A DNA stretch of 64,000 bases from Microbacterium sp. zg-Y1090 (GTDB lineage: Bacteria > Actinomycetota > Actinomycetes > Actinomycetales > Microbacteriaceae). Shown here one piece after another: positions 1 through 64,000 of this stretch (within the stretch, counting starts at the first letter, position 1; each line of letters opens with the position of its first letter). Location of the stretch: contig NZ_CP126742.1 of assembly GCF_030246945.1 (NCBI RefSeq), forward strand, positions 1,240,001 to 1,304,000, read 5' to 3'. The translations under genes and the position numbers were made by a program. The notes beneath the pieces were generated by a model. That model did not search any database, was not told the origin of the DNA, and saw only the letters and a program-made list of their open reading frames with translations.

Positions 1-1
1 G

Positions 2-607
2 ATCGCCGGGCAGCCCGACGCCGCCGGGGCGGGTGACGCGGTGATCCGCTGGATGCAGCGTCGTTCGGGCCGCGAACTGCGCGACCGCCGCGGTGCGGTG
101 GTCGCGGCCGTGCAGGACATGGCCGTGCTGGAATTCGTCAACGGCGGTGGCACGGGCTCGCTGGAGTACACCGCGGCAGACCAGGCCGTCACCGAGGTGA
201 CGGCGGGCAGCGGGCTGCTGGCGGGCCATCTCTTCGACAGGTACCGGGCCTTCGCTCCGGCTCCGGCGGCCGCGTTCGCGCTGGAGGTCGTGCGCAAGCC
301 CGCCCCCGACATCGTCACGGTGCTCGGCGGCGGGTGGATCGCCTCGGGCCCCGCGCTCGCGTCGCGCCAGCCCGCCCCGGTGTGGCCGGCCGGGCTGCGC
401 ACGCTCGCCCGGGAAGGGGCGGGGGAGGTGCAGACCCCGCTGCAGGGCGAAGCCGCACGCACGATGGCGGTGGGCGACCGGGTCTGGTTCCGTCACGCCA
501 AGAGCGGGGAGCTCGCGGAGCGCGTCGACAGCTACCACCTCGTCGACGGCGACCGGGTGGTCGGCGAGGTGCCGACCTACCGTGGCGAGGGCAGGGCGTT
601 CCTGTGA
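2..607 (+). CDS. Amino acid deaminase/aldolase (alanine racemase-fold PLP enzyme), C-terminal part
   Basis: The reading frame is open from the first bases of the window, so the N-terminus lies outside it; about 201 residues are visible. The C-terminal half resembles the D-threonine aldolase/D-serine dehydratase-like branch of the alanine-racemase fold. It has a beta-rich tail with the segment FRHAKSGELAERV, where this family places a metal-binding His, and a Gly-rich stretch VTVLGGGWIAS. The N-terminal PLP lysine domain is not visible. Its stop overlaps the start of the next gene by four bases (GTGA), which indicates translational coupling with the oxidase; in actinobacteria the two families are often neighbours. 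The exact substrate cannot be read from this fragment. Confidence 0.7.
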   Translation: MAGQPDAAGAGDAVIRWMQRRSGRELRDRRGAVVAAVQDMAVLEFVNGGGTGSLEYTAADQAVTEVTAGSGLLAGHLFDRYRAFAPAPAAAFALEVVRKPAPDIVTVLGGGWIASGPALASRQPAPVWPAGLRTLAREGAGEVQTPLQGEAARTMAVGDRVWFRHAKSGELAERVDSYHLVDGDRVVGEVPTYRGEGRAFL

Positions 608-1917
608 CCCGTCCGGGAGGCACGTGGCAGAACTGGGGCCGTTCGGCGCGGGTGCGCCCGCAGCGCGTGGAGCGGCCGGCCACGGTCGCCGCCGTCCGCC
701 GCGCCGTGCAGTCCGCCGCTCGCCGGGGGCTGCAGGTGAAGGCGGTCGGCTCCGGGCACAGCTTCTCGCCCATCGCGGTGGCCCCCGGCGTGCTGCTCGA
801 TCTCGGGGCGCTCACCGGACTGGTGTCGGTGGACGGCGATCGCGCGCGGGCGACGCTGCGGGCGGGAACGCCCCTGCACCGCATCCCGCGCCTGCTGGCA
901 TCCGCGGGCCTGGCGATGGCCAATCTCGGTGACATCGACCGGCAGACCATCGCCGGCGCCATCTCCACCGGCACCCACGGCACCGGTGCGCGCTTCGGCG
1001 GCCTGGCGACGCAGGTCGTGGGTGCGACCCTCGTCACCGCGGACGGGGAGCTGCTGACGGTCGACCAGACGCACGAGCCCGAGCTGCTGCCGGCCGTCGC
1101 GCTGGGGCTGGGGGCACTCGGCATCCTGGTGGAGGTCACCCTGCAGTGCGTGCCGACTTTTCTGCTTCACGCCGTGGAGCGGCCCGAGCCGCTCGAGCTG
1201 GTCGCCGCCGACCTGCCGGGGCGGCTGGAGGCGGCGGATCACGTGGAGTTCTACTGGTTCCCCGGCACCGATCGGGCGCTCACGAAGACGAACGTGCGGC
1301 TCCCCGGCTCGGCGCCGCGCCGGCCGCTTCCCGGCCTGGGGCGATGGGTGGACGAGTCTCTGCTGGCCAACGGCCTGTACCGGGCCACCTGCGCCGCCGG
1401 CGCCGCCGTCCCGGCCCTCGTGCCGCCGGTGAATCGCCTGGCCACCCGGCTCACCGGCGACCGGGAGTACACCGACGTGGCGCCGGACGTGTTCACCCAG
1501 CGGCGCACCGTGCGCTTCCGAGAGATGGAGTACGCCGTGCCGGTCGATCGGCTCGGCGCGGCTTTCGCCGACGTGCGCGCCCTCGTCGCCGATCGCCGGT
1601 GGCGTATCTCCTTTCCCGTGGAGGTGCGCATCGCCGCGGGCGACGACCTGTGGCTGTCCACGGCGTCGGGTCGCCCCACGGGGTACATCGCGGTGCACCG
1701 CTACTGGCGGGAGGATCCCGCGGAGTACTTCGAGGCTGCCGAGGAGATCATGCTGCGCCATGACGGGCGGCCCCACTGGGGCAAGATGCACGGGCTGGAT
1801 GCCGCGCGCCTGCGCGAGCGCTACCCGCATTTCGACGACTTCATCGCGCTCCGCGACCGCCTCGATCCGGCACGCATGCTGAGCAACCCCTATCTCGACC
1901 GCGTGCTCGGTGGGTAA
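604..1917 (+). CDS. FAD-linked D-arabinono-1,4-lactone oxidase family protein
   Basis: A 437-residue protein starting at GTG 604, which overlaps the previous stop. It has the two-domain structure of the vanillyl-alcohol-oxidase/aldonolactone oxidase family. The N-terminal FAD_binding_4 domain carries VGSGHSFSP, whose His is the position of covalent FAD attachment in this family. The second half of the nucleotide domain has AISTGTHGTG. The C-terminal ALO domain ends with HWGKMHG and LDPARMLSNPYL, both typical of arabinono- and gulonolactone oxidases. The expected reaction is oxidation of an aldonolactone (or a related sugar alcohol) with transfer of electrons to oxygen or another acceptor. The physiological substrate in actinobacteria is often not ascorbate-related, so I leave it open. 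Confidence 0.85.
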   Translation: MTRPGGTWQNWGRSARVRPQRVERPATVAAVRRAVQSAARRGLQVKAVGSGHSFSPIAVAPGVLLDLGALTGLVSVDGDRARATLRAGTPLHRIPRLLASAGLAMANLGDIDRQTIAGAISTGTHGTGARFGGLATQVVGATLVTADGELLTVDQTHEPELLPAVALGLGALGILVEVTLQCVPTFLLHAVERPEPLELVAADLPGRLEAADHVEFYWFPGTDRALTKTNVRLPGSAPRRPLPGLGRWVDESLLANGLYRATCAAGAAVPALVPPVNRLATRLTGDREYTDVAPDVFTQRRTVRFREMEYAVPVDRLGAAFADVRALVADRRWRISFPVEVRIAAGDDLWLSTASGRPTGYIAVHRYWREDPAEYFEAAEEIMLRHDGRPHWGKMHGLDAARLRERYPHFDDFIALRDRLDPARMLSNPYLDRVLGG

Positions 1918-2001
1918 CGGCTGGGAGTGCGCAGGCTGGTCCTGTCGGGCCTCAAGCGCTCCCTTAGGATGTAGACACACTCGGAGGGGAGTCAGGTACA
2001 C

Positions 2002-2571
2002 ATGTGGGAATGGCTTATCCCGGTATTGATCGTCGTGGCGCTGGTCGTCATCGTCGGTGTGTACCTGTGGTCGACGTACAACTCGCTGGTCTCGCTGAAC
2101 GTGCGCGTCGACGAGGCCTGGAGCGACATCACGGTGCAGCTGAAGCGCCGCGCCGATCTGCTGCCCAACCTCATCGAGGCGGTGAAGGGCTACGCCGCGC
2201 ATGAGAAGGCGGTGTTCGAGAACGTCACGAGGGCCCGCGCAGAGACGCTGTCGGCCACCGGACCCGCAGACGCGGGCGTGGCCGAGGGGCACATGCAGCA
2301 GGCGCTGAAGTCCCTGTTCGCCGTGGCCGAGGCCTACCCCCAGCTGCAGGCCAGCCAGAACTTCCTGCACCTGCAGCAGTCGATCGTCGACACCGAGGAC
2401 AAGATCCAGGCCTCGCGCCGGTTCTACAACGGCGGCGTGCGCGAACTGAACACGAAGATCCGCGTGTTCCCCAACAACCTCTTCGCCCGCAACCTCGGGT
2501 TCCACGAGCGCGAGTTCTTCGAGGTCCTCGACGGCGCCGCGATCGCGGAGCCGCCGCGGGTTCAGTTTTGA
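2002..2571 (+). CDS. lemA: LemA family protein
   Basis: A 189-residue protein with one N-terminal transmembrane segment (about residues 4-24) followed by the helical LemA domain. Recognisable family segments are VDEAWSDITVQLKRRADLLPNL, here cited only by its start VDEAWSDI and end RRADLLPNL, and the C-terminal NLGFHEREFFE. A strong ribosome-binding site (GGAGGGGAG) precedes ATG 2002, with -10-like hexamers TAGGAT and TAGACA further upstream. LemA proteins form helical bundles at the membrane, and their biochemical role is not settled. The next gene is an M48 membrane protease, a frequent partner of lemA, so a shared envelope quality-control task is plausible but inferred. Confidence 0.93.
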   Translation: MWEWLIPVLIVVALVVIVGVYLWSTYNSLVSLNVRVDEAWSDITVQLKRRADLLPNLIEAVKGYAAHEKAVFENVTRARAETLSATGPADAGVAEGHMQQALKSLFAVAEAYPQLQASQNFLHLQQSIVDTEDKIQASRRFYNGGVRELNTKIRVFPNNLFARNLGFHEREFFEVLDGAAIAEPPRVQF

Positions 2572-2641
2572 CCTCAGGGCGCGGATGCCGCAGCGCCCCG
2601 CCCTGTCCCGACGCGACCGCGCCCCGCTGAGCTGAGACGTC

Positions 2642-3529
2642 GTGTACTCCGCCATCGCCCGCAACAAGCGCAACACCTGGTTCATCCTGATCGGGTTCGT
2701 GCTGGCGATCGGGGCGGTGGGCGTGCTCGCCGGCTGGCTCGCCGGCAACAACTGGTGGATCACCGCGTTCGTGCTCGTGTTCGCGGTCGGGTACGCCACG
2801 GTGCAGTACTTCGCCGCCGACCGCGAGGCGCTCGCCCTGTCGGGTGCGGTGGAGGTCTCGGCGACCGACGCGCCGCGCTTTCACCGCCTCGTCGAGAACC
2901 TCTGCATCACCACGGGAACGCCCATGCCGAGGCTCTACGTCGTCGAGGACCCGGCGCCGAACGCCTTCGCGACGGGGCGCACGCCCGAGCAAGCCGCGAT
3001 CACGGTGACCACCGGGCTGTTCGAGCTGCTCACGGACCGTGAGCTCGAGGGCGTGCTCGCGCATGAACTCGCCCACATCCGCAACTACGACATCCGCGTC
3101 TCACTCGTGGTGTTCGGCCTGGTCGTGGCGGTGGGGGCGCTGGCCGACCTGGTGCTGCGCATGGCCTTCTTCGGCGGCGGCCGGCGCGGCGGCAACAATC
3201 AGTCCCAGTTGATCTTCCTGCTCTTCGGCATCGTCGCCGCCCTCGTCGCCCCGCTCGTGGCCGCGGTCGTGCAGGCGTCGATCTCGCGGCAGCGGGAGTA
3301 CCTCGCCGATGCCACCGGGGCGCTCACGACGCGCGATCCGGAAGGGCTGGCATCCGCGCTGGAGAAGATCGGCACCGCCGCACAGCCGCTGCAGCGCGCC
3401 AACACGTCGATGGCCCACCTGTGGCTGGCCGACCCGCTTCCCTCCGGGGGCGTCGCGCGCCTGTTCGCCACCCACCCGCCCCTGCCGGATCGCATCGAGC
3501 GCCTGGAGACCATCGGCGGACGGTTCTGA
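2642..3529 (+). CDS. M48 family membrane metallopeptidase (HtpX-like)
   Basis: A 295-residue protein with two N-terminal hydrophobic segments (about residues 15-55). The zinc-protease motif HELAH lies at about residue 141, within VLAHELAHIRNYD. A further hydrophobic pair (about 155-215) follows, and the third zinc ligand is probably the Glu of REYLADATGA. The length matches HtpX-type proteases that degrade misfolded membrane proteins. Translation begins at GTG 2642; no good Shine-Dalgarno sequence is visible, but the N-terminal sequence YSAIARNKRNT is typical of the family. It is 70 bases downstream of lemA and probably in the same operon. Confidence 0.9.
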   Translation: MYSAIARNKRNTWFILIGFVLAIGAVGVLAGWLAGNNWWITAFVLVFAVGYATVQYFAADREALALSGAVEVSATDAPRFHRLVENLCITTGTPMPRLYVVEDPAPNAFATGRTPEQAAITVTTGLFELLTDRELEGVLAHELAHIRNYDIRVSLVVFGLVVAVGALADLVLRMAFFGGGRRGGNNQSQLIFLLFGIVAALVAPLVAAVVQASISRQREYLADATGALTTRDPEGLASALEKIGTAAQPLQRANTSMAHLWLADPLPSGGVARLFATHPPLPDRIERLETIGGRF

Positions 3530-3530
3530 G

Positions 3531-4604
3531 ATGCCCGGGCCGGTGCGGCTGTCGCGTCGCGACGCACGCCGGCTGGCGGTGCGCGCCCAGCTGCTGAGCG
3601 AGCCGCGCCCGGCGGGCATCGTCGAGGTGGCGTACGCCCTCACGGTGGTGCCGGTCGATCCGACGGCGGCGATCATGCCCAGCGCCGACCACATCCTGTA
3701 CAGCCGCCTGGGCTGGCCCTACCTGCCGGCCGACCTGCGGCAGGCGGTGGAGGGCGACCGGGATCTGTTCGAGTGGGACGGCTCGTACCGCCTGATGTCC
3801 GACCTGCCGCTGTACCGGGCGATCATGGCGCCGCGGCCGGAGTACCCGCGCACACGGGAGTGGTTCACCGCCAACGACGGCTTCCGCCGCGAGGTGCTCG
3901 ACCGCCTCCGCGCAGAGGGCCCGCTGCACGCCGCGGAGATCCCCGACAGCGCGCAGGAATTGTGGCAGTCGACGGGCTGGACCCACAGCCGCAACACCAC
4001 GCAGATGCTCGAGATCCTCCTCGCCCGAGGCGACGTGGCCGTGTGGGGGCGCGACGCGAAGGGACGACTGTTCGACATCGCGGAGAGGGTGTACCCCGGT
4101 GACCTCCCCGACGTCGCCGAGGCCGATGCCGCACGGGAGCTGGCCGAGCGGCGCCTGGCCGCGCAGGGGATCGTGCGCGCGAAGGGGGCCGACGCCCAGG
4201 TCGGTGTCGCCGCCGTCGTCGAGGACACCGAGGGGACGTGGCGGGTGGATGCCGAGGCGCTCGAGGACCCCGCGGCGTTCGCCGGGCGCACGGTGCTGGT
4301 CTCGCCGCTGGATGCGCTCGTCGCCGACCGGAGCAGGCTGCAGACCCTGTTCGGGTACGAATACCTGCTGGAGATGTACAAACCGGCATCCGCGCGACGG
4401 TGGGGCTACTTCGCGCTGCCGATCCTGCACGGCGACCGGTTCGTCGGCAAGCTCGATGCGCGGGCCGACCGACGCGCCGGCGTGCTGCGGGTCAACGCGG
4501 TGCACGAGGACGACGGCTTCGACGACCGGGCGCGTGCGGCCGTGACGACCGAGATCGAGGCGCTGGCGTCCTGGCTGGGACTGGAGCTGCAGGGCTGGGG
4601 CTGA
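3531..4604 (+). CDS. Winged-helix HTH_42 (YcaQ/AlkZ-like superfamily) protein, probable glycosylase motif lost
   Basis: A 357-residue member of the HTH_42 family (formerly DUF1006). The family hallmarks are the conserved LVSPLDALVADRSRLQTLFGYEY block, cited by its start LVSPLDALV, then YLLEMYKPA, RRWGYFALPIL and GDRFVGKLDARADR in the C-terminal half. It starts one base after the stop of the protease gene. The family includes DNA glycosylases (AlkZ, and YcaQ/AlkX) that use a Q-x-Q or Q-x-D motif in the N-terminal domain. The corresponding segment here reads VVPVDPTA, with Pro where the Gln should be. It may therefore bind DNA without base-excision activity. A paralogue with an intact motif lies 0.9 kb downstream on the other strand. 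Confidence 0.8.
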   Translation: MPGPVRLSRRDARRLAVRAQLLSEPRPAGIVEVAYALTVVPVDPTAAIMPSADHILYSRLGWPYLPADLRQAVEGDRDLFEWDGSYRLMSDLPLYRAIMAPRPEYPRTREWFTANDGFRREVLDRLRAEGPLHAAEIPDSAQELWQSTGWTHSRNTTQMLEILLARGDVAVWGRDAKGRLFDIAERVYPGDLPDVAEADAARELAERRLAAQGIVRAKGADAQVGVAAVVEDTEGTWRVDAEALEDPAAFAGRTVLVSPLDALVADRSRLQTLFGYEYLLEMYKPASARRWGYFALPILHGDRFVGKLDARADRRAGVLRVNAVHEDDGFDDRARAAVTTEIEALASWLGLELQGWG

Positions 4605-4611
4605 CGCGGGA

Positions 4612-5526
4612 TCAGAACAGCTGCAGCAGCATCTCATCGCCGTCGAAACGCACGGCTCCGCGCAGCGTCCAGTCGTCGTCGCGGTAGGTGAACGACGCGA
4701 CGCCGCCGCCGGGCAGAGTGCCGGTCGCCGTGGCGACCACCTGGCCGCCGGTCGCGAGGAACGACAGCGCATCGGCGTCGAGGGACAGCTGGGGGGAGGA
4801 CTGCACCTTCACCACGACCTCGGTCAGCGTCGCGAGGTCGGCCGCCCATGGCACGTGCAGACCGCAGTCCTCGGGGAGCGCAGCGCGGGAGCCCTCGCAC
4901 GTCCGCGCGTAGGCGTCGAGTTGCGGCTGGGCGAGCGTGGCGGCATCGGGGGACAGGGTGGCGTCGATCGTCGCTGCCGGTGCATCGTCGGCGAGCACGC
5001 TCACCTGCGCCTGGCCGTCGAGGAAGCGCGCGGGCGCCGCGTGCAGGGTGTACCCGCCGGGGAGCAGCCGCACTTCGCCGTCCGGCGAGAGGGGAAGCAC
5101 CACGTCGCCGACAGCGACGGCGGTGCCCAGGGACACTGCCACGTCCACGGTGATGAGCGCGCCGGAGTCGAGCCGCCATGCGCCGTCGTCGGCGCGCAGC
5201 GCGAAGCCGAGCGTCCCCGAGGTGTCGCCGAGCCGAACGTCCGCCGTGTAGGACGCGACGTCGTCGTGCGTCGTTCGGGAGATGATCTCGGCGCCCTCGA
5301 CGCGGGCATCGGCGTCGGCGAACGCATCGAGCGCAGCGGCCGCGTCGGCATCATCGGGCAGCAGCGACTGCAGCGCGGCGACGTCCCCCGTCTGCAGGGC
5401 GTCGAGGTAGGCGAGGGCGGCGTCGTCGGCGTCACCCGGTCGCGTGAGCGTCCAGACCAGCGCGCCGACGGCGCCGGCCGCGGCGGCGGATGCCGCGACG
5501 ACCCCGATGACCGTTCCCCGCTTCAT
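4612..5526 (-). CDS. Membrane-anchored exported protein of unknown function
   Basis: A 304-residue protein with an N-terminal signal anchor (MKRGTVIGVVAASAAAAG, hydrophobic to about residue 28) and no lipobox cysteine. The exported part begins with an acidic Ala/Asp-rich segment that resembles the helical opening of an NTF2-like/DUF4878 domain (ALAYLDALQTGDVAALQSLL). Beta-rich repeats follow. Two cysteines, in YARTCEGS and PEDCGLHV, could form an extracytoplasmic disulfide. The start overlaps the stop of the upstream HTH_42 gene by four bases (ATGA), so the two are co-translated. I do not recognise a defined function. Confidence 0.75.
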   Translation of the reverse strand: MKRGTVIGVVAASAAAAGAVGALVWTLTRPGDADDAALAYLDALQTGDVAALQSLLPDDADAAAALDAFADADARVEGAEIISRTTHDDVASYTADVRLGDTSGTLGFALRADDGAWRLDSGALITVDVAVSLGTAVAVGDVVLPLSPDGEVRLLPGGYTLHAAPARFLDGQAQVSVLADDAPAATIDATLSPDAATLAQPQLDAYARTCEGSRAALPEDCGLHVPWAADLATLTEVVVKVQSSPQLSLDADALSFLATGGQVVATATGTLPGGGVASFTYRDDDWTLRGAVRFDGDEMLLQLF

Positions 5527-6860
5527 CCCGTCACCGTGGCGGCGGCGTCGGTCGCCGCACCGTCCGGGCTGCCCGCCGATGCGGGCGTGGCGGCCGCAGG
5601 CTCCGTCTGCCGGTCGTGCCGCTCGGCGTCGCCGAGGGCGCCGGCGACCTCGTCGGCCGCGTCACCCCAGCGGCCGACGGAGATGCTCTCGAGTCCCTGC
5701 CACCGCGCAGCGGCACGCAATTCGTCGGCGAGTCGCTCCGCAGCCCGCGCGGGCCGCCCCGGCTCCCACCAGGCCGACTGCACGAGCAGGGTCGATCGGG
5801 CGCGGTCGGCCTTGAGATCCACCCGGCCGACGACGTCGTCGCCGATGAGGACCGGCAGCGAGTAGTAGCCGTGGCGGCGCTCGGCCGCGGGGGTGTAGAT
5901 CTCGATGCGGTAGGTGAAGTCGAACAGGCGCTCGGCGCGGTCGCGAAACCACACCAGCGGGTCGAACGGCGTGAGCACCGCGGCCGCGTCGATGCGGCGG
6001 GGGAGCGCGGCATCCCGATGCAGCCAGGCCTTCGCCGGGCGCCCCGCCGCCTGCCAGCCCTCCACCGTCACCGGGCGCAGGATGCCGGCGTCGGCGAGCT
6101 CACCCACCGCCTGCATCACCGCTGCGCGGTCGCGGATGCGCCAGTAGTCCGCGAGGTCGGAAGCGGTGGCCACCCCGTACGCCGCGGCCGCGCGCCCGAC
6201 GAGCTCGCGGATCGCCTCGTCGCGGGCGACGGGGGTGCGCGCGGCCTCGGGGATGACGTCGGCGGCGAGGCCGTAGCGCCGCTCGAAGCCACGCCGCCCG
6301 GCGATGGCGACCTCGCCGAAGAGGAACAGATACTCCAGTGCGCTCTTCACCACGTCCCAGTCCCACCACGGGCCTCGCCCGCCCACCCGTGACGCGTGGT
6401 CGATCTGCGCGGCGCGCAGCGGCCCGCGCGCGGCCAGTTGCGCGCGCACCTCATCGACGACGTCGCCGTGCGCGCGGAACCATTCCGCATCGCGGCGCAG
6501 GTACCGTTCGCGCATCGCCTCGTGGCGGAAGGCGAACAGCCCCCAATCGGACGTCGGGATGAAGGAGGCCATGTGCGCCCACGACTCGGTGTAGCGGCCG
6601 CCGCGGGAGAACAGCAGTCGATCGAGCAGCGCCGGGTCGTAGGGTCCGAGGCGGGAGAACAGCGGCAGATAGTGCGATCGGGCGAACACGTTCACCGAGT
6701 CGATCTGCAGCGTCGCCATGCGCGCGAGGGCGAGGTTCAGCTGACGGGTGCCCACCGTGCCCGGGCGGGGCCGTGCGAAGCCCTGCGCGGCGAGGGCGAT
6801 GCGACGCGCTTCGGCGCGGCTGAGATCGCGCGGGCGCTGCAGGCCGGTGGCGGTGGTCAC
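5523..6860 (-). CDS. YcaQ/AlkX-type DNA glycosylase (HTH_42 family)
   Basis: A 445-residue protein of the winged-helix HTH_42 family. The segment ATLQIDSVNVFARSHYLPLF, about 40 residues in, contains Q-I-D. This matches the Q-x-D catalytic motif of the E. coli YcaQ/AlkX interstrand-crosslink glycosylase branch. Later family blocks are AAVLTPFDPLVWFRDRAERL, YRIEIYTPAAERRHGYYSLP and GRVDLKADR. The start was chosen at GTG 6860 because TAGGCT lies 7 bases upstream, as at many other leaderless starts here; an in-frame GTG at 6884 is the alternative. A low-complexity Ala/Pro tail ends the protein. The probable role is excision of alkylated or crosslinked bases, coupled with the exported protein downstream. 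Confidence 0.85.
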   Translation of the reverse strand: MTTATGLQRPRDLSRAEARRIALAAQGFARPRPGTVGTRQLNLALARMATLQIDSVNVFARSHYLPLFSRLGPYDPALLDRLLFSRGGRYTESWAHMASFIPTSDWGLFAFRHEAMRERYLRRDAEWFRAHGDVVDEVRAQLAARGPLRAAQIDHASRVGGRGPWWDWDVVKSALEYLFLFGEVAIAGRRGFERRYGLAADVIPEAARTPVARDEAIRELVGRAAAAYGVATASDLADYWRIRDRAAVMQAVGELADAGILRPVTVEGWQAAGRPAKAWLHRDAALPRRIDAAAVLTPFDPLVWFRDRAERLFDFTYRIEIYTPAAERRHGYYSLPVLIGDDVVGRVDLKADRARSTLLVQSAWWEPGRPARAAERLADELRAAARWQGLESISVGRWGDAADEVAGALGDAERHDRQTEPAAATPASAGSPDGAATDAAATVTG

Positions 6861-6949
6861 GGCCGCGAGCCTACCCAACCCCACCGACGCTGCTCTCGCG
6901 CGCGGTCATGCGGGCGGGAACGAGCGCCCCGCGACTCTAGAATGTCGTG

Positions 6950-8137
6950 ATGAGTGCCTCCGACGACAAGCCGCGCAGCGCGTTCTTCGACGCCGTGCGT
7001 CGTCGCAGCGCCCCGAGCGAGGTCGCGGCCGTCGTGCCGCATCCGCTGCGGGTCGCGACCGCGTATGCGTGGCGGTTCCTCGTGCTGGCGGCCGCGATCG
7101 GCGTGGCCATCTGGCTCGTCATCCAGCTGAAGCTGCTCGTCATCCCGCTGCTGGTCGCGATCCTCGTCACCGCACTCGTGTGGCCCGGCTTCTCGCTCAT
7201 GCTGCGCTACCGGTTCCCGCGGTGGCTGGCGATCGTCATCTCGGTGGTCGGCACGATCGCCGTGATCACCGGTCTGGTGTGGCTGGCTGTCTGGCAGATC
7301 ACCCGCGATCTCGGCTCCGTGCAGGGGCGTACCTCTGCCGCTCTGAGCGAGTTCCGGCAGTACCTCATCGACGGTCCGCTGCACCTGACCGCGCAGCAGA
7401 TCGACGGTCTGCTCGATCAGGGCTGGACGCTGATGGAGCAGCAGGCGGAGCTGCTGCTGTCGGGCGCCCTGGCCATCGGCAGCACGGTGGGCCATGTCGC
7501 GACCGGAACGCTGCTGGCGATCTTCATCCTGCTGTGCATCCTCGCCGATGGCGCCGGCATCTGGCGCTGGACGGTGCGGCTGTTCCCCGAGCGCGCCCGC
7601 GCCGCCATCGACGGCGCCGGCCGCACCGGCTGGCTCACCGTCATCAACTACGCGCGCACGCAGCTGCTGGTCGCCACGATCGACGCCATCGGCATCGGCC
7701 TGGGGGCATTCCTGCTGGGCGTGCCGCTGGCGATCCCCATCGCCGTGCTGGTGTTCCTCGGCGCGTTCGTGCCGTTCGTGGGCGCCGTGCTCACCGGCGC
7801 CGTCGCCGTCTTCCTGGCCCTCGTCTACAACGGCCCCTGGATCGCGTTCTGGATGCTGATCGTCGTGCTCGGCGTGCAGCAGCTGGAGGGCCATGTGCTG
7901 CAGCCGCTCCTCATGGGCTCCGCGGTGAAGGTGCACCCCCTTGCGGTCGTGCTGGTCGTCGCGGGCGGCGCCATGGTCGGCGGCATCCCCGGGGCGCTGT
8001 TCGCCGTGCCGCTGGCGGCATTCGTCAACGTCGTCTGGATCTACCTGGCCCGACGCGGCTGGGAGACGGGGAAGCCCCCGCGCCCCGACGATCTCATCTG
8101 GAGCACTGTGCCCCGCGACTGGAGGAACCCCGCGTGA
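6950..8137 (+). CDS. AI-2E family transporter (PerM-like membrane protein)
   Basis: A 395-residue polytopic membrane protein with the AI-2E/PerM layout. Two N-terminal hydrophobic hairpins (about residues 38-100) are followed by an amphipathic soluble insert (about 115-165), then paired membrane helices with the conserved FVPFVGAVLTG and VQQLEGHVLQPLLMG blocks near residues 260-315. TAGAAT ends 6 bases before ATG 6950, which fits a leaderless transcript; GTG 6947 is an alternative. The gene overlaps ilvA by four bases. Family members export small molecules or act as antiporters, and the substrate cannot be inferred from sequence. Confidence 0.9.
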   Translation: MSASDDKPRSAFFDAVRRRSAPSEVAAVVPHPLRVATAYAWRFLVLAAAIGVAIWLVIQLKLLVIPLLVAILVTALVWPGFSLMLRYRFPRWLAIVISVVGTIAVITGLVWLAVWQITRDLGSVQGRTSAALSEFRQYLIDGPLHLTAQQIDGLLDQGWTLMEQQAELLLSGALAIGSTVGHVATGTLLAIFILLCILADGAGIWRWTVRLFPERARAAIDGAGRTGWLTVINYARTQLLVATIDAIGIGLGAFLLGVPLAIPIAVLVFLGAFVPFVGAVLTGAVAVFLALVYNGPWIAFWMLIVVLGVQQLEGHVLQPLLMGSAVKVHPLAVVLVVAGGAMVGGIPGALFAVPLAAFVNVVWIYLARRGWETGKPPRPDDLIWSTVPRDWRNPA

Positions 8138-9360
8138 CCACCCCCACCCTGGCGGAGTTCGAGGATGCCGCCGAGGCGCTGCGCGGCGTGATCGTGCGCA
8201 CCCCGATGGAGGACTCCGAGCATCTCAGCGATCTGCTCGGCGCCCCCGTGCATCTCAAACTGGAGAACCTGCAGCGCACCGGATCGTTCAAGATCCGCGG
8301 CGCCACGTACCGACTTTCCCGGCTGACCGCCGACGAGCGGGCACGCGGTGTCGTCGCGGCGTCGGCCGGCAACCACGCGCAGGGCGTCGCCTTGGCGGCG
8401 CAGAAGCTCGGCATCCCCGCCACGATCTTCATGCCGCTGGGCGTGCCCGTCCCGAAGCTCCTGGCCACCCGCGGGTACGGCGCGGAGGTGATCCTCGAGG
8501 GCGACACCGTCGAGACGCCGCTGCGCCTGGCAGCCGAGTTCGCCGAGCGCACCGGCGCGGTGCTGATCCATCCCTTCGACCACCGCGACGTCATCATCGG
8601 GCAGGGAACGCTGGGCCTGGAGCTGTGGGATGAGATCGACGACCTCGACACCGTCATCGTCAGCATCGGCGGGGGAGGGCTCATCGCCGGCGTCGCCGCC
8701 GCGGTGAAGGCCCGCGCCGCCGCGGAGGGCCGCACGGTGCGCGTCGTGGGAGTGCAGGCGGAGAACTCCGCGGCCTACCCCTCGTCGCTCGAGGCGGGCG
8801 AGCCGCTCGCGGTGACGACGCTGCCGACCATCGCCGACGGCATCGCGGTCGCACGACCCGGGGACGTGCCGTTCCGGATCATCAGCGAGCTGGTGGACGA
8901 GGTCGTCACCGTCAGCGACGATGACATCGCCCGCGCGCTCCTGGTGCTGCTCGAGCGCGCCAAGCAGGTCGTCGAGCCGGCGGGCGCCGCCGGCGTGGCG
9001 GCGATCCTCGCCGGCAAGGTGCAGGCGACAGGCCCCACGGCCGTCGTGCTCTCCGGCGGCAACATCGACCCGCTGCTGCTGCAGCGCGTGGTCGCGCACG
9101 GTCTCGCCGCCTCCGGGCGCTACATGACCCTGCAGATCCCGCTGCCCGACCGCCCCGGCCAGCTGGCGCGGGTGTCGGAGCTGCTCGCGATCGCCGGAGC
9201 GAACGTGATCGAGGTGCTGCACACGCGGCACGGCCAGGGGCTGCAGATCAGCGAGGTGATCCTGCAGCTGAGCGTGGAGACGCGGGGCGCGGAGCACCGC
9301 GCGCTGGTGATCCAGACGCTGACGGATGCCGGCTACGCGCCGGCCATCGTCAAGGACTGA
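8134..9360 (+). CDS. ilvA: Threonine ammonia-lyase (threonine dehydratase) with C-terminal ACT domain
   Basis: A 408-residue fold-type II PLP enzyme that deaminates threonine to 2-oxobutanoate, the first step toward isoleucine, or a catabolic route. The PLP lysine is in GSFKIRGA at about residue 52, and the Gly-rich phosphate-binding loop is SIGGGGLIAG at about residue 178. The last 75 residues (from YMTLQIPLPDRPGQLARV) form an ACT regulatory domain. The start GTG 8134 overlaps the transporter stop by GTGA and has GGAGG at 8121-8125. One ACT domain with about 400 residues resembles the shorter bacterial forms, so biosynthetic versus catabolic use is undecided. Confidence 0.92.
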   Translation: MTTPTLAEFEDAAEALRGVIVRTPMEDSEHLSDLLGAPVHLKLENLQRTGSFKIRGATYRLSRLTADERARGVVAASAGNHAQGVALAAQKLGIPATIFMPLGVPVPKLLATRGYGAEVILEGDTVETPLRLAAEFAERTGAVLIHPFDHRDVIIGQGTLGLELWDEIDDLDTVIVSIGGGGLIAGVAAAVKARAAAEGRTVRVVGVQAENSAAYPSSLEAGEPLAVTTLPTIADGIAVARPGDVPFRIISELVDEVVTVSDDDIARALLVLLERAKQVVEPAGAAGVAAILAGKVQATGPTAVVLSGGNIDPLLLQRVVAHGLAASGRYMTLQIPLPDRPGQLARVSELLAIAGANVIEVLHTRHGQGLQISEVILQLSVETRGAEHRALVIQTLTDAGYAPAIVKD

Positions 9361-9366
9361 GCCGGG

Positions 9367-9858
9367 TCACTGACCGTTGTAGGTCTCGACCTTGACGATC
9401 TCGACGGGGATCGCGCGTCCGTTGGGCGCGGTGTACGACGTCGAGTCGCCCTCCTTCAGCCCCAGGATCGCCGTGCCGAGCGGGGAGGCCTCGCTGTACA
9501 CGTCGAGCTCGGAACCCGCCGCGATCTCGCGATTGCCCAGGAGGAAGACCTCTTCGCCGCCGGCGACGACGGCGGTGATGACGGTGCCGGGCTCGACGAC
9601 CCCCGTGGACTCGGGAGCGGTGCCGACCTTGGCGTTCTTCAGCAGATGCTGCAGTGTGCGGATGCGCGCCTCCTGCTTGCCCTGCTCGTCCTTGGCGGCG
9701 TGGTAGCCGCCGTTCTCCTTGAGGTCGCCCTCTTCACGGGCGGCCTCGATGCGCTTGGCGATCTCTTCGCGCCCGGTGGTGGACAGGTGCTCGAGCTCCG
9801 TGACCAGGCGGTCGTAAGCGTCCTGCGTGAGGAAGGTCTCGGGGGCGTCGGTGGACAC
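9367..9858 (-). CDS. greA: Transcription elongation factor GreA
   Basis: A 163-residue protein of standard GreA length. The N-terminal coiled coil includes the family signature EEGDLKENGGYHAAKDEQG at about residues 45-63; its acidic tip reaches into the RNA polymerase secondary channel and stimulates cleavage of backtracked RNA. The C-terminal FKBP-like domain has SPLGTAILGLKEGD. GTG 9858 was chosen because AAGGAG lies 8 bases upstream; the frame stays open further upstream but that extension has no GreA character. It neighbours the DUF4307 gene, as greA does in mycobacteria. Confidence 0.96.
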   Translation of the reverse strand: MSTDAPETFLTQDAYDRLVTELEHLSTTGREEIAKRIEAAREEGDLKENGGYHAAKDEQGKQEARIRTLQHLLKNAKVGTAPESTGVVEPGTVITAVVAGGEEVFLLGNREIAAGSELDVYSEASPLGTAILGLKEGDSTSYTAPNGRAIPVEIVKVETYNGQ

Positions 9859-9899
9859 GACGGTCTCCTTCGTGGGTGAGTGCGAGGCAGTAAGCCAAA

Positions 9900-9921
9900 C
9901 GCCCCGGCGAGAGCCGGGGCG
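9900..9921 (-). terminator. Hairpin terminator downstream of the DUF4307 gene
   Basis: A perfect 9-bp stem (CGCCCCGGC / GCCGGGGCG) with a GAGA loop lies between greA and the upstream minus-strand gene. On the minus strand it is followed by TTTGGCTTAC, so it probably ends the DUF4307 transcript. Confidence 0.75.
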
Positions 9922-9939
9922 CGATGCGTTCACGTCAGA

Positions 9940-10335
9940 CTACGCGACCCAGCAGGAGTTCACCAAACCTGTCGTCGCCGGCGCGAGCGTCGGAATGGTC
10001 TCGGTGAAGGCCCGCATCTGCCCGCCTTCCAGGGGGAGCTCGACCACGCGCCAGCCGACGACGCCGTGCTCCTCGTCCTGCGCCTCCAGCGCGCACGCGA
10101 CCGTGGAGTCCGTCGGAGCGACGATCTGGAACGTCACGGTCACGGTGCGGTCGTCGACGACGGCGTAGCCGGTGGCATCCACGTCGATCGCGGCGAGACT
10201 GGTCGCCACGGTCGACCATCCGAGGGCGACGGTGGCGACGACGGCCACCGCGCCGACGACGATCCACCACACGCGCGTGAGGCGGCGCGAGGTGCGTCGG
10301 CCGTAGCGCTCGTCGAGGAACTGCTGCGTCGTCAT
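9940..10335 (-). CDS. DUF4307 domain membrane protein
   Basis: A 131-residue protein with a basic N-terminal segment (ERYGRRTSRRLTR), one transmembrane helix (about residues 22-45) and an extracytoplasmic beta domain with two cysteines (TVACALE and VNSCWVA), possibly a disulfide. The layout and sequence match DUF4307, an actinobacterial family with no known biochemical function. GGAG lies upstream of ATG 10335. The same family lies next to greA in Mycobacterium tuberculosis (Rv1081c). Confidence 0.85.
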   Translation of the reverse strand: MTTQQFLDERYGRRTSRRLTRVWWIVVGAVAVVATVALGWSTVATSLAAIDVDATGYAVVDDRTVTVTFQIVAPTDSTVACALEAQDEEHGVVGWRVVELPLEGGQMRAFTETIPTLAPATTGLVNSCWVA

Positions 10336-10399
10336 GGGTGTCTCCGGGAGATTAGGCTTGATTCCAGGTTAGGCGCTGCGGCGCGGAACGAGGTTCTCC

Positions 10400-10654
10400 A
10401 TGCTCTCTGTGCTCGACGCGCTCGCGGTGTTCGGCTCGGTCGTGCCGACCCCGGTATCGACGGTCGACCCCGAGCTGGTCACGCCCGGTCCGTGGGGCTT
10501 CGGCGCGATCGCCCTCATCACGGGCGCGGTCATCCTGCTGGTGTGGGACATGCTGCGTCGCGTGCGTCGGGGTCGGTACCGCGCCGAGGTGCGCGAGGAG
10601 CTCGACGCGCAGGAGCGCGACGCCGACGACGTCCAGGACCCGCCCACGCGCTGA
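10400..10654 (+). CDS. Small single-pass membrane protein, unknown function
   Basis: An 84-residue protein with a short N-terminal segment, a transmembrane helix (about residues 32-52, GFGAIALITGAVILLVW) and a charged cytoplasmic tail rich in Arg then Glu/Asp. It occupies the place where mycobacteria have a small unknown protein between the DUF4307 and hemolysin III genes (Rv1083). Its stop codon directly abuts the stop codon of the convergent PAQR gene. No catalytic residues are evident. Confidence 0.7.
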   Translation: MLSVLDALAVFGSVVPTPVSTVDPELVTPGPWGFGAIALITGAVILLVWDMLRRVRRGRYRAEVREELDAQERDADDVQDPPTR

Positions 10655-11380
10655 TCAGCCGCCGTGGTAGGCCGGCTGCAGTGCGATCAGCAGGCAGGCG
10701 GTCCAATGGCAGAGGAACGCCAGCACCGTGCAGACGTGGAAGATCTCGTGGAAGCCGAAGTGTCCCGGCCACGGGTTGGGCTTCTTGAGGGCGTAGACGA
10801 TGGCGCCGCCGGTGTACAGCAGGCCGCCCACGACCACGAGCACCATCATGGCGACGTTCGCGGACAGCAGGTCGCCGAGGTACATGACCGCGGCCCAGCC
10901 GAGCAGCAGATACAGCGCGACATAGAGCCAGCGCGGCGCGTCGATCCAGAACACCCGGAACAGGATGCCGAGCAGCGCGCCACCCCAGACGAGCGACAGC
11001 AGCAGGATCGTCTTCGGGGTGGGAAGGGCCAGCACCGCGAGGGGCGTGTACGTGCCGGCGATCAGCAGCAGGATGTTGGCGTGATCGATCCGCTTGAGCA
11101 CCGCGAGCGTCCGCGGGCTCCAGTTGAAGCGGTGGTACAGCGCCGAGTTGCCGAACAGCAGCATCGAAGTGGCGGTGAACACCGCTGATGACCACTTCGC
11201 CGGCGCGCCCTGGGCGACGCTGATCAGGATGATGCCCGCCACGATCGCGACGGGGAAGGTCGCGGCATGGATCCAGCCTCGCCACGTGGGCTTCAGATCG
11301 GCGTGCGCGCTGACGCCGCCGGCATCGATGAGGGGGAGTTCGGGCATTTCCGCACCGTCGGATCTCATGCTTCCGGACAC
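10655..11380 (-). CDS. trhA: PAQR family membrane homeostasis protein TrhA (hemolysin III-like)
   Basis: A 241-residue seven-helix protein. Family metal-site residues are visible in SALYHRFNW, KRIDHANI and the last helix, HFGFHEIFHVCTVLAFLCHW. GTYTPLAVLAL is also characteristic. Bacterial PAQR proteins maintain membrane fluidity and are wrongly labelled hemolysins by tradition. The start is GTG 11380 with TAGGCT 6 bases upstream, a leaderless arrangement, and not the later ATG. It is divergent from the cis-prenyltransferase gene, as in mycobacteria. Confidence 0.92.
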   Translation of the reverse strand: MSGSMRSDGAEMPELPLIDAGGVSAHADLKPTWRGWIHAATFPVAIVAGIILISVAQGAPAKWSSAVFTATSMLLFGNSALYHRFNWSPRTLAVLKRIDHANILLLIAGTYTPLAVLALPTPKTILLLSLVWGGALLGILFRVFWIDAPRWLYVALYLLLGWAAVMYLGDLLSANVAMMVLVVVGGLLYTGGAIVYALKKPNPWPGHFGFHEIFHVCTVLAFLCHWTACLLIALQPAYHGG

Positions 11381-11453
11381 GCTTCCAGCCTACGCGCCCT
11401 CGGAGAGCGACCCTGCACAGACGCCGTGCAACGAGGGGCGCTAGCGTAGGAGC

Positions 11454-12239
11454 GTGACGACGCGCGCGACGAATGAGGGGCGCGGTCTGCTGTACCGTCT
11501 GTATGCCTCGCGCCTGCGCCGTCAGCTCGCCGGCGCCACGGTGCCCCACCACGTCGCGATGATGATCGACGGCAATCGGCGGTGGGCGCGCCAGCTCGGC
11601 TATGCCTCCGCCGCACAGGGCCACCGCGCGGGCGCGGCGAAGATGCACGAGTTCCTGCGATGGTGCGACGACCTCGGCATCCCCGTCGTGTCGCTGTATC
11701 TGCTGTCCACCGACAATCTGCGCAAGCGCGACTCCCGGGAGCTGTCGGATCTGATCGAGATCATCGCCGAGCTCGCCGAGACGCTCTCGCATGAACCCGG
11801 CTGGCGCGTGCGGCCGGTGGGGCGCACTGAACTGCTGCCGCCGGAACTGGCCAGGGTGCTGACGAGCGTCGAGGAGCGCACCCACGACAACACCGGACTG
11901 CACGTGAACCTCGCCGTCGGCTACGGCGGGCGCAGCGAGATCGTCGACGCGGTGCGCAGCATCATCGCGCAGCACGACGAGAAGGGCGGCTCGCTGGAGG
12001 AGCTGGCTGCCAGCCTCACTCCCGAGCAGATCGGGGAGCACCTCTACACCGGAGGCCAGCCCGATCCGGACCTCGTCATCCGCACGTCGGGGGAGCAGCG
12101 GCTGAGCGACTTCCTGCTCTGGCAGTCCGCGCACAGCGAGTTCTATTTCGTGGAGGCCCTCGGGCCGGATCTGCGCGAGGTGGACTTCCTGCGGGCGATC
12201 CGCGACTACGCCACGCGCGACCGTCGCTTCGGCGGCTGA
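11454..12239 (+). CDS. cis-Prenyltransferase (Z-isoprenyl diphosphate synthase, UppS family)
   Basis: A 261-residue member of the UPP synthase family. The substrate-binding MIDGNRRWARQLG lies at about residue 35, SLYLLSTDNLRKR at about 83, YGGRSEIVDAV at about 158, and the C-terminal SGEQRLSDFLLWQ holds the isopentenyl-diphosphate-binding Arg. It condenses isopentenyl diphosphate with an allylic primer. In M. tuberculosis the equivalent locus next to the hemolysin III gene (Rv1086) encodes the short-chain Z,E-farnesyl diphosphate synthase, so this may also be a short-chain enzyme; chain length cannot be read reliably. GTG 11454 follows TAGCGT by 6 bases. Confidence 0.9.
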   Translation: MTTRATNEGRGLLYRLYASRLRRQLAGATVPHHVAMMIDGNRRWARQLGYASAAQGHRAGAAKMHEFLRWCDDLGIPVVSLYLLSTDNLRKRDSRELSDLIEIIAELAETLSHEPGWRVRPVGRTELLPPELARVLTSVEERTHDNTGLHVNLAVGYGGRSEIVDAVRSIIAQHDEKGGSLEELAASLTPEQIGEHLYTGGQPDPDLVIRTSGEQRLSDFLLWQSAHSEFYFVEALGPDLREVDFLRAIRDYATRDRRFGG

Positions 12240-12342
12240 GGCCCCGCGCCGCCGGCGGCTGAAGCCCGCGGCGCCTGCGACTGAGTCCTGCAGCGCTCGC
12301 GGCGAAGCCCGCGTCGCTCGCGACCGAAGCCCGCGGCGCCTG
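12233..12342. repeat. Imperfect 22-bp tandem repeat spanning the prenyltransferase stop codon
   Basis: Five diverged units of 21-23 bp begin at 12233, 12256, 12278, 12300 and 12321. The shared core is CGGCTGAAGCCCGCGGCGCC with variants. The first unit contains the TGA stop of the upstream gene, so the array looks like amplification of the gene's 3' end. Confidence 0.8.
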
Positions 12343-12359
12343 CGTGAGACAATGGACCT

Positions 12360-13484
12360 GTGACCGGGTTGCAGGATTATCTGGATTCCTTCGACGCGGA
12401 GCCGGGCTACCTCGATTGGGCGAAGTTCGGGCCGCTGTCGCCGTCGGTGCGTGCCGAGTCGCACGCCGACGCCGAGCTGCTGGCCTCCGGGCGCAACTCG
12501 GGCATCGACCTCGTCGCCGGGCGTGCGGGCGAGGCGCGGGAGCTGCTGGCGGACCTGCTGTCGACCACCGTCGAGCACGTGACTCTGCAGCCGTCGACCA
12601 CGCACGGGCTGATGCAGGCCGTGTACGGGCTGGGCGGCGGCATCCTGGTCTCGGCGCGCGAGTTCCCCAGCCTGACCGTCGCCGCGCAGCGCGCCGGCGA
12701 GGTCGGGCGCGCGCGGCCCCACTGGCTGCATGCGGCCGAGGGCATGGTCACCCCGGAGGCGGTGCGTGAGGCGCTCGCCGACGCCGAGGATGTGGCGGCG
12801 GTCGCCGTCAGCGCCGTCGATTACCGCACCGGCTACCGCGCCGATCTGCCCGGGCTGCGCGAGGTGGTGGGCGACCGGCTGCTGATCGTCGACGCCATCC
12901 AGGCCTTCGGCGTCGTCGACGAGGATTGGGACGTCGCCGACGTCGTGTGCGGCAACGGCTACAAATGGCTGCGCGCAGGCCGGGGGACCGGCTTCGCGGC
13001 CTTCTCGGACAGAGCGCTGGAGCGGCTCACCCCTGTGCTCTCCGGGTTCGCCGGCGCTGAGAGCGCCCTCGACGTGTTCCCGGTTCCGCCCGCCGCCTCG
13101 GGAGCGGAGGCGTTCACCGTCTCGGTGCCCGATCACCTCGCCACCGCTCGGCTGGCCACCGCGCTGCGCGACGTCCGCGACGCCGGCGTGTCGGAGATCG
13201 CCCAACTGGTGCGCGCCCGCGTGCGTGAGATCGCGGCGCTGGCCGAGCGGTTCGGGCTGCCGGTGCTGACACCGCTGGAGCCGCACCGGCACGCCGGGGT
13301 CATCGCGCTGACCCCCGATCCCGCCGACATCGCGCCGCTGGCGGCCGCCCTCGCCAACCACGGCATCGCGGCGTCGCTGCGATCGGGCGCCGTGCGCATG
13401 GGCGCGCACGCCGGAACCGGCGAGGACTCGCTGCGGCTGCTCGAAGACGCGCTGACGGAGTTCGCCGGCACCCGCATGCGCTGA
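12360..13484 (+). CDS. Class V aminotransferase-fold PLP enzyme
   Basis: A 374-residue fold-type I PLP protein. The PLP-binding lysine is in CGNGYKWLRAGRGTG at about residue 206, preceded by the cofactor-binding Asp in LIVDAIQAFG. The N-terminus PGYLDWAKFGPLS and the conserved THGLMQAVYGL are typical of class V enzymes of the kynureninase/cysteine-desulfurase group. There is no catalytic Cys loop of NifS type, so it is not an obvious desulfurase. The substrate is unknown. GTG 12360 has GACAAT 6 bases upstream. Confidence 0.82.
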   Translation: MTGLQDYLDSFDAEPGYLDWAKFGPLSPSVRAESHADAELLASGRNSGIDLVAGRAGEARELLADLLSTTVEHVTLQPSTTHGLMQAVYGLGGGILVSAREFPSLTVAAQRAGEVGRARPHWLHAAEGMVTPEAVREALADAEDVAAVAVSAVDYRTGYRADLPGLREVVGDRLLIVDAIQAFGVVDEDWDVADVVCGNGYKWLRAGRGTGFAAFSDRALERLTPVLSGFAGAESALDVFPVPPAASGAEAFTVSVPDHLATARLATALRDVRDAGVSEIAQLVRARVREIAALAERFGLPVLTPLEPHRHAGVIALTPDPADIAPLAAALANHGIAASLRSGAVRMGAHAGTGEDSLRLLEDALTEFAGTRMR

Positions 13485-13518
13485 CGCCTCACTGCCCGTC
13501 GACACCGGAACGTCATCT

Positions 13519-13650
13519 GTGCGTCACATCGCCCGGGCGTGTCGCGAGGGGCGACGGTCGGGTCGTGGTCCTACCGTGATGCCAACGGGTAAGGCGCCCG
13601 TTCGGGTCGGCCCTCGGATCGCGACTCGTGACCCCCTGGTCGACTCGTGA
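13519..13650 (+). CDS. Possible small Arg-rich ORF preceding phoH2 (doubtful)
   Basis: A 43-codon frame from GTG 13519 with 10 Arg codons. It ends at TGA 13648-13650, overlapping the in-frame GTG at 13647 of the phoH2 frame as GTGA. Mycobacterial phoH2 is preceded by an overlapping antitoxin gene (phoAT), which makes the arrangement notable. About 30% of its codons end in A or T, more than in the surrounding genes, and no good ribosome-binding site is visible, so it may be a chance frame. Confidence 0.22.
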
Positions 13651-13682
13651 CTGCCGGGCAGAGCCCGGGTCGGGAGTGGGTT

Positions 13683-15035
13683 GTGACCACACGAGCACCA
13701 GCCGCGCAGCAGGATTCGACCACACAGCACGACGGTGCCGATCAGGACCTGCGCACCTATGTGCTGGACACGTCGGTGCTGCTGAGCGATCCGCGCGCGT
13801 TCTTCCGCTTCGCGGAGCATTCCGTCGTGATCCCCGTCGTCGTCATCACCGAGTTGGAGGCCAAACGGCACGATCCGGAGATCGGCTACTTCGCACGCCA
13901 GGCGCTGCGTCACCTCGACGAGCTGCGCGTCGAGCACGGTCGCCTGGACTTCCCGGTGCCGGTGGGCACCGGCGGCACCCTGCAGGTCGAGCTGACCCAC
14001 ACCGACACGTCGGTGCTGCCGGCGGGGCTGCGGCTGGGCGACAACGACACCCGCATCCTCGCCGTCGCGATGCACATGGCGCAGAACGGGCAGGAGGTCA
14101 CGGTGGTGTCCAAGGACCTGCCGATGCGGGTCAAGGCCGCCTCGCTCGGCATCCCCGCCGAGGAATACCTCGCCGAGCAGGCGATCGACTCCGGCTGGAC
14201 CGGCATTGCGGAGGTCGCCGTCTCGGGCGACGACATGAGCGACCTGTACGAGAGCGAGGTGGGCTCGGCGGACACCGTACGGGGACTGCCGGTGAACACC
14301 GGGCTCATCATCCATTCCGAGCGGGGCTCGGCGCTGGGGCGGGTCACCGGCGAAGGTGGCTACCGGCTCGTCCGCGGCGACCGGGAGGTCTTCGGGCTGC
14401 ACGGCCGCTCGGCCGAGCAGCGCATCGCCATCGACCTGCTGCTGGACCCGGACGTGGGGATCGTGTCGCTCGGCGGACGTGCCGGCACCGGCAAGTCCGC
14501 CCTGGCGCTGTGCGCAGGCCTCGAGGCGGTGCTCGAGCGCCAGCAGCAGAAGCGCATCGTGGTGTTCCGGCCGCTCTTCGCCGTGGGCGGTCAGGAGCTC
14601 GGCTACCTGCCCGGCGACGCGCAGGAGAAGATGAACCCGTGGGGTCAGGCGGTCTTCGACACGCTGGGATCCATCGTCTCGGGCAACGTCGTCGAGGAGG
14701 TCATCGCACGGGGCATGCTGGAGGTGCTGCCCCTCACCCACATCCGCGGGCGGTCGCTGCACGACGCGTTCGTCATCGTCGATGAGGCGCAGTCGCTCGA
14801 GCGCAACGTCCTGCTGACCGTGCTCAGCCGCATGGGTCAGAACTCGCGGGTCGTGCTCACCCACGACGTCGGGCAGCGAGACAACCTGCGCGTGGGCAGG
14901 CACGACGGCGTCGCCTCGGTGATCGAGACCCTCAAGGGCCACGGCCTGTTCGGTCACGTCACGCTGACGCGTTCGGAGCGTTCGGCGATCGCGGCGCTGG
15001 TCACCGACCTGCTCGAGGCGGCGGAACTGAGCTGA
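13683..15035 (+). CDS. phoH2: PhoH2: PIN-domain RNase fused to PhoH RNA helicase/ATPase
   Basis: A 450-residue protein with an N-terminal PIN domain and a C-terminal PhoH ATPase. The PIN acidic residues are in [16 protein letters not shown] and LGDNDTRIL. The ATPase has Walker [11 protein letters not shown] (about residue 269) and Walker [12 protein letters not shown] (about 367). In mycobacteria PhoH2 is an RNase coupled to 5'-3' RNA unwinding. Start GTG 13683 has GGGAG 6 bases upstream. GTG 13647 is in frame and would overlap an upstream small ORF by four bases, so the true start is open. Synteny with Rv1095 supports the name. Confidence 0.9.
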
Positions 15036-15072
15036 GTGCTGGGCCATGAGAACAATCTCATGGCCCAGCACT
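15035..15072 (+). terminator. Perfect 17-bp hairpin after phoH2
   Basis: A 17-bp perfect inverted repeat (15035-15051 with 15056-15072, loop ACAA) starts at the last base of the phoH2 stop codon. No T-run follows, so it may act as a factor-assisted terminator or an mRNA 3' stabiliser. Confidence 0.65.
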
Positions 15073-15147
15073 AACAATCCCCCGCCCCATGGGTGAACAT
15101 AGGTGTACCGCCTAAGCGGCAGCGCGAAGACCCCCAGCTTCGCCCCA

Positions 15148-15184
15148 CGAGAACCCCCGGAGCATTCAAGCCCGGGGGTTCTCG
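15148..15184. terminator. 13-bp hairpin between convergent phoH2 and response-regulator genes
   Basis: CGAGAACCCCCGG (15148-15160) pairs with CCGGGGGTTCTCG (15172-15184) around an 11-base loop. It lies between convergent genes and probably terminates both. The stretch between it and the phoH2 hairpin holds only a minor 6-bp stem at 15123-15143. Confidence 0.65.
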
Positions 15185-15206
15185 GCTTCCCTGAGAGGGC
15201 GCGCGG

Positions 15207-15860
15207 TCACTCCCAGCGGTAGCCGGAGCCGCGCACGGTGGTGATCAGGTGCGGACCGAACTTCGCCCGCAGGTAACGCACGTACACGTCGACCACGTTG
15301 GAGCCGGGATCGAAGTCGAGGCCCCAGACGCGGCTGAGCAGCGTCTCGCGGCTGAGGACCTCGCCGGCGTGGCGCAGGAACTGCTCCGCCAGGGCGAACT
15401 CGCGCGCCGACAGATCGACCTCGCGGTCCCCGATCGTCGCGCGCCGGGCGAGCACATCGAGCGTGACGTCGCCGTGCGTGATCACTCCGGTGGCGGCGGC
15501 GCTCTCCCGCAGCCGTGAGCGCACGCGGGCGAGCAGCTCGGCCACCACGAAGGGCTTGGAGACGTAGTCGTTCGCGCCGGCATCCAGCCCGTCGACGGTG
15601 TCGCGGGTTCCCGAGCGGGCGGTGAGGATGATCACCGGCACCGTGGAGCCGGTGGCGCGCAGACGGCGCAGCACCTCGATGCCGTCCATCCCGGGCAGGC
15701 CGACGTCCAGCAGCACCAGGTCGATGTCCTCGGCGACGGCGCGGGTGAGCGCATCCGGTCCGTTCTCGGCCACGTCGACCTCATGCCCCTCGGCCGTGAG
15801 TGCGCGCGTGACCAGCGCAGCGATGTGCGGTTCGTCGTCGACGACCAGGATGCGCGTCAT
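15207..15860 (-). CDS. OmpR/PhoB-family response regulator
   Basis: A 217-residue two-domain regulator. The receiver domain (about 1-118) has the acidic pair VVDDE, the phosphoacceptor Asp in LVLLDVGLPG (about residue 51), Thr in IILTARS and Lys in YVSKPF. The C-terminal winged helix (about 125-217) has VDLSAREFALAEQFLRH and TTVRGSGYRWE, typical of the OmpR class. Its ATG overlaps the stop of the histidine kinase gene by four bases, so the two form one system. No output gene is obvious nearby, and the signal is unknown. Confidence 0.94.
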   Translation of the reverse strand: MTRILVVDDEPHIAALVTRALTAEGHEVDVAENGPDALTRAVAEDIDLVLLDVGLPGMDGIEVLRRLRATGSTVPVIILTARSGTRDTVDGLDAGANDYVSKPFVVAELLARVRSRLRESAAATGVITHGDVTLDVLARRATIGDREVDLSAREFALAEQFLRHAGEVLSRETLLSRVWGLDFDPGSNVVDVYVRYLRAKFGPHLITTVRGSGYRWE

Positions 15861-16864
15861 GCGCTCGCCTCTCTCTGAAGCACCACGTCGCCGGCTCGCA
15901 CCGGTGTGGGCGCGGGGGTCCCCGTTCCCAAAGGTACGGCCATCGTGAACGTCGCGCCGCCACCGGGCGTGTCGGCGACGGTGCAGTGGCCGCCGTGGGC
16001 GCGCGCGATGGTGTCCACGATGGCGAGTCCCAGCCCCGATCCGCCCACGGTGCGTTTGCCCGCAGCGCGGTCGAATCGCCGGAAGATGCGGTGCCGGAAG
16101 GCGGGCGGGATGCCGGGGCCGTGGTCGCGCACCCACAGCTGCGCACCGTCGGCGTGCAGCGCACTGCCGATCTCCACCGGGGTGCCTTCCGGGGTGTACT
16201 TCGCAGCGTTGTCGGCAAGCTGCAGCCATGCCTGCAGCAGTCGGTCGTGATCGGCGCGGATGCGTCCGGACGCGGTGTGCTCGACGCTCCACTGGTGGCC
16301 GGGGATCACCGAGACGAGCTCGCCGACCCGCTGGGTGAGGCTGGCCAGGTCGACGAAGGAGAACGAGTAGGAGTCTCCGTCGACCGCGGCGAGCAGGTCG
16401 ATGTCGTTGACCAGTCGGGTCATGCGGTCGAGTTCCGCGATGCCGATGTCACGGACGCCCGCGACATCGGCTGCGTCATCGATGTCCATCATCTCGAGGT
16501 GCCCCCGGACGATGGTGATGGGCGTCTTCAGCTCGTGCCGCACGTCGTCCAGCAGTCGCCGCTGCGCCTCGAAGGACGCCTCCCAGCGCTCCGCCGGATC
16601 GCCTTCCGGCGGGGATGCCGGCACCGGCGTCGCGGCTGTGGGCTGCAGCGCCAGCCAGTAGGCCGCCGCGAGGGCGGACACGGCGAGCAGCGCCGCGAGC
16701 AGATACAGCCCGGCAGCGGGGAAAAGGATCGACAGTTCCACGCCGGCGGCGCCGAGCACCACCCCGGTCACGGCGCCGGCCATGACGAAGCCGGCCGCCG
16801 CGACGGCGAGGATGATGCCGACGATGCGTCGTTGGGTCGGCGCCTGCCGGGCGGTGCGATTCAC
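15857..16864 (-). CDS. Sensor histidine kinase
   Basis: A 335-residue membrane kinase with two transmembrane helices (about residues 13-36 and 45-70) and only a very short extracytoplasmic loop, so it probably senses within the membrane or cytoplasm. The H-box is LDDVRHELKTPITIV (His near residue 114), the N-box QLADNAAKYTPEG, G1 RDHGPGIPP and G2 VGGSGLGLAIVD. There is no HAMP domain. GTG 16864 has GATAAT 6 bases upstream. Its partner is the overlapping response regulator. Confidence 0.93.
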   Translation of the reverse strand: MNRTARQAPTQRRIVGIILAVAAAGFVMAGAVTGVVLGAAGVELSILFPAAGLYLLAALLAVSALAAAYWLALQPTAATPVPASPPEGDPAERWEASFEAQRRLLDDVRHELKTPITIVRGHLEMMDIDDAADVAGVRDIGIAELDRMTRLVNDIDLLAAVDGDSYSFSFVDLASLTQRVGELVSVIPGHQWSVEHTASGRIRADHDRLLQAWLQLADNAAKYTPEGTPVEIGSALHADGAQLWVRDHGPGIPPAFRHRIFRRFDRAAGKRTVGGSGLGLAIVDTIARAHGGHCTVADTPGGGATFTMAVPLGTGTPAPTPVRAGDVVLQREASA

Positions 16865-16874
16865 CCTCTGATTA

Positions 16875-18269
16875 TCAACCCGGGCGGGTCATCGACAGCA
16901 GGTCGAGTTTCTCATCGAGCTGCTCCTCGGTGATCTCGCCCCGCTCGACGTACCCGAGGCCGATGACGGCCTCGCGCACCGTGATGCCCTCGGCGACGGC
17001 GTGCTTGGCGATCTTGGCGGCGGCCTCGTAGCCGATGACCTTGTTCAGGGGCGTCACGATCGACGGCGACATACCGGCGAACGCGGCCGCTCGCTGCACG
17101 TTGGCCTCGAGTCCGTCGACCGTCTTGTCGGCCAGCACGCGCATGGCGTTGGACAGCAGTCGGATGGATTCCAGCAGCGCGGTGCCCATGACGGGGATCG
17201 CCACGTTCAGCTCGAAGGACCCCGATGCCCCGGCCCACGCCACGGTGGCGTCGTTTCCGATGACGCGAGCGCACACCATGAGCGTCGCCTCGGGGACGAC
17301 GGGGTTGACCTTGCCTGGCATGATCGACGAGCCGGGCTGCAGGTCGGGGATGTGGAGTTCTCCGAGTCCCGTGTTGGGGCCGGAGCCCATCCAGCGCAGG
17401 TCGTTGTTGATCTTCGTCAGCGAGACCGCGATGGTGCGCAGGGCGCCGGAAGCCTCGACGAGCGCGTCGCGGTTGGCCTGCGCCTCGAAGTGGTCCAGTG
17501 CCTCGGTGATCGGCAGGCCCGTCTCGGCGGCGAGCAGGGCGATCACCTTCTGGGGGAAGCCCAGCGGGGTGTTGATGCCGGTGCCGACGGCGGTGCCGCC
17601 CAGCGGCACCTCTCCGACGCGGGGGAGCACGGCCTTCACGCGCTCGACACCCAGGCGGATCTGGCGGGCGTAGCCGCCGAACTCCTGGCCGAGGGTGACG
17701 GGCGTGGCATCCATCAGGTGGGTGCGGCCGGACTTGACGACGTCCTTCCACAGCTCGGCCTTGACCTCCAGCGCGGTGGCGAGGTGCTCGAGAGCGGGGA
17801 TCAGGTCCTCGATGAGCGCCTGGGTGACGGCGATGTGCACGGAGGTGGGGAAGACGTCGTTGGAGGACTGCGACGCGTTGACGTGATCGTTCGGGTGCAC
17901 CGGGGCCCCGAGCTTCTGCGTCGCGAGGGTCGCGAGCACCTCGTTCATGTTCATGTTGGAGCTGGTGCCCGACCCGGTCTGGTAGGTGTCGACCGGGAAG
18001 TGGGCGTCGAAGCGGCCGGTGACGACGTCGTCCGCGGCGGCGGCGATGGCATCGGCGATGCCGGCGTCGAGCGTGCCGAGCTCCTTGTTGGCGAGCGCCG
18101 CGGCCTTCTTGATGCGCGCCAGCGCGGCGATCTGGGTCGACTCGAGCCCGGTGCCGGAGATGGGGAAGTTCTCGACGGCGCGCTGGGTCTGCGCGGCGTA
18201 CAGCGCATCCTTGGGCACGTGCACCTCGCCCATCGTGTCGCGCTCGATGCGGTACTCGGTCTCTGCCAT
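16875..18269 (-). CDS. fumC: Class II fumarate hydratase
   Basis: A 464-residue oxygen-stable fumarase of standard FumC length, interconverting fumarate and malate in the TCA cycle. Family blocks include [13 protein letters not shown] at the N-terminus, [27 protein letters not shown], the catalytic loop signature [11 protein letters not shown] (about residue 325) and [19 protein letters not shown] lies 10 bases before ATG 18269. It lies downstream of carbonic anhydrase and DUF4245; in M. tuberculosis fum also lies beside a DUF4245 gene. Confidence 0.96.
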
Positions 18270-18327
18270 GACGGTCACGTCCTCGTTTCCTTGCGGGTTT
18301 GCGGGGGTATGGGGGATGGGAAGGGGA

Positions 18328-18987
18328 TCAGGCGTCGGTGACGTCGCCGACGATGACGTCGGCGACGGCGGTGCCCTCGGCGAGGCGATAGTTGGCACCG
18401 ACGATCGCCACGCGACCCTCGGCCACGGCATCGCTGATGAGTTCGGAGGACTGCAGCAGTGCGGCGATGGTCTCGCGCAGGTGCTCACGGCCGACATGAT
18501 CGGCATCCACCGTCTCGGGGGTGACGCCGGCAGCGGCCCCCTGGCGCAGCACGCGGCGCACCGCCGGCACGATCGGCGCGATCTGGCGCCACACGTGCAC
18601 CGGCAGCGCCGGCGCATCGACGGAGGTGGATTCGATGGCCGCACGCACCGCGCCGCACGCGTCATGGCCGAGTACGACGACGAGCGGCACCTCCAGCACG
18701 GCGACGGCGTACTCGATGCTTCCGACGACCGATTCGGAGATCACCTGTCCGGCGTTGCGGATGACGAACAGGTCGCCCAGACCCTCGTCGAAGATGATCT
18801 CGGCAGCCAGGCGGGAATCGGAGCAGCCGAACAGCGCCGCGGTGGGGAACTGGGATCCGGCGGTCTCGTGCCGGCGCTCGACGTCCTGGCGCGGATGCCG
18901 CGGCTCGCCTGCGACGAAGCGGGCGTTGCCCCTGCGCATCTCGTCCCAGGCTTGCTGCGGCGTCGGGCGGAAGGCGGGAGCGGTCAT
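18328..18987 (-). CDS. Beta-class carbonic anhydrase
   Basis: A 219-residue zinc enzyme that interconverts CO2 and bicarbonate. Zinc ligands are in FGCSDSR (Cys, with the Asp-Arg dyad) and LGHDACGAV (His and Cys about 55 residues later). The N-terminal [12 protein letters not shown] is typical of bacterial beta enzymes. ATG 18987 overlaps the DUF4245 stop by four bases. It is followed after 58 bases by fumC. Confidence 0.95.
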
Positions 18988-19616
18988 GAGTCCTCCGCGC
19001 GCAGCGCGCGCACATCGTCGGAAAGGGCTTCGGCCACCGCGGTGGCGGTGGCTGCGTCGGTGGCGCCGTACACGAGGATCGTGTCGGTGCCGGCGGGGGT
19101 GCTGAGGGCATAGGAGATGTTGCCCGCGGTGGCGGGGTCGGAGACCTCGTACACGCTCCACTCGATGCCGTCGAGCGTCGTGGTGCCGGTGGAGCCGCTG
19201 CCGGAGAGTACCCGGGTCGGCCATGCCGCGTCGGCGTCGAAGCCCTGAGCGACGTTGACGAAGCCGCGCTCGGGGGCGTAGACGACGGTCCAGGCGCGCA
19301 CGGACCCGTCGCCGTCGACCGATGCGCGGTTGACGGCCCAGTCGTCGGGGACCTCGGGGACGATCACGGTGCGCTCCAGGGCTGCGGAGGTGTCGGCGGC
19401 CACGGCGGCCACGTCGATCGGCTCGGGCGCGGGAAGCTCGCCGCGCGGCACGCCGAAGATGATGACCGCCACGACGGCGAGGGTCACCAGCAGCGCGGCG
19501 AGGAGGTTGCGGGTGTTGCGGCTCGCGCGGTGCACGCGGGAGGACTCCGCTTTGCGTGCGGCGGTCTCCTCGGGAGTCTCGGGACGACCGAGTTCGGCGA
19601 CGATGCGGGCTGCCAT
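18984..19616 (-). CDS. DUF4245 domain membrane protein
   Basis: A 210-residue protein with a cytoplasmic N-terminus (RPETPEETAARKAESSR), one transmembrane helix (about 38-60) and an extracytoplasmic domain containing the DUF4245 features PDDWAVNRA, GFVNVAQGF and EWSVYE. The family is actinobacterial and has no known function. ATG 19616 overlaps the xseB stop by one base (TGATG); GTG 19619 would overlap by four. It is coupled to the downstream carbonic anhydrase gene. Confidence 0.85.
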   Translation of the reverse strand: MAARIVAELGRPETPEETAARKAESSRVHRASRNTRNLLAALLVTLAVVAVIIFGVPRGELPAPEPIDVAAVAADTSAALERTVIVPEVPDDWAVNRASVDGDGSVRAWTVVYAPERGFVNVAQGFDADAAWPTRVLSGSGSTGTTTLDGIEWSVYEVSDPATAGNISYALSTPAGTDTILVYGATDAATATAVAEALSDDVRALRAEDS

Positions 19617-19861
19617 CACGCGTCCCCGGAACCCTGGGCGTCCGCGCGCACGGCGTCGAGGCGGCGCTTGGCACCGAGGAGCCACTGCTCGCAGTGCGCC
19701 GCGAGGGCCTCACCGCGCATCCACAGCTCGAGCGACTGCTCGAGGGTGGGTGCGCCCTGCTCCAGCTCGGCCACGACGCGCACGAGTTCGTCGCGCGCCT
19801 GCTCGAACGAGAGTGCGGCGACGTCGGGGGCGTCGTCGCTGGCTTCGGTCATGTCGTCCAT
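19616..19861 (-). CDS. xseB: Exodeoxyribonuclease VII small subunit
   Basis: An 81-residue helical protein of normal XseB length with the family pattern LSFEQARDELVRVVAELEQG followed by LEQSLELWMRGEALAAHCEQWL. Several copies bind each XseA in the complex that degrades single-stranded DNA. ATG 19861 follows the xseA stop immediately; ATG 19852 is an alternative start. Confidence 0.94.
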   Translation of the reverse strand: MDDMTEASDDAPDVAALSFEQARDELVRVVAELEQGAPTLEQSLELWMRGEALAAHCEQWLLGAKRRLDAVRADAQGSGDA

Positions 19862-19862
19862 C

Positions 19863-21161
19863 CTAGTTCGCGCCTTCCGGGAGCCCTGCCGTGGGGGATT
19901 CGTCGACTTCCCCGGTGGACCTGGCGGTGAAGGACCCGCGACCCACCGTCACGGTCACCTCGGTGCCGTCGGGCGCCTGCGCCGCGTCGCGCACGATGAC
20001 GCCGGCGTCGAGGTGGGCGATGGCGTAGCCGCGGGCGAGGGTCGCTGCGGGGGAGAGGGCGCGCAGCGACGCGCGCAGCTCGGCGGTGGTGCGCGCCGCG
20101 GCATCCGTTCGGCGAGCCATGATCTCGCGGCCCCGGGAGAGCTGGAACCACAGGTCCTGCGCGCGCGACTCGATCATCGTCTCCGGCGCGCGCAGCACGG
20201 GGCGGGAGCGCAGCTGCTGCAGCTGCGCGATGTCGTGGGAGATGCGCTGGGTCAGGCGCGTGCCGGCGCGGGAGCGCAACTGCCGCACCAGCGCGCGCTG
20301 CTCCGAGACGTCGGGGACGACGCGCTTGGCGGCGTCGGTGGGTGTGGAGGCGCGCAGGTCGGCGACGTCGTCGAGCAGCGGGTGGTCGTTCTCGTGGCCG
20401 ATCGCGCTCACGACGGGGGTGGATGCCGCGGCCACGGCCCGCAGCAGCTTCTCGTCGCTGAACCCCAGCAGTGTCTGCGGGTCGCCGCCGCCGCGCGCGA
20501 TGACGATGACGTCGACATCCGGGTCGGCGTCGAGCATGTTCAGCGCGGCGATCGTCTCGGGGACGCATCTGTCGCCCTGCACCGCGACGTGCACCGTGCG
20601 GAAGCTGACCGCCGGCCACCGCAGCTCGGCGTTGCGGTGCACGTCCTTCTCCGCATCGCTGCGTTCGCCGGTGATGAGCCCGATGCGATGCGGCAGGAAC
20701 GGCAGCGGCTTCTTGCGGGACGCGTCGAAGAGGCCTTCGGCGCGCAGCTGGGCCCGCAGCCGCTCGAGCTTCTCGAGCTGCTCGCCGAGACCGACGTGCT
20801 TCATCGCCGAGACGATGAAGCTGAAGTCGCCGGTCTTGACGTAGAACTCGCTCTTGACGCACGCGACGACGTGATCGCCGGACTTGAGGTCGGCCGGCAC
20901 CCTGTTGCGGGTCGACGACCACAGCCGGAACGAGATGGATGCGTCGGAGGAGAGATCCTTGAGGCGCCCGAAGACGTTGCCGCCGCGGACGTTCCACGAC
21001 GTGATCTCGCCCTCGACCCACACCGCGCCCCACTTCTGCACGAAGTCGCGGATGGTCTCGTTCAACCGGGAGACCGAGGTCGGGGTCTCGGGAGAGGACG
21101 CGGAAGGATGCACGGCATCGGCCGGCGGCGTCTGCCCCGGCGCGGGTTGGAACGTCGTCAT
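19863..21161 (-). CDS. xseA: Exodeoxyribonuclease VII large subunit
   Basis: A 432-residue protein with an N-terminal OB-fold DNA-binding domain (about 28-125, VWVEGEITSW and NVFGRLKD) and the catalytic domain with GLITGERSDAEKDVH and VIVIARGGGDPQTLLGFSDE. The central coiled-coil (about 280-375) precedes a C-terminal LARGYAIAHL segment. It acts with XseB in mismatch and recombination pathways. GAGGGAG lies upstream of ATG 21161. The gene is divergent from ispH. Confidence 0.95.
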   Translation of the reverse strand: MTTFQPAPGQTPPADAVHPSASSPETPTSVSRLNETIRDFVQKWGAVWVEGEITSWNVRGGNVFGRLKDLSSDASISFRLWSSTRNRVPADLKSGDHVVACVKSEFYVKTGDFSFIVSAMKHVGLGEQLEKLERLRAQLRAEGLFDASRKKPLPFLPHRIGLITGERSDAEKDVHRNAELRWPAVSFRTVHVAVQGDRCVPETIAALNMLDADPDVDVIVIARGGGDPQTLLGFSDEKLLRAVAAASTPVVSAIGHENDHPLLDDVADLRASTPTDAAKRVVPDVSEQRALVRQLRSRAGTRLTQRISHDIAQLQQLRSRPVLRAPETMIESRAQDLWFQLSRGREIMARRTDAAARTTAELRASLRALSPAATLARGYAIAHLDAGVIVRDAAQAPDGTEVTVTVGRGSFTARSTGEVDESPTAGLPEGAN

Positions 21162-21219
21162 CTGCGTCTCCCTCGCGGCGACCGGCCTTCACACAGCCGC
21201 CGACTCATAGAATCGAGCT

Positions 21220-22281
21220 GTGAGCACTTCAGCCGTTCGACTGCCCGTGCCCCGCGTACCGGGGCGGCGCGGCCACCTCCAGGATATGCCGGTGGCTGGA
21301 CACAAGCGGGTGCTCCTCGCTGCGCCCCGTGGATACTGCGCAGGGGTGGACCGGGCTGTCATCGCTGTGGAGAAGGCGCTGGAGCGGTTCGGCTCGCCGG
21401 TGTACGTGCGCAAGCAGATCGTCCACAACATCCACGTCGTCACCGAGCTCGAGGCGAAGGGCGCGATCTTCGTCGACGAGGTGGACGAGGTGCCGGAGGG
21501 CGCGCACGTGGTCTTCAGTGCGCACGGTGTGTCGCCCGCCGTGGTCTCGCAGGCAGCGGACCGCGGTCTGCAGGCCATCGACGCGACGTGCCCGCTGGTG
21601 ACCAAGGTGCACCGCGAAGCGGTGCGGTTCGCCCGCGACGACTTCGAGATCCTGCTGATCGGGCACGATGGCCACGAAGAGGTCGAGGGGACCGCCGGTG
21701 AGGCGCCCGAACACGTGACGGTGGTCAACTCGCCCGCCGACGCGGACCTCGTCGAGGTGCGCGACCCGTCCAAGGTCGTGTGGCTGTCGCAGACGACGCT
21801 GTCGGTCGACGAGACGATGGAGACCGTGCGCCGTCTGCGTGAGCGCTTCCCGCAGCTGCAGGATCCGCCGTCGGACGACATCTGCTACGCGACCCAGAAC
21901 CGTCAGGTGGCCATCAAGAAGGTCGCCGTGGGAGCGGACCTCGTGATCGTCGTCGGCTCGGCCAACTCGTCGAACAGCGTGCGGCTGGTGGAGGTGGCGC
22001 TGGAGTACGGCGCGAAGGCCGCCTACCGCGTGGACTACGCCCACGAGATCAAGCAGCAGTGGCTCGACGGCGTCGAGACGGTCGGCGTGACCAGCGGTGC
22101 ATCGGTGCCCGAGGTGCTCGTCACCGAGGTGCTCGAGGATCTGGCCGGTGCCGGCTACCGCGACGTCGAGGAAGTGCGCACGGCGGAGGAGGACCTGCTG
22201 TTCTCCCTGCCGAAGGAGCTGCGTCACGACGCCTCCGGCAAGCGGGACGACCGTGCACTCGGCGGGCGGGGTCGCCCGTGA
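21220..22281 (+). CDS. ispH: 4-hydroxy-3-methylbut-2-enyl diphosphate reductase
   Basis: A 353-residue enzyme of the MEP isoprenoid pathway that makes isopentenyl and dimethylallyl diphosphate. Three cysteines for the Fe-S cluster are in [22 protein letters not shown] and [11 protein letters not shown]; other conserved parts are FSAHGVSP and SSNSVRL. An extra N-terminal segment of about 28 residues precedes [15 protein letters not shown] 21220 has TAGAAT 6 bases upstream; an internal ATG at 21286 would give the more usual length. Its stop overlaps the next gene. Confidence 0.95.
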
Positions 22282-22859
22282 GCGACATCGATCCGCGCCC
22301 GCGGCCGCAGTATGGCGAGTACGCCACCCCGGAGGAGCAGCGGGCGCGCATCGCGCAACCGGATGCCACCGACGCGCTGTCGTCGGGCGTGGCGCCGCAG
22401 GCCGGGATGCACGACGCGTCGCAGCCGCGGGGAGGCTCTGCGCCGTTCCCCGCGGAGCCCGCGACGTCAGCGGTGGCACGGCCGACCCGCATGGCCGACC
22501 GGGTCATCACACTGGCGCTGCTGGCATACGGGCTCGTGACCGTGCTGGTGGCGGCGCCGCAGATGCTCGACGTGGGCGCCTTCGCGCAGACGATGTTCCA
22601 GACCCTCGGCGTCGACGCGCAGTTGGCCGACCCCGAATCCGGGCGCGGCTGGGGTGTGGCCGCGGCAACGGCTCTCGCCGGAGGCTGGGTGCTCACGGCC
22701 TGGCTGTCGTGGCGGAGCCTGGCGGCTCGGCGACTGACGTGGTGGATTCCGCTCGTCGGCGGCATCCTGTTCAACTTCGTCTCGGGCACGCTGATGGTGA
22801 TCCCCATCATGAACGACCCGGCCGCTTGGGAAGCGCTGCAGCGCACCGTCTCAGGCTGA
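22278..22859 (+). CDS. DUF6264-like membrane protein
   Basis: A 193-residue protein coupled to ispH by a GTGA overlap. The first 70 residues are polar and low-complexity ([20 protein letters not shown] is typical). Three hydrophobic segments follow (about 78-98, 127-147, 158-180). It matches the Microbacteriaceae family I know as DUF6264; function unknown. An isoprenoid-linked role would rest only on position. Confidence 0.7.
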
Positions 22860-22906
22860 TCCGACCGCTCGCCGCCCGTGTGGCGTGACAGCGCCGCGCA
22901 CCGACA

Positions 22907-24235
22907 TCAGAACGGCGGCGGATCGCAGGTCGGTGCGAACCGCACCGCCGTGACCGGCGTGTCCACGTAGCTCCGCCCGGTCGGACTCGTCCACTCGAGC
23001 ACGCCACCGCCTCGCTGGCGCACCCGCCACGCGGAGGCGTGCTTGAGCGAGTGATGTCGCCTGCACAGGTGGGCGAGATTCTCTGCGCTGGTGGCGCCGC
23101 CGAGCGCCGCATCATGCGTGTGGTCGATATCGCACCGCCGTGCGGGCTGGCGACAGCCGGGGAAGCGGCAATGCTCGTCACGCACGCGCAGCACGCGGCG
23201 GAGGTTTTCGCTCGGCCGGTAGCGGTCGACGGCGAGGACGACACCGCTCACCGGGTGAGTCATCACGCGGTCCCAGCCGACGGCGTGGCCGGCGAGCCGT
23301 CGCGCCGTCTGCGCGTCGATCGGGCCGGAACCTGCCAGGCGCGCGCCTCCGTCGGTGCGGCCGGCGAGCGTGAGCACCGGCACACTCACCTGCACCTGTG
23401 CGCGGATGGCAGCCAGGCCGTCGCCGGAGGCGATCGGGCCGCCCCCGAGCGCCAGATCGCAGAGGACGTCGGCGCGGATCTGGTCGATCGTTCGGCGATC
23501 GTCATCCGTGGCGTCCGTGGCGTCCGTGGCGTCCGTGGCGTCCGTGGCACCCGCGGCGCGCTCGGCATCGTGGGTCGTGCGGCGGATGACGCCCGCCATC
23601 GTCGTCAGGCGATCGTGGATGCCGTGGGCGAGGACGGCGGGGAGCGTGGCGAGCAACTCAGCCATGCCGTCGCCGACGTCGCGCACGATCACCGCGCGGC
23701 GTGCACGTGCCGCACGATGGCGCGCTTCTCGATCACCGCGCTCCGCCTGCTCGGCGAGGGTGCCGAGGACCGCGCGCAGGCGGGCAGGGGTCTCAGCTTC
23801 TGCGAGCGCTACGGCCGAGGCCTCGAAGGCCGCCCGCTGGGCGTCGTCACCGATGCCCTGCCCGGCATCCACGATCGCGGACGCGTGAGCGGCCTCGATG
23901 CGTCCGTCGGCGAGGGCGGCATGGGTGGCAGGGAACCGCTGCGTGAGAGTCCAGGCCTCGGAGATGCGGCGCTGGACGGTGCGGTCGCCGGCGTGCAGGG
24001 CGGCACCGATCTCGGCGGCGACCGTGCGCAGCGCCATCTCGCGCTCGCGCTCGCGGAGGGGAAGTGAACCGGCGGCCTCGTCTGCGAGGTCGAAGGCCGC
24101 GGTGAGCAGCGACGCCTCGAGAGCGCGGAACCCGGCGATCGCCGATCGCACGCCGCCGAGTGCGGTCACGAGTGCGTGCAGCGCAGCGGTGTCGACCTCC
24201 GCCTGCGGGGCCTTGCGCGTCGTGTCCGTTGCCAT
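22907..24235 (-). CDS. DUF222 / HNH endonuclease domain protein
   Basis: A 442-residue protein with a long helical DUF222 region (about 15-320) and a C-terminal HNH nuclease motif. The nuclease residues are in CRFPGCRQPARRCDIDHTHD and the following NLAHLCRRHHSLKH. Such proteins are abundant in actinobacterial chromosomes, often in several copies; their targets are unknown. ATG 24235 has GACAAT 6 bases upstream. Residues 230-246 are an Ala-Thr-Asp repeat encoded by a 9-bp tandem array. No intron, recombinase or attachment site accompanies it. Confidence 0.88.
   Translation of the reverse strand: MATDTTRKAPQAEVDTAALHALVTALGGVRSAIAGFRALEASLLTAAFDLADEAAGSLPLREREREMALRTVAAEIGAALHAGDRTVQRRISEAWTLTQRFPATHAALADGRIEAAHASAIVDAGQGIGDDAQRAAFEASAVALAEAETPARLRAVLGTLAEQAERGDREARHRAARARRAVIVRDVGDGMAELLATLPAVLAHGIHDRLTTMAGVIRRTTHDAERAAGATDATDATDATDATDDDRRTIDQIRADVLCDLALGGGPIASGDGLAAIRAQVQVSVPVLTLAGRTDGGARLAGSGPIDAQTARRLAGHAVGWDRVMTHPVSGVVLAVDRYRPSENLRRVLRVRDEHCRFPGCRQPARRCDIDHTHDAALGGATSAENLAHLCRRHHSLKHASAWRVRQRGGGVLEWTSPTGRSYVDTPVTAVRFAPTCDPPPF
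23504..23548. repeat. 9-bp tandem repeat inside the DUF222/HNH gene
   Basis: Four perfect copies of GTCCGTGGC (23513-23548) follow one copy with a single change. On the coding strand the unit is GCCACGGAC, encoding Ala-Thr-Asp, so copy-number change keeps the frame. Confidence 0.95.
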
Positions 24236-24298
24236 GCGACCATTGTCGCGCGAACCTCGGACATTCGTTCGAATGTACGCGCTCCGTGCCGGCACGCA

Positions 24299-24329
24299 GA
24301 ACGCCCCGACCACCAGGGCCGGGGCGTTC
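24299..24329 (-). terminator. Hairpin downstream of fba
   Basis: GAACGCCCCG (24299-24308) pairs with CGGGGCGTTC (24320-24329) around an 11-base loop, 17 bases beyond the fba stop on the minus strand. No T-run is present. Confidence 0.65.
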
Positions 24330-24345
24330 TCGCGTTGCGAAGGTG

Positions 24346-25377
24346 TCAGGCGCCGAGCGACTTGCCGTAGGAACCCAGCTGCTGGGTCGCCTCGACGACG
24401 CGGGTGGCCATCGCCGACTCGGCGACCTTGCCCCAGGCGCGGGGGTCGTAGGCCTTCTTGTTGCCGACCTCGCCGTCGATCTTGAGCACGCCGTCGTAGT
24501 TCTGGAACATGTACCCGGCGACGGCACGCGTGAAGGCGTACTGCGTGTCGGTGTCGATGTTCATCTTCACGACGCCGTTGGCGACGGCCAGGGCGATCTC
24601 CTCGGGCGTCGAGCCGCTGCCACCGTGGAACACCAGGTCGAGGGGCTTCTGGCCGGTGCCGAAGCGCGCGGCGATGCCTTCCTGGATCTCGCCGAGGAGT
24701 TCGGGCTTGAGCTTCACGTTGCCGGGCTTGTAGACGCCGTGCACGTTGCCGAAGGTGAGCGCGGCGATCCAGCGGCCCTGGTCGCCGAGACCGAGTGCCT
24801 CGACCACCTGGGCGACGTCGTTGGTCGTCGTGTACAGCGCGTCGTTGGTGCCCTCGTGCTTGACGCCGTCCTCCTCGCCGCCGACGACGCCGATCTCGAC
24901 CTCGAGGATGGCGCTGATGGCCTTCATGCGGGGGAGCAGCGTCTGGGCGATCTCGATGTTCTCGGCGAGCGGCACCGCGGAGCCATCCCACATGTGGGAC
25001 TGGAAGATCGGGTTGCGGCCGGCCCTGACCTCTTCTTCGGAGGCGGCGATCAGCGGCAGCAGGAAGTCGTCCAGCGCGGGCTTGGGGCAGTGGTCGGTGT
25101 GCAGGGCGACCGTGATCGGGTAGTTCTTCGCGACCTCGGTGACGAACTTGGCCATGGCGATGGCACCGGTGGCGCGGCCCTTGACGGTGTGGCCGGCGAA
25201 GTAGTCCGCGCCGCCCGTGGTGACCTGGATGATGCCGTCGGAGCCGGCTTCGGTGAGTCCCTGCAGCACGGCGTTGATGGACTGCGAGCTGGCGGCGTTG
25301 ATCGCCGGGTATGCGAATCCGCCGGCCTTCGCACGGTCCAGCATTTCGGCATACTGCTCGGGGGTTGCGACGGGCAT
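24346..25377 (-). CDS. fba: Class II fructose-bisphosphate aldolase
   Basis: A 343-residue zinc-dependent aldolase that cleaves fructose-1,6-bisphosphate to glyceraldehyde-3-phosphate and dihydroxyacetone phosphate. Zinc and catalytic residues are in ALHTDHCPKP (about 100-109), VEIGVVGGEEDGV, NVHGVYKPGNV and VFHGGSGST. The insertion pattern with TNDALYTTTND matches the class IIA type found in actinobacteria. AGGAG lies 7 bases before ATG 25377. It is divergent from glpX, which catalyses the neighbouring gluconeogenic step. Confidence 0.96.
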   Translation of the reverse strand: MPVATPEQYAEMLDRAKAGGFAYPAINAASSQSINAVLQGLTEAGSDGIIQVTTGGADYFAGHTVKGRATGAIAMAKFVTEVAKNYPITVALHTDHCPKPALDDFLLPLIAASEEEVRAGRNPIFQSHMWDGSAVPLAENIEIAQTLLPRMKAISAILEVEIGVVGGEEDGVKHEGTNDALYTTTNDVAQVVEALGLGDQGRWIAALTFGNVHGVYKPGNVKLKPELLGEIQEGIAARFGTGQKPLDLVFHGGSGSTPEEIALAVANGVVKMNIDTDTQYAFTRAVAGYMFQNYDGVLKIDGEVGNKKAYDPRAWGKVAESAMATRVVEATQQLGSYGKSLGA

Positions 25378-25561
25378 GTCAGCTCCTAAAGTCGGCGGTT
25401 GATCCTGCTTCACTCTAGCGAAGCGGGCCCACTCGGTCCCGGGGGTCGGCCGTGGCAAACGGCCGCGTGCACATAACGAGCCGGAAAGAACCGCGTTTCC
25501 TTCGCTCTCCGACAGCGCCATACCCGGGCGCGTCGGCACCGCGCGGCATAGGCTGTGCCCC

Positions 25562-26551
25562 ATGGTGAGCCTGACCGCGGATATGAGTCCCCTGCACCCC
25601 GACCGCAACCTCGCTCTGGAGCTCGTGCGAGCGACCGAAGCGGCAGCGATCCGGTCGGTGCCGTTCATCGGCCGCGGGCAGAAGGAGCTCGCCGACGGGG
25701 CGGCCGTGGACGCGATGCGCGCGTTCCTGACCACCGTCAACTTCGACGGCACGATCGTGATCGGCGAGGGCGAGAAGGACAACGCGCCCATGCTGTTCAA
25801 CGGCGAGCGTGTCGGGACCGGTCGCGGGCCGCAGTGCGATGTCGCGGTGGACCCCATCGACGGCACCTCGCTCACCGCCGCAGGTCGCAACAACGCGCTG
25901 TCGGTGCTGGCGGTCTCGGAGCACGGCACCATGCTCGACGCCTCCACCGTCTTCTACATGGACAAGCTGGTCACCGGGCCGGCCGGGGTGGGCGTCGTCG
26001 ACATCCGCCTGCCGATCGGGGAGAACATCCGCCGGCTGGCGAAGGCGCTGGGCAAGCCCGTCGACGAGATCGTCGTGTCGGTGCTGCACCGCCCCCGTCA
26101 CGACCGCCTCATCGAGGAGATCCGCGAGGCCGGCGCCGGCACCCGGCTGATGAGCGACGGCGACGTCGCCGGCGGGATCAACGCCGCACGCCACAACGCC
26201 CGCACCGACATGTGCGTGGGAATCGGCGGCAGCCCGGAGGGCATCGTCACCGCGTGCGCGATCAAGGCGCTGGGCGGTCACATCCAGGGGCGGCTGTGGC
26301 CGCGGGACGACGACGAGAAGCAGCTGGGTCTGGATGCCGGGCTCAAGGTCGACGGCGAGGTGTACGAGGCCGACGACCTGGTGACCGGGACGAACACGAT
26401 CTTCGTCGCGACCGGCGTCACCAACGGCGAGCTGGTGGCTGGTGTGCGCAGGGAAGGCGACCACATCTACACCGAGTCGGTCGTGCTGCGCGGCGCGTCC
26501 GGGACGCTCCGCCGCATCACGTCGGAGCACCTCACATCGAAGTGGCTCTGA
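25562..26551 (+). CDS. glpX: Class II fructose-1,6-bisphosphatase
   Basis: A 329-residue GlpX-type phosphatase of gluconeogenesis. Metal and substrate residues are visible in IGEGEKDNAPML, AVDPIDGTSLTA and the later MSDGDVAGGI and GIGGSPEG. The length is standard. ATG 25562 has TAGGCT 7 bases upstream, a leaderless pattern. In M. tuberculosis glpX lies beside fum; here it is about 7 kb from fumC and next to fba. Confidence 0.96.
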   Translation: MVSLTADMSPLHPDRNLALELVRATEAAAIRSVPFIGRGQKELADGAAVDAMRAFLTTVNFDGTIVIGEGEKDNAPMLFNGERVGTGRGPQCDVAVDPIDGTSLTAAGRNNALSVLAVSEHGTMLDASTVFYMDKLVTGPAGVGVVDIRLPIGENIRRLAKALGKPVDEIVVSVLHRPRHDRLIEEIREAGAGTRLMSDGDVAGGINAARHNARTDMCVGIGGSPEGIVTACAIKALGGHIQGRLWPRDDDEKQLGLDAGLKVDGEVYEADDLVTGTNTIFVATGVTNGELVAGVRREGDHIYTESVVLRGASGTLRRITSEHLTSKWL

Positions 26552-26669
26552 CCCCGAGGGCAGACGTGATGGGTCTGTGACCCTTCTCCCAGCGTTGCCT
26601 CTGGCACAATGGGGATCGGTGTCGACGGCGATGCACATCATCGCTTCCGAGTTCCGAGGGGATCCACAC

Positions 26670-26870
26670 ATGAGCACTCAGGTGAACGGCCCGAAGACCG
26701 GGCAGATGCCCGTGATCATCTCGACCGACCCCGCTCGACGCCCCGACGTCCTGTTCCGCCGCCGGACCCCTGAGGGTCATCAGGTGAGCGCGTGGTGGAT
26801 GATCGGTGCCTTCCTCGGTGTGTCGGCTGCCGTCATCGGTCTCATGACCTTCTTCCCCGGCGGGCTCTGA
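26670..26870 (+). CDS. Small membrane protein, unknown function
   Basis: A 66-residue protein with a polar N-terminal half (LFRRRTPEGHQ) and a C-terminal transmembrane helix (WWMIGAFLGVSAAVIGLM), so its N-terminus is probably cytoplasmic. AGGGG lies 8 bases before ATG 26670, which decides against the in-frame ATG at 26631. A CACAAT hexamer near 26606 may be its promoter -10. No relatives are recognised. Confidence 0.7.
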   Translation: MSTQVNGPKTGQMPVIISTDPARRPDVLFRRRTPEGHQVSAWWMIGAFLGVSAAVIGLMTFFPGGL

Positions 26871-26880
26871 GCCCGACCGC

Positions 26881-28158
26881 TCAGTCCTCCGCCACGCGGT
26901 CGCGCACCTCACCGACATCGGCGATGAGCGCCGGCTCGGCCTGATCGAACTCCGGCGCGGTCAGCCGACGCGGCGTGCTCTCGATCACTGCGGGCGCGGC
27001 GACCACATCGAGCTTGGTCTCGTCGATGCCGGGGAACCGCCGCGCGGTCACCAGCACCCTGCTCTCGAGGGAGCCCACGAGCTTGTTGTACGACTCCACG
27101 GTGCGTTCGATCGCCCGGCGCATGTCGTCGGCGTGGCCCGTCAGCGAGCCCAGGCGTTCATACAGCTGCGTGCCGAGGGCCAGCAGTTCCCTGGCCTCCT
27201 CGGAGACGTCCTGCTGCGTCCAGGTGTACGCGACGGTCTTGAGCACCGCCCACAGATTCACCGGTGACGCCAGGGCGACGCGCTTGCCGAAGGCGTGATC
27301 GAGCAGTGCCGGGTCCTGCGCGAGCGCGGCCGAGAGCAGCGATTCGCTCGGAACGAAGCAGATGACGAACTCGGGACTGGCATCCAGGCCTGCCCAGTAC
27401 GCCTTCTTCGACAGGGCGTCCACGTGCGCGCGCACCGCCTTCACGTGCCGGTCCAGCAGGGCCTGTCGGCGTGCGCCCTCCTCGCCCTGAGCCGTCTCGG
27501 GGATGGCCGTCGCTTCGAGGTAGGAGTCGAGCGGCACCTTCGCATCGAGGGCCAGCGCTTTGCCCCCGGGGAGGCGGATGATCATGTCGGGCCGGCCGGC
27601 ACCGGCATCCGAGGAGACGGAGGACTGCAGGTCGAAGTCGACGTAGCGGGTCAGGCCCGCGGACTCCACGATGCGGCGCAGCTGGGTTTCGCCCCACACG
27701 CCACGGGTGGCGTTGGAGCGCAACGCGCCGGCGAGCGACTCGGTGGTCGAGCGCAGTGCCTCGTCGGATTCCTGGGCGCGGCGCAGCTGCTCTGCCAGTG
27801 AGCCGTACTGCTGCTGCCGCTCGCGCTCGAGCTGCTCCACCTTGTGCTGCATCGACGACAGCGACTCCTGCACCGGCGCGAGGGCCCGCAGCACCGCCTG
27901 CTCACGGCGCTCGCGCTCCTCTCGGGCGGCCTGCTCGGCACGGGCCTGCAGCCCGAGGTCGCGCTGCAGGGCGCGCTGCTCGTCGAGCTGGCGGGCCAGG
28001 GTGTCACGTGCGGTCTCGGCCGCGGCGGCGCGGGCGGCGAGCTCGCCGCGATCCCTGCCCGCGCGCTCGGAGGCGCGCGCGGCGCCGGCGAACCAGCCGG
28101 CGCCGACACCGACGGCGAGGACCACGAGGATCAGCAGGGCGAGGGGGAGGGCGTCCAT
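26881..28158 (-). CDS. rmuC: DNA recombination protein RmuC
   Basis: A 425-residue protein with an N-terminal membrane helix (about 4-24), a long coiled coil (about 30-150, rich in Glu/Arg/Gln) and the C-terminal RmuC nuclease-like domain. Conserved segments are RGVWGETQLRRIVESAGL, GGKALALDAKVPLDSYLEA, KKAYWAGL, FVICFVPSESLLSAAL and SPVNLWAVLKTV. RmuC limits recombination between inverted repeats in E. coli. An exonuclease gene lies upstream on the same strand. Confidence 0.94.
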   Translation of the reverse strand: MDALPLALLILVVLAVGVGAGWFAGAARASERAGRDRGELAARAAAAETARDTLARQLDEQRALQRDLGLQARAEQAAREERERREQAVLRALAPVQESLSSMQHKVEQLERERQQQYGSLAEQLRRAQESDEALRSTTESLAGALRSNATRGVWGETQLRRIVESAGLTRYVDFDLQSSVSSDAGAGRPDMIIRLPGGKALALDAKVPLDSYLEATAIPETAQGEEGARRQALLDRHVKAVRAHVDALSKKAYWAGLDASPEFVICFVPSESLLSAALAQDPALLDHAFGKRVALASPVNLWAVLKTVAYTWTQQDVSEEARELLALGTQLYERLGSLTGHADDMRRAIERTVESYNKLVGSLESRVLVTARRFPGIDETKLDVVAAPAVIESTPRRLTAPEFDQAEPALIADVGEVRDRVAED

Positions 28159-28225
28159 GATCCGAGGATGCCATCGGCCACCGACATCGCCGTGACGGCG
28201 CTCGGGCCGCAGGCTGAGGCGAGGC

Positions 28226-28846
28226 TCAGACGGCGAGGGCCACGGCATCCGCCGACAGAACCGCCGGCGCCGGCGCCGGAACCGCGATCTGACCCACCCG
28301 CAGCCCGAGGGTGGCAGCGAGGTCGGACACATCGTCGACCCCGGCGCGCGCGGCGGCGTCGATCATGATGTGCGCACACGCGAGGGCGTCGGCGGCGGCG
28401 TCGTGGTGCGCGAACTCCAGGAAGCCCACCGCCGTGGCCACCGACGGCAGCCGGTACGACGGCAGCTCGTAGGTCTTGCGCGCCACCTGCAGGCTGCAGA
28501 CGTAGCGGTACGGCGGGCACACGTCGCCGGTGACCTCGCAGGCGCGTCGGAGCACCGTCATGTCGAAGCCGGCGTTGTGGGCCACGAGCACGTCGGAGCC
28601 GACGAAGGCGGCGATGTCATGCAGCTGCGCCGACCAGCTCTTGGCGTGGACGACGTCCTCGGCGCGGATGCCGTGGATGCCGACGTTCAGGTCGAAGAAC
28701 CGGTCGTGCCCGGCGGGCGGCTGGATGAGCCAGCCCGCGGTGGCGACGACGACGCCGGCGCGCACGCGGGTGAGTCCCACGGCGCAGGCCGAAGCGCTGG
28801 AGGAGTTCGCCGTCTCGAAGTCGATCGCGGTGAAGTCCAGGGGCAC
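28226..28846 (-). CDS. DEDDh 3'-5' exonuclease (DnaQ-like)
   Basis: A 206-residue exonuclease. Motif I is TAIDFETAN (Asp and Glu), motif II VLVAHNAGFDMTVL, and motif III HHDAAADALACA (His and Asp), all in the expected order. GGAGGG immediately upstream supports GTG 28846. Proteins of this size act in DNA repair or RNA trimming; lacking a polymerase or ligase fusion, the exact role is open. It is divergent from a methyltransferase gene with only about 90 bases between. Confidence 0.9.
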   Translation of the reverse strand: MPLDFTAIDFETANSSSASACAVGLTRVRAGVVVATAGWLIQPPAGHDRFFDLNVGIHGIRAEDVVHAKSWSAQLHDIAAFVGSDVLVAHNAGFDMTVLRRACEVTGDVCPPYRYVCSLQVARKTYELPSYRLPSVATAVGFLEFAHHDAAADALACAHIMIDAAARAGVDDVSDLAATLGLRVGQIAVPAPAPAVLSADAVALAV

Positions 28847-28938
28847 CCCTCCACTCTCGGTCCGACCCACGCCGAGGCGCGGAGGGCACGCCGCGGCGAC
28901 CCGGATCCGCCCCAGGGTGCCGTTTGTACAGTGGAAGC

Positions 28939-29685
28939 ATGGCTGATCACGACTTCCTGGCGACATCGTTCGGCGGGGCGACCGGAGAGTACGAGGCCGG
29001 CCGCCCCGACTACCCCCTCGACGCGGTGCGGTGGCTGCTGCCGACCATCGACGGCAGGGCCGTGCGGGTCGTGGACGTGGGGGCGGGCACCGGCAAGCTG
29101 AGTCGCGGACTGCGCGATGCCGGCGCAGACGTCGTGGCCGTCGATCCCGATCCGGGGATGCTCGATGCGCTGCGCGCCACCAGCAGCGGCATTCCGGCCT
29201 TCGTCGGCCGCGGCGAGGACCTTCCGCTGCCCGACGACAGCGTGGATGCCGTGGTGTTCGGCCAGTCGTGGCACTGGGTGCGCCCTCCGGCGGCGTCCGC
29301 CGAGGCGGCGCGCGTGCTGCGCCCGGGCGGGGTGCTGGGCCTCATCTGGAACATCCGTGACGAGGCGGTGGAATGGGTGGCGCGCATGGGGTCGATCATG
29401 GACGGCAGCGCCGCCGAGCGGATGCTGGCGGCCGGTCACCCACCCGTGTCTTCACCCTTCGGCCCGCTCGAGGAGGAGACGTGGAGCTGGTCGCGCCCGA
29501 TGACGCGTTTCGACCTGCGGGCGATGGCCTTCTCGCGCAGCCACGTCATCACGGCATCCGATGATGAGCGCGCCCGCATCGACGCCGAACTGGCCGACCT
29601 GTTCGACGACATCGGCGCGGTCGGCGATGAGGTCGTCGACGTGCCCTATCTGACCTACGCGTTCAGGGCCCGCGTCGCGGTGTGA
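28939..29685 (+). CDS. Class I SAM-dependent methyltransferase
   Basis: A 248-residue methyltransferase. Motif I is VVDVGAGTGKLSRGL (about residue 39), the acidic SAM-ribose residue is in VVAVDPDPGML, and the post motif is ARVLRPGGVLGLIWN. The segment FGQSWHWV is typical of the small-molecule methyltransferases of the Methyltransf_11 group. ATG 28939 has TACAGT 6 bases upstream. The substrate is unknown. Confidence 0.88.
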   Translation: MADHDFLATSFGGATGEYEAGRPDYPLDAVRWLLPTIDGRAVRVVDVGAGTGKLSRGLRDAGADVVAVDPDPGMLDALRATSSGIPAFVGRGEDLPLPDDSVDAVVFGQSWHWVRPPAASAEAARVLRPGGVLGLIWNIRDEAVEWVARMGSIMDGSAAERMLAAGHPPVSSPFGPLEEETWSWSRPMTRFDLRAMAFSRSHVITASDDERARIDAELADLFDDIGAVGDEVVDVPYLTYAFRARVAV

Positions 29686-29694
29686 GGTCTGGCG

Positions 29695-30036
29695 TCAGCG
29701 GCGGGGCGCCAGACGGCCGCGGCCGAAGGGCAGCACGGGCGCCCGGTAGACGAGCGGCGTGAGGGCATCCGCGGCGACGGTCGCCTCGGCCTGCCCGAAT
29801 CGCCACAGTCGGTTGAAGAGGTACACCGCGATCACCGCGTGCGCCCCCGGGGGAACCTGCCAGGTGCCCACGCCCCACTGCGTCGGCTGACCGCGGCCGT
29901 CGATGACGAGCGTGGGTCGCAGCCCGGCGTACAGCGCCAGCTTCGGCCGCTGAATCGTGATCTCGAGCCGCCGTGCGAGGGCACCGCTGTCATCCGGTGC
30001 GGAGGCGGGTGCGGCGTCGGATATCGGGCTGACCAT
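29695..30036 (-). CDS. Conserved hypothetical protein, beta-rich
   Basis: A 113-residue protein with a disordered first 20 residues and a beta-rich core containing LALYAGLRPTLVIDGRGQP and GVGTWQVPPG. No signal peptide, metal site or catalytic motif is evident. ATG 30036 has TACCGT 5 bases upstream. It is convergent with the methyltransferase gene and divergent from the ABC-F gene. Confidence 0.65.
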   Translation of the reverse strand: MVSPISDAAPASAPDDSGALARRLEITIQRPKLALYAGLRPTLVIDGRGQPTQWGVGTWQVPPGAHAVIAVYLFNRLWRFGQAEATVAADALTPLVYRAPVLPFGRGRLAPRR

Positions 30037-30107
30037 GCTCGACGGTATCCCGAACAGCGGCCGGGGAGTGAACCGGGCGAGGGGGCGCACGGTGGGAGGA
30101 TGGAAGG

Positions 30108-31769
30108 ATGACCGCCACACTGGTCGCCCGCGGCCTCGCCGGCGGGTACGGCCACCGCACCCTGTTCGACGGACTCGACCTCACGGTCGCGCCGGGCGAC
30201 GTCGTCGGCGTCGTCGGTGCGAACGGCGCGGGCAAGTCCACCCTGCTTCGCCTGCTCGCGGGCATCGATGAGCCGCAGGCCGGCTCCATCGCGCTGTCGC
30301 CGCCCGACGCGTTCGTAGGGTGGCTGCCGCAGGAGCACGAGCGGGTGCCCGGTGAGACGGTCGCCGACTACATCGCGCGGCGCACCGGGTGTGCACAGGC
30401 GACCGCCGACATGGATGCCGCGGCGGCCGCGCTCGCCGAACCCGCTCCGGTGGGAGGCGCCGGCGCCGACCCGGCCGACGTGTACTCGGCCGCGTTGGAC
30501 CGGTGGCTCGCCAGCGGCGCCGCCGATCTCGACGAACGGGTGCCCGTGGTGCTGGCCGACCTCGGACTCGACGCCGACACGGCGGGAGACGCGCTCATGA
30601 CGTCGCTGTCGGGCGGGCAGGCCGCGCGCGTGGGGCTTGCCGCGCTGCTGCTGTCCCGCTTCGACATCGTGCTGCTGGATGAGCCCACCAACGACCTCGA
30701 CCTCGACGGGCTCGAGCGTCTCGAAGCCTTCGTGCGCGGACTGCGTGGTGGGGTCGTGCTGGTCAGCCACGACCGCGAGTTCCTCGCACGCTGCGTGACG
30801 AAGGTGCTCGAACTCGACATCGCCCAGGGCAGCAACCGCGTGTTCGGCGGCGGCTACGACGCCTACCTCGAAGAGCGGGCGACGCTGCGCCGTCACGCAC
30901 GGGAGCAGTACGAGGAGTTCGCGGACAAGAAGGCCGACCTCGTCTCGCGCGCGCGGACGCAGCGGGAGTGGTCGAGCCAGGGAGTGCGCAACGCGATGCG
31001 CAAATCGCCCGACAACGACAAGATCCGCCGCAAGGCCGCGAGCGAGTCCAGTGAGAAGCAGGCCCAGAAGGTGCGCCAGATGGAGAGTCGCATCGCGCGC
31101 CTCGACGAGGTGGACGAACCCCGAAAGGAATGGCAGCTGCAGTTCACGATCGGCGCGGCTCCCCGCTCCAGCTCGGTCGTGGCGACCCTCAGCGGTGCGG
31201 TGGCGCGACAGGGGGCATTCACCCTCGGCCCGGTCTCGCTGCAGGTCAACGCGGGCGAGCGCATCGGCATCACCGGTCCCAACGGGGCGGGGAAGTCCAC
31301 GCTGCTGCGGCTGCTGCTGGGGCGGCAGAGCCCCGACGAGGGCACCGCGAGCCTCGGCGCGAGCGTCGAGATCGGCGAGGTAGACCAGGCCCGGTCGCTG
31401 TTCGTGGGGTCCGCGTCGCTGGCCGACACCTTCGAGGCGCTCGTGCCGCAGCTGGCATCCGGCGAGGTGCGCACCCTGCTGGCGAAGTTCGGGCTCAAAG
31501 CCGACCACGTGAACCGTCCCGTCGACGAGCTGTCACCGGGGGAGCGCACGCGCGCCGGGCTTGCGCTGCTGCAGGCGCGCGGAGTCAACCTGCTCGTGCT
31601 CGACGAGCCGACCAACCATCTCGACCTCGCGGCGATCGAGCAGCTCGAGCAGGCGCTCGAGACCTACGAGGGCACCCTGCTGCTGGTGACGCACGACCGG
31701 CGGATGCTCGACACGGTGCAGACCGATCGCCGCTGGCGGGTCGAAGCGGGTCAGGTCACCGAGCTCTAG
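30108..31769 (+). CDS. ABC-F family ATPase (ribosome-associated type)
   Basis: A 553-residue protein with two ATP-binding cassettes and no membrane segments. Cassette 1 has Walker A GANGAGKSTLL, signature LSGGQAARVG and Walker B LLDEPTND. Cassette 2 has GPNGAGKSTLL, LSPGERTRAG and LVLDEPTNH. The inter-domain linker (about 260-345) is strongly charged and helical, as in proteins that reach the ribosomal peptidyl-transferase centre. Members act as translation throttles or protect against antibiotics; which applies here cannot be told. ATG 30108 has GAGGAT 6 bases upstream. Confidence 0.93.
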   Translation: MTATLVARGLAGGYGHRTLFDGLDLTVAPGDVVGVVGANGAGKSTLLRLLAGIDEPQAGSIALSPPDAFVGWLPQEHERVPGETVADYIARRTGCAQATADMDAAAAALAEPAPVGGAGADPADVYSAALDRWLASGAADLDERVPVVLADLGLDADTAGDALMTSLSGGQAARVGLAALLLSRFDIVLLDEPTNDLDLDGLERLEAFVRGLRGGVVLVSHDREFLARCVTKVLELDIAQGSNRVFGGGYDAYLEERATLRRHAREQYEEFADKKADLVSRARTQREWSSQGVRNAMRKSPDNDKIRRKAASESSEKQAQKVRQMESRIARLDEVDEPRKEWQLQFTIGAAPRSSSVVATLSGAVARQGAFTLGPVSLQVNAGERIGITGPNGAGKSTLLRLLLGRQSPDEGTASLGASVEIGEVDQARSLFVGSASLADTFEALVPQLASGEVRTLLAKFGLKADHVNRPVDELSPGERTRAGLALLQARGVNLLVLDEPTNHLDLAAIEQLEQALETYEGTLLLVTHDRRMLDTVQTDRRWRVEAGQVTEL

Positions 31770-31787
31770 CCGAGCGGATGCCGCGCG

Positions 31788-32135
31788 TCAGCGGCCCTGG
31801 CGCTTCTTGTAGGGCTTCGGCTGACCCTTCACGACGGGGGCGCGTCCCTTGCCCTTGGAAGCCTTCGCCTTGCCGCCCGCGGGGACGACGGGCTTCGGCG
31901 CGGGGGCGGGGGCGGAGGCGATGCGCTCCTTGGCCTCGTCGAGGAACAGCTCGCCCACCTTCGTCAGACGCGTGCCGGAACCGTCGCGGGTGATCAGCGC
32001 CTGCCCGACCTCGGCCTCGAGCTTGTCGATCGAGGTGTAGAGCGATGCCAGTGGGATGCCGAGGGCTTCCGCAGCGCGCGGGAAGTGCAGTTCCTCGGCG
32101 ACGGCGACGAACCGCTCCAGGTGCGTGATGTTCAC
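31788..32135 (-). CDS. Short LysR-type HTH protein with basic tail, no effector domain
   Basis: A 115-residue protein. Residues 1-60 are a LysR-type winged helix-turn-helix (FVAVAEELHFPRAAEALGI, then SLYTSIDKLEAEVG and RLTKVGELFL). Normal LysR proteins have about 300 residues with a ligand-binding domain, absent here. The rest is an Ala/Pro segment and a 29-residue tail with 11 Lys/Arg, ending PKPYKKRQGR. GGAGGAAGG upstream supports GTG 32135. The stop is clean, so it is not an obvious frameshift remnant. It could be a small nucleoid- or RNA-binding protein, which is inference. Confidence 0.8.
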   Translation of the reverse strand: MNITHLERFVAVAEELHFPRAAEALGIPLASLYTSIDKLEAEVGQALITRDGSGTRLTKVGELFLDEAKERIASAPAPAPKPVVPAGGKAKASKGKGRAPVVKGQPKPYKKRQGR

Positions 32136-32231
32136 AGGATGCCTTCCTCCGCCGGAGGGACCCGGCGGCATCCATTCTCTCAGCACGCGCCGGTCGGGCC
32201 CGGCGCCGCCCGCCACGTAGACTGGATGCCC

Positions 32232-33305
32232 GTGGCTCTTACCATCGGAATCGTCGGTCTCCCCAACGTCGGCAAGTCGACGCTCTTCAACGCCCTGACC
32301 AAGAATCAGGTGCTCGCGGCGAACTACCCGTTCGCGACGATCGAGCCGAACATCGGGGTGGTGAACCTGCCCGACCCGCGCCTGGACAAGCTCGCGGAGA
32401 TCTTCCACTCCGAGCGGATCCTGCCCGCCGCGGTGTCGTTCGTCGACATCGCCGGCATCGTGCGCGGCGCCAGCGAGGGGGAGGGCCTGGGCAACCAGTT
32501 CCTCGCGAACATCCGCGAGGCCGACGCCATCGCGCAGGTCGTGCGCGGCTTCGCCGATGACGACGTCGTGCACGTCGAGGGTGCGGTGAACCCCAAGAAC
32601 GACCTCGAGACGATCAACGCCGAACTGGCACTGGCCGACCTGCAGACCCTCGAGAAGGCGATCACGCGCTACGAGAAGGAAGTGCGCGGCAAGAAGGCCG
32701 AGCCCGTCGTGCTCGAAACGGCGCTCGCCGCGAAGGACGCGCTCGAGCGCGGGCAACTGCTGTCGTCGTCCGGCATCGACGTGACGCCGATCCGGGAACT
32801 GGGCCTGCTCACCGCCAAGCCCTTCATCTACGTGTTCAACGTCGATGAGTCGATCCTGACGGATGCCGCGCGCAAGGCCGAGCTGGAGGCGCTCGTCGCC
32901 CCGGCGAAGGCCGTGTTCCTCGACGCCAAGATCGAGTCAGAGCTCATCGACCTCGACCCCGAGGACGCCGCCGAGCTGCTGGCATCCACCGGACAGGACG
33001 AGTCGGGTCTGGATCAGCTCGCCCGCATCGGTTTCGACACGCTGGGCCTGCAGACCTACCTGACGGCAGGTCCCAAGGAGGCCCGCGCCTGGACGATCGG
33101 CAAGGGATGGAAGGCGCCGCAGGCTGCCGGCGTCATCCACACCGACTTCGAGAAGGGCTTCATCAAGGCCGAGGTCATCTCGTTCGACGACCTGGTCGAG
33201 ACCGGCTCGGTCGCCGAGGCCCGCGCGAAGGGCAAGGCGCGGCTGGAGGGCAAGGACTACGTCATGCAGGACGGCGACGTGGTGGAGTTCCGCTTCAACA
33301 ACTGA
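32232..33305 (+). CDS. ychF: Redox-regulated ATPase YchF (Obg-related)
   Basis: A 357-residue P-loop protein. G1 is IVGLPNVGKSTLF, G3 FVDIAGIVRGASEGEGLGN, and the base-recognition motif is NVDE instead of NKxD, which explains ATP rather than GTP preference in this family. The C-terminal TGS-like domain ends with YVMQDGDVVEFRFN. The start is GTG 32232 (VALTIGIVGLP) with TAGACT 8 bases upstream; ATG 32226 is in frame. It binds ribosomes and modulates stress responses. Confidence 0.95.
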   Translation: MALTIGIVGLPNVGKSTLFNALTKNQVLAANYPFATIEPNIGVVNLPDPRLDKLAEIFHSERILPAAVSFVDIAGIVRGASEGEGLGNQFLANIREADAIAQVVRGFADDDVVHVEGAVNPKNDLETINAELALADLQTLEKAITRYEKEVRGKKAEPVVLETALAAKDALERGQLLSSSGIDVTPIRELGLLTAKPFIYVFNVDESILTDAARKAELEALVAPAKAVFLDAKIESELIDLDPEDAAELLASTGQDESGLDQLARIGFDTLGLQTYLTAGPKEARAWTIGKGWKAPQAAGVIHTDFEKGFIKAEVISFDDLVETGSVAEARAKGKARLEGKDYVMQDGDVVEFRFNN

Positions 33306-33312
33306 CCCCCCC

Positions 33313-33367
33313 GGTCGTTGAGCGAGCGTGTTCCCCGGTCGTTGAGCGAGCGAAGCGAGACGAAACG
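33313..33367 (+). repeat. 31-bp dispersed repeat, site A (one truncated and one full copy)
   Basis: A truncated copy (33313-33328) and a full copy (33337-33367) of the repeat that begins GGTCGTTGAGCGAGCG and ends GAGACGAAACG lie between ychF and the GNAT gene. Confidence 0.9.
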
Positions 33368-33390
33368 CCCCGCTCGGAGAGGAGCGCACG

Positions 33391-33894
33391 GTGAGTGACG
33401 AAACCGCCCCGCGAGCCGACGGCAGGCACCGCCCCGCGTGGAAGGCGGCGCAGGACCACGCGGTCCCGGAGGACGTCGCCCGCCTGCTCGACAGGGTGCC
33501 GGAATGGTTCGGGCAACCGGAAGCGAACGCAGAGTACATCGAGGCGGCGCAGACCAAGGAGACCTGGACGGTACGTGACGCCGACGGCTCGGTGATCGGC
33601 GTCACTCTGGTGGACCGGCACTATCCGCACGTCGCGGAGATCCATCTCACCGTGGTCGATCGCGCGGCGCATGGCTCCGGCGTCGGAACGGCGATGCTCG
33701 CTGCGATCGAGGCCGACGCGGTCGGCCGAGGGGTTCGCCTCCTCGAGGTGAAGACGCTCGGTCCCTCGCACCCGGATGCCGGGTACGCGCTCACCCGGCG
33801 CTTCTACGAGAAGATGGGCTTCCTGCCCCTGGAGGAGACGGGCCTCTGGGGCGAGGGCACGCCGTGCCTGATCATGGTGAAGCCGCTCCGCTGA
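33391..33894 (+). CDS. GNAT family N-acetyltransferase
   Basis: A 167-residue acetyltransferase-fold protein. The acetyl-CoA loop is at DRAAHGSGVGTAML (V-x-x-x-x-G-x-G-x-G/A pattern, about residues 91-104), preceded by a beta strand EIHLTVV and followed by RRFYEKMGFLPLEE, typical of motif B. GGAGAGGAG lies before GTG 33391. The substrate is unknown. It sits between two copies of the 31-bp repeat. Confidence 0.88.
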   Translation: MSDETAPRADGRHRPAWKAAQDHAVPEDVARLLDRVPEWFGQPEANAEYIEAAQTKETWTVRDADGSVIGVTLVDRHYPHVAEIHLTVVDRAAHGSGVGTAMLAAIEADAVGRGVRLLEVKTLGPSHPDAGYALTRRFYEKMGFLPLEETGLWGEGTPCLIMVKPLR

Positions 33895-33911
33895 CGTTCT
33901 CCTCGCGTCTG

Positions 33912-33942
33912 GGTCGTTGAGCGAGCGAAGCGAGACGAAACG
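33912..33942 (+). repeat. 31-bp dispersed repeat, site B (full copy)
   Basis: A full copy 17 bases after the GNAT stop, identical in its core to the copy at 33337. Confidence 0.9.
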
Positions 33943-34024
33943 CGCCGCGACTCAGGCGTTGAGCGTCGTGAGGGGGCGGGAGTGACCCAGTGAGGGCTGC
34001 GCCACCACGCCGTCGAGGCCTGCG

Positions 34025-34855
34025 TCAACTGCCGAATACGCGAGTGTACAAGTCCACCGCGAACGGAACACCCACCGAGAGGATGGCGACGAGCAGGACG
34101 CCGCCCCAGAGCATCCGTATGCGTCTCGCCGACTCGACTTCGCGACGCAGTTCGCTGAACCTCTGCGCATCGACAAGCGGCTGAGGCTGCGATGACCATG
34201 TCGCCTCGTCGCGGACAACCGCCGTCACCGCCGTCAGCTTCGCCGGGTTGAGAAGCGGCTTTTGCTTCTTCAGCCACCGCAGGAGCTGGGGCGCCGCCAA
34301 CACCGCGACATCCTCCGGCTGCTCTCGAATCGTGATCTCCTTGGCGCCGACGATGACGATGGCTCCGCGCACGGGGACGTCGATGCCGGCCGCGGTCGAC
34401 AGCAGCTTGCGCGTTCTCTCAATCTCGTACCGCGTGTTGCGAAGATGGTCGGTCTTCTGACCATTGACCAGTAGCCGCCGGCTGCCCACCCAGATCCGCG
34501 CGCCCTCGTGGAGCTTCGTATTGATGGTGAACACGCCGGCGGCGCCGACGACAACGTGGTCGATGTCGCTGCCTCGGGTTCCGATGGGCACGGAGTGGAG
34601 AACGGCCCAGCCCTCGTCGAGCGACTCAAGGCGGGTTGCCGCGTCGAGTTCGCCCAGCGTTCCCAGATACCAGGAGCGCGAGTCCTCCGACAGGGGCGAT
34701 CTGCCGAAGCATCGGGCGAGGGCTGAGCGCGGATGCACCTGACTCTGAACGCTGAGGCACTCGGCCATCACGGATGCCGCGGCAACCGTCCCGAAGACCG
34801 GCGCAGCCGCAGGAGAGGAGTCCGGGGACAGCTGAGGGGCAGGTTCGGTCGTCAT
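34025..34855 (-). CDS. NERD domain protein with C-terminal membrane anchor
   Basis: A 276-residue protein. The NERD (nuclease-related) domain spans about residues 65-170; its core is RGSDIDHVVVGAAGVFTIN followed by Thr-Lys, matching the D...T-K nuclease-like motif. A C-terminal transmembrane helix (about 245-265) anchors it. The N-terminal 60 residues are low-complexity. NERD proteins are predicted nucleases with uncertain roles. ATG 34855 has TAGACT 7 bases upstream. It lies between repeat sites B and C. Confidence 0.85.
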   Translation of the reverse strand: MTTEPAPQLSPDSSPAAAPVFGTVAAASVMAECLSVQSQVHPRSALARCFGRSPLSEDSRSWYLGTLGELDAATRLESLDEGWAVLHSVPIGTRGSDIDHVVVGAAGVFTINTKLHEGARIWVGSRRLLVNGQKTDHLRNTRYEIERTRKLLSTAAGIDVPVRGAIVIVGAKEITIREQPEDVAVLAAPQLLRWLKKQKPLLNPAKLTAVTAVVRDEATWSSQPQPLVDAQRFSELRREVESARRIRMLWGGVLLVAILSVGVPFAVDLYTRVFGS

Positions 34856-34921
34856 CGAGTCGAGTCTAGGGAGCGCGGGGCGTACCGTTCCGCGCCGACG
34901 AGCGATACGCGCCGCCCGCCC

Positions 34922-34948
34922 GGTCGTTGAGCGACGGAGTTCTCCGTC
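34922..34948 (+). repeat. 31-bp dispersed repeat, site C (diverged copy merging into a hairpin)
   Basis: GGTCGTTGAGC (34922-34932) is followed by GACGGAGTTCTCCGTC, a perfect 7-bp palindrome with a 2-base centre, in place of the usual 3' half. It lies 12 bases beyond the VOC gene stop and could act as its terminator. Confidence 0.7.
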
Positions 34949-34960
34949 AATGTCCGACGA

Positions 34961-35362
34961 TCAGGCAGCGGAACCCTTCATCATCGCGAGCTGGATGAGG
35001 TTGCCGCATGTGTCGTCGAAGACGGCGACGGCCACGTTTCCGTAGTCCGTCACGTCTTGCGTGAATCTCACGCCGAGCTCCTTCATGCGCGCGACTTCCC
35101 TGTCGATGTCGTCGACGGCGAACTGCGTGAACGGGATGCCGTCCTCGACCAGAGCGGCCTTGAACGCCTTTGCGGCGGGGTGCTGATCGGGTTCGAGCAG
35201 CACCTGGACGCCGTTCGGATCGGCGGGGCTGCTCACCGTCAGCCAGCGGTACTCGCCGGTCGGCACATCGACCTGTTTCATGAAGCCGAGCTTCTCGGTG
35301 TAGAAATCGAGCGCCTTCGACTGCTCGTCAACGTAGACGCTGGTCGTCGTGATGCGGATCAT
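34961..35362 (-). CDS. VOC (glyoxalase/bleomycin resistance) family protein
   Basis: A 133-residue two-module VOC protein. The first module has SVYVDEQSKALDFYTEKLGF, the second PFTQFAVDDIDREVARMKE and VAVFDDTCGNLIQL, which places a metal-ligand Glu/Asp-type end near the C-terminus. Its ATG overlaps the ArsR stop by ATGA, so regulator and VOC protein are made together. Function may be binding or conversion of a small molecule; the substrate is unknown. Confidence 0.9.
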   Translation of the reverse strand: MIRITTTSVYVDEQSKALDFYTEKLGFMKQVDVPTGEYRWLTVSSPADPNGVQVLLEPDQHPAAKAFKAALVEDGIPFTQFAVDDIDREVARMKELGVRFTQDVTDYGNVAVAVFDDTCGNLIQLAMMKGSAA

Positions 35363-35649
35363 GATGCGGATTCCTTTCGCTGCCACCGCGCGGCGATCGC
35401 CGCGAGTGGTTCGGTGTGGAGGTCATGGAACTTGTATCGGCCCTCGCGGCGCGTGCGGATGAGGCCCGCGGATTCGAGGACCTCGAGGTGCTGTGACACG
35501 GCCTGGCGGGATGAGGTCACCCCGTGCTTCATGGTGAGTCGCCCGCAGATCTCGAAGAGCGTCTGGCCGTCGCGATCGACGAGCTCGTCCAGGATCAGTC
35601 GGCGCGTCGCATCCGAAAGCGCCCGATAGAGTTCTGCGTCCTGATCCAC
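35359..35649 (-). CDS. ArsR-type winged-helix regulator
   Basis: A 96-residue winged-helix repressor. The fold is recognisable from LYRALSDATRRLILDELVD, the recognition helix region TSSRQAVSQHLEVLESAGL and the wing IRTRREGRYKFHDL. No paired-cysteine metal site (CxC) is present, so it probably senses something other than arsenite. GTG 35649 is preceded by a complete promoter with an operator-like palindrome, suggesting self-regulation of this gene and the coupled VOC gene. Confidence 0.92.
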   Translation of the reverse strand: MDQDAELYRALSDATRRLILDELVDRDGQTLFEICGRLTMKHGVTSSRQAVSQHLEVLESAGLIRTRREGRYKFHDLHTEPLAAIAARWQRKESAS

Positions 35650-35655
35650 GCGCCC

Positions 35656-35685
35656 ACGTTATGCAAGTATCCACTTGCCTGTCAA
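35656..35685 (-). promoter_or_regulatory. Promoter and operator of the ArsR-VOC operon
   Basis: On the minus strand TTGACA (35685-35680) and TAACGT (35661-35656) are 18 bases apart. The spacer holds GCAAGT-GGAT-ACTTGC (35678-35663), a perfect inverted repeat. TAACGT ends 6 bases before GTG 35649, so the transcript is probably leaderless. Confidence 0.8.
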
Positions 35686-35691
35686 CGGCCC

Positions 35692-35764
35692 GGTCGTTGA
35701 GCGAGCGCAGCGAGACGAAACGGCCGCAACACGGGTCGTTGAGCGAGCGCAGCGAGACGAAACG
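35692..35764 (+). repeat. 31-bp dispersed repeat, site D (two full copies)
   Basis: Full copies at 35692-35722 and 35734-35764 both have C instead of A in the middle (GCGAGCGCAGCGAG). They lie between the ArsR promoter and the 3' end of the S51 peptidase gene. Confidence 0.9.
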
Positions 35765-35772
35765 CTCGGGAC

Positions 35773-36432
35773 TCATCCGAGCCGCGCCCAGCGCCCCTCC
35801 GAGATGACGTCGATCGTCCCATCCACGACGCGGACCGCGGTCTCGTCATCCATGACATACGCGGGGATGCCGATCTGTGCCGCCCAGCGCTCCGCGGCAT
35901 CCATCGTGTTCGTGGGGAAGACGTCGAGGTGCGGGAAGATCGCGAAGTCGACGACCCCGAGGGTCGTGTCGTCCGGCGCCGACGGCCACTCGACGAAGTA
36001 GTCGCCGATGCGCGGGGTCAGCACCATGCTGCCCGCGCTCACCCCCACCCACACGGTGTCGGTGAGTGACGGGAGCGAGTCGGCCAGCCCGGACGCCCGC
36101 ATCCAGTGCGCGAGGTAGGTCGCCTCGCCGCCGTCGACGAGGAGGACATCGGCGTCGCCCACCCACCCCTGCCAGCGCTCCGGCGCGATGGTGGGCAGCG
36201 CGGTGAGTTCCAGAAGGCCGATCGACTTCCAAGGGAGCGAGGTCATCCCGCCCGATGGCGGCAGACCGCTGACGAAGCGGCGCGCCGAGACGGGACCGCA
36301 CAGCGGATGGCCCCATTGGGCGGTGGGGATGCAGAGGGCGGACGCCTCCTCGATGTCGGTGCCGAGCATCTCGAGGAGCGCAGCGCGGATGCTGTCGTTG
36401 GTGATGCCGCCAGACGTGAGGAGAAGCTTCAT
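35773..36432 (-). CDS. Peptidase S51-like (Type 1 glutamine amidotransferase-like) protein
   Basis: A 219-residue protein of the dipeptidase E/cyanophycinase fold. The nucleophile Ser is in VWVGVSAGSMVL (about residue 128), preceded by VDGGEATYLAHWM, which marks the beta-strand with the G-G-x-T/S loop. ATG 36432 has no clear ribosome-binding site. Family enzymes cleave Asp-X dipeptides or related bonds; the specificity here is unknown. Confidence 0.85.
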   Translation of the reverse strand: MKLLLTSGGITNDSIRAALLEMLGTDIEEASALCIPTAQWGHPLCGPVSARRFVSGLPPSGGMTSLPWKSIGLLELTALPTIAPERWQGWVGDADVLLVDGGEATYLAHWMRASGLADSLPSLTDTVWVGVSAGSMVLTPRIGDYFVEWPSAPDDTTLGVVDFAIFPHLDVFPTNTMDAAERWAAQIGIPAYVMDDETAVRVVDGTIDVISEGRWARLG

Positions 36433-36532
36433 CGTGCCCCCGGAGGTGAGAGGTGGGTGCGCTGATGCTACGTCCCCCTCGCAGGGCGCGCCCAGACCCT
36501 GCCGCGTTCGCGCGCCGTGGGACGATGGCGGT

Positions 36533-37222
36533 ATGGCTTTGCACTTGCTCACCGGCGCCGGCTCCGGCATCGGCGCCGCCCTCGCCGCGCGCCTGCAGGC
36601 ACGTGGCGACGATCTCATCCTGCTCGCGCGCAGCGACGCCCGTGCGGCGGAGCTGCGGGAACGGTTTCCCGGTGCTCAGACGATCGTCGCCGACTTGGCG
36701 GCGCCGGGCGAGCTTGCCGCGGCGCTCACGCGGCACGACCTCCCCGGCCGCCTGGACTCGCTGCTCCACGTCGCGGGCGTGGTCGACCTGGGCCAGGTGG
36801 CCGAGCTCACCGTCGCGAAGTGGGCATCGCAGCTCGACGTGAACCTCGTCGCGCCGGCTGAGCTGACCCGGCTGCTGCTGCCGGCGCTGCGCGCGGCGAA
36901 GGGCCAGGTGGTGTTCGTCAACTCCGGCGCCGGACTGCGTGCGGCGCCCGACTGGGCGGCCTACGCGGCATCCAAGCACGGACTTAAGGCGCTCGCCGAC
37001 AGCCTGCGCGCCGAGGAGTCGCCGCACGGCGTGCGGGTGTCGTCGGTGTATCCCGGGCGCACCGCCACGGCGATGCAGGAGCGCGTGCACGAGCAGGAAG
37101 GACGCGATTACGACCCGGCCGGCTTCATCGATGCGGACTCGGTCGTCACGAGCATCCTCACCGTGCTGGACCTGCCTCGCGACGCGCAGATCCCCGACCT
37201 GACGATCCGACCGGGCGTCTGA
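36533..37222 (+). CDS. Short-chain dehydrogenase/reductase
   Basis: A 229-residue classical SDR. The cofactor loop is TGAGSGIGAALA (about residues 7-18), the Ser of the catalytic triad is in FVNSGAGLR, and the Tyr/Lys pair is in YAASKHGLKALAD. LARSDARAAEL after the second strand, with Arg residues, suggests NADP(H). GACGAT lies 6 bases before ATG 36533. The substrate is unknown; an alpha/beta hydrolase gene follows at a 42-base gap. Confidence 0.93.
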   Translation: MALHLLTGAGSGIGAALAARLQARGDDLILLARSDARAAELRERFPGAQTIVADLAAPGELAAALTRHDLPGRLDSLLHVAGVVDLGQVAELTVAKWASQLDVNLVAPAELTRLLLPALRAAKGQVVFVNSGAGLRAAPDWAAYAASKHGLKALADSLRAEESPHGVRVSSVYPGRTATAMQERVHEQEGRDYDPAGFIDADSVVTSILTVLDLPRDAQIPDLTIRPGV

Positions 37223-37264
37223 CGGGAGTGGGCGGGTCCAGGCTCCGGGGGTCATGATGTATTC

Positions 37265-38134
37265 ATGTCAGTGACCGCACTCACGGTGCCGCGGCCCCCG
37301 CACGTCGTCCGGCTCGGCAGCGGAACCCCAGTGGTGTTCGTGCACGGCAACGGCGTGGATCACCGGATGATGCTGGCGCTGGATGCCGCCTTCGACGAGT
37401 CCGGGCTGTGGGAACGCATCTACCTCGATCTGCCCGGGTTCGGTGCGACGCCGGCGCTGGATGCCCCAGGTGGATTGTCCCAGCTCGCCGACTGGCTCGA
37501 TGAGGCAGTAGGCGGATTGCTCGGCTCCACGCCGTTCGCCGTGGTGGGCGCGTCGCTCGGCGGCCTGCTCGCCCGCGATCTGGTCGCGCGTCGGCCCGAC
37601 CAGTGCCTCGGCATGGCGCTGCTGGCTCCTGTCGTGGACTCGGTGCGCGAGAACCGATTGGTCCCACCGCACGCCGTTCTGGTCGAGGACGCCGCGCTCG
37701 TCGCCGGGTTGAGCGCCGCCGATGCCGAGGCCTACACCGAGTTGGCCGTCGTGCAGTCCCGGGAGAACTGGGAACGCTTCCGACGGTCGGTGCTCCCCGG
37801 CCTGCAGAGCGCCGACGTGCGCGCCATGGCGCGCCTGGCGAAGGACTACGCCCTGCCCGCGCTACCCGACGATCACCTCGCCGGCTTCGATCGTCCGGTG
37901 CTGATGCTGACCGGTCGTCAGGACGCCGTGGTCGGCTATGAGGATCAGTGGGCGCTCGCGCAGCGCTTCCCCCGTGCGACGTATGCCGTGCTCGACGGGG
38001 CCGGCCACAACCTGGAGAACGATCAGCCCGACCTCGTGCAGGCGCACCTGGCCCGGTGGGCGCAGCAGATGACGGAGTACGCGACGGCCGACCGTGCACA
38101 CCGGCGGTCGGGCGCTCGCCCCGAGCAGTCCTGA
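37265..38134 (+). CDS. Alpha/beta hydrolase
   Basis: A 289-residue hydrolase. The oxyanion region is VFVHGNGVDH, the nucleophile elbow VVGASLGGLLARDL (Ser about residue 97), the acid probably Asp in TGRQDAVVGYE, and the His in DGAGHNLENDQP. A helical cap lies between (about 125-195). The last 15 residues are basic and disordered. CATGAT lies 6 bases before ATG 37265. The gene ends 3 bases before the next start. Confidence 0.92.
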   Translation: MSVTALTVPRPPHVVRLGSGTPVVFVHGNGVDHRMMLALDAAFDESGLWERIYLDLPGFGATPALDAPGGLSQLADWLDEAVGGLLGSTPFAVVGASLGGLLARDLVARRPDQCLGMALLAPVVDSVRENRLVPPHAVLVEDAALVAGLSAADAEAYTELAVVQSRENWERFRRSVLPGLQSADVRAMARLAKDYALPALPDDHLAGFDRPVLMLTGRQDAVVGYEDQWALAQRFPRATYAVLDGAGHNLENDQPDLVQAHLARWAQQMTEYATADRAHRRSGARPEQS

Positions 38135-38137
38135 GCC

Positions 38138-38719
38138 ATGCCCTTCACCCTCGCCGCGCCCGTTCACAGTGAGTTCGTCATCAAGAAGAGCCGCTTTCTG
38201 GGGTGCGTCGAGCCGGTCGCGGGACGTGAAGCTGCCGTCGCGCGGGTGCAGGAGCTGTGGGCCGAGCATCCGGACGCCCGTCACATCTGCTGGGCGCTGA
38301 TGGCCGGCGGCCACTCCGCCGCCAACGACGACGGCGAGCCGAGCGGCACCGCGGGCCGCCCCATGCTCGAGGTGCTGCGGCACCAGGAGCTCGAGGGAGT
38401 GCTCGCCACCGTGGTGCGGTACTTCGGCGGCGTGAAGCTGGGTGCGGGAGGGCTCGTCCGCGCATACACGGATGCCGTGGCGCAGGCGCTCCTCGGTGCC
38501 GAGCGCGTGCCGCTCATCCGCACGCGGATGCTGCGCGTCTCGGTGCCCTACGCGCAGGAGGGCGCCGTGCGCCGCGAGCTCGAGGTCGCCGGCGCGGAGC
38601 TCGGAGAGGCCAGCCACGGGGTCGAGGTCGAGCTGAGCTTCGCCGTGCCCGAGGATCGCGCCGGTGACCTGGCCGCGCGCGTGGACGACATCTGCCAGGG
38701 TCGCGCGGTCTGGCACTGA
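38138..38719 (+). CDS. YigZ/IMPACT family protein
   Basis: A 193-residue protein of the UPF0029/IMPACT family. The N-terminal domain has FVIKKSRFLG and DDGEPSGTAGRPML, and the family signature is VRYFGGVKLGAGGLVRAY (about residues 91-108). A C-terminal ferredoxin-like DUF1949 domain follows. Family members bind RNA or ribosome-associated factors; the bacterial role is unclear. It begins 3 bases after the hydrolase stop, so it is in the same operon. Confidence 0.94.
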   Translation: MPFTLAAPVHSEFVIKKSRFLGCVEPVAGREAAVARVQELWAEHPDARHICWALMAGGHSAANDDGEPSGTAGRPMLEVLRHQELEGVLATVVRYFGGVKLGAGGLVRAYTDAVAQALLGAERVPLIRTRMLRVSVPYAQEGAVRRELEVAGAELGEASHGVEVELSFAVPEDRAGDLAARVDDICQGRAVWH

Positions 38720-38766
38720 ACGCCGCTGTGGTCCGGGTCGCCCCTGTGGTGGCGTAGACTGATTCT

Positions 38767-38829
38767 CGATAGGCGGATTTCTCATCCGTCTCGCCCCGGC
38801 CGCGTGGTAACGGTCGGGGCTTTCTCTTT
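38767..38829 (+). ncRNA. Candidate two-hairpin small RNA
   Basis: TAGACT (38755-38760) could be a -10 element for a start near 38767. The region then holds a 7-bp hairpin (38772-38778 with 38784-38790, loop TTCTC, one G-T pair) and a 9-bp GC hairpin (38794-38802 with 38811-38819, loop of 8), followed by CTTTCTCTTT, which is a canonical intrinsic-terminator ending. No ORF fits. It could alternatively be only the terminator of the upstream operon. The rest of this 311-base gap is the repeat cluster at 38853-38999. Confidence 0.5.
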
Positions 38830-38852
38830 GCCCGGGGCCGGCCTGCCGGCAT

Positions 38853-38999
38853 GGACACCGCGTTTCGTCTCGCTTCGCTCGCTCAACGACCGAGGGGGTG
38901 CTCGCTCAACGACCGAGGGCCTGCCCGCACGGACACCGCGTTTCGTCTCGCTTCGCTCGCTCAACGACCGAAGGGGTGCCCGCTCAACGACCGAGGGGC
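38853..38999 (-). repeat. 31-bp dispersed repeat, site E: 78-bp tandem duplication in inverted orientation
   Basis: Full inverted copies at 38861-38891 and 38939-38969 and truncated ones at 38901-38914 and 38981-38992 form two successive 78-bp units (GGACACCGCG, full copy, truncated copy). Orientation is opposite to sites A-D. Confidence 0.9.
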
Positions 39000-39030
39000 C
39001 GCAGGCGCCGGCATCCGATAGCGTCGAACG

Positions 39031-39639
39031 ATGACTCCCGACGAACACCGCTTCAATGCGCTGATCCTGATGTTCGCCAACCTGCAGCGCCTCATGGTCT
39101 TCCACAACGCCCTCGCCATGCGGGACGGGCGTGAGCTGGATGCCGCCCTGGCAGAGGAACTCACCTCACGGCTCGACCTCGTCGGTGCGGTGATCGCACG
39201 CGCGAGCGAGGCCAAAGCCGTGAGTGAGGCGGATGCCGCGGAGGTGCTGCCGGTCGTGCCGTATCTGCAGCACGAGGTGCGCGCCCTGCTCGACACTCCG
39301 GTCGACGCCGACCTCGGGATCCAGGCCGCCCTCGGCGCGGCAGAGGTGTACGCGTCGATGTGGATCGACGAGGGCACCATCCAGATGGGGACGGTGTTCG
39401 ACCGACCGCAGTGGGTCGATCGGTCGATGCAGAACAAGCCGATGTTCATCTCGCTTCGCAACCGGGCGAACGCCGCGGTCGTGGCCGCGTCGACCGGCGA
39501 GTACTCCGACGACGTGCGTGCCGACATCGCCGACCACGCGCAGGCCGCACGCAACAACCGCGCGCAGGCGCTCGCGCAGATCGATGGACTGCCGATCATG
39601 CTCGACGGACGGGATGCGCGCGAACCCTCCCGGGCCTGA
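39031..39639 (+). CDS. Conserved hypothetical protein, helical
   Basis: A 202-residue protein that I do not recognise. It is soluble and predominantly helical by composition, starting TPDEHRFNALILMFANLQRL and containing DEGTIQMGTVFDRPQWVDRS. It has no signal peptide, cysteine or nucleotide-binding motif. ATG 39031 has TAGCGT 6 bases upstream. A second small unknown gene follows after 67 bases. Confidence 0.7.
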   Translation: MTPDEHRFNALILMFANLQRLMVFHNALAMRDGRELDAALAEELTSRLDLVGAVIARASEAKAVSEADAAEVLPVVPYLQHEVRALLDTPVDADLGIQAALGAAEVYASMWIDEGTIQMGTVFDRPQWVDRSMQNKPMFISLRNRANAAVVAASTGEYSDDVRADIADHAQAARNNRAQALAQIDGLPIMLDGRDAREPSRA

Positions 39640-39706
39640 ACGCCGTCGCCCCAGGGCGAGCGATCCTCTTGAGCCCCGAAGGCCGGGGCACCGAAGGAGT
39701 ATCGCC

Positions 39707-39985
39707 ATGCCCGTAAACACCACCGACGACCGCGTGCAGCGCCTCGAACGCCTGTTGTTCGACGAGGACCCGATAGGTCTGGACTACGAGGGGACGAACC
39801 CCGACGAGTATCACCCCGAGGCGGTGGAGATCGCCCCGCGGATGGCAGCGGTCCGCTCGTACGACGACACCCTGACACTCGTGCACCGCGTGTTCATCGC
39901 GATGTTCGGGCGCGACATCGCCGGTCCGCGCCGGCGTTACCAGCGCATCGCCGAACGCGTCTGGGAGCTGTGGCGCGCGCAGTGA
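39707..39985 (+). CDS. Small conserved hypothetical protein
   Basis: A 92-residue acidic, helical protein (RVQRLERLLFDEDPIGLDYE at the N-terminus, RYQRIAERVWELWRAQ at the end). No motif is recognised. GAAGGAG lies 8 bases before ATG 39707, and a small GCCCCG/CGGGGC stem lies upstream at 39674-39690. Probably cotranscribed with the preceding unknown gene. Confidence 0.65.
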   Translation: MPVNTTDDRVQRLERLLFDEDPIGLDYEGTNPDEYHPEAVEIAPRMAAVRSYDDTLTLVHRVFIAMFGRDIAGPRRRYQRIAERVWELWRAQ

Positions 39986-40032
39986 CCGGCGGGACCGCCC
40001 GCACCTGATCGGGTGGATGCCGCGGCGGCCGG

Positions 40033-41004
40033 TCACGCCGTGGCGGCATCCCACCGGTCGAGCACGCGCGTGCCGGTGAGGGTGAGCCACTTCGACGGCT
40101 CGCCCTCGCCGGCATCCACGTCGAACCACGTGCGGCCCGGGAGGGGAGCGCCCTGCAGCCACGTGCCGTCGGGCCGGCGCGCGTCGCGCACCACGGCGAC
40201 GGCGTCGGCCATGCGGGCGTCGGGCGCGCGGCCCTCGTGCAGCGCGACGTCGCGGAAGTGGTCCAGTGCGGTGAGGGCGCTGTACCGATGGCGGGTGGGG
40301 GCGACGAACCGCGACACGAACTCTCCCACCGGCTCGCCGGTGCTGAGGCGGTAGAGCAGGCGCCGCTCGAGCAGGTACTCCTCGCCGCCATGGCGGGCAT
40401 CGCGCGCCGTGGTGTCTCCGGTGAGCTTCTCGTAGGCGAGCAGCCCACGCACGGCGTTGAGGGTCGAATGGAACGATGAGCGCACCGAGTGGCCCTCTTC
40501 GGCTTCGCAGTTCCACCCGCCGTCAGCCAGCCGGTGCTCTACGAACCACCGAGCGAGCGGTGCGACGGCGACCCCGAGCCACGCGCCGGATGCCAGCGTG
40601 TACGAGTTGATGCAGATGTCGACCTCCCCGCCCCAGTAGGGGAGGTCGTTGTACTCCCAGCGGCTGTTCGCGGCGAGGCGCTCGGCGGTGTCGCCGAGGG
40701 CGGCGGCATCCACGCCCCATTCGCGCAGGTCCTTGAGGCTCCAGGTCGTGGCGATCCACGGCTGGCCCGGCTGCTGCATCTCCTCGCTGTCGAAGAACCC
40801 GGCCGGGAAGAACGCACCGCCGGCCCATTGGCCGTCGGGGTCCTGGTGCGACAGGAGACGTGCCCCGAAGCCCTCGACGAGAACGCGTGCGCGCGTGCGC
40901 TGCCACACCTCGTCAGGTGCGCCCGCCAGGTCGCGCTCCACCTGCCATCGCAGGGCCGGGTCGGAGTCGAGCAGCCAGTCGAGCACCCGTGGGTCGGTCG
41001 TCAT
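40033..41004 (-). CDS. Alpha/alpha-toroid (squalene cyclase/prenyltransferase-like) protein, unknown function
   Basis: A 323-residue protein with repeated helical-hairpin segments ending in the motif DG-x-W: QDPDGQWAGG, LADGGWNCEAEEG and RRPDGTWLQG. This is the pattern of terpene-cyclase or prenyltransferase barrels. The DxDD cyclase motif is not seen, so it is not an evident squalene cyclase. Conserved His/Cys/Glu in GWNCEAEEGHSVRSSFHSTL suggest a binding or catalytic site. ATG 41004 has TATCGT 6 bases upstream. Confidence 0.7.
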   Translation of the reverse strand: MTTDPRVLDWLLDSDPALRWQVERDLAGAPDEVWQRTRARVLVEGFGARLLSHQDPDGQWAGGAFFPAGFFDSEEMQQPGQPWIATTWSLKDLREWGVDAAALGDTAERLAANSRWEYNDLPYWGGEVDICINSYTLASGAWLGVAVAPLARWFVEHRLADGGWNCEAEEGHSVRSSFHSTLNAVRGLLAYEKLTGDTTARDARHGGEEYLLERRLLYRLSTGEPVGEFVSRFVAPTRHRYSALTALDHFRDVALHEGRAPDARMADAVAVVRDARRPDGTWLQGAPLPGRTWFDVDAGEGEPSKWLTLTGTRVLDRWDAATA

Positions 41005-41076
41005 GAGGGCACGATAGACCGGTCGCGAGTCCGGTGTCAGCAGGTGCCGCGAGCAGCGGTGTGCGCGTGCCGGGGT

Positions 41077-41583
41077 TCAGCCGCGCGACCCTGCTGCCGC
41101 GAGCCCAGCGGCCCAGGCGTGCGCGCGCTCGATCTCGCCCTCGAGCAGCGGACCCTCGTACCCGTGCACGCGGAAGGTCGCTGGCTTGAGGGCGGTGTCG
41201 AAGCCCAGCCTGCGCAGCTCGCGGCGGGCGGATGCGGCGGCCGAGCCGGGCAGACGAGGCTTGTCGACCCGCGTGTCGAACGCTGCCGCGGGGATCGAGG
41301 CTAGGCCGGCGGTGAGCCCGGCGAGCCACTCGCGGATCCCGCGCTCGGGCGCATGCGGCGCACCGTGCGAGGTGACGGCTTCGGCGCGGGTGGCCGGCCG
41401 CGGCATCGAGAACGCGTGCGTCGGACCGCCGACGACGAGCAGGTCGTAGCCGTCCAGCGACGCCGGGGCGGAATCCGATTCGACCACATCCACCGTTCCG
41501 GTTCCGGCAAGCGTCTCTGCCACTGCTCGCGCGATCTTCTCCGTGTTACCCCACAGCGATTCATAGACGATCAGTGCACGCAT
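41077..41583 (-). CDS. Flavodoxin family protein
   Basis: A 168-residue flavodoxin-fold protein. The FMN phosphate loop is VYESLWGNTEKIARAVAE near the N-terminus and the isoalloxazine loop includes VVGGPTHAFSMPRP. Total length and lack of a partner reductase resemble stand-alone actinobacterial flavodoxin-like proteins. GGGAGG lies 7 bases before ATG 41583. Electron partner unknown. Confidence 0.9.
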   Translation of the reverse strand: MRALIVYESLWGNTEKIARAVAETLAGTGTVDVVESDSAPASLDGYDLLVVGGPTHAFSMPRPATRAEAVTSHGAPHAPERGIREWLAGLTAGLASIPAAAFDTRVDKPRLPGSAAASARRELRRLGFDTALKPATFRVHGYEGPLLEGEIERAHAWAAGLAAAGSRG

Positions 41584-41684
41584 GTCGCCACCTCCCGCAC
41601 GACTGTCCTGTGCTGTCCGACGCTCAGTCACCATCACTCGCAGGCTAGTCCTCGAACAGGGCCAGCGGTGGGACCCTTTACGCG

Positions 41685-41734
41685 CCCCGAACCTGAGGAT
41701 GCGTGGGTTCGGGGACGGATACGCGCCCCGAACC
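41685..41734. other. Mutually exclusive hairpins between the GIY-YIG and flavodoxin genes
   Basis: CCCCGAACC occurs at 41685-41693 and 41726-41734, and its complement GGTTCGGGG at 41706-41714 lies between them, so either copy can pair with the centre. The most likely role is termination of the GIY-YIG transcript on the minus strand. The rest of this 191-base gap holds a TAGCCT hexamer near 41650 that could be the flavodoxin promoter. Confidence 0.5.
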
Positions 41735-41774
41735 CCGAGGCGGGCGGGATCCGCGACGCGGCCGAGCGCGGCGG

Positions 41775-42197
41775 TCAGCGGCGGAGGGCCTCGCTGAGCC
41801 AGCGGGAGTAGAGGGTCCACGGGTCGCCGGCCGCGCGCACCGCGGCGATGTGCGCGGCGAGCGACTCGTCGAGGGTGAACCACTCGCCACCCTCGCGGAT
41901 ATCGCCGAACTCGCGGTGTCGCTGCTGCTCGAGGGCTCTGGCGCCGCGTTCGAACGCGAGCAGCTCCTCGTGCCGGATCGCGGCGAGGCGCTGCCGGGGC
42001 CGCCACGTCGTCCCGATCTTCACCCGTGCGTCGAAGCGCAGGTAGTACACGACGTCGATGCGGGGGAGCGGCAGATCGGGGTCGGGAGCGGCGCCGTAGC
42101 GCCACCCGCACGCGGCGCAGACCCACGAGCCCTCCGCGCGCACGCCGGCCAGTCCGCCGCACAGTGCGCACGGCCCCGGCAGCGCGTCGCGGTCCAC
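41775..42197 (-). CDS. Zinc-ribbon plus GIY-YIG (T5orf172/MUG113-like) protein
   Basis: A 140-residue protein with two parts. Residues 8-28 form a four-cysteine zinc ribbon (CALCGG and CAACGW). Then a compact GIY-YIG-type domain follows: VVYYLRFDARVKIGTT (Y-Y-L and K-I-G), an Arg in RQRL, and Glu/His in LEQQRHREF. This is the T5orf172/MUG113 subgroup. GTG 42197 has TAGCGT 7 bases upstream. Nuclease activity is inferred from the family only. Confidence 0.8.
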   Translation of the reverse strand: MDRDALPGPCALCGGLAGVRAEGSWVCAACGWRYGAAPDPDLPLPRIDVVYYLRFDARVKIGTTWRPRQRLAAIRHEELLAFERGARALEQQRHREFGDIREGGEWFTLDESLAAHIAAVRAAGDPWTLYSRWLSEALRR

Positions 42198-42250
42198 GCC
42201 GGCCACGCTAGGGGCAGCCACCGACATCGCCGCCGCTCGACGCGGCATCC

Positions 42251-42961
42251 TCAGCCGCTCAGGCCGCCGAGCAGCAGCGAGACGACCATCGCCACGATCA
42301 CCGAGTTGAACGTGAAGGCGAACAGGACGTTCGTGCGCACGAGCATCCACGCCTGCCGGGTGCGCACGGACGCCGAGACGGTCGCCGCCATCGTCGACAG
42401 CAGGATCGACAGCGTGAGGTAGTCGCCGAAGGTGGCGGGGCTGCCGACCTCCAGGCGGATGTGATCGGCGTCGATCGTGCCGACCTGCAGACGCAGGTAC
42501 TGCAGGGCGAACGCGTAGACCATGAGCGCCCACGAGCAGGCGACGCACAGCAGCCCCAGGGCGACGTACAGCAGGCTGCCGCGGTACTCAGGCGTCTGCG
42601 CGATGACGACGGTGATGAACACCGCGGCCAGCGCCGCGCTCAGCGTCCAGCTCGACGCGCCGCCGAATCCGACGAGCGGCCACCACCAGCGGCGCTGCGC
42701 CTGCAGCTCCCGCTGCGTGCGCCAGCGGAGGGTCGCGACGTCGTGCCGGGAGTACGCGAGGTGCGTCCAGACCAGATAGACCGCGCCGAACGACGGCCAC
42801 ATGAACAGGTAGACGTCGATTCCGAGTCGCAGCGGATCGACCACGCCGAGGTCCCCGCGCATCGCGGCGGTCGCGACCGCGAAGGCGAACCCGAGCGCTG
42901 CGGCGATCGCCGAACTGAGGTTCGCGCGGGCGGCGTCGGTGACGTATCGGGTTGCCTGCAC
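42251..42961 (-). CDS. DUF1345 membrane protein
   Basis: A 236-residue protein with five or six transmembrane segments (about 15-35, 45-65, 95-118, 125-150, 175-195, 210-232) and DUF1345 features such as WTHLAYSRHD and a late FNSVIVAMVVSLL. Function unknown. GTG 42961 has TAGAAT 6 bases upstream. Confidence 0.82.
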   Translation of the reverse strand: MQATRYVTDAARANLSSAIAAALGFAFAVATAAMRGDLGVVDPLRLGIDVYLFMWPSFGAVYLVWTHLAYSRHDVATLRWRTQRELQAQRRWWWPLVGFGGASSWTLSAALAAVFITVVIAQTPEYRGSLLYVALGLLCVACSWALMVYAFALQYLRLQVGTIDADHIRLEVGSPATFGDYLTLSILLSTMAATVSASVRTRQAWMLVRTNVLFAFTFNSVIVAMVVSLLLGGLSG

Positions 42962-43043
42962 CGGCCAATTCTAGGGAGTCGTCCGACTGCTGCCCGACCG
43001 CGCGATGCGGTGCCCGCGCGACCCGCGCCGTGGTCGCCGGCGC

Positions 43044-44411
43044 TCAGGCGATCGGCGCGGGGTTCGCGGCCTTGACACGCCGCTTCTCGTCGCCGCGCTT
43101 GCGGCCGTACCGCGCCACGAAGAAGAGCACCGATCCGACGGCGATGTACGCCAGCGAACCCAGCCAGACCTGCCACGACTGCTGGGCCAGCAGCACGAGG
43201 CACGCCAGGATGCCGATGACGGGGATGAACCGCGGCACCGAGAAGTGACGGTGGTCGACCTTGTCCTTCTTGAGCACCAGCACGCTGACGTTCGCCGAGA
43301 GGAAGACGAGGAGCAGCAGCAGCACCGTCGTCTCGGCGAGGGTGGCGACGTCACCGACGAGGGTCAGCAGGATGGTGATGCCCGCCACGACGACGATCGA
43401 GACCCACGGGGTGCGCCGGTTGGGCAGCACCCGCGCGAAGGCGTGCGGCAGCAGGCCGGCTTCGGCGAGACCGTAGCTCACCCGGCTGGCCATGACCATG
43501 AACAGCAGGGCACCGTTGGCGATCGCGACCAGCGCGATGAGACCGAACAGCCACGAAGGGATGCCGAGGCCGCTCGCGGACACGACATCGAGCAGCGGGC
43601 CGGTCGAGGTCGCCAGTTCTGCGGGCGGTAGGACGATCACCGCACCGATCGCGATGAGCAGGTACACGACGGCGGCCGTGCTGATCGCGCCGAACAGAGC
43701 CCGGGGGTACGCCTTCGAGGGGTTCTTCACCTCTTCGGCCATGTTCGCGGCCGCCTCGAACCCGAGGAAGGAGAAGAACGCGATGATCGATGCCGCGAAC
43801 ACGCCCTCGACGGGAGGAACGTCGGGGGCGAACTCGAAGATGCGGGACGGGTCGCCGTCGCCGTTGCCGAAGACGATGGCGCACACGACGATGACGATCA
43901 CAAGACCGCTGACCTCGATGACCGACGCGACGAGGTTCGCGCCCAGCGACTCCCGCACTCCGCGCAGGTTGATGAGGGTCAGCACGATGATGAACACGAT
44001 CGCGGTGGGGATCGGGGGCACATCGATCAGCGCGGTGAGGTAGTCGCCGGCGAACGCGTTGGCGAGCGCGGCGGCGGTGGTGATGCCGGAAGCCATCATC
44101 AGGAACCCGACGAGGAATGACAGGTAGGGCTTGCCGAAGGCGCGGTCGATGTAGCGGGCAGCGCCGCCGGCATGGGGGTACTTGGTGATGAGCTCGGCAT
44201 AGGTGCCGGCCGTGAGCAGCGCCACGACAAGAGCCACGAGCAGCGGCAGCCAGATGACCCCACCGACATCGGTGGCCATCGAGCCGACGAGGGTGTAGAT
44301 GCCCGCACCCAGGGTGTCGCCCACGATGAAGGCGAACAGCAGGGGCGTGCCGACGGCGCGCTTCAGCCCGATCGGTGCGGTGGGAGCCACCGCGGCTATG
44401 TCTTTGCTCAT
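43044..44411 (-). CDS. APC family amino acid permease
   Basis: A 455-residue transporter with twelve predicted helices. Helix 1 has the unwound substrate-binding pattern VGDTLGAGIYTLVG, helix 6 SIIAFFSFLGFEAAANMAEE, both typical of the cationic amino-acid/APC branch, and PHAGGAARYIDRAFGK follows helix 2. Tail is basic. Substrate is probably an amino acid but cannot be fixed. A short intergenic region separates it from the envelope operon upstream. Confidence 0.92.
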   Translation of the reverse strand: MSKDIAAVAPTAPIGLKRAVGTPLLFAFIVGDTLGAGIYTLVGSMATDVGGVIWLPLLVALVVALLTAGTYAELITKYPHAGGAARYIDRAFGKPYLSFLVGFLMMASGITTAAALANAFAGDYLTALIDVPPIPTAIVFIIVLTLINLRGVRESLGANLVASVIEVSGLVIVIVVCAIVFGNGDGDPSRIFEFAPDVPPVEGVFAASIIAFFSFLGFEAAANMAEEVKNPSKAYPRALFGAISTAAVVYLLIAIGAVIVLPPAELATSTGPLLDVVSASGLGIPSWLFGLIALVAIANGALLFMVMASRVSYGLAEAGLLPHAFARVLPNRRTPWVSIVVVAGITILLTLVGDVATLAETTVLLLLLVFLSANVSVLVLKKDKVDHRHFSVPRFIPVIGILACLVLLAQQSWQVWLGSLAYIAVGSVLFFVARYGRKRGDEKRRVKAANPAPIA

Positions 44412-44492
44412 CGCACCACTTCACTGCTCGCGGGTGATCGCCGCAATCCCTGTTGCGCGCGGCGATGGTGGCTTATCCTGCTCCCGCCCAGC

Positions 44493-44524
44493 GGGCGGGG
44501 GTCCCGTCGTTGCGACCCCCGCCC
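44493..44524 (-). terminator. Terminator of the DUF3618 operon
   Basis: GGGCGGGGGTC (44493-44503) pairs with GACCCCCGCCC (44514-44524), 10-base loop, just past the stop of the DUF3618 gene on the minus strand. Confidence 0.75.
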
Positions 44525-44533
44525 GGGCTGGCG

Positions 44534-45109
44534 TCAGCCGCCGGCGATGTTCTCCCTGCTGTGCTGCGCCTGATCCTTCACGTCCGTCGCGGCGGACTGC
44601 GCCTCGGTCTTCACCGTTTCGACGGAGTCGGCTGCGGCATCCTTGACGGCGCTCGCCGCCTGCTGGGCGGGCTCCTTGAGGTGCTCGCCGACGTCGCGGG
44701 CGACGTGCGAGGCCTCATCGACCAGGGGCTGGGCCTTGTCCTTGACGTCCGCCGCCATCCGCTTCTCCTGCGACGAGGCGGGGATCAGCGATGCAGCCAG
44801 CAGCCCTGCGCCGAATGCGATGAGCCCGACGGCGAGCGGGTTGCCCTCCGCCTTGGCGACGACCCGGTCCTTTGCGTCGCCGATGCTGCCCGCCGCGGAG
44901 GATCCCGCGCCGGACACCGCCGAGCCGGCGTCGTCGGCGGCGCCCATGATGCGTTCGCGCACCGATCGGACGGCCTCGCGTGCCCTGTCCTTCTGCCTGT
45001 CCACGATCTTCGACGGAGTGACCTTGTCGGCCAGTGCATCGACGTCGCCGCCGAGGTCCTGCCGGGTGCGCTCGATGTCGGCGCGGATCTGGTCGGGTGA
45101 ATCGCTCAT
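44534..45109 (-). CDS. DUF3618 domain protein
   Basis: A 191-residue protein. The N-terminus DQIRADIERTRQDLGGDVDA is the DUF3618 signature. A hydrophobic segment (about 88-108, LAVGLIAFGAGLLAASLI) follows, and the Lys/Ala/Glu-rich C-terminal part resembles LEA-like amphipathic helices (VKDKAQPLVDEAS, TEAQSAATDVKDQAQHS). Start ATG 45109 overlaps the holin-like stop. It ends a three-gene operon thought to act in membrane stabilisation or stress; that role is inferred. Confidence 0.9.
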   Translation of the reverse strand: MSDSPDQIRADIERTRQDLGGDVDALADKVTPSKIVDRQKDRAREAVRSVRERIMGAADDAGSAVSGAGSSAAGSIGDAKDRVVAKAEGNPLAVGLIAFGAGLLAASLIPASSQEKRMAADVKDKAQPLVDEASHVARDVGEHLKEPAQQAASAVKDAAADSVETVKTEAQSAATDVKDQAQHSRENIAGG

Positions 45110-45519
45110 CGGTTCTCCTCATTCCTCTTCAGCGTCTCGGGTATCTCCTTGAGGGTCTCCACCGTCTGCGGGGCACCCTCGACTTCCTTCAACTTGTTGC
45201 GGCCAATCACGTAGAGCACCGCGGCGATGACCGCCCACAGCACGGCCACGATGACGCCGGACCAGCCGCCGCCCACCAGGGTTCCCAATGCCCACCAGAG
45301 CGCGTACGACAGGAAGAACACGGCCATCAGCGCGGCGTATCCGGCCCCGCCGAGCATGCCCGCACCCTTGGCCGTGCGACTGGCCGACTCCTTCAGTTCC
45401 GCCTTGGCGAGGGCGACCTCCTGCCGCATCAGCGTGGATATGTCGCTGGTGACTTCGGACAGCAGATCACCCAGCGACGTCGTCGCCGCCTTCTGCTCAG
45501 AGGGTGTCGCGTCGGACAT
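45106..45519 (-). CDS. Phage holin superfamily (DUF1469/Phage_holin_3_6) membrane protein
   Basis: A 137-residue protein with an amphipathic N-terminal helix (SLGDLLSEVTSDISTLMRQE, then LAKAELKESA) and two transmembrane segments (about 54-80 and 87-108). The LMRQEVALAKAEL motif is the usual mark of the chromosomal DUF1469 family. Despite the family name it is not evidence of a prophage. GGAAGGGAAG precedes ATG 45519, and its coding region overlaps the preceding gene by 23 bases. Confidence 0.9.
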   Translation of the reverse strand: MSDATPSEQKAATTSLGDLLSEVTSDISTLMRQEVALAKAELKESASRTAKGAGMLGGAGYAALMAVFFLSYALWWALGTLVGGGWSGVIVAVLWAVIAAVLYVIGRNKLKEVEGAPQTVETLKEIPETLKRNEENR

Positions 45520-46231
45520 CCGGCTTCCCTTCCGCGGACGGTCCCGACCTCTGCATGGTCGTGGACTGCTCGTACAGCGGCGTGTCGACGTGGCCCGGTG
45601 TCGATGTCGGCGGCACCGGCGCTGCCGTGCCGTCGGCCACGGAGCCGGTCTGCGCGACAACCGGTGACGGCGCGACGCGCGGAGCAGCGGCTGCGCTGTC
45701 CTTGTCGTCGGAGGCGTTCGCCGCGAGCGCGCGCGTCAGGCGCCCCGCGACGACACCGAGGATGGCGGCACCAGCGATGAACATGCCGGGCCGGCGACGG
45801 GCGTAGCTCTTCACCTCGGCGAGCACACCCGCGGGGTCCCGGTCACCCAGCCACGCCGCTGCCCCAGAGAGGCGGTCGGCGGCCTGGCGGACGAGGTCCG
45901 ATGCGACGCCCTGGCTGTCGGCATGCGACGACATCGATGCCAGCTCGGAACTCATGTCGCGCAGCCCTGAGGCGACGCGCTGCTGCTGGCTGCTCGCCTG
46001 GTCGTTCAGCTCCCGCTGCGTCTGCGCGTAGAGCATGCGTGCCTGTGCGCCGGCCTCGCCGATCACGGTGGCGGCTTCGTCCTTCGCCGTCGAGGCCACG
46101 TCGGATGCCTTGGAGGCAGCCGTGTTCTTCAAGTCGGCGGCTTCCGCCTTGGCGGTGTCGACCTTGGCCGAGGTGCTGCCGCTGGCGGCACCCGACGAGG
46201 TCGGTGCCCCCGCTCCGTAACTCTCTGACAT
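45497..46231 (-). CDS. LEA-like/apolipoprotein-like membrane-associated protein
   Basis: A 244-residue protein. Residues 20-115 are a low-complexity Ala/Ser/Asp/Lys helical stretch (TAKAEAADLKNTAASKASD, RQAADRLSGAAAW) resembling LEA or apolipoprotein repeats; a hydrophobic segment near 150-165 (GMFIAGAAILGVVAGRL) is followed by a disordered Pro/Thr-rich tail. AAGGAGAG lies upstream of ATG 46231. It is the first gene of the operon with the holin-like and DUF3618 proteins. Function unknown. Confidence 0.75.
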   Translation of the reverse strand: MSESYGAGAPTSSGAASGSTSAKVDTAKAEAADLKNTAASKASDVASTAKDEAATVIGEAGAQARMLYAQTQRELNDQASSQQQRVASGLRDMSSELASMSSHADSQGVASDLVRQAADRLSGAAAWLGDRDPAGVLAEVKSYARRRPGMFIAGAAILGVVAGRLTRALAANASDDKDSAAAAPRVAPSPVVAQTGSVADGTAAPVPPTSTPGHVDTPLYEQSTTMQRSGPSAEGKPDVRRDTL

Positions 46232-46380
46232 TGCTCTCTCCTTCCGCGCCGGGGGGATCCGACGCTGTTCGGTTCTACGTCGCGTTCACCGGAACTCGTA
46301 CCCCCTTGCGTGCGAGGGCCGACCGTGCATCTGGTGCGCGCGTGAGCGAACCCTCAGCCCGCGGGGTGGAAGATGGAAGC

Positions 46381-48084
46381 ATGCCATCGAACCCCTTCGC
46401 ATCGCGTCCCTGGCTGGCGGCCTATGCCGACGGCGTGCCTGCCGACATCGTCCCCCCGACGCAGTCGCTGACTGAGACGATCGAGGCCAGCATCAAGGCG
46501 CACGCGCGCCGGCCGGCGCTGGAGTTCTTCGGTGCGGTGACGACGTACGGCGAGCTCGGCGACCAGATCCTGCGCGCCGCCGAGGGCCTGCGCCGCATGG
46601 GTGTGCGCAAGGGGGACCGCGTGGCCATCGTGCTGCCGAACTGCCCCCAGCACGTGGTGGCCTTCTATGCCGTGCTGCGGCTGGGTGCCATCGTCATCGA
46701 GCACAACCCGCTCTATACCGCCCGTGAGCTGCGGCACCAGTTCGAGGATCACGGCGCCTCGGTCGCGATCGTCTGGGACAAGACCGTCGACGTCGTCGCC
46801 GACTTCCCGAGCGACGTGCGTCCGAAGCGCATCGTGAGCGTGGACATGACCGAGGCGCTGCCGCTGGTCAAGCGGCTCGCGCTGCGTCTTCCGATCCCGC
46901 GGGCGCGCGAGTCGCGCGCCCAGTTGACCACCACCCCGGAGCTGCGTCGGCCGTACACGTGGAAGGCGCTGCTGGATCACCGGCGCCTCTCCGCCCGGCA
47001 TCCCGCACCGACGGTCGACGACATCGCCGTGCTGCAGTACACCAGCGGAACGACGGGAACCCCGAAGGGGGCGATCCTCACCCACCGCAACCTCCGCGCC
47101 AACGCGATGCAGGGAAGCGCGTGGGTCCCGGGTCTCGTCGACGGCGAGGAGACGTTCTACGCGGTGCTGCCCCTCTTCCACGCGTACGGGATGACGCTGT
47201 GCCTGACCTTCGCGATGGGCATCGCCGCCAAGCTCGTGCTGTTCCCCAAGTTCGACGTCGGGCTGGTGGCGGATGCCGCGCGCAAGAGCCCGCCGACGTT
47301 CCTTCCCGCCGTCCCCCCGATCTACGATCAGCTGGCCCGCGCGGCCGCCCGCGGCACGATCGACCTGAGCAGCGTGCGCTTCGCGATCTCCGGTGCGATG
47401 AGCCTGCCGGTGGACACGGTCAAGCGGTGGGAGGAGGCCACCGGCGGCCTGCTCGTGGAGGGCTACGGAATGACCGAGAGCTCCCCGGTGGCCATCGGCA
47501 ACCCGATGGGCACCACGCGCCGCCCCGGCACCGTCGGCGTGCCGTTCCCGAGCACGGAGATCCGCGTGGTCGACCCCGACGATCCGTCGGTCGACCGACC
47601 GCTCGGTGAAGCGGGCGAACTGCTCGTGCGCGGACCGCAGGTGTTCCAGGGCTACTGGGGGCGCCCCGCCGAGACGGCCGCGACCCTGCTCGAGGACGGC
47701 TGGCTGCGCACCGGCGACATCGCATCGGTCTCGGCCGACGGGTTCGTCACCATCGTGGACCGCCTGAAGGAACTCATCATCACGGGCGGCTTCAACGTGT
47801 CGCCGACCGAGGTCGAGGACACCCTGCACACCCACCCCGACGTGGACGCGGCCGCCGTGGTCGCGCTGCCGCGCCGCAGCCGGGGAGAGGACGTCGCCGC
47901 CGCGGTCGTGCTGCGCGAGGGCGCCGTGCTCGACGTGGAGGGGCTGCGCGACTACTGCCGCACGCGGCTGGCGGCCTACAAGGTGCCGCGGCGCATCGTG
48001 CAGATGGAGGACCTCCCGCGCTCGCTCATCGGCAAGGTGCTGCGCCGCGAGGTGCGCGAGCGGATGCTCGCAGACAAGGCCTGA
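46381..48084 (+). CDS. Long-chain acyl-CoA ligase (AMP-forming)
   Basis: A 567-residue ANL-superfamily enzyme. The P-loop is LQYTSGTTGTPKGAILTH, the later core motifs are EGYGMTESSPV and DGWLRTGDIASVSADGF, and the C-terminal lysine is in IGKVLRREVRE. The length and features match fatty-acyl-CoA ligases, which activate fatty acids through an acyl-adenylate. GAAGAT lies 6 bases before ATG 46381. It is monocistronic, bounded downstream by two strong hairpins. Confidence 0.93.
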   Translation: MPSNPFASRPWLAAYADGVPADIVPPTQSLTETIEASIKAHARRPALEFFGAVTTYGELGDQILRAAEGLRRMGVRKGDRVAIVLPNCPQHVVAFYAVLRLGAIVIEHNPLYTARELRHQFEDHGASVAIVWDKTVDVVADFPSDVRPKRIVSVDMTEALPLVKRLALRLPIPRARESRAQLTTTPELRRPYTWKALLDHRRLSARHPAPTVDDIAVLQYTSGTTGTPKGAILTHRNLRANAMQGSAWVPGLVDGEETFYAVLPLFHAYGMTLCLTFAMGIAAKLVLFPKFDVGLVADAARKSPPTFLPAVPPIYDQLARAAARGTIDLSSVRFAISGAMSLPVDTVKRWEEATGGLLVEGYGMTESSPVAIGNPMGTTRRPGTVGVPFPSTEIRVVDPDDPSVDRPLGEAGELLVRGPQVFQGYWGRPAETAATLLEDGWLRTGDIASVSADGFVTIVDRLKELIITGGFNVSPTEVEDTLHTHPDVDAAAVVALPRRSRGEDVAAAVVLREGAVLDVEGLRDYCRTRLAAYKVPRRIVQMEDLPRSLIGKVLRREVRERMLADKA

Positions 48085-48094
48085 AACGGAATCC

Positions 48095-48124
48095 GGCCCC
48101 GGTGGGACGTGTCCCACCGGGGCC
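48095..48124 (+). terminator. 14-bp hairpin after the acyl-CoA ligase
   Basis: GGCCCCGGTGGGAC (48095-48108) and its complement (48111-48124) form a near-continuous palindrome 10 bases past the stop. No T-run follows. Confidence 0.75.
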
Positions 48125-48141
48125 GCCAGGTGCGAGGCCGG

Positions 48142-48172
48142 GAGGCGGCGACGACCCGAACGTCGCCGCCTC
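48142..48172. terminator. Second hairpin before the copper operon
   Basis: GAGGCGGCGACG (48142-48153) pairs with CGTCGCCGCCTC (48161-48172), loop ACCCGAA. It probably insulates the copper operon from readthrough. Confidence 0.65.
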
Positions 48173-48234
48173 AACCGGGGCTCTCTCACATGCTGGAAAC
48201 CACGCTACGCGCGCATTTTGCGCATCGCTGACCG

Positions 48235-48324
48235 TTGACCTGCGCTCCGGTTTCTGCTATCACCGGGGAATACCCTATGAGGGTATCCGCGTTGTACCCT
48301 GAGGTTACCCCACCGGGGTATATG
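48235..48324 (+). promoter_or_regulatory. Copper-operon promoter region with CsoR-type operators
   Basis: ATACCC-TATGA-GGGTAT (48270-48286) and TACCCC-ACC-GGGGTA (48306-48320) are the C/G-tract inverted repeats that CsoR binds in other actinobacteria. A third degenerate TACCCT-GAGGTTA element lies at 48295-48307. A TTGACC/TATCAC pair with a 17-base spacer (48235-48263) is a possible promoter upstream of the operators. Confidence 0.75.
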
Positions 48325-48344
48325 GACCAAGAGAAGGAAGGCAG

Positions 48345-48554
48345 ATGGCGATCAGCGAGTACCAGGTGACGGGCATGTCCTGCGGTCATTGCGAGGCAGC
48401 GGTGCGCGGCGAGGTCTCGCAGCTCGCCGGCGTGGAGGACGTGCAGGTCAGTGCGAAGACCGGACGGCTGACCGTGACGGCATCCGCTGCGATCTCCGAT
48501 GAGGACGTGCTGGCCGCCGTCGACGAGGCCGGCTACACCGCGACACGGGCCTGA
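48345..48554 (+). CDS. copZ: Copper chaperone CopZ (HMA domain)
   Basis: A 69-residue single HMA domain with the metal site GMSCGHC (MxCxxC) at residues 10-16 and the typical VSAKTGRLTV loop. It delivers Cu(I) to the adjacent CopA. AAGGAAGG lies 4-11 bases before ATG 48345. It is the first gene of the copper operon, followed 15 bases later by copA. Confidence 0.95.
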   Translation: MAISEYQVTGMSCGHCEAAVRGEVSQLAGVEDVQVSAKTGRLTVTASAAISDEDVLAAVDEAGYTATRA

Positions 48555-48569
48555 GGGAGCGCCCGGCAG

Positions 48570-50855
48570 ATGACGAACACCCTCGGCGCCGACCAGGCTC
48601 GGTTCGAACTCGAGATCGGCGGCATGACGTGCGCGTCGTGCGCGGCGCGCATCGAGAAGAAGCTCAATCGCCTCGACGGGGTGACCGCGACGGTGAACTA
48701 TGCCACCGAGAAGGCGCAGGTGACCGGACCGGCCGCGCTCGACGCGGCGACCGTCATCGCCGAGGTGCAGCGCACCGGGTACACCGCCGCTCTGCCTGTC
48801 ACCCCTGAGGCGCAGCCGGATGCCGGCACCGAACCCCTCGACCCAGAGCTGCGGAGCCTGCGGCAGCGACTCATCGGCTCGACGGTGCTGGCCGTGCCGG
48901 TGATCCTCATGGCGATGATCCCTGCTCTGCAGTTCCCGAACTGGCAGTGGCTCTCGCTCACGCTGGCCGCTCCCGTCGTGGTGTGGGGCGCGTGGCCCTT
49001 TCATCGTGCGGCGGCGATCAACCTGCGCCACGGGGCCGCGACCATGGACACCCTCATCAGCATCGGCACGTCCGCCGCGCTGCTGTGGTCGGTGTACGCC
49101 CTCTTCTTCGGCACCGCCGGCATGACCGGGATGACGCATCCCTTCACCTTCACGATCGGCGCCGCCGACGCAGCGGGTGACATCTACCTCGAGGTCGCCG
49201 CCGGGGTGACGATGTTCGTGCTCGCCGGGCGCTATGTCGAGAAGCGCGCCAAGCGGCGCGCGGGTGCCGCCCTCCGTGCGCTGCTGCAGCTGGGCGCGAA
49301 GGACGTCACCGTCATCCGCGACGGCGTCGAGGGGCGCATCCCCGTCGAGCGACTGCGGGTGGGCGACGAGTTCGTCGTGCGCCCGGGGGAGAAGATCGCC
49401 ACCGACGGTGTGGTCGTCGCGGGGTCGTCGGCCGTCGACCAGTCGCTGCTGACCGGCGAATCCCTTCCCGTGGAGGTCGGCGCCGGCGACCCCGTCACCG
49501 GCGCCACCGTCAACGCCGGCGGGCGCCTCATCGTGCGGGCCACCCGCGTGGGCGCCGACACCCAGCTGGCGCAGATGGCCCGCCTGGTGGAGCAGGCCCA
49601 GTCCGGCAAGGCGGAGGTGCAGCGTCTGGCCGATCGCATCTCCGGGGTGTTCGTCCCGGTGGTCATCGGCATCGCTCTGGCCGCGCTGGCCGGATGGCTC
49701 ATCGCGGGGGCCGCCCCGGCGGCTGCGTTCACCGCCGCGGTGGCGGTGCTCATCATCGCCTGCCCGTGCGCCCTGGGGCTGGCGACGCCGACGGCGTTGC
49801 TGGTCGGCACCGGGCGGGGCGCGCAGCTCGGCATCCTCATCAAGGGTCCCGAGGTGCTCGAATCCACCCGCCGGGTCGACACCATCGTGCTGGACAAGAC
49901 CGGCACCGTCACCACGGGACGCATGAGCGTCGTCGAGGTCGTGCCCGCCGCCGGTGAGGACGCGGCGGAGGTGCTGCGCCTGGCCGGTGCGGTCGAGCAC
50001 GCCAGCGAGCACCCCATCGCGCGCGCCATCGCCGACGCGGCCGGGCGCGCGGGCGACCTTCCCGCCGTCACGGACTTCCGCAGCACCGCGGGATTCGGCG
50101 TCACCGGCGTTGTCGGCGGGCACGGGATCGTCGTCGGCCGGGCCGCGCTGCTCGAGCAGTGGTCGGTCCAGGTCGACGCGCAGCTCACCGCCGCCGTGAA
50201 CGCGGCGCACGAACGCGGCCAGACCGCCGTCGTGGTGGCGTGGGACGGTTGCGCCCGTGGCGCTGTCGTGGTCGCCGACCGGCCGAAGCAGACCAGTGCC
50301 GCCGCGGTGGCCGATCTGCGCAGGCTCGGCCTGCGGCCCATCCTGCTCACCGGCGACAACGCCGCCGTCGCCGCGCGCATCGCGGCCGAGGTCGGCATCG
50401 ACGAGGCCATCGGCGACGTGCGCCCCGAGGACAAGGTCGCCGTCGTGGCGAGCCTGCAGTCCGAGGGGCGGGTCGTGGCGATGGTCGGTGACGGGGTCAA
50501 CGACGCCGCCGCCCTCGCGCAGGCCGATCTGGGCATGGCGATGGGCACCGGCACGGATGCCGCGATGGAGGCCGCGGACATCACGCTGGTGCGCGGCGAC
50601 CTCGGAGCCGCGGCCGACGCCGTGCGGCTCTCCCGCCGCACGCTCCGCACGATCAAGACCAACCTCTTCTGGGCCTTTGCCTACAACGTCGCCGCGATCC
50701 CGCTGGCGGCCCTCGGCCTGCTGAACCCCATGCTCGCGGGCGCCGCCATGGCGCTGTCGAGCGTCTTCGTCGTCGGCAACAGCCTGCGGCTGCGCCGGTT
50801 CCGCCCGCTGTCCGCCGCCGCCGGCCGCTCCACCCGAAAGGATGCCGTGTCATGA
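48570..50855 (+). CDS. copA: Copper-translocating P1B-type ATPase
   Basis: A 761-residue pump. One N-terminal HMA domain has GMTCASC, the membrane ion-binding motif is [17 protein letters not shown], the actuator loop LLTGESLP, the phosphorylation site [11 protein letters not shown], the nucleotide domain [12 protein letters not shown], and the hinge [10 protein letters not shown]. Eight transmembrane helices are visible. CPC with these motifs indicates Cu(I) export. The stop overlaps csoR by four bases. Confidence 0.95.
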
Positions 50856-51229
50856 CCGACCTCGCCGACGAGACCGTGCCCGACGAGACCCTGCCCGCCG
50901 CGGAGAGTGCGCACGCGCACCCGGCCGACGAGGACGACGCCGAACACGTCCACGGCTACATCACCGACAAGGAGCGCTACCTCAACCGCCTCAAGCGGAT
51001 CGAGGGCCAGGCGCGCGGTGTGCATCGCATGATCGCCGAGGAGAAGTACTGCATCGACATCCTCACGCAGATCAGCGCACTGACCAGTGCGCTCAACTCG
51101 GTTGCGGTCGGGCTGCTCGACGATCACCTGCGCCACTGCGTCGTGGACGCGGCGCGCGTGGGCGGCGACCATGCGGACGCGAAGGTCGCTGAGGCGACGG
51201 CGGCCATCGCCCGCCTCGTGCGCTCCTGA
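50852..51229 (+). CDS. csoR: CsoR-type metal-sensing repressor
   Basis: A 125-residue CsoR/RcnR protein. The helical core has [15 protein letters not shown] and the copper ligands: Cys in KYCIDIL, then His and Cys in DHLRHCVVD. The 35-residue N-terminal extension contains HAHP and HVHG, which may bind additional metal. It presumably represses copZ-copA-csoR in the absence of Cu(I) by binding the inverted repeats at 48270-48320. ATG 50852 overlaps the copA stop. Confidence 0.95.
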
Positions 51230-51244
51230 GCGCGGGCGGCGCCG

Positions 51245-51730
51245 TCAGCCGGCGGGCAGCACTCCGACGCCGTCACGACGATCGAAGACGAGGTGCGTCT
51301 CAGTGGAGCGCACCGCCGGGTGCACGGTGACGTGCTCGAGCACGAGGTCGCGCAGCGCGTGCGCATCGGCCGCGGCGACGTGCAGGACGAAATCGTCCTC
51401 GCCGGCGACGTGGAACACCTCGATGACCCCGGGGATCCGCGTCAGCGCGTGGAACAGGTCGGTGACGCCGGACTTGGTATGACTGCCGAGTCGCACATTG
51501 ACGAGTGCGCGGAGGGGGAAGCCGAGCGCCGCGGTGTCCACTCGCGCACGGGTGTCGACGATGAGCCCCCGGCGACGCAGCATCCGCACCCGGTGCGCAC
51601 AGGTGGATTCCGCCAGGTGCAGGCGCGCCGCGAGCGCCTTGTTCGTGATGTCGGCCCGGGAGCTCAGCGCGGCGAGGATCGCCAGGTCGACGTCGTCGAT
51701 CTCGTCGTCGGTCGGTTGTGATCTCGCCAA
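51245..51730 (-). CDS. Lrp/AsnC family regulator
   Basis: A 161-residue regulator. The N-terminal HTH has DEIDDVDLAILAALSS and NKALAARLHLAESTCAHRVR, and the C-terminal RAM domain has HVAGEDDFVLHVAAADAHAL, a typical ligand-binding pattern. TTG 51730 is assigned because it is the first usable start upstream of the domain; a start in the extended frame cannot be excluded. It is divergent from the Cys/Met metabolism gene by about 110 bases, which suggests that it controls that gene. Confidence 0.88.
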   Translation of the reverse strand: MARSQPTDDEIDDVDLAILAALSSRADITNKALAARLHLAESTCAHRVRMLRRRGLIVDTRARVDTAALGFPLRALVNVRLGSHTKSGVTDLFHALTRIPGVIEVFHVAGEDDFVLHVAAADAHALRDLVLEHVTVHPAVRSTETHLVFDRRDGVGVLPAG

Positions 51731-51843
51731 CGTTCCACGCCCTTCGATCGTCCAGGCCGCAGCAATCGCTGCAGGAAGCCTTGGTGCCAGCGTAGTGTGC
51801 GGACTTCGGCTCTCTCGCCTGCGTTTTCCTGCATGATCGTGGC

Positions 51844-53061
51844 ATGCACCCCTCTTCCTGGCATCCCGACACTGCCGCCGTTCACGCTGGGCGCGAGGAC
51901 CTGGCCGCAGCCGGCGTGCACGCGCCGCCGATCGACCTGTCCACCACCAACCCGCTGCCCGACGTCGAGCGCGGCGGCGATGCGTACGAGACCCTCGCCA
52001 CCGGAGGGCGACCCGGTGACGACGACAGCTTCGTCTACGCACGACTGTGGAACCCCACCGTCGCGCGCTTCGAGGACGCCCTGGCCGCGCTCGAAGGAGC
52101 GGAGGCCGCTGTGGCGTTCTCGACCGGCATGGCCGCGGTGACCGCGGCGGTGCTCGCGCAGACGCAGGCCGTCGGCCGGCCGCACGTCGTGGCGGTGCGG
52201 CCGCTCTACGGCGGCACCGACCACCTGCTCGCCACCGGGCTGCTCGGGGCCGATGCGACCTTCTGTGCCGAGGACGAGGTCGCCGGCGCGCTGCGGCCCG
52301 ACACAGGCCTCGTGATGGTGGAGACGCCGGCCAACCCCACCCTCGAGCTCGTGGATATCCCGGCGGTCGTCGCCGCAGCGGGCGACGTGCCGGTGCTGGT
52401 GGACAACACGTTCGCCACGCCCGTGCTGCAGCGTCCCCTGCACCTCGGCGCGGCGATGAGCCTGCACAGCGCGACGAAGTACCTCGGCGGCCACGGCGAC
52501 ACCATGGGCGGCGTGATCGCCTGCTCCGAGGAGCAGGCGCAGGCGCTGCGGCGGGTGCGTGCGATCACCGGAGGTCTGCTGCACCCGTTCGGCGCGTATC
52601 TGCTGCACCGCGGGCTGGCGACGCTGCCGGTGCGCATGCGCGCCCAGCAGGACAGTGCCGCGCGCATCGCGGCCTGGCTCACCGGCCACGACGGCGTCGC
52701 GCGGGTGTACTACCCCGGGCTCGACGGTGACCCGCGCGGACTCCTGGCGCGCCAGATGAGCGGCGGCGGCGCGATGATCGCGCTCGAGATGGCGGAGGGG
52801 TACGAGGCGGCGTCCGCGGCGGCGGCGGCCGTGCAGCTGTTCACCCACGCCGTCTCGCTGGGCGGGGTCGACTCGCTCATCCAGCATCCGGCCGCGCTGA
52901 CGCACCGCCCCGTCGCCCCGCACGCGCGTCCGTCGGCCGCGGTGCTGCGGCTGTCGATCGGCCTGGAGCACGTCGACGACCTCATCCAGGACCTCGACCG
53001 CGCGCTGCGGTCGGCGTCGGGGCGGGATGCCGCGGCGCCGCCCGTTCACATCTCCGCGTGA
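51844..53061 (+). CDS. Cys/Met metabolism PLP enzyme (cystathionine gamma-synthase/lyase family)
   Basis: A 405-residue gamma-family PLP enzyme. The PLP lysine is in SLHSATKYLGGHGDTMGG (about residue 211), YARLWNPTVARFED and the phosphate loop FSTGMAAVTA come earlier, and LVDNTFATPVLQRPL carries the ring-binding Asp. The tyrosine loop reads LYGGTD, without the Cys seen in methionine gamma-lyases. Gamma-synthase, gamma-lyase and related activities cannot be separated by sequence alone. CATGAT lies 6 bases before ATG 51844. An Lrp regulator lies divergently. Confidence 0.88.
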   Translation: MHPSSWHPDTAAVHAGREDLAAAGVHAPPIDLSTTNPLPDVERGGDAYETLATGGRPGDDDSFVYARLWNPTVARFEDALAALEGAEAAVAFSTGMAAVTAAVLAQTQAVGRPHVVAVRPLYGGTDHLLATGLLGADATFCAEDEVAGALRPDTGLVMVETPANPTLELVDIPAVVAAAGDVPVLVDNTFATPVLQRPLHLGAAMSLHSATKYLGGHGDTMGGVIACSEEQAQALRRVRAITGGLLHPFGAYLLHRGLATLPVRMRAQQDSAARIAAWLTGHDGVARVYYPGLDGDPRGLLARQMSGGGAMIALEMAEGYEAASAAAAAVQLFTHAVSLGGVDSLIQHPAALTHRPVAPHARPSAAVLRLSIGLEHVDDLIQDLDRALRSASGRDAAAPPVHISA

Positions 53062-53065
53062 GACG

Positions 53066-53098
53066 GCGACGCCCCGGCCGCAGTGGCCGGGGCGTCGC
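53066..53098. terminator. Bidirectional terminator between convergent genes
   Basis: A perfect 14-bp stem, GCGACGCCCCGGCC with its complement, loop GCAGT, lies between the Cys/Met enzyme and adhP. Confidence 0.8.
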
Positions 53099-53110
53099 AC
53101 GTGGTGAAGG

Positions 53111-54190
53111 TCAGTCCCGCGCGTACCGCATCACGATGCGGCCTTCGATCTTGCCGCCTTCCATGCGCTCGAAGATGTCGTTGATGTCATCGAGCTTCTC
53201 GACGGTCACGGTGGGGTGGATCTCGCCGCGGGCGAAGAAGTCCAGTGCCTCGACCATGTCCTGGCGCGTGCCGACGATGGAGCCGCGGATGGTGATGGCC
53301 CGCAGCACGGTGTCGAAGATGTCGGCCGGGAACTGCCCCGGGGGGAGGCCGACGAACACCACGGTGCCGCCGCGCCGGCTCATGCCGGTGCCCTGTGCGA
53401 ACGCCTGCGGGTGCACGGCGGTGACGAGCACGCCGTGGGCGCCACCGGTGCGCTCCTGGATCTCGGCGATCGGATCGGTCTTGGCGGCGTTGACGGTGAT
53501 CTCGGCGCCGTGGCGGCGGGCGAGGAGCAGCTTGTCGTCGTCGATGTCGACGGCGGCGACGCGCATGCCCATGGCGCGGGCGTACTGCACGGCGATGTGG
53601 CCGAGGCCGCCGATGCCGGAGATGACGACCCACTCGCCGGGCTTGACCTCGGTCATCTTCAGGCCCTTGTAGACCGTGACGCCGGCGCAGAGGATCGGCG
53701 CGACCTCGTCGGTGTTCACGCCGTCGGGGATGCGGGCGGCGAAGCGCTCGTCGACGAGCATGTACTCGCCGAAGCTGCCATCGACGGAGTAGCCGCCGTT
53801 CTGCTGCTCGGTGCAGAGCGTCTCCCAGCCGGTGCGGCAGAACTCGCACACGCCGCAGGCGCTCCACAGCCACGCGTTGCCGACCTTGTCGCCGACGGCG
53901 AGGGTGGTGACGCCCTCACCCAGCGCGACGACCTCCCCGTAGCCCTCGTGGCCCGGGATGAGATCGGACTTCGGCGGCACCGGCCAGTCGCCGCGGGCGG
54001 CGTGCAGGTCGGTGTGGCATACACCGCTGGTGATGACCCGCACGAGAGCCTGTCCGGGCCCGGGGGTCGGGATCGGCACCTCCGTGACCTGCAGCGGCTG
54101 GTCGGGGGCGGTGACGACGGCGGCGCGCATGGTGCCACCGGGGACGACGCCGCGATCGGCCGGGGCGGCCGCGTTCGTCATCGAAGTCAT
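53111..54190 (-). CDS. adhP: Zinc-dependent alcohol dehydrogenase AdhP
   Basis: A 359-residue medium-chain dehydrogenase. Catalytic zinc ligands are in SGVCHTDLHA and GHEGYGEV; the structural zinc site is CGVCEFCRTGWETLC. The Rossmann loop is ISGIGGLGHIAVQYA, and Asp in AAVDIDDDK suggests NAD. It oxidises primary alcohols such as ethanol, or reduces the aldehydes. AAGGAG lies 8 bases before ATG 54190; an in-frame GTG is 9 bases upstream. A conspicuous palindrome lies in its promoter. Confidence 0.93.
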   Translation of the reverse strand: MTSMTNAAAPADRGVVPGGTMRAAVVTAPDQPLQVTEVPIPTPGPGQALVRVITSGVCHTDLHAARGDWPVPPKSDLIPGHEGYGEVVALGEGVTTLAVGDKVGNAWLWSACGVCEFCRTGWETLCTEQQNGGYSVDGSFGEYMLVDERFAARIPDGVNTDEVAPILCAGVTVYKGLKMTEVKPGEWVVISGIGGLGHIAVQYARAMGMRVAAVDIDDDKLLLARRHGAEITVNAAKTDPIAEIQERTGGAHGVLVTAVHPQAFAQGTGMSRRGGTVVFVGLPPGQFPADIFDTVLRAITIRGSIVGTRQDMVEALDFFARGEIHPTVTVEKLDDINDIFERMEGGKIEGRIVMRYARD

Positions 54191-54234
54191 GATGATCACT
54201 CCTTGCGGACGGGCGTTCGCCGTCCTTCGCGATC

Positions 54235-54264
54235 ATTCTAGACTGTGGTCAGACCACAGGTCCA
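54235..54264 (-). promoter_or_regulatory. adhP promoter with a palindromic operator
   Basis: On the minus strand TGGACC (54264-54259) and TAGAAT (54240-54235) are 18 bases apart. The spacer holds CTGTGGTC-T-GACCACAG, a perfect 8-bp palindrome that includes TGGTCTGACCA, matching the TGGTnnnACCA consensus of FadR-type GntR regulators. Confidence 0.75.
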
Positions 54265-54295
54265 CGCGCTTGCCGGGAAAAAGCACCCGGGTAGG

Positions 54296-54334
54296 CCGAG
54301 GGGGCGACGTCCCTGCGGATCGTCGCCCCCTCGG
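54296..54334 (-). terminator. Terminator after the DJ-1/PfpI gene
   Basis: CCGAGGGGGCGACG pairs with CGTCGCCCCCTCGG (14 bp, 11-base loop) 9 bases beyond the stop on the minus strand. Confidence 0.75.
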
Positions 54335-54343
54335 CGCTGCGCG

Positions 54344-54892
54344 TCACACGGTCTGGCCGGCGTGCGCGCCCTCTTCGATCTCTTCGACCACCTTCGCGTT
54401 GAAGGCGGGGAGGTCGTCCGGCGTGCGGCTGGAGACCAGGCCGGCGTCGACCACGACCTCCTCGTCGACCCAGGTCGCGCCCGCGTTGCGCAGGTCGGTC
54501 TTCAGACTCGGATAGCTGGTCACCGTGCGGCCGTCGAGCACGTCCGCATCGGCCAGGATCCAGGCGCCGTGGCAGATGACGCCGACGGGCTTGTGCTGCG
54601 CGAAGAAGTCGCGGGCGAAGCTCACGGCCTTGTCGTCCATGCGCAGGTGGTCGGCGTTGACGACGCCACCGGGAAGGACCAGGGCGTCGAAGTCGCCGGC
54701 GGTGGCCTGTGCGACGGCGAGGTCGACCTGCTGCTCGTGGCCGTTCTTGCCCGTGACCGAGCCATCGGCGGGGGAGACGAGCACGGCGGTGGCGCCGGCG
54801 TCGGTCACGGCCTGCCAGGGCGAGGTGAGCTCACTGTCCTCGAAGCCGTCGGTGAGCAGGAACGCCACGCGCTTGCCGGAGATGTCGGTCAT
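54344..54892 (-). CDS. DJ-1/PfpI family protein (YhbO-like)
   Basis: A 182-residue protein of the DJ-1/PfpI fold. The conserved Cys is in GVICHGAWIL (about residue 107), and the partner Glu is in TDGFEDSELT. The length and KRVAFLLTDGFEDSE opening match bacterial PfpI/YhbO stress proteins, for which protease, deglycase or glyoxalase activities have been debated. AAGGAAG lies upstream of ATG 54892. Confidence 0.92.
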   Translation of the reverse strand: MTDISGKRVAFLLTDGFEDSELTSPWQAVTDAGATAVLVSPADGSVTGKNGHEQQVDLAVAQATAGDFDALVLPGGVVNADHLRMDDKAVSFARDFFAQHKPVGVICHGAWILADADVLDGRTVTSYPSLKTDLRNAGATWVDEEVVVDAGLVSSRTPDDLPAFNAKVVEEIEEGAHAGQTV

Positions 54893-55022
54893 GCGTCTTC
54901 CTTTCGTCGTCGAGGCGCCGGGGACTCCCCGGCGCGCCTCCACGGTAGGAGCAGGCGCGAACCGACACCCCGGGGTTGCGCGTGCGGAGCCGGTCGCCTA
55001 AGGCGGGTCTAGCATGGAGCGC

Positions 55023-55145
55023 ATGGCCACCATTGACCCGACCGTGACCCAGCCCCTTCAGCCCATCGCGGACGACAAGAACCTGCTCGCCACGCCGCAG
55101 CAGGGGTCGTCGTGCTGCGGAGGCAGCGCCTGCGGCGGTAACTGA
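55023..55145 (+). CDS. 40-residue Cys-rich small protein
   Basis: A short gene encoding MATIDPTVTQPLQPIADDKN and ending QGSSCCGGSACGGN. The three cysteines cluster in the last 12 residues (CC then C). It has a leaderless-type start: TAGCAT ends 7 bases before ATG 55023. Codon use is strongly G/C at third positions. I do not recognise the family. Metal binding or disulfide chemistry is possible from the cysteines but unproven. Confidence 0.6.
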   Translation: MATIDPTVTQPLQPIADDKNLLATPQQGSSCCGGSACGGN

Positions 55146-55151
55146 CCCGCG

Positions 55152-55337
55152 TTACGCGGGTCCGCCGAACTCCTCGGAGCCGGGAGCCTCGTTGGGCTCC
55201 GCGTCAAGCTCGTCCTCATGTCCCTTCGTGGGGCTGGGGTTGACCAGCTCCTCTTCGGGGATGGCCTTCAGCTCGTCGATCTCCTCGCGGAGCGCGTCGA
55301 GCTCGGCACGGTCGGCGTCACCGGGTGTCGTGTTCAT
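55152..55337 (-). CDS. Small acidic conserved hypothetical protein
   Basis: A 61-residue protein, helical at the start (DADRAELDALREEIDELKAI) and acidic and disordered at the end. No motif. ATG 55337 has TAGGGT 7 bases upstream. It is divergent from the ABC exporter, with the two -10 hexamers only 14 bases apart. Confidence 0.65.
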   Translation of the reverse strand: MNTTPGDADRAELDALREEIDELKAIPEEELVNPSPTKGHEDELDAEPNEAPGSEEFGGPA

Positions 55338-55344
55338 GCCCGCC

Positions 55345-55370
55345 ACCCTACCGATGCGCGGACGTAGGCT
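55345..55370. promoter_or_regulatory. Closely spaced divergent promoters
   Basis: TAGGGT on the minus strand (55350-55345) and TAGGCT on the plus strand (55365-55370) face away from each other, 14 bases apart, serving the acidic protein and the ABC exporter. Confidence 0.6.
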
Positions 55371-55376
55371 GAACGG

Positions 55377-57284
55377 ATGACCATGGGCATGGCCGGCGGC
55401 GGTCCGCGCGGCGGATTCCGCGGGGTGGACGAGTCCGCCCAGCGCCGCCTCAACGCGCAGGCGCCGCGCATCCCGGGCCTCGGCCGCCGCGTGCTGGCGC
55501 TGTTCCGCCCGTACCGCGCGCGCATCGCCGTCACCGGCGCGCTCGTGATCCTCGGCTCGGGCCTGGCCGTGGTGCCGCCCCTGCTGGTGCAGCGGGTGTT
55601 CGACGAGGCGCTCTTCCCTCCCACCGGCGGACCCGACCTCTCCCTCCTGCTGCGGCTGGTGGCGCTGATGATCGGGCTGTTCCTGGCGTCGGCGGGCGTG
55701 GGTGTCGTGCAGACGTGGCTCACCGCGACGGTGGGAAACCGCGTCACCGGAGACCTGCGCGTGCGGCTGTTCGACCACCTGCAGGCGATGGAGCTCGCGT
55801 TCTTCACCCGCACCAAGACGGGCGTCATCCAGTCGCGCCTGCAGAACGACGTCGGCGGGGTGGCGGGGGTGCTCACCAACACCGTCACCAGCATCCTCGG
55901 CAACGCCGTGACGGTCGTCGCATCGCTCGTGGCGATGATCATCATCGACTGGCGCCTGACGATCATCGCCGTGGTGCTCATGCCCGCGCTGGTGCTCATC
56001 CAGCGCAAGGTCGGGCAGGTGCGTGCCCGCATCGCGGGGGAGACGCAGGAATCGCTGTCGGAGCTGACGGCGATCACGCAGGAGACGCTGAGCGTGTCCG
56101 GCATCCTGCTGTCGAAGGCCTTCAACCGGCAACGCACCGAGTCCGAGCGGTATCGCGCGGAGAACCGCAATCAGGTCGTGCTGCAGGTGCGCCGGGCGAT
56201 GAGCGGGCAGGGGTTCTTCGCCGTCGTGCAGGTGCTCATGGCGAGCGTGCCCGCCGTGATCTACCTCGTCGCCGGGTATCTCGTCGCCGGGGGCAGCCCC
56301 GACATCACCGCCGGCACGATCGTGGCGTTCACCACGGTGCAGGCGCGCCTGCTGCAGCCGCTGACCGGCCTCATGCGCGTCGCCCTCGACCTGCAGACAT
56401 CGGCGGCCCTCTTCGCCCGCATCTTCGAGTACCTCGATCTGACGCCTGCGATCTCGGACGCCCCCGATGCCATCGACGTGGCCGACGCCCCCGGGCCGCT
56501 CGGACGCGTGGAGTTCCAGGACGTGGTGTTCCGGTACCCGGATGCCGGAACGGACACCAGGCCGACGCTCGACGGCGTGTCGTTCGTCGCCGAGCCGGGC
56601 CAGCACGTCGCGTTCGTGGGGCCGTCGGGGGCGGGCAAGACCACCGTGCTGTATCTCGCCCCGAGGCTGTACGAGGCCTCGGGCGGGAGCGTGATGTTCG
56701 CCGGAGCGGACGTGCGACGGCTCCGCCACGAGTCCCTGATCGACCATGTCGGCATCGTGTCGCAGGAGACCTACCTCTTCCACGCCACGATCCGTGAGAA
56801 CCTCCGCTACGCCAAGCCCGACGCCACCGACGAGGAACTGGCCGCCGCGTGCGCCGCGGCCAACATCCACCACATCATCACGGGCTTCCCGGCCGGCTAC
56901 GACACGGTGGTGGGAGAGCGCGGCTACCGGCTCTCGGGCGGGGAGAAGCAGCGCATCGCCATCGCGCGCGTGCTGCTGAAGGATCCGCCCGTGCTGCTGC
57001 TGGACGAGGCGACGTCGGCGCTGGACACGGTCTCGGAGCGGGTCGTGCAGGATGCGCTGGATGCCGCAGCCCGAGGCCGCACGACGCTGTCGGTCGCCCA
57101 TCGGCTCTCGACCGTGATCGGCGCCGACGTGATCCACGTCGTGGAGGCGGGACGCATCGTGGAGTCGGGGACGCATGCCGACCTGCTGGCCGCCGGCGGT
57201 CTGTACGCGAAGCTCGCGGCGGAGCAGGTCGCCGCCTCCCGGGTGCTCGAGACCGAACAGCAGATCGCGCGGCGCACCCCGTAG
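55377..57284 (+). CDS. ABC exporter (fused membrane and ATPase domains)
   Basis: A 635-residue half-exporter. Six transmembrane helices span about residues 50-345. The ATPase domain follows, with Walker A VGPSGAGKTTVL, signature LSGGEKQRIAIARV and Walker B LLLDEATSALD, and a final His in LSVAHRLST. It probably forms a homodimer exporting lipids, drugs or peptides. The N-terminal Gly-rich segment GMAGGGPRGGFRG is unusual. ATG 55377 has TAGGCT 6 bases upstream. Confidence 0.94.
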   Translation: MTMGMAGGGPRGGFRGVDESAQRRLNAQAPRIPGLGRRVLALFRPYRARIAVTGALVILGSGLAVVPPLLVQRVFDEALFPPTGGPDLSLLLRLVALMIGLFLASAGVGVVQTWLTATVGNRVTGDLRVRLFDHLQAMELAFFTRTKTGVIQSRLQNDVGGVAGVLTNTVTSILGNAVTVVASLVAMIIIDWRLTIIAVVLMPALVLIQRKVGQVRARIAGETQESLSELTAITQETLSVSGILLSKAFNRQRTESERYRAENRNQVVLQVRRAMSGQGFFAVVQVLMASVPAVIYLVAGYLVAGGSPDITAGTIVAFTTVQARLLQPLTGLMRVALDLQTSAALFARIFEYLDLTPAISDAPDAIDVADAPGPLGRVEFQDVVFRYPDAGTDTRPTLDGVSFVAEPGQHVAFVGPSGAGKTTVLYLAPRLYEASGGSVMFAGADVRRLRHESLIDHVGIVSQETYLFHATIRENLRYAKPDATDEELAAACAAANIHHIITGFPAGYDTVVGERGYRLSGGEKQRIAIARVLLKDPPVLLLDEATSALDTVSERVVQDALDAAARGRTTLSVAHRLSTVIGADVIHVVEAGRIVESGTHADLLAAGGLYAKLAAEQVAASRVLETEQQIARRTP

Positions 57285-57299
57285 CGCCCCGGGGCGGAC

Positions 57300-58256
57300 T
57301 CAGAACAACAGTGCAGCGGCCGCGAGCCTGGCCGTGTGGTCGTCGAGTCGTGCACCGGCGCCGCCGCGCTCCCAGACGTCGCGGACGAACGAGCCCAGCG
57401 CCCGCCGGTAGGCGTCGTCGGGGTGGATGCGCGCGATCTCCACGAGCGGGGGGAGATCCATCGAGAGGATGAGCTGCACGCGGGCGCGCACGGCGGCGCT
57501 GTGGCCGGCGGACTGCAGCACCTCCAGGCCGTCGGTCATCGCCGCCAGGTATGCCCGCAGCACCGCCAGGTCGGTGGTGCCCTGGGTGATCGAGGAGCCG
57601 TCGGCGCGCTGGCGCCAGTGCACGACCACATCGGGAACGGTGTCGAAGCGGCGCGCGCGGCTGTACATCTGCTGCGCCACGATCTGGTCTTCGTAGAGTC
57701 GGCCGTCGGGGAACCGCAGGCCCGCCCGCCGCCAGAAGTCGGTGCGGCTGACCTTGGACCACGCCACGATGTTGCCCGACGCCTCGGGGTGCGCGTCGAT
57801 GGTGGTGCCGGTGCGGGCGGGGTGGGTGGCCGCGGCCACCCACGGCTGCACGCTTCCCGGCGCGTAGCCGCCGGTGGCATCCGGTCGCAGGCGCACGTAC
57901 GCGCCCACCGCGAAGTCGCTGCCGGTCTCGTTCAGCACCCCGACCAGCCGCTCGAGGGCCGTCGGGGTGAGCACGTCGTCGGCGTCGAGGAAGCCCAGGT
58001 ACGGCGTCTCCACGAGCGCCACGCCGGTGTTGCGCGCGGTACTGAGCCCGCGCCGCGCGTCGTGGCGGACGAGCCGGAACCGCGGGTCTGCGGCCGCGGC
58101 AGCGGCGAAGATCTCGCCCGTGGCATCGGTGGAGGCGTCGTCGACGAGGATCGCCACCCAGTCCGACAGCGTCTGCCCCTGCAGCGACTGCAGCGCCTCG
58201 GCGGCGTAGTCTGCGACGTCGAACCCGGGCACGATGACGGTGATCGCGGCACTCAC
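57300..58256 (-). CDS. Glycosyltransferase family 2 protein
   Basis: A 318-residue GT-A glycosyltransferase. The nucleotide-sugar residues are in ITVIVPGFDVADYAAEAL and LVDDASTDATGEI, and the metal motif is YLGFLDADDVLTP. The later WRRAGLRFPDGRLYEDQIVA holds the catalytic Glu-Asp of the family. GTG 58256 overlaps the desulfurase stop by four bases, so it is coupled to the NAD operon. The acceptor is unknown. Confidence 0.9.
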   Translation of the reverse strand: MSAAITVIVPGFDVADYAAEALQSLQGQTLSDWVAILVDDASTDATGEIFAAAAAADPRFRLVRHDARRGLSTARNTGVALVETPYLGFLDADDVLTPTALERLVGVLNETGSDFAVGAYVRLRPDATGGYAPGSVQPWVAAATHPARTGTTIDAHPEASGNIVAWSKVSRTDFWRRAGLRFPDGRLYEDQIVAQQMYSRARRFDTVPDVVVHWRQRADGSSITQGTTDLAVLRAYLAAMTDGLEVLQSAGHSAAVRARVQLILSMDLPPLVEIARIHPDDAYRRALGSFVRDVWERGGAGARLDDHTARLAAAALLF

Positions 58257-59401
58257 GTGCCCGATCGTACCGCCGCAACCGATGAGGCGACGGCGGCGGC
58301 CAGTGCTGCGGGGGCGGGAGTGGGGCCGCGCCCGAACGTGAAGCGCACCGCTGTCTGCGCGAGGTCGGCCGCGATGCCGAGCGCGAGCAGCACGTGCGAG
58401 GGCTCGTCGCTGCCGGCAGCGCACGCCGAACCGCTCGAGGTCACGATGCCGCGGCGTTCGAGCTGCAGCAGCACGGCCTCGCCGCTCGCGCCGGCGAACG
58501 TGAAGCTCGCCGTGCCCGCCAGACGGTGAAGGGGGTGCCCGGTGAGGCGAGAGCCGGGGACGGTGGTGAGCACAGCGTCGGTGAAGGCGTCACGCACCGC
58601 GGTGGCGCGGGCGGCGGCATCCACCCGTTCGGCCTCGGCGAGCTCGAGGGCGACGGCGAGACCGACGGCGCCGGCGACGTTCTCGGTGCCGCTGCGGCGG
58701 CCGCGCTCCTGTCCGCCGCCGTGCACGAGGGGCTCCAGCGGCACCCGTCCGCGCACCGCGAGCACCCCGATGCCCTTCGGCGCGCCGATCTTGTGGCCGG
58801 CGATCGACAGTGCGTCGGCCCCGGTGCCCGCCAGCGGGAGCCATCCGGCGGCCTGCACCGCGTCGACGTGCAGCGGCACCCGGTGCCGCGCGCAGACGGC
58901 CGCGAGCGCGGCGACGTCCTGCACGGTGCCGATCTCGTTGTTCGCGTAGCCGATGGACACGACGGCGGTGCCTGCGCCGACCGCGGCGTCGAGTCGCTCC
59001 GGGTCGACGCGCCCGTCCTCATCGACGGACAGCAGCGTGATCTCGGCCTCATGCAGCCGGTGCAGGTAGTCGCACGAGGCGAGCACCGACGTGTGCTCGA
59101 TCGCCGTGGTGATCACGTGCCGCCTGCGGGGGTCGGCGCTGCGGGCGCCCAGGGCGATGCCCTTCACCGCGAGGTTGTTCGCTTCGGTGCCGCCGGCGGT
59201 GAACACGATGTCGCCGGCGCGCATGCCGAGCACCCGTGCCACCCGCGCACGGGCGTCGGCGAGGGCGCGCGCGGCGGCTTCGCCGACGGTGTGGTGGCTC
59301 GACGGGTTGCCGAAGGCGCCGGTGAGGTGCGGTGTCATCGCCTCGAGCACGTCGGGGCGCACCGGCGTCGTGGCGGCGTGATCGAGGTAGAACAGCGTCA
59401 T
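58253..59401 (-). CDS. NifS/IscS-like cysteine desulfurase
   Basis: A 382-residue class V PLP enzyme. The PLP lysine is in ALSIAGHKIGAPKG (about residue 196) and the sulfur-carrying Cys in VTSSGSACAAGSDEPSH (about 325). FYLDHAATTPV and IEHTSVLAS are standard. It releases sulfur from cysteine for Fe-S clusters. Its place directly after nadA-nadB-nadC suggests maturation of the quinolinate synthase cluster. It starts only 1 base after the nadC stop. Confidence 0.93.
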   Translation of the reverse strand: MTLFYLDHAATTPVRPDVLEAMTPHLTGAFGNPSSHHTVGEAAARALADARARVARVLGMRAGDIVFTAGGTEANNLAVKGIALGARSADPRRRHVITTAIEHTSVLASCDYLHRLHEAEITLLSVDEDGRVDPERLDAAVGAGTAVVSIGYANNEIGTVQDVAALAAVCARHRVPLHVDAVQAAGWLPLAGTGADALSIAGHKIGAPKGIGVLAVRGRVPLEPLVHGGGQERGRRSGTENVAGAVGLAVALELAEAERVDAAARATAVRDAFTDAVLTTVPGSRLTGHPLHRLAGTASFTFAGASGEAVLLQLERRGIVTSSGSACAAGSDEPSHVLLALGIAADLAQTAVRFTFGRGPTPAPAALAAAVASSVAAVRSGT

Positions 59402-59402
59402 G

Positions 59403-60257
59403 TCAGCCGGCGACGTCGATGTCCAGGCCGAGGTCCAGGGCGCGAGCGGAGTGGGTGAGCGCGCCCACCGAGATGACGTCCACGCCCGTTTCGGCGATGG
59501 CGCGCACCGAGTCCAGCGTCACCCCGCCGGATGCCTCGACGATCGCGCGGCCCGCGATGATCTCCACCCCGGCGCGCAGCATGTCCAGCGTGAAGTTGTC
59601 GAGCATGACCGTGTCGACGTCCGCGGCCAGCACGGCTTCGATCTGGTCGATGCTGTCGACCTCGACCTCGACGTGGGTCGTGTGCGGCAGCTGTGCGATC
59701 GCACCCTGCAGCGCCGCGGTGACCGACACGCCCTTCTGCCGCAGCACCGCGAGGTGGTTGTCCTTGACCATGACGGCATCCGAGAGCGAGAAACGGTGAT
59801 TGTGCCCGCCGCCGTTGCGCACGGCGTGACGCTCGAAGGCGCGCAGGCCCGGGGTGGTCTTGCGGGTGTCGGCGATGCGCGCGCCCGTGTGGGCGACTTC
59901 GGCGACGTACAGCGCGGTGAGGGTGGCGACGCCGCTCATGCGCTGGGCGAAGTTGAGCCCGACCCGCTCGGCGGTGAGCACGGCCCGGGCGGGACCGCTG
60001 ACCACGGCCAGGGCGTCGCCGGTGCGGAACATCTCGCCGTCATCGACCAGCAGGGTGACGTCGCAGCGGGGATCGGTGAGCCGGAAGGCCGCGGCGAAGA
60101 CCTCACCGCCCGAGAACAGGCCGTCCTCCCGGGCGACCAGCGTCGCGCGCGCGGGCGCGGTCGGAACGATCAGGTTCTCTGCGGTGAGGTCGCCCCACGG
60201 GGCGTCCTCGTCGAGGGCGGCCTGCACGGCGCGGTCGATGACGGTGCGCGTGAGCAT
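59403..60257 (-). CDS. nadC: Nicotinate-nucleotide pyrophosphorylase
   Basis: A 284-residue quinolinate phosphoribosyltransferase. Active-site segments are ADTRKTTPGLRAFERHAVRN and GGGHNHRFSL, then VMVKDNHL, VEVEVDSIDQ, VMLDNFTLD and EASGGVTLD. It converts quinolinate and PRPP to nicotinate mononucleotide. AAGGAG lies 8 bases before ATG 60257. The start overlaps the nadB stop by one base (TGATG). Confidence 0.96.
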   Translation of the reverse strand: MLTRTVIDRAVQAALDEDAPWGDLTAENLIVPTAPARATLVAREDGLFSGGEVFAAAFRLTDPRCDVTLLVDDGEMFRTGDALAVVSGPARAVLTAERVGLNFAQRMSGVATLTALYVAEVAHTGARIADTRKTTPGLRAFERHAVRNGGGHNHRFSLSDAVMVKDNHLAVLRQKGVSVTAALQGAIAQLPHTTHVEVEVDSIDQIEAVLAADVDTVMLDNFTLDMLRAGVEIIAGRAIVEASGGVTLDSVRAIAETGVDVISVGALTHSARALDLGLDIDVAG

Positions 60258-61900
60258 CACGCGACTCCTTCCAGTACGGGGCGGGCGGCGGAGGTCGGGG
60301 CGGCGTCGCGGCGGTGGTGGGCGCCCACCGAGGCGGGGCGGGCGCGGGCGGCGGCGATCACGTGCGCGGCCACGAGCAGCAGGTTCGCATCTTCGTGGTC
60401 CGCGACGGAGCGGGGCACAGCGGCGTCGGCGCGCCAAGCGGCGATGACGGATGCCGCGTGGGCGAGACCCTGCTCGTCGCGCTCGACGCCCGCGGCATCC
60501 CACATCAGCCGTTGCAGCGCCGCGCGTGCGAGAGGGGGTGCAGAAGCGGGGGAGACACGTGCCGCCACGGGGGGCGTCGCCCGGGCGGACGCCGACGCGG
60601 CGGCCGCGGGGGCCGGTGCCGACGCGGGCCAGGGCAGGCCGGCGTCGGCGGCGATGGTGTCACCGGCGCGGGCGCCGAAGACCGCGCCCTCCAGCAGCGA
60701 GTTGGACGCCAGCCGGTTCGCGCCGTGCACCCCGGTGCGCGCGACCTCGCCCACCGCGTACAGGCCCGGCACGCTGGTGCGGCCGTGCAGGTCGGTGTCG
60801 ATCCCGCCCATGAGGTAATGCGCGGCCGGGGTCACCGGAACGGGCTCGCGTGCCCAGTCCCAGCCGCGGGCGCGCACCGCGGCGTCGATCGTGGGGAAGC
60901 GGTGCGCGAGGAACGCCGCGGTCGCCTCGGCGGTGGGGCGCAGGCGGGTCGCGTCCAGCCGCACCGGGCGCCCACCCTGCGCCGCGACCTGCCGGGCGAT
61001 GGCGCGCGCCACGACGTCTCGGGGAGCGAGCTCCCCGTCGGGGTGGGCATCGAAGGCGAACCGTCGCCCCGCGTCGTCGATCAGCACGGCACCTTCACCG
61101 CGGACCGCCTCGGACACGAGGAACGGCTCCCCGCCGGCGAGCACCGTGGGGTGGAACTGCACGAACTCGAGATCGCTGACGGCGACGCCCGCTCGCAGTG
61201 CCGCGGCGATGCCGTCGCCGGTGGCGACGGGCGGGTTCGTGGTGTGCGCGTACAGCTGCCCCGCGCCGCCGGTGGCGAGCACCACGGCGTCGGCGGGCAG
61301 GTGCAGCGGCGCGAGCGGGGGATGCCCGTTGGCCGCGTCCGCGCGCGGGGGATGCCCGTTGGCCGCGTCCGCGCGCGGGGGGACCTCGGAATGGCGGAGG
61401 AGGTCGACCCCGGTGACGCCCCGGGTGGTCACCACGAGGTCGACGAGGAACGTGTGCTCGAGCACCTGCACGCCGGCCGCGCGCGCCGCCCGCACGAGCG
61501 CGTCCTCGATCGCCCGCCCGGTGGCGTCACCGCCGGCGTGCACGATCCGAGGGTAGGAGTGCGCGGCCTCGCGGCCCTTGACGAAGTCGCCGTCGGCGTC
61601 GCGGTCGAAGGCGACCCCCAGCTGCACGAGCTCCCGGATGCGCGCCGCACCCTCGGCCGCGAGCACCCGCACCGCGGCGGGATCGGCCAGGCCCGCCCCC
61701 GCGACGAGGGTGTCGCGGACATGGGACTCGACGCTGTCATCGGCGAACAGCACGCCGGCGATGCCGCCCTGCGCGAACCGGGTGTTCGTGTGCCCGAGCG
61801 CATCCTTCGTCACGAGGGTCACCGCGCACCCGGCAGCCCGCGCGTGCAGCGCGGCTGCGAGCCCCGCGATGCCGGAGCCGACGACGACGACGGCGGTCAC
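60257..61900 (-). CDS. nadB: L-aspartate oxidase
   Basis: A 547-residue flavoprotein oxidising aspartate to iminoaspartate. The FAD motif is VVVGSGIAGLAAALHA, TRFAQGGIAGVL follows, and RYFDE-type regions are seen as YPRIVHAGGDATGRAIE and ANRLASNSLLEGAVFG. A 10-residue unit is duplicated at about residue 175-194, from a 30-bp tandem repeat. The C-terminal Ala/Ser/Pro linker is expanded. The start GTG 61900 overlaps the nadA stop. Confidence 0.95.
   Translation of the reverse strand: MTAVVVVGSGIAGLAAALHARAAGCAVTLVTKDALGHTNTRFAQGGIAGVLFADDSVESHVRDTLVAGAGLADPAAVRVLAAEGAARIRELVQLGVAFDRDADGDFVKGREAAHSYPRIVHAGGDATGRAIEDALVRAARAAGVQVLEHTFLVDLVVTTRGVTGVDLLRHSEVPPRADAANGHPPRADAANGHPPLAPLHLPADAVVLATGGAGQLYAHTTNPPVATGDGIAAALRAGVAVSDLEFVQFHPTVLAGGEPFLVSEAVRGEGAVLIDDAGRRFAFDAHPDGELAPRDVVARAIARQVAAQGGRPVRLDATRLRPTAEATAAFLAHRFPTIDAAVRARGWDWAREPVPVTPAAHYLMGGIDTDLHGRTSVPGLYAVGEVARTGVHGANRLASNSLLEGAVFGARAGDTIAADAGLPWPASAPAPAAAASASARATPPVAARVSPASAPPLARAALQRLMWDAAGVERDEQGLAHAASVIAAWRADAAVPRSVADHEDANLLLVAAHVIAAARARPASVGAHHRRDAAPTSAARPVLEGVA
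61321..61380. repeat. Perfect 30-bp tandem duplication inside nadB
   Basis: 61321-61350 and 61351-61380 are identical. Each encodes ten residues (PPRADAANGH phase), so the frame is kept. Confidence 0.98.
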
Positions 61901-63246
61901 GGCCGGGCGCCGGCGGGCGGCTTGGCCGCGAGCATGCGCTCCAGCGCCACCCGGGCGGGATCGGCCACGTCCTGCGGCACCGAGATGCGGTTGATCACTG
62001 TGCCGGCGACGAGGGACTCGAGCACCCACGCGAGGTAGCCCGGGTGGATGCGGTACATCGTGGAGCAGGGGCACACCACCGGGTCCAGGCAGAAGATGTG
62101 GTGCTGTGGATGCTCGGCCGCCAACCGCCGCACCAGGTTGATCTCGGTGCCGACGGCGAAGGTGGTGGGCTCGGTGGCCGCCTGGATGGCCTTGCGGATG
62201 TAGTCGGTGGAGCCGGATTCATCCGCGGCATCCACCACGGGCATGGGGCACTCGGGGTGCACGATCACCCGCACACCGGGGTGCTCGGCGCGGGCCCTGT
62301 CGATCTGGTCGACGGTGAAGCGCCGGTGCACCGAGCAGAACCCGTGCCAGAGGATCACGCGGCTGTCCCGCAGGGTCTCGGCATCCGTGCCGCCCCACGG
62401 CTTCGTCGGGTTCCACATCGGCATCCGCTCCAGCGGCACCCCCATCGCCTTCGCCGTGTTGCGGCCCAGGTGCTGGTCGGGGAAGAAGAGCACCCGTCGT
62501 CCCCGCGCGAACGCCCACTCCAGCACGGTGCGCGCATTGGACGACGTGCAGACGATCCCGCCGTGCCGGCCGACGAAGCCCTTGATGGCCGCCGAGGAGT
62601 TCATGTAGGTCACCGGGACCACCGGGACGAGGCCGTCGGCGTCGGGCGCGGCCATATCGCCGAACAGGTCTTCGAGCTGCTCCCAGCACTCCTCGACCTG
62701 GTCGATGTCGGCCATGTCCGCCATCGAGCAGCCGGCGGCCAGGTTGGGGAGGATCACCGCCTGCTCGGGTCGGGAGAGCAGGTCGGCGGTCTCGGCCATG
62801 AAGTGCACGCCGCAGAAGACGATCGCCTCGGCCTCGGGGTGCGCCCTGGCGGCACCGGCGAGCTGGAACGAATCGCCCACGTAGTCGGCATGACGCACCA
62901 CTTCGTCGCGCTGGTAGAAGTGCCCGAGCACCACGACGCGCTCGCCGAGGGTCTGCTTCGCGGCGCGGATGCGGCCGTCCAGCTCGTCGTCGGAGGCGTC
63001 GCGATATTCGGCGGGAAGCTCTCCCTGCCGCGGGGAGCCGGTGGGGATGACGTCGCCCATCGACGCGCCGGGGCCGTAGCCGGGCCTGCCGTCGAAGTCC
63101 CACGGGCCGGCGGCGAGGTCGGTGGTGCAGGTGGAGCCGGGGGAGGCGCCGGCGACGATCGCCTGGATCTCGTGGTCGACGCTCGGGGCGATCGCCCGGC
63201 TACCCGACGCGGGTGGGGTCTGCAGGCTCAGCGGGGTGGTGTTCAT
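61897..63246 (-). CDS. nadA: Quinolinate synthase
   Basis: A 449-residue NadA. Fe-S ligand cysteines are expected in AAGCSMADMAD (about residue 175), and further candidates are HPECPMPV and DPVVCPCSTMY near the C-terminus; other core segments are VVLGHFYQRDEV, VTYMNSSAAIKG and FFPDQHLGRNTAK. It condenses iminoaspartate with dihydroxyacetone phosphate. The N-terminus is extended by about 70 residues. GAGGA lies 9 bases before ATG 63246. Confidence 0.95.
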   Translation of the reverse strand: MNTTPLSLQTPPASGSRAIAPSVDHEIQAIVAGASPGSTCTTDLAAGPWDFDGRPGYGPGASMGDVIPTGSPRQGELPAEYRDASDDELDGRIRAAKQTLGERVVVLGHFYQRDEVVRHADYVGDSFQLAGAARAHPEAEAIVFCGVHFMAETADLLSRPEQAVILPNLAAGCSMADMADIDQVEECWEQLEDLFGDMAAPDADGLVPVVPVTYMNSSAAIKGFVGRHGGIVCTSSNARTVLEWAFARGRRVLFFPDQHLGRNTAKAMGVPLERMPMWNPTKPWGGTDAETLRDSRVILWHGFCSVHRRFTVDQIDRARAEHPGVRVIVHPECPMPVVDAADESGSTDYIRKAIQAATEPTTFAVGTEINLVRRLAAEHPQHHIFCLDPVVCPCSTMYRIHPGYLAWVLESLVAGTVINRISVPQDVADPARVALERMLAAKPPAGARP

Positions 63247-63259
63247 GGCGGTGTCCTCT

Positions 63260-63964
63260 TCAGCGGGGGAGGGGGCCGCGGTCGGCCAGTTCGACGTCGT
63301 GGTCGTAGCGGTAGAGCCGCGCCGGACGGTGACTGCCGGTGCGGAAGTCGTCGGTCGGGATGAGGGTGGCGGAGTGCTCGACCTGCCGGCGGAAGTTGGC
63401 GGGGTCGAGCCGGCGGTCGAGGATCGCCTCGTACACCTCCCGCAGCTCGGCGAGGGTGAACTGCGCCGGCAGCAGGCCGTGGGCGATGCGGCTGTAGCCG
63501 ACCTTGTTGCGCAGCCGCCACAGGGCGTACTCCACGATCTGGGCGTGGTCGAACGCCAGCGGGGGGAGGGATGCCGCGTCGAACCACGCGACGTTGTGCT
63601 GGGCGTGCGCCGCCTCCGCCTCGTCGGGGCGCACCAGCGCCCAGTAGACGATGGAGACGACCCGCGTGGGGGAGCGGTCGACCGCGCCGAACGCGTAGAG
63701 CTGCTCGAGGTAGCTGGGGGCGATGCCGGTGGTCTCGGCCAGGGTGCGGGCCGCGGCGCTGTCGAGGTTCTCGGCGACGTCGAGCCAGCCGCCCGGCAGC
63801 GCCCACCGGCCCTCGTATGGATCACGCGTGCGCCGCACCAGCGGGAGCACCACCGTGGCGCGGTCGGCGCCGGGCGTGCGGCGCAGGCTGAAGATCACGG
63901 TCGACACGGCGACGCGCGTGACGTCGCCGTGTGCTTCTGAGGCGGTCGCCGCGGTTCGTGTCAT
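63260..63964 (-). CDS. NrtR-like Nudix-related transcriptional regulator
   Basis: A 234-residue protein with an N-terminal Nudix domain and a C-terminal winged helix (about 150-234: RIAHGLLPAQFTLAELREVYE, cited in part, then FRRQVEHSATLIP and RPARLYRY). The Nudix box begins GGWLDVAENLDSAAAR but the following residues are TLAETTGI, lacking the Glu residues of the catalytic REUxEE. This is the state known for NrtR repressors of NAD genes. It heads the nadA-nadB-nadC block with 13 bases to nadA. Confidence 0.85.
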   Translation of the reverse strand: MTRTAATASEAHGDVTRVAVSTVIFSLRRTPGADRATVVLPLVRRTRDPYEGRWALPGGWLDVAENLDSAAARTLAETTGIAPSYLEQLYAFGAVDRSPTRVVSIVYWALVRPDEAEAAHAQHNVAWFDAASLPPLAFDHAQIVEYALWRLRNKVGYSRIAHGLLPAQFTLAELREVYEAILDRRLDPANFRRQVEHSATLIPTDDFRTGSHRPARLYRYDHDVELADRGPLPR

Positions 63965-63965
63965 G

Positions 63966-64000
63966 GTGACCCTAACTGTCGTCGCCGATCATAGAGTCAC
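63966..64000 (-). promoter_or_regulatory. Candidate NrtR operator upstream of the NAD operon
   Basis: GTGACCCTA (63966-63974) and TAGAGTCAC (63992-64000) form an inverted repeat (8 of 9 positions) at the 5' edge of the regulator gene. The window ends inside it, so it may extend. TATGAT (63994-63989, minus) could be a -10. Confidence 0.4.

Follow-up and report, generated by a model that had tools for sequence, protein, structure and literature searches.

A REP-like family of intergenic repeats in Microbacterium associated with the gene of a small GIY-YIG nuclease

Introduction

Neisseria reportedly encodes a small single-domain GIY-YIG protein, Ssn, which is said to act as a site-specific nuclease on single strands and whose short target, NTS, is repeated tens to hundreds of times; the pair is reported to gate natural transformation or recombination. 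Core boxes with the consensus RYYYAAC...GTTRRRY characterise the attC sites of integrons. REP-like repeats occur widely among bacterial genomes; the families that lack a RAYT have no known engine. In the sections of PMC3733652 used here, the REP/BIME/REPIN elements associated with a RAYT (TnpA-REP) are described as intergenic imperfect hairpins of 20–40 bp, bearing an end tag and located near the 3' ends of genes; they are rare between divergent genes, form clusters of mixed orientation and flank the gene of their enzyme. The same sections describe CGTC-tagged REPs, mostly from alphaproteobacteria, as high-copy intergenic palindromes near 3' ends that have no RAYT partner and no known transposase or engine (PMC3733652). 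Actinobacteria are not among the phyla named in these sections, and the word "actinobacteria" has 0 occurrences in the main text (PMC3733652).

Results and Discussion

The window, i.e., the whole 64-kb stretch of DNA analysed, contains six full and four partial units of one repeat, all intergenic and all between 33.3 and 39.0 kb, as stated in the preliminary description and confirmed by a direct search and shuffles. When up to 3 mismatches were allowed, the 16-base 5' end matched 12 times in the window, ten of the matches being the listed units, whereas 100 shuffles gave 3.2 matches on average (sd 1.8, largest 8). On the + strand, a partial unit consisting of the 5' half (33313–33328) is located directly 3' of the ychF stop (33305), and full short units with a GAA loop are found at 33337–33367 and, 3' of the stop of the GNAT gene (33894), at 33912–33942. 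A partial unit limited to the 5' end (34922–34935, + strand) lies in the interval between the start of the NERD gene and the 3' end of the VOC gene; two full short units with a GCA loop (35692–35722 and 35734–35764, + strand) are also present, the latter adjoining the 3' end of the S51-like ORF (35773, minus strand). The remaining units are on the − strand: a full short unit with a GAA loop (38861–38891) lies inside a 78-bp tandem duplication (38840–38995, family D3), a second one (38939–38969, GAA loop) lies in copy 2 of this duplication, and 5' halves are present at 38899–38914 and 38977–38992. Pfam confirmed the ychF, GNAT, NERD, glyoxalase/VOC, winged-helix regulator, SDR, alpha/beta hydrolase and IMPACT/UPF0029 genes of the repeat region, the S51-like gene being identified as an ORF only; Rfam and tRNA scans of the window gave no matches.

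The copies in the window are one sample of a genome-wide, genus-restricted family. The preliminary description saw none elsewhere, which holds for the window but not for the genome: the exact 5' 16-mer occurs 71 times and the exact 3' 14-mer 70 times, in 20–25 clusters. Similarly, the 31-bp element that it described is the form found in the window but not the sole form, as a 39-bp form and others exist. Across 119 sampled Microbacterium genomes the number of exact 5' ends ranged from 0 to 210, although counting exact matches may overlook variant families, and outside Microbacterium the repeat was at background level. A phage search with the repeat gave no match, and a plasmid search yielded a 465-kb Microbacterium record (E 0.05) plus four further records (E 0.2–0.6). 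In the literature, one 13-mer of the repeat occurs solely in papers unrelated by title, and "REPIN" together with Microbacterium likewise retrieved only papers unrelated by title. The contig begins at dnaA, as read from its gene content; with the terminus assumed to lie opposite, a count by hand assigned 40 of the 71 exact copies to the lagging-strand template versus 31 to the other strand, so that there is no clear bias relative to replication.

The repeat is a short, high-copy, intergenic imperfect palindrome found in clusters of mixed orientation, its palindromic character resting on comparison rather than on folding energy. The loci of the own genome comprise 111 five-prime ends, and neighbours less than 120 bp apart are arranged head-tail in 51 cases, 3'-to-3' in 22 and 5'-to-5' in 11. 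GGTC is found immediately 5' of GTTGAGC in 226 of 245 units, a frequency that is biased because most loci were chosen by the exact GGTC pattern; in genome G034 the tag reads GYTC, and the repeats of this genome differ mainly in the 5' tag and in the predicted bulge base. We interpret each unit as a strand-specific hairpin closed by a GNA loop and containing tandem G.A pairs; its inner stem is backed by covariation and not by energy folding. Once single-stranded, the G/A-rich strand would fold as GTT.GA.GC.GA.GC[GNA]GC.GA.GxC.GA.AAC, where x is bulged and the tandem G.A pairs are sheared. Among 61 distinct long centres, 324 of the 370 arm positions of the inner stem are Watson-Crick or G.A, compared to 269 ± 7 when the right arms were redealt within their length class (p ≤ 0.0002), and the predicted inner stem is supported by compensatory changes; the 20-base centre class by itself showed no pairing contrast. 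Of these 61 centres, 54 have a GNA loop, and in the short form the loop base is A at 107 loci, C at 69, G at 26 and T at 1, some loci overlapping. With ViennaRNA, the proposed fold of the short DNA form did not outperform shuffles (z = 0.64), and a different hairpin was preferred for the long form.

Outside the window, a gene that we call giyA (G000:C1:1592692-1592982, + strand) encodes a 97-residue GIY-YIG nuclease between copies of the repeat. It was found by reading locus L042 and by tblastn; clustering of the ORFs of 98 loci had given no transposase-like recurrent neighbour and had missed the nuclease. Both Pfam (PF01541, E 1.3e-17) and the predicted structure (pLDDT 92) indicate that GiyA is a small single-domain GIY-YIG protein, and the best PDB match of the model is the UPF0213 protein 1zg2 (E 2.4e-5), followed by HIGLE and Slx1 nucleases (E 1e-3 to 0.1). 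Residues Y5, Y15, R25, H29 and E62 are invariant in 30 homologues chosen from 120 listed. In a tree from which L271 (G014), where stops lie inside giyA, was left out as too short, the repeat-flanked giyA genes fall within one clade of 30 (support 96/97), 26 members of which are flanked. The nearest upstream repeat end is at most 202 bp from giyA in all 27 top matches of the genus (own gene included), and repeat ends lie within less than 200 bp on both sides in 24 of them, compared to 0 of 23 lower-ranked GIY-YIG loci with a repeat end within 200 bp, the count being confined to the 50 best loci.

Copy number follows the presence of giyA. The 33 genomes with giyA (at least 110 bits) have a median of 27 exact copies, one having zero, versus a median of 0 for the 86 genomes without giyA at this threshold, 54 of which have zero (Mann-Whitney p = 8e-14, the 119 genomes being treated as independent and kinship ignored). 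All 15 genomes with at least 32 exact copies have a giyA match of at least 130 bits, that of G014 being interrupted by stops. The exceptions are nine genomes with 12–31 copies and no giyA at 110 bits or more, G089, which has a homologue and zero copies, and G087 and G083, the homologues of which have no repeats nearby. The position of the repeat beside a single gene, that of a small nuclease, suggests that the repeat is a substrate of this enzyme.

In Methylobacterium bullatum, a GIY-YIG gene has on either side copies of a palindromic repeat that is unrelated to the present one and is found in at least 40 places on that replicon; in a 100-kb sample of the replicon the exact repeat core occurs only at the GIY-YIG gene, and clear flanking repeats were seen at only one of the 10 GIY-YIG loci outside the genus. 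The same design with an unrelated repeat suggests that the enzyme missing from RAYT-less REP families may be a GIY-YIG nuclease. Literature searches retrieved no paper with both GIY-YIG and "REP elements", and GIY-YIG and "repetitive extragenic palindromic" were not found together among the matches listed.

We consider it probable that the repeats are intergenic DNA hairpins of a REP-like family, functionally tied to giyA and subject to the predicted nuclease. Cutting of the folded single strand is most likely the step that would lead to spread, maintenance or control of DNA exchange. GiyA would recognise the folded G/A-rich strand and cleave that strand, and host repair of the cut would copy the repeats to new sites and keep the arrays; alternatively, cutting by GiyA may limit the exchange of single-stranded DNA. 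We know of no strand-joining activity among GIY-YIG enzymes, so that copying of the repeat would need host repair. Tentatively, we suggest a second kind of REP system, in which a nuclease of the Slx1/UPF0213 lineage would replace the HUH RAYT transposase, recognising and cutting a single-strand DNA minihairpin of extraordinary stability (with a GNA loop and sheared G.A pairs in tandem) and thereby driving a homing-like spread of intergenic elements and their upkeep in numbers of up to hundreds. Because copy number tracks an adjacent gene over 119 genomes, this nuclease is a testable partner, and the predicted structure, with its GNA loop, its bulge, its tandem G.A pairs and its restriction to one strand, is specific enough for an oligonucleotide test. 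Should the pair act on single-stranded DNA, it would also be relevant to the influence of intergenic sites on gene exchange.

It is possible, if rather doubtful, that the nuclease reads the repeats and does not spread them. The repeats would then be sites at which incoming or displaced single strands are cut, the pair would gate natural transformation or recombination, and the repeats would have spread by recombination and slippage. The adjacency and copy-number data fit this explanation equally, GIY-YIG enzymes are nucleases and not transposases, and the arrays show tandem amplification. However, giyA and its repeats are found in 21 context groups among 30 loci, which suggests that the giyA-repeat unit itself moves, although nucleotide divergence could mask shared contexts.

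The placement of the repeats bears on a further explanation, that they act as RNA, forming hairpins at mRNA 3' ends for transcription termination or message protection. Of the repeats that are first in their cluster, 22 of 31 in the own loci and 65 of 99 in the named loci follow a gene's own stop, 14 and 36 of these, respectively, being no more than 30 bp past the stop, and divergent gaps are depleted (11 of 96 classified clusters versus 94 of 399 gaps of at least 60 bp in the same loci), as expected of such elements. In the cluster counts, those at locus edges (22 of 143 named, 1 of 25 own) and those inside called ORFs (25 named, 2 own), some of which are perhaps false gene calls, were treated separately. 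The TGA of the repeat serves as gene stop in 5 of these 31 repeats of the own loci and 10 of the 99 of the named loci, a minority that indicates no insertion rule. We nevertheless regard an RNA role as unlikely: the repeats are loosely oriented relative to the gene (pointing away 65 times and toward it 51 times in named loci, 21 and 8 times in own loci), there is no T-run, the three-base GNA loop is of a kind known from DNA, not from RNA, and the nuclease partner would be left unexplained.

The preliminary description held that the repeats partition the region into gene cassettes; on this reading, genes would be moved in and out by recombination between the repeats. The gene content of this stretch is indeed variable: in the three nearest sampled relatives (G067, G031 and G025) the ychF-SDR interval differs in length and content, and the GNAT, NERD, VOC and regulator genes, a query set that excluded the S51-like gene, gave no tblastn match at 1e-8 in the syntenic stretches. 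However, the interval contains no repeat unit in these relatives. Moreover, at sites A, B and C, where empty sites were compared by anchored printing rather than global alignment, the repeats lie between genes collinear with those of a relative, and gene order is the same with and without arrays. Because gene order is unchanged at these sites and the different post-ychF genes of the relatives are repeat-free, the repeats are not cassette markers, and shuffling at their boundaries is very improbable. The other suggestion, that of the footprint of a mobilised element, gains support from the relatives, which differ by gain, loss and local amplification of repeats. That the repeats are classical REPs whose RAYT (Y1 HUH) transposase spread them and was subsequently lost, as their architecture (5' tag, imperfect hairpin, mixed orientation) might suggest, can be set aside as highly improbable, since the Y1_Tnp search, positive in 5 of 14 control genomes including E. 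coli, found no such RAYT-type enzyme in the own genome and one in only 1 of 119 genus genomes, itself with 0 exact copies, and since the tag at the repeat end is GGTC, neither GTAG nor CGTC.

Judged from sequence, the giyA-associated repeats appear to work like REP/BIME elements in the broad sense. Like the elements in the published account, they are tagged imperfect hairpins near 3' ends, are depleted in divergent gaps and flank an enzyme gene; the flanked gene, in contrast, encodes a GIY-YIG nuclease and no Y1 transposase, and the repeat has a GGTC tag, a predicted GNA loop and tandem G.A pairs. With the CGTC-tagged REPs they share high copy number, intergenic location, a palindromic structure, proximity to 3' ends and the lack of a RAYT, but their tag, stem and tail differ, as does their GIY-YIG partner, none being mentioned for CGTC REPs in the sections used here. 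Like integron attC, they are predicted to be folded single-strand sites between genes, and GTTGAGC fits GTTRRRY; the core boxes are, however, inside-out relative to the attC consensus, with GTTGAGC toward the 5' end and CGAAAC at the 3' end, and, unlike integron cassettes, the repeats are also found at collinear loci. By analogy, the closest known system appears to be the reported Ssn/NTS pair of Neisseria, with which they would share a small single-domain GIY-YIG protein and a candidate target in tens to hundreds of copies, whereas the phylum is another, the repeat is unrelated in sequence and is predicted to form a GNA hairpin, and its cleavage is a prediction.

The repeat family is abundant in Microbacterium and patchy within it

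All ten copies of the 31-bp repeat, six full and four partial as first described in the window, were recovered by sequence search, and all of them are intergenic according to gene calls, Pfam and open reading frames. Across the 3.07-Mb genome of strain zg-Y1090, a single contig on which the window occupies positions 1,240,001–1,304,000 (G000:C1), the 5' 16-mer of the element has 71 exact matches (26 on the plus strand, 45 on the minus strand) and the 3' 14-mer has 70, while the 16-mer pattern read backwards has none. As 117 of the 120 loci listed with the exact 31-mer come from records whose titles name Microbacterium, the element was assigned to this genus; the remaining three are an Actinomycetota MAG and, from Actinomycetales SN12, two contigs. 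At least one exact 5' end is present in 64 of the 119 sampled genomes of the genus (range 0–210 per genome). In 199 genomes of the bacterial family, with one mismatch allowed, other genera reached at most 4 per genome, against at most 3 for the reversed control; a scan of the phylum matched 4 of 396 genomes, of which two belong to the genus and the other two have one hit each; and the centre GAGCGAGCGNAGCGAG, searched in 297 genomes of the order, reached at most 3 per genome outside the genus, as did its control. By these counts the element family is genus-restricted and patchy inside the genus. The search of genome and relatives recommended in the preliminary description yields high copy numbers in the genus and background outside it.

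A GIY-YIG nuclease gene is flanked by elements

A RAYT-type transposase (Y1_Tnp), the expected partner if these were classical REPs and also a suggestion of the preliminary description, is absent from the zg-Y1090 genome. The sole Y1_Tnp gene in the 119 genus genomes (L049:1501-1863) belongs to G041, a genome without exact element copies. In zg-Y1090, at 1592.4–1593.8 kb, a 97-codon GIY-YIG gene, giyA, sits between element clusters, and tblastn of the fetched loci placed giyA in three further loci from named records, each time 38–49 bp from an element. Matches were found in 53 of the 119 genomes, and 50 neighbourhoods were examined, those of the 30 best matches and of 20 weaker ones. In all 27 best loci (at least 127 bits, zg-Y1090 included) an element end lies no more than 202 bp upstream, and in 24 of them an element end lies within 200 bp on both sides; none of the remaining 23 GIY-YIG loci examined has an element end within 200 bp. 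Element orientation at giyA is not fixed, since in 12 of the 27 loci the closest element on either side points inward; the giyA stop is the element's TGA in seven. The copies beside giyA are variants without the exact 16-mer in nine of the 27 (e.g., G032, G064, G066), so that species seem to have their own element forms. Beside giyA of G066 (L266), a longer composite repeat has another inner sequence between the two element ends. The giyA locus L042 also contains another small gene, giyB (128 aa, L042:2094-2477, minus strand); it has a YVGAT stretch but matched no Pfam family and, by tblastn, none of the other fetched loci.

Presence of giyA and copy number go together. With presence set at 110 bits, and on raw genome counts that ignore kinship, the median number of exact copies is 27 in genomes with giyA (n = 33) versus 0 in those without (n = 86), and at least 10 copies occur in 23/33 versus 9/86. 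Each of the 15 genomes that reach 32 copies or more carries the gene, including G014, in which it is broken by two stops. The exceptions are nine genomes with 12–31 copies and no giyA of at least 110 bits (G038, G094, G022, G080, G065, G110, G051, G116 and G106), and G089, which has a homologue and 0 copies. The flanked giyA genes share a single clade of 30 members (96/97), four of which are unflanked, and the flanked/unflanked label needs three changes on the tree. Since the outer flanks of these 30 loci form 21 context groups by nucleotide similarity, giyA and its elements appear not to occupy one fixed place, as far as flank similarity shows.

GiyA belongs to Pfam PF01541, and its relatives by sequence in the PDB are 1zg2 and 1ywl. 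The predicted model (pLDDT 92, pTM 0.79) matches 1zg2 best (E 2.4e-5), followed by HIGLE (1e-3), 1ywl (7e-3) and Slx1 (0.01–0.1); the sole NCBIfam match, to group I intron endonucleases, is below cut-off. Thirty homologues, chosen from 120 listed out of 543, all carry Y5, Y15, R25, H29 and E62; among these 120, the organism-named homologues are nearly all from Microbacterium, with one from Streptomyces sp. AC495_CC817.

The unit can be read as a G/A-rich hairpin

Each unit starts with (C)GGTCGTTGAGCGA, ends with GAGACGAAACG and has a variable middle, most frequently GC-GNA-GC. Other middles add steps (e.g., GG-GA...GA-CC, G-GA...GA-C, GC-GA...GA-GC) or plain stems (e.g., GGGCGC/GCGCCC, CGAC/GTCG, CCGGC/GCCGG). 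We read the G/A strand as a putative hairpin, in which Watson-Crick steps would alternate with tandem 5'-GA-3'/5'-GA-3' steps and end in a three-base loop. Of the 370 arm positions in 61 distinct long centres, 266 can pair as Watson-Crick and 58 as G.A; their sum, 324, compares with 269 ± 7 (maximum 300) in 5000 deals of the right arms within each length class, a test that treats variants as independent and ignores their kinship. The 20-base centre class alone gives no contrast (Watson-Crick 0.65 versus 0.64). Among the 61 long centres, 54 have GNA as the loop, and the free loop base of the short form is A in 107 loci, C in 69, G in 26 and T in 1, some loci overlapping. DNA mini-hairpins with a GNA or GNNA loop and at least two G-C pairs are described as extraordinarily stable, GCGAAGC having a melting temperature of 78 °C (PMC4686876), and the GAA loop is cited as giving 6 °C more stability than GTA (PMC6479982), with which the rarity of T agrees. 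In units of G034 the predicted bulge base is mostly T and once C, the tag is GYTC and the remainder is largely conserved. With ViennaRNA, the short DNA form was not more stable than shuffles, and for the long form a different pairing was favoured; its parameters may lack the special loop. The proposed fold is supported by comparison, not by energy.

Elements form arrays behind genes and turn over between relatives

The zg-Y1090 loci contain 111 five-prime ends, 83 of them in full units, and neighbours less than 120 bp apart are arranged head-to-tail (51), 3'-to-3' (22) or 5'-to-5' (11). By simple ORF calling, the 25 clusters of this genome lie in tandem gaps (13), convergent gaps (8), a divergent gap (1), inside called ORFs (2) or at an edge (1), and the 143 clusters of the named loci are distributed 54, 31, 11, 25 and 22; clusters are thus mostly in tandem or convergent gaps. 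The first element of a cluster follows a gene's own stop in 22/31 cases in zg-Y1090 and 65/99 in named loci, at no more than 30 bp in 14 of the 22 and 36 of the 65. In a further 5/31 and 10/99 the element's own GGTCGTTGA provides the stop (Gly-Arg-stop), and the others are read through in another frame. By inspection, just one of the six reading frames of the short unit contains a stop; some predicted ORFs in named loci (e.g., L070, L094, L142) end with element-encoded tails such as VVERAKRDET or SLSERSETK.

The closest sampled relatives by window query are G031 (94% at ychF), G067 (90%) and G025 (87%). Among 28 ychF loci of relatives (L172-L199; 25 readable, three without anchor), only one readable locus, that of G092, has an element behind the ychF stop. 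The gap between ychF and the SDR gene measures ~3.2 kb in zg-Y1090, ~0.66 kb in G067, ~8.2 kb in G031 and ~12.6 kb in G025; these three relatives have no element unit there, and isolated 8-mers occur in G031 only.

Six further sites were compared, not every relative at each. At site A, zg-Y1090 has a 557-bp array, and G031, G067, G025 and G008 have none. Site B is occupied in zg-Y1090 and G031, is a degenerate remnant in G025 and is empty in G067 and G008. At site C, zg-Y1090 has eleven 5' ends; G031 has one and a half units, G025 a degenerate half and G067 none. At site D, zg-Y1090 has one full and two partial units, and both G031 and G025 lack the element; at site E it has three, G031 has one, and G067 and G025, with different upstream sequence, have none. 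At site F, zg-Y1090 carries four tandem short units, G025 two inverted units of another form and G031 none. No clear target duplication was seen in the site sequences inspected by eye. At site C of G067 (L232), a hairpin right behind the gene has arms (GACGAAACG/CGTTTCGTC) resembling the element 3' end, with no unit there; this hairpin may be a remnant or a chance resemblance. Gene order in the 20 kb containing sites A, B and C is the same in zg-Y1090 and G031, which speaks against the idea that the repeats partition gene cassettes.

A nuclease-linked repeat family

These data show that a REP-like hairpin family is linked to a nuclease from a structure-selective lineage: the two co-occur and lie side by side. 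As to function, we infer that nuclease and element probably work together; the stronger proposition, in which the nuclease drives element spread, is less likely than not. Homing endonucleases spread introns via repair, and a nuclease cutting the folded strand could spread elements through homing-like repair. Alternatively, it could limit single-strand exchange, as the GIY-YIG nuclease Ssn of Neisseria reportedly does.

Outside the genus, a GIY-YIG match was present in 22 plasmid records; ten of these were fetched and the gene flanks compared. In Methylobacterium bullatum (NZ_LR743510.1; L298:1100-1650), the GIY-YIG gene lies between inverted copies of the CCTCATCCTGAGG palindrome, the shared inverted word being 17 versus up to 13 in shuffles. 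The three copies at the gene have, by reading, GTA, GGTA and GAA loops (GNA/GNNA); the exact core is found only in them in a 100-kb sample of the replicon, and a looser search across the replicon found at least 40 places with the repeat. The other nine loci have no clear flanking repeat. RAYT-associated REPs differ from the Microbacterium system in enzyme, tag and loop.
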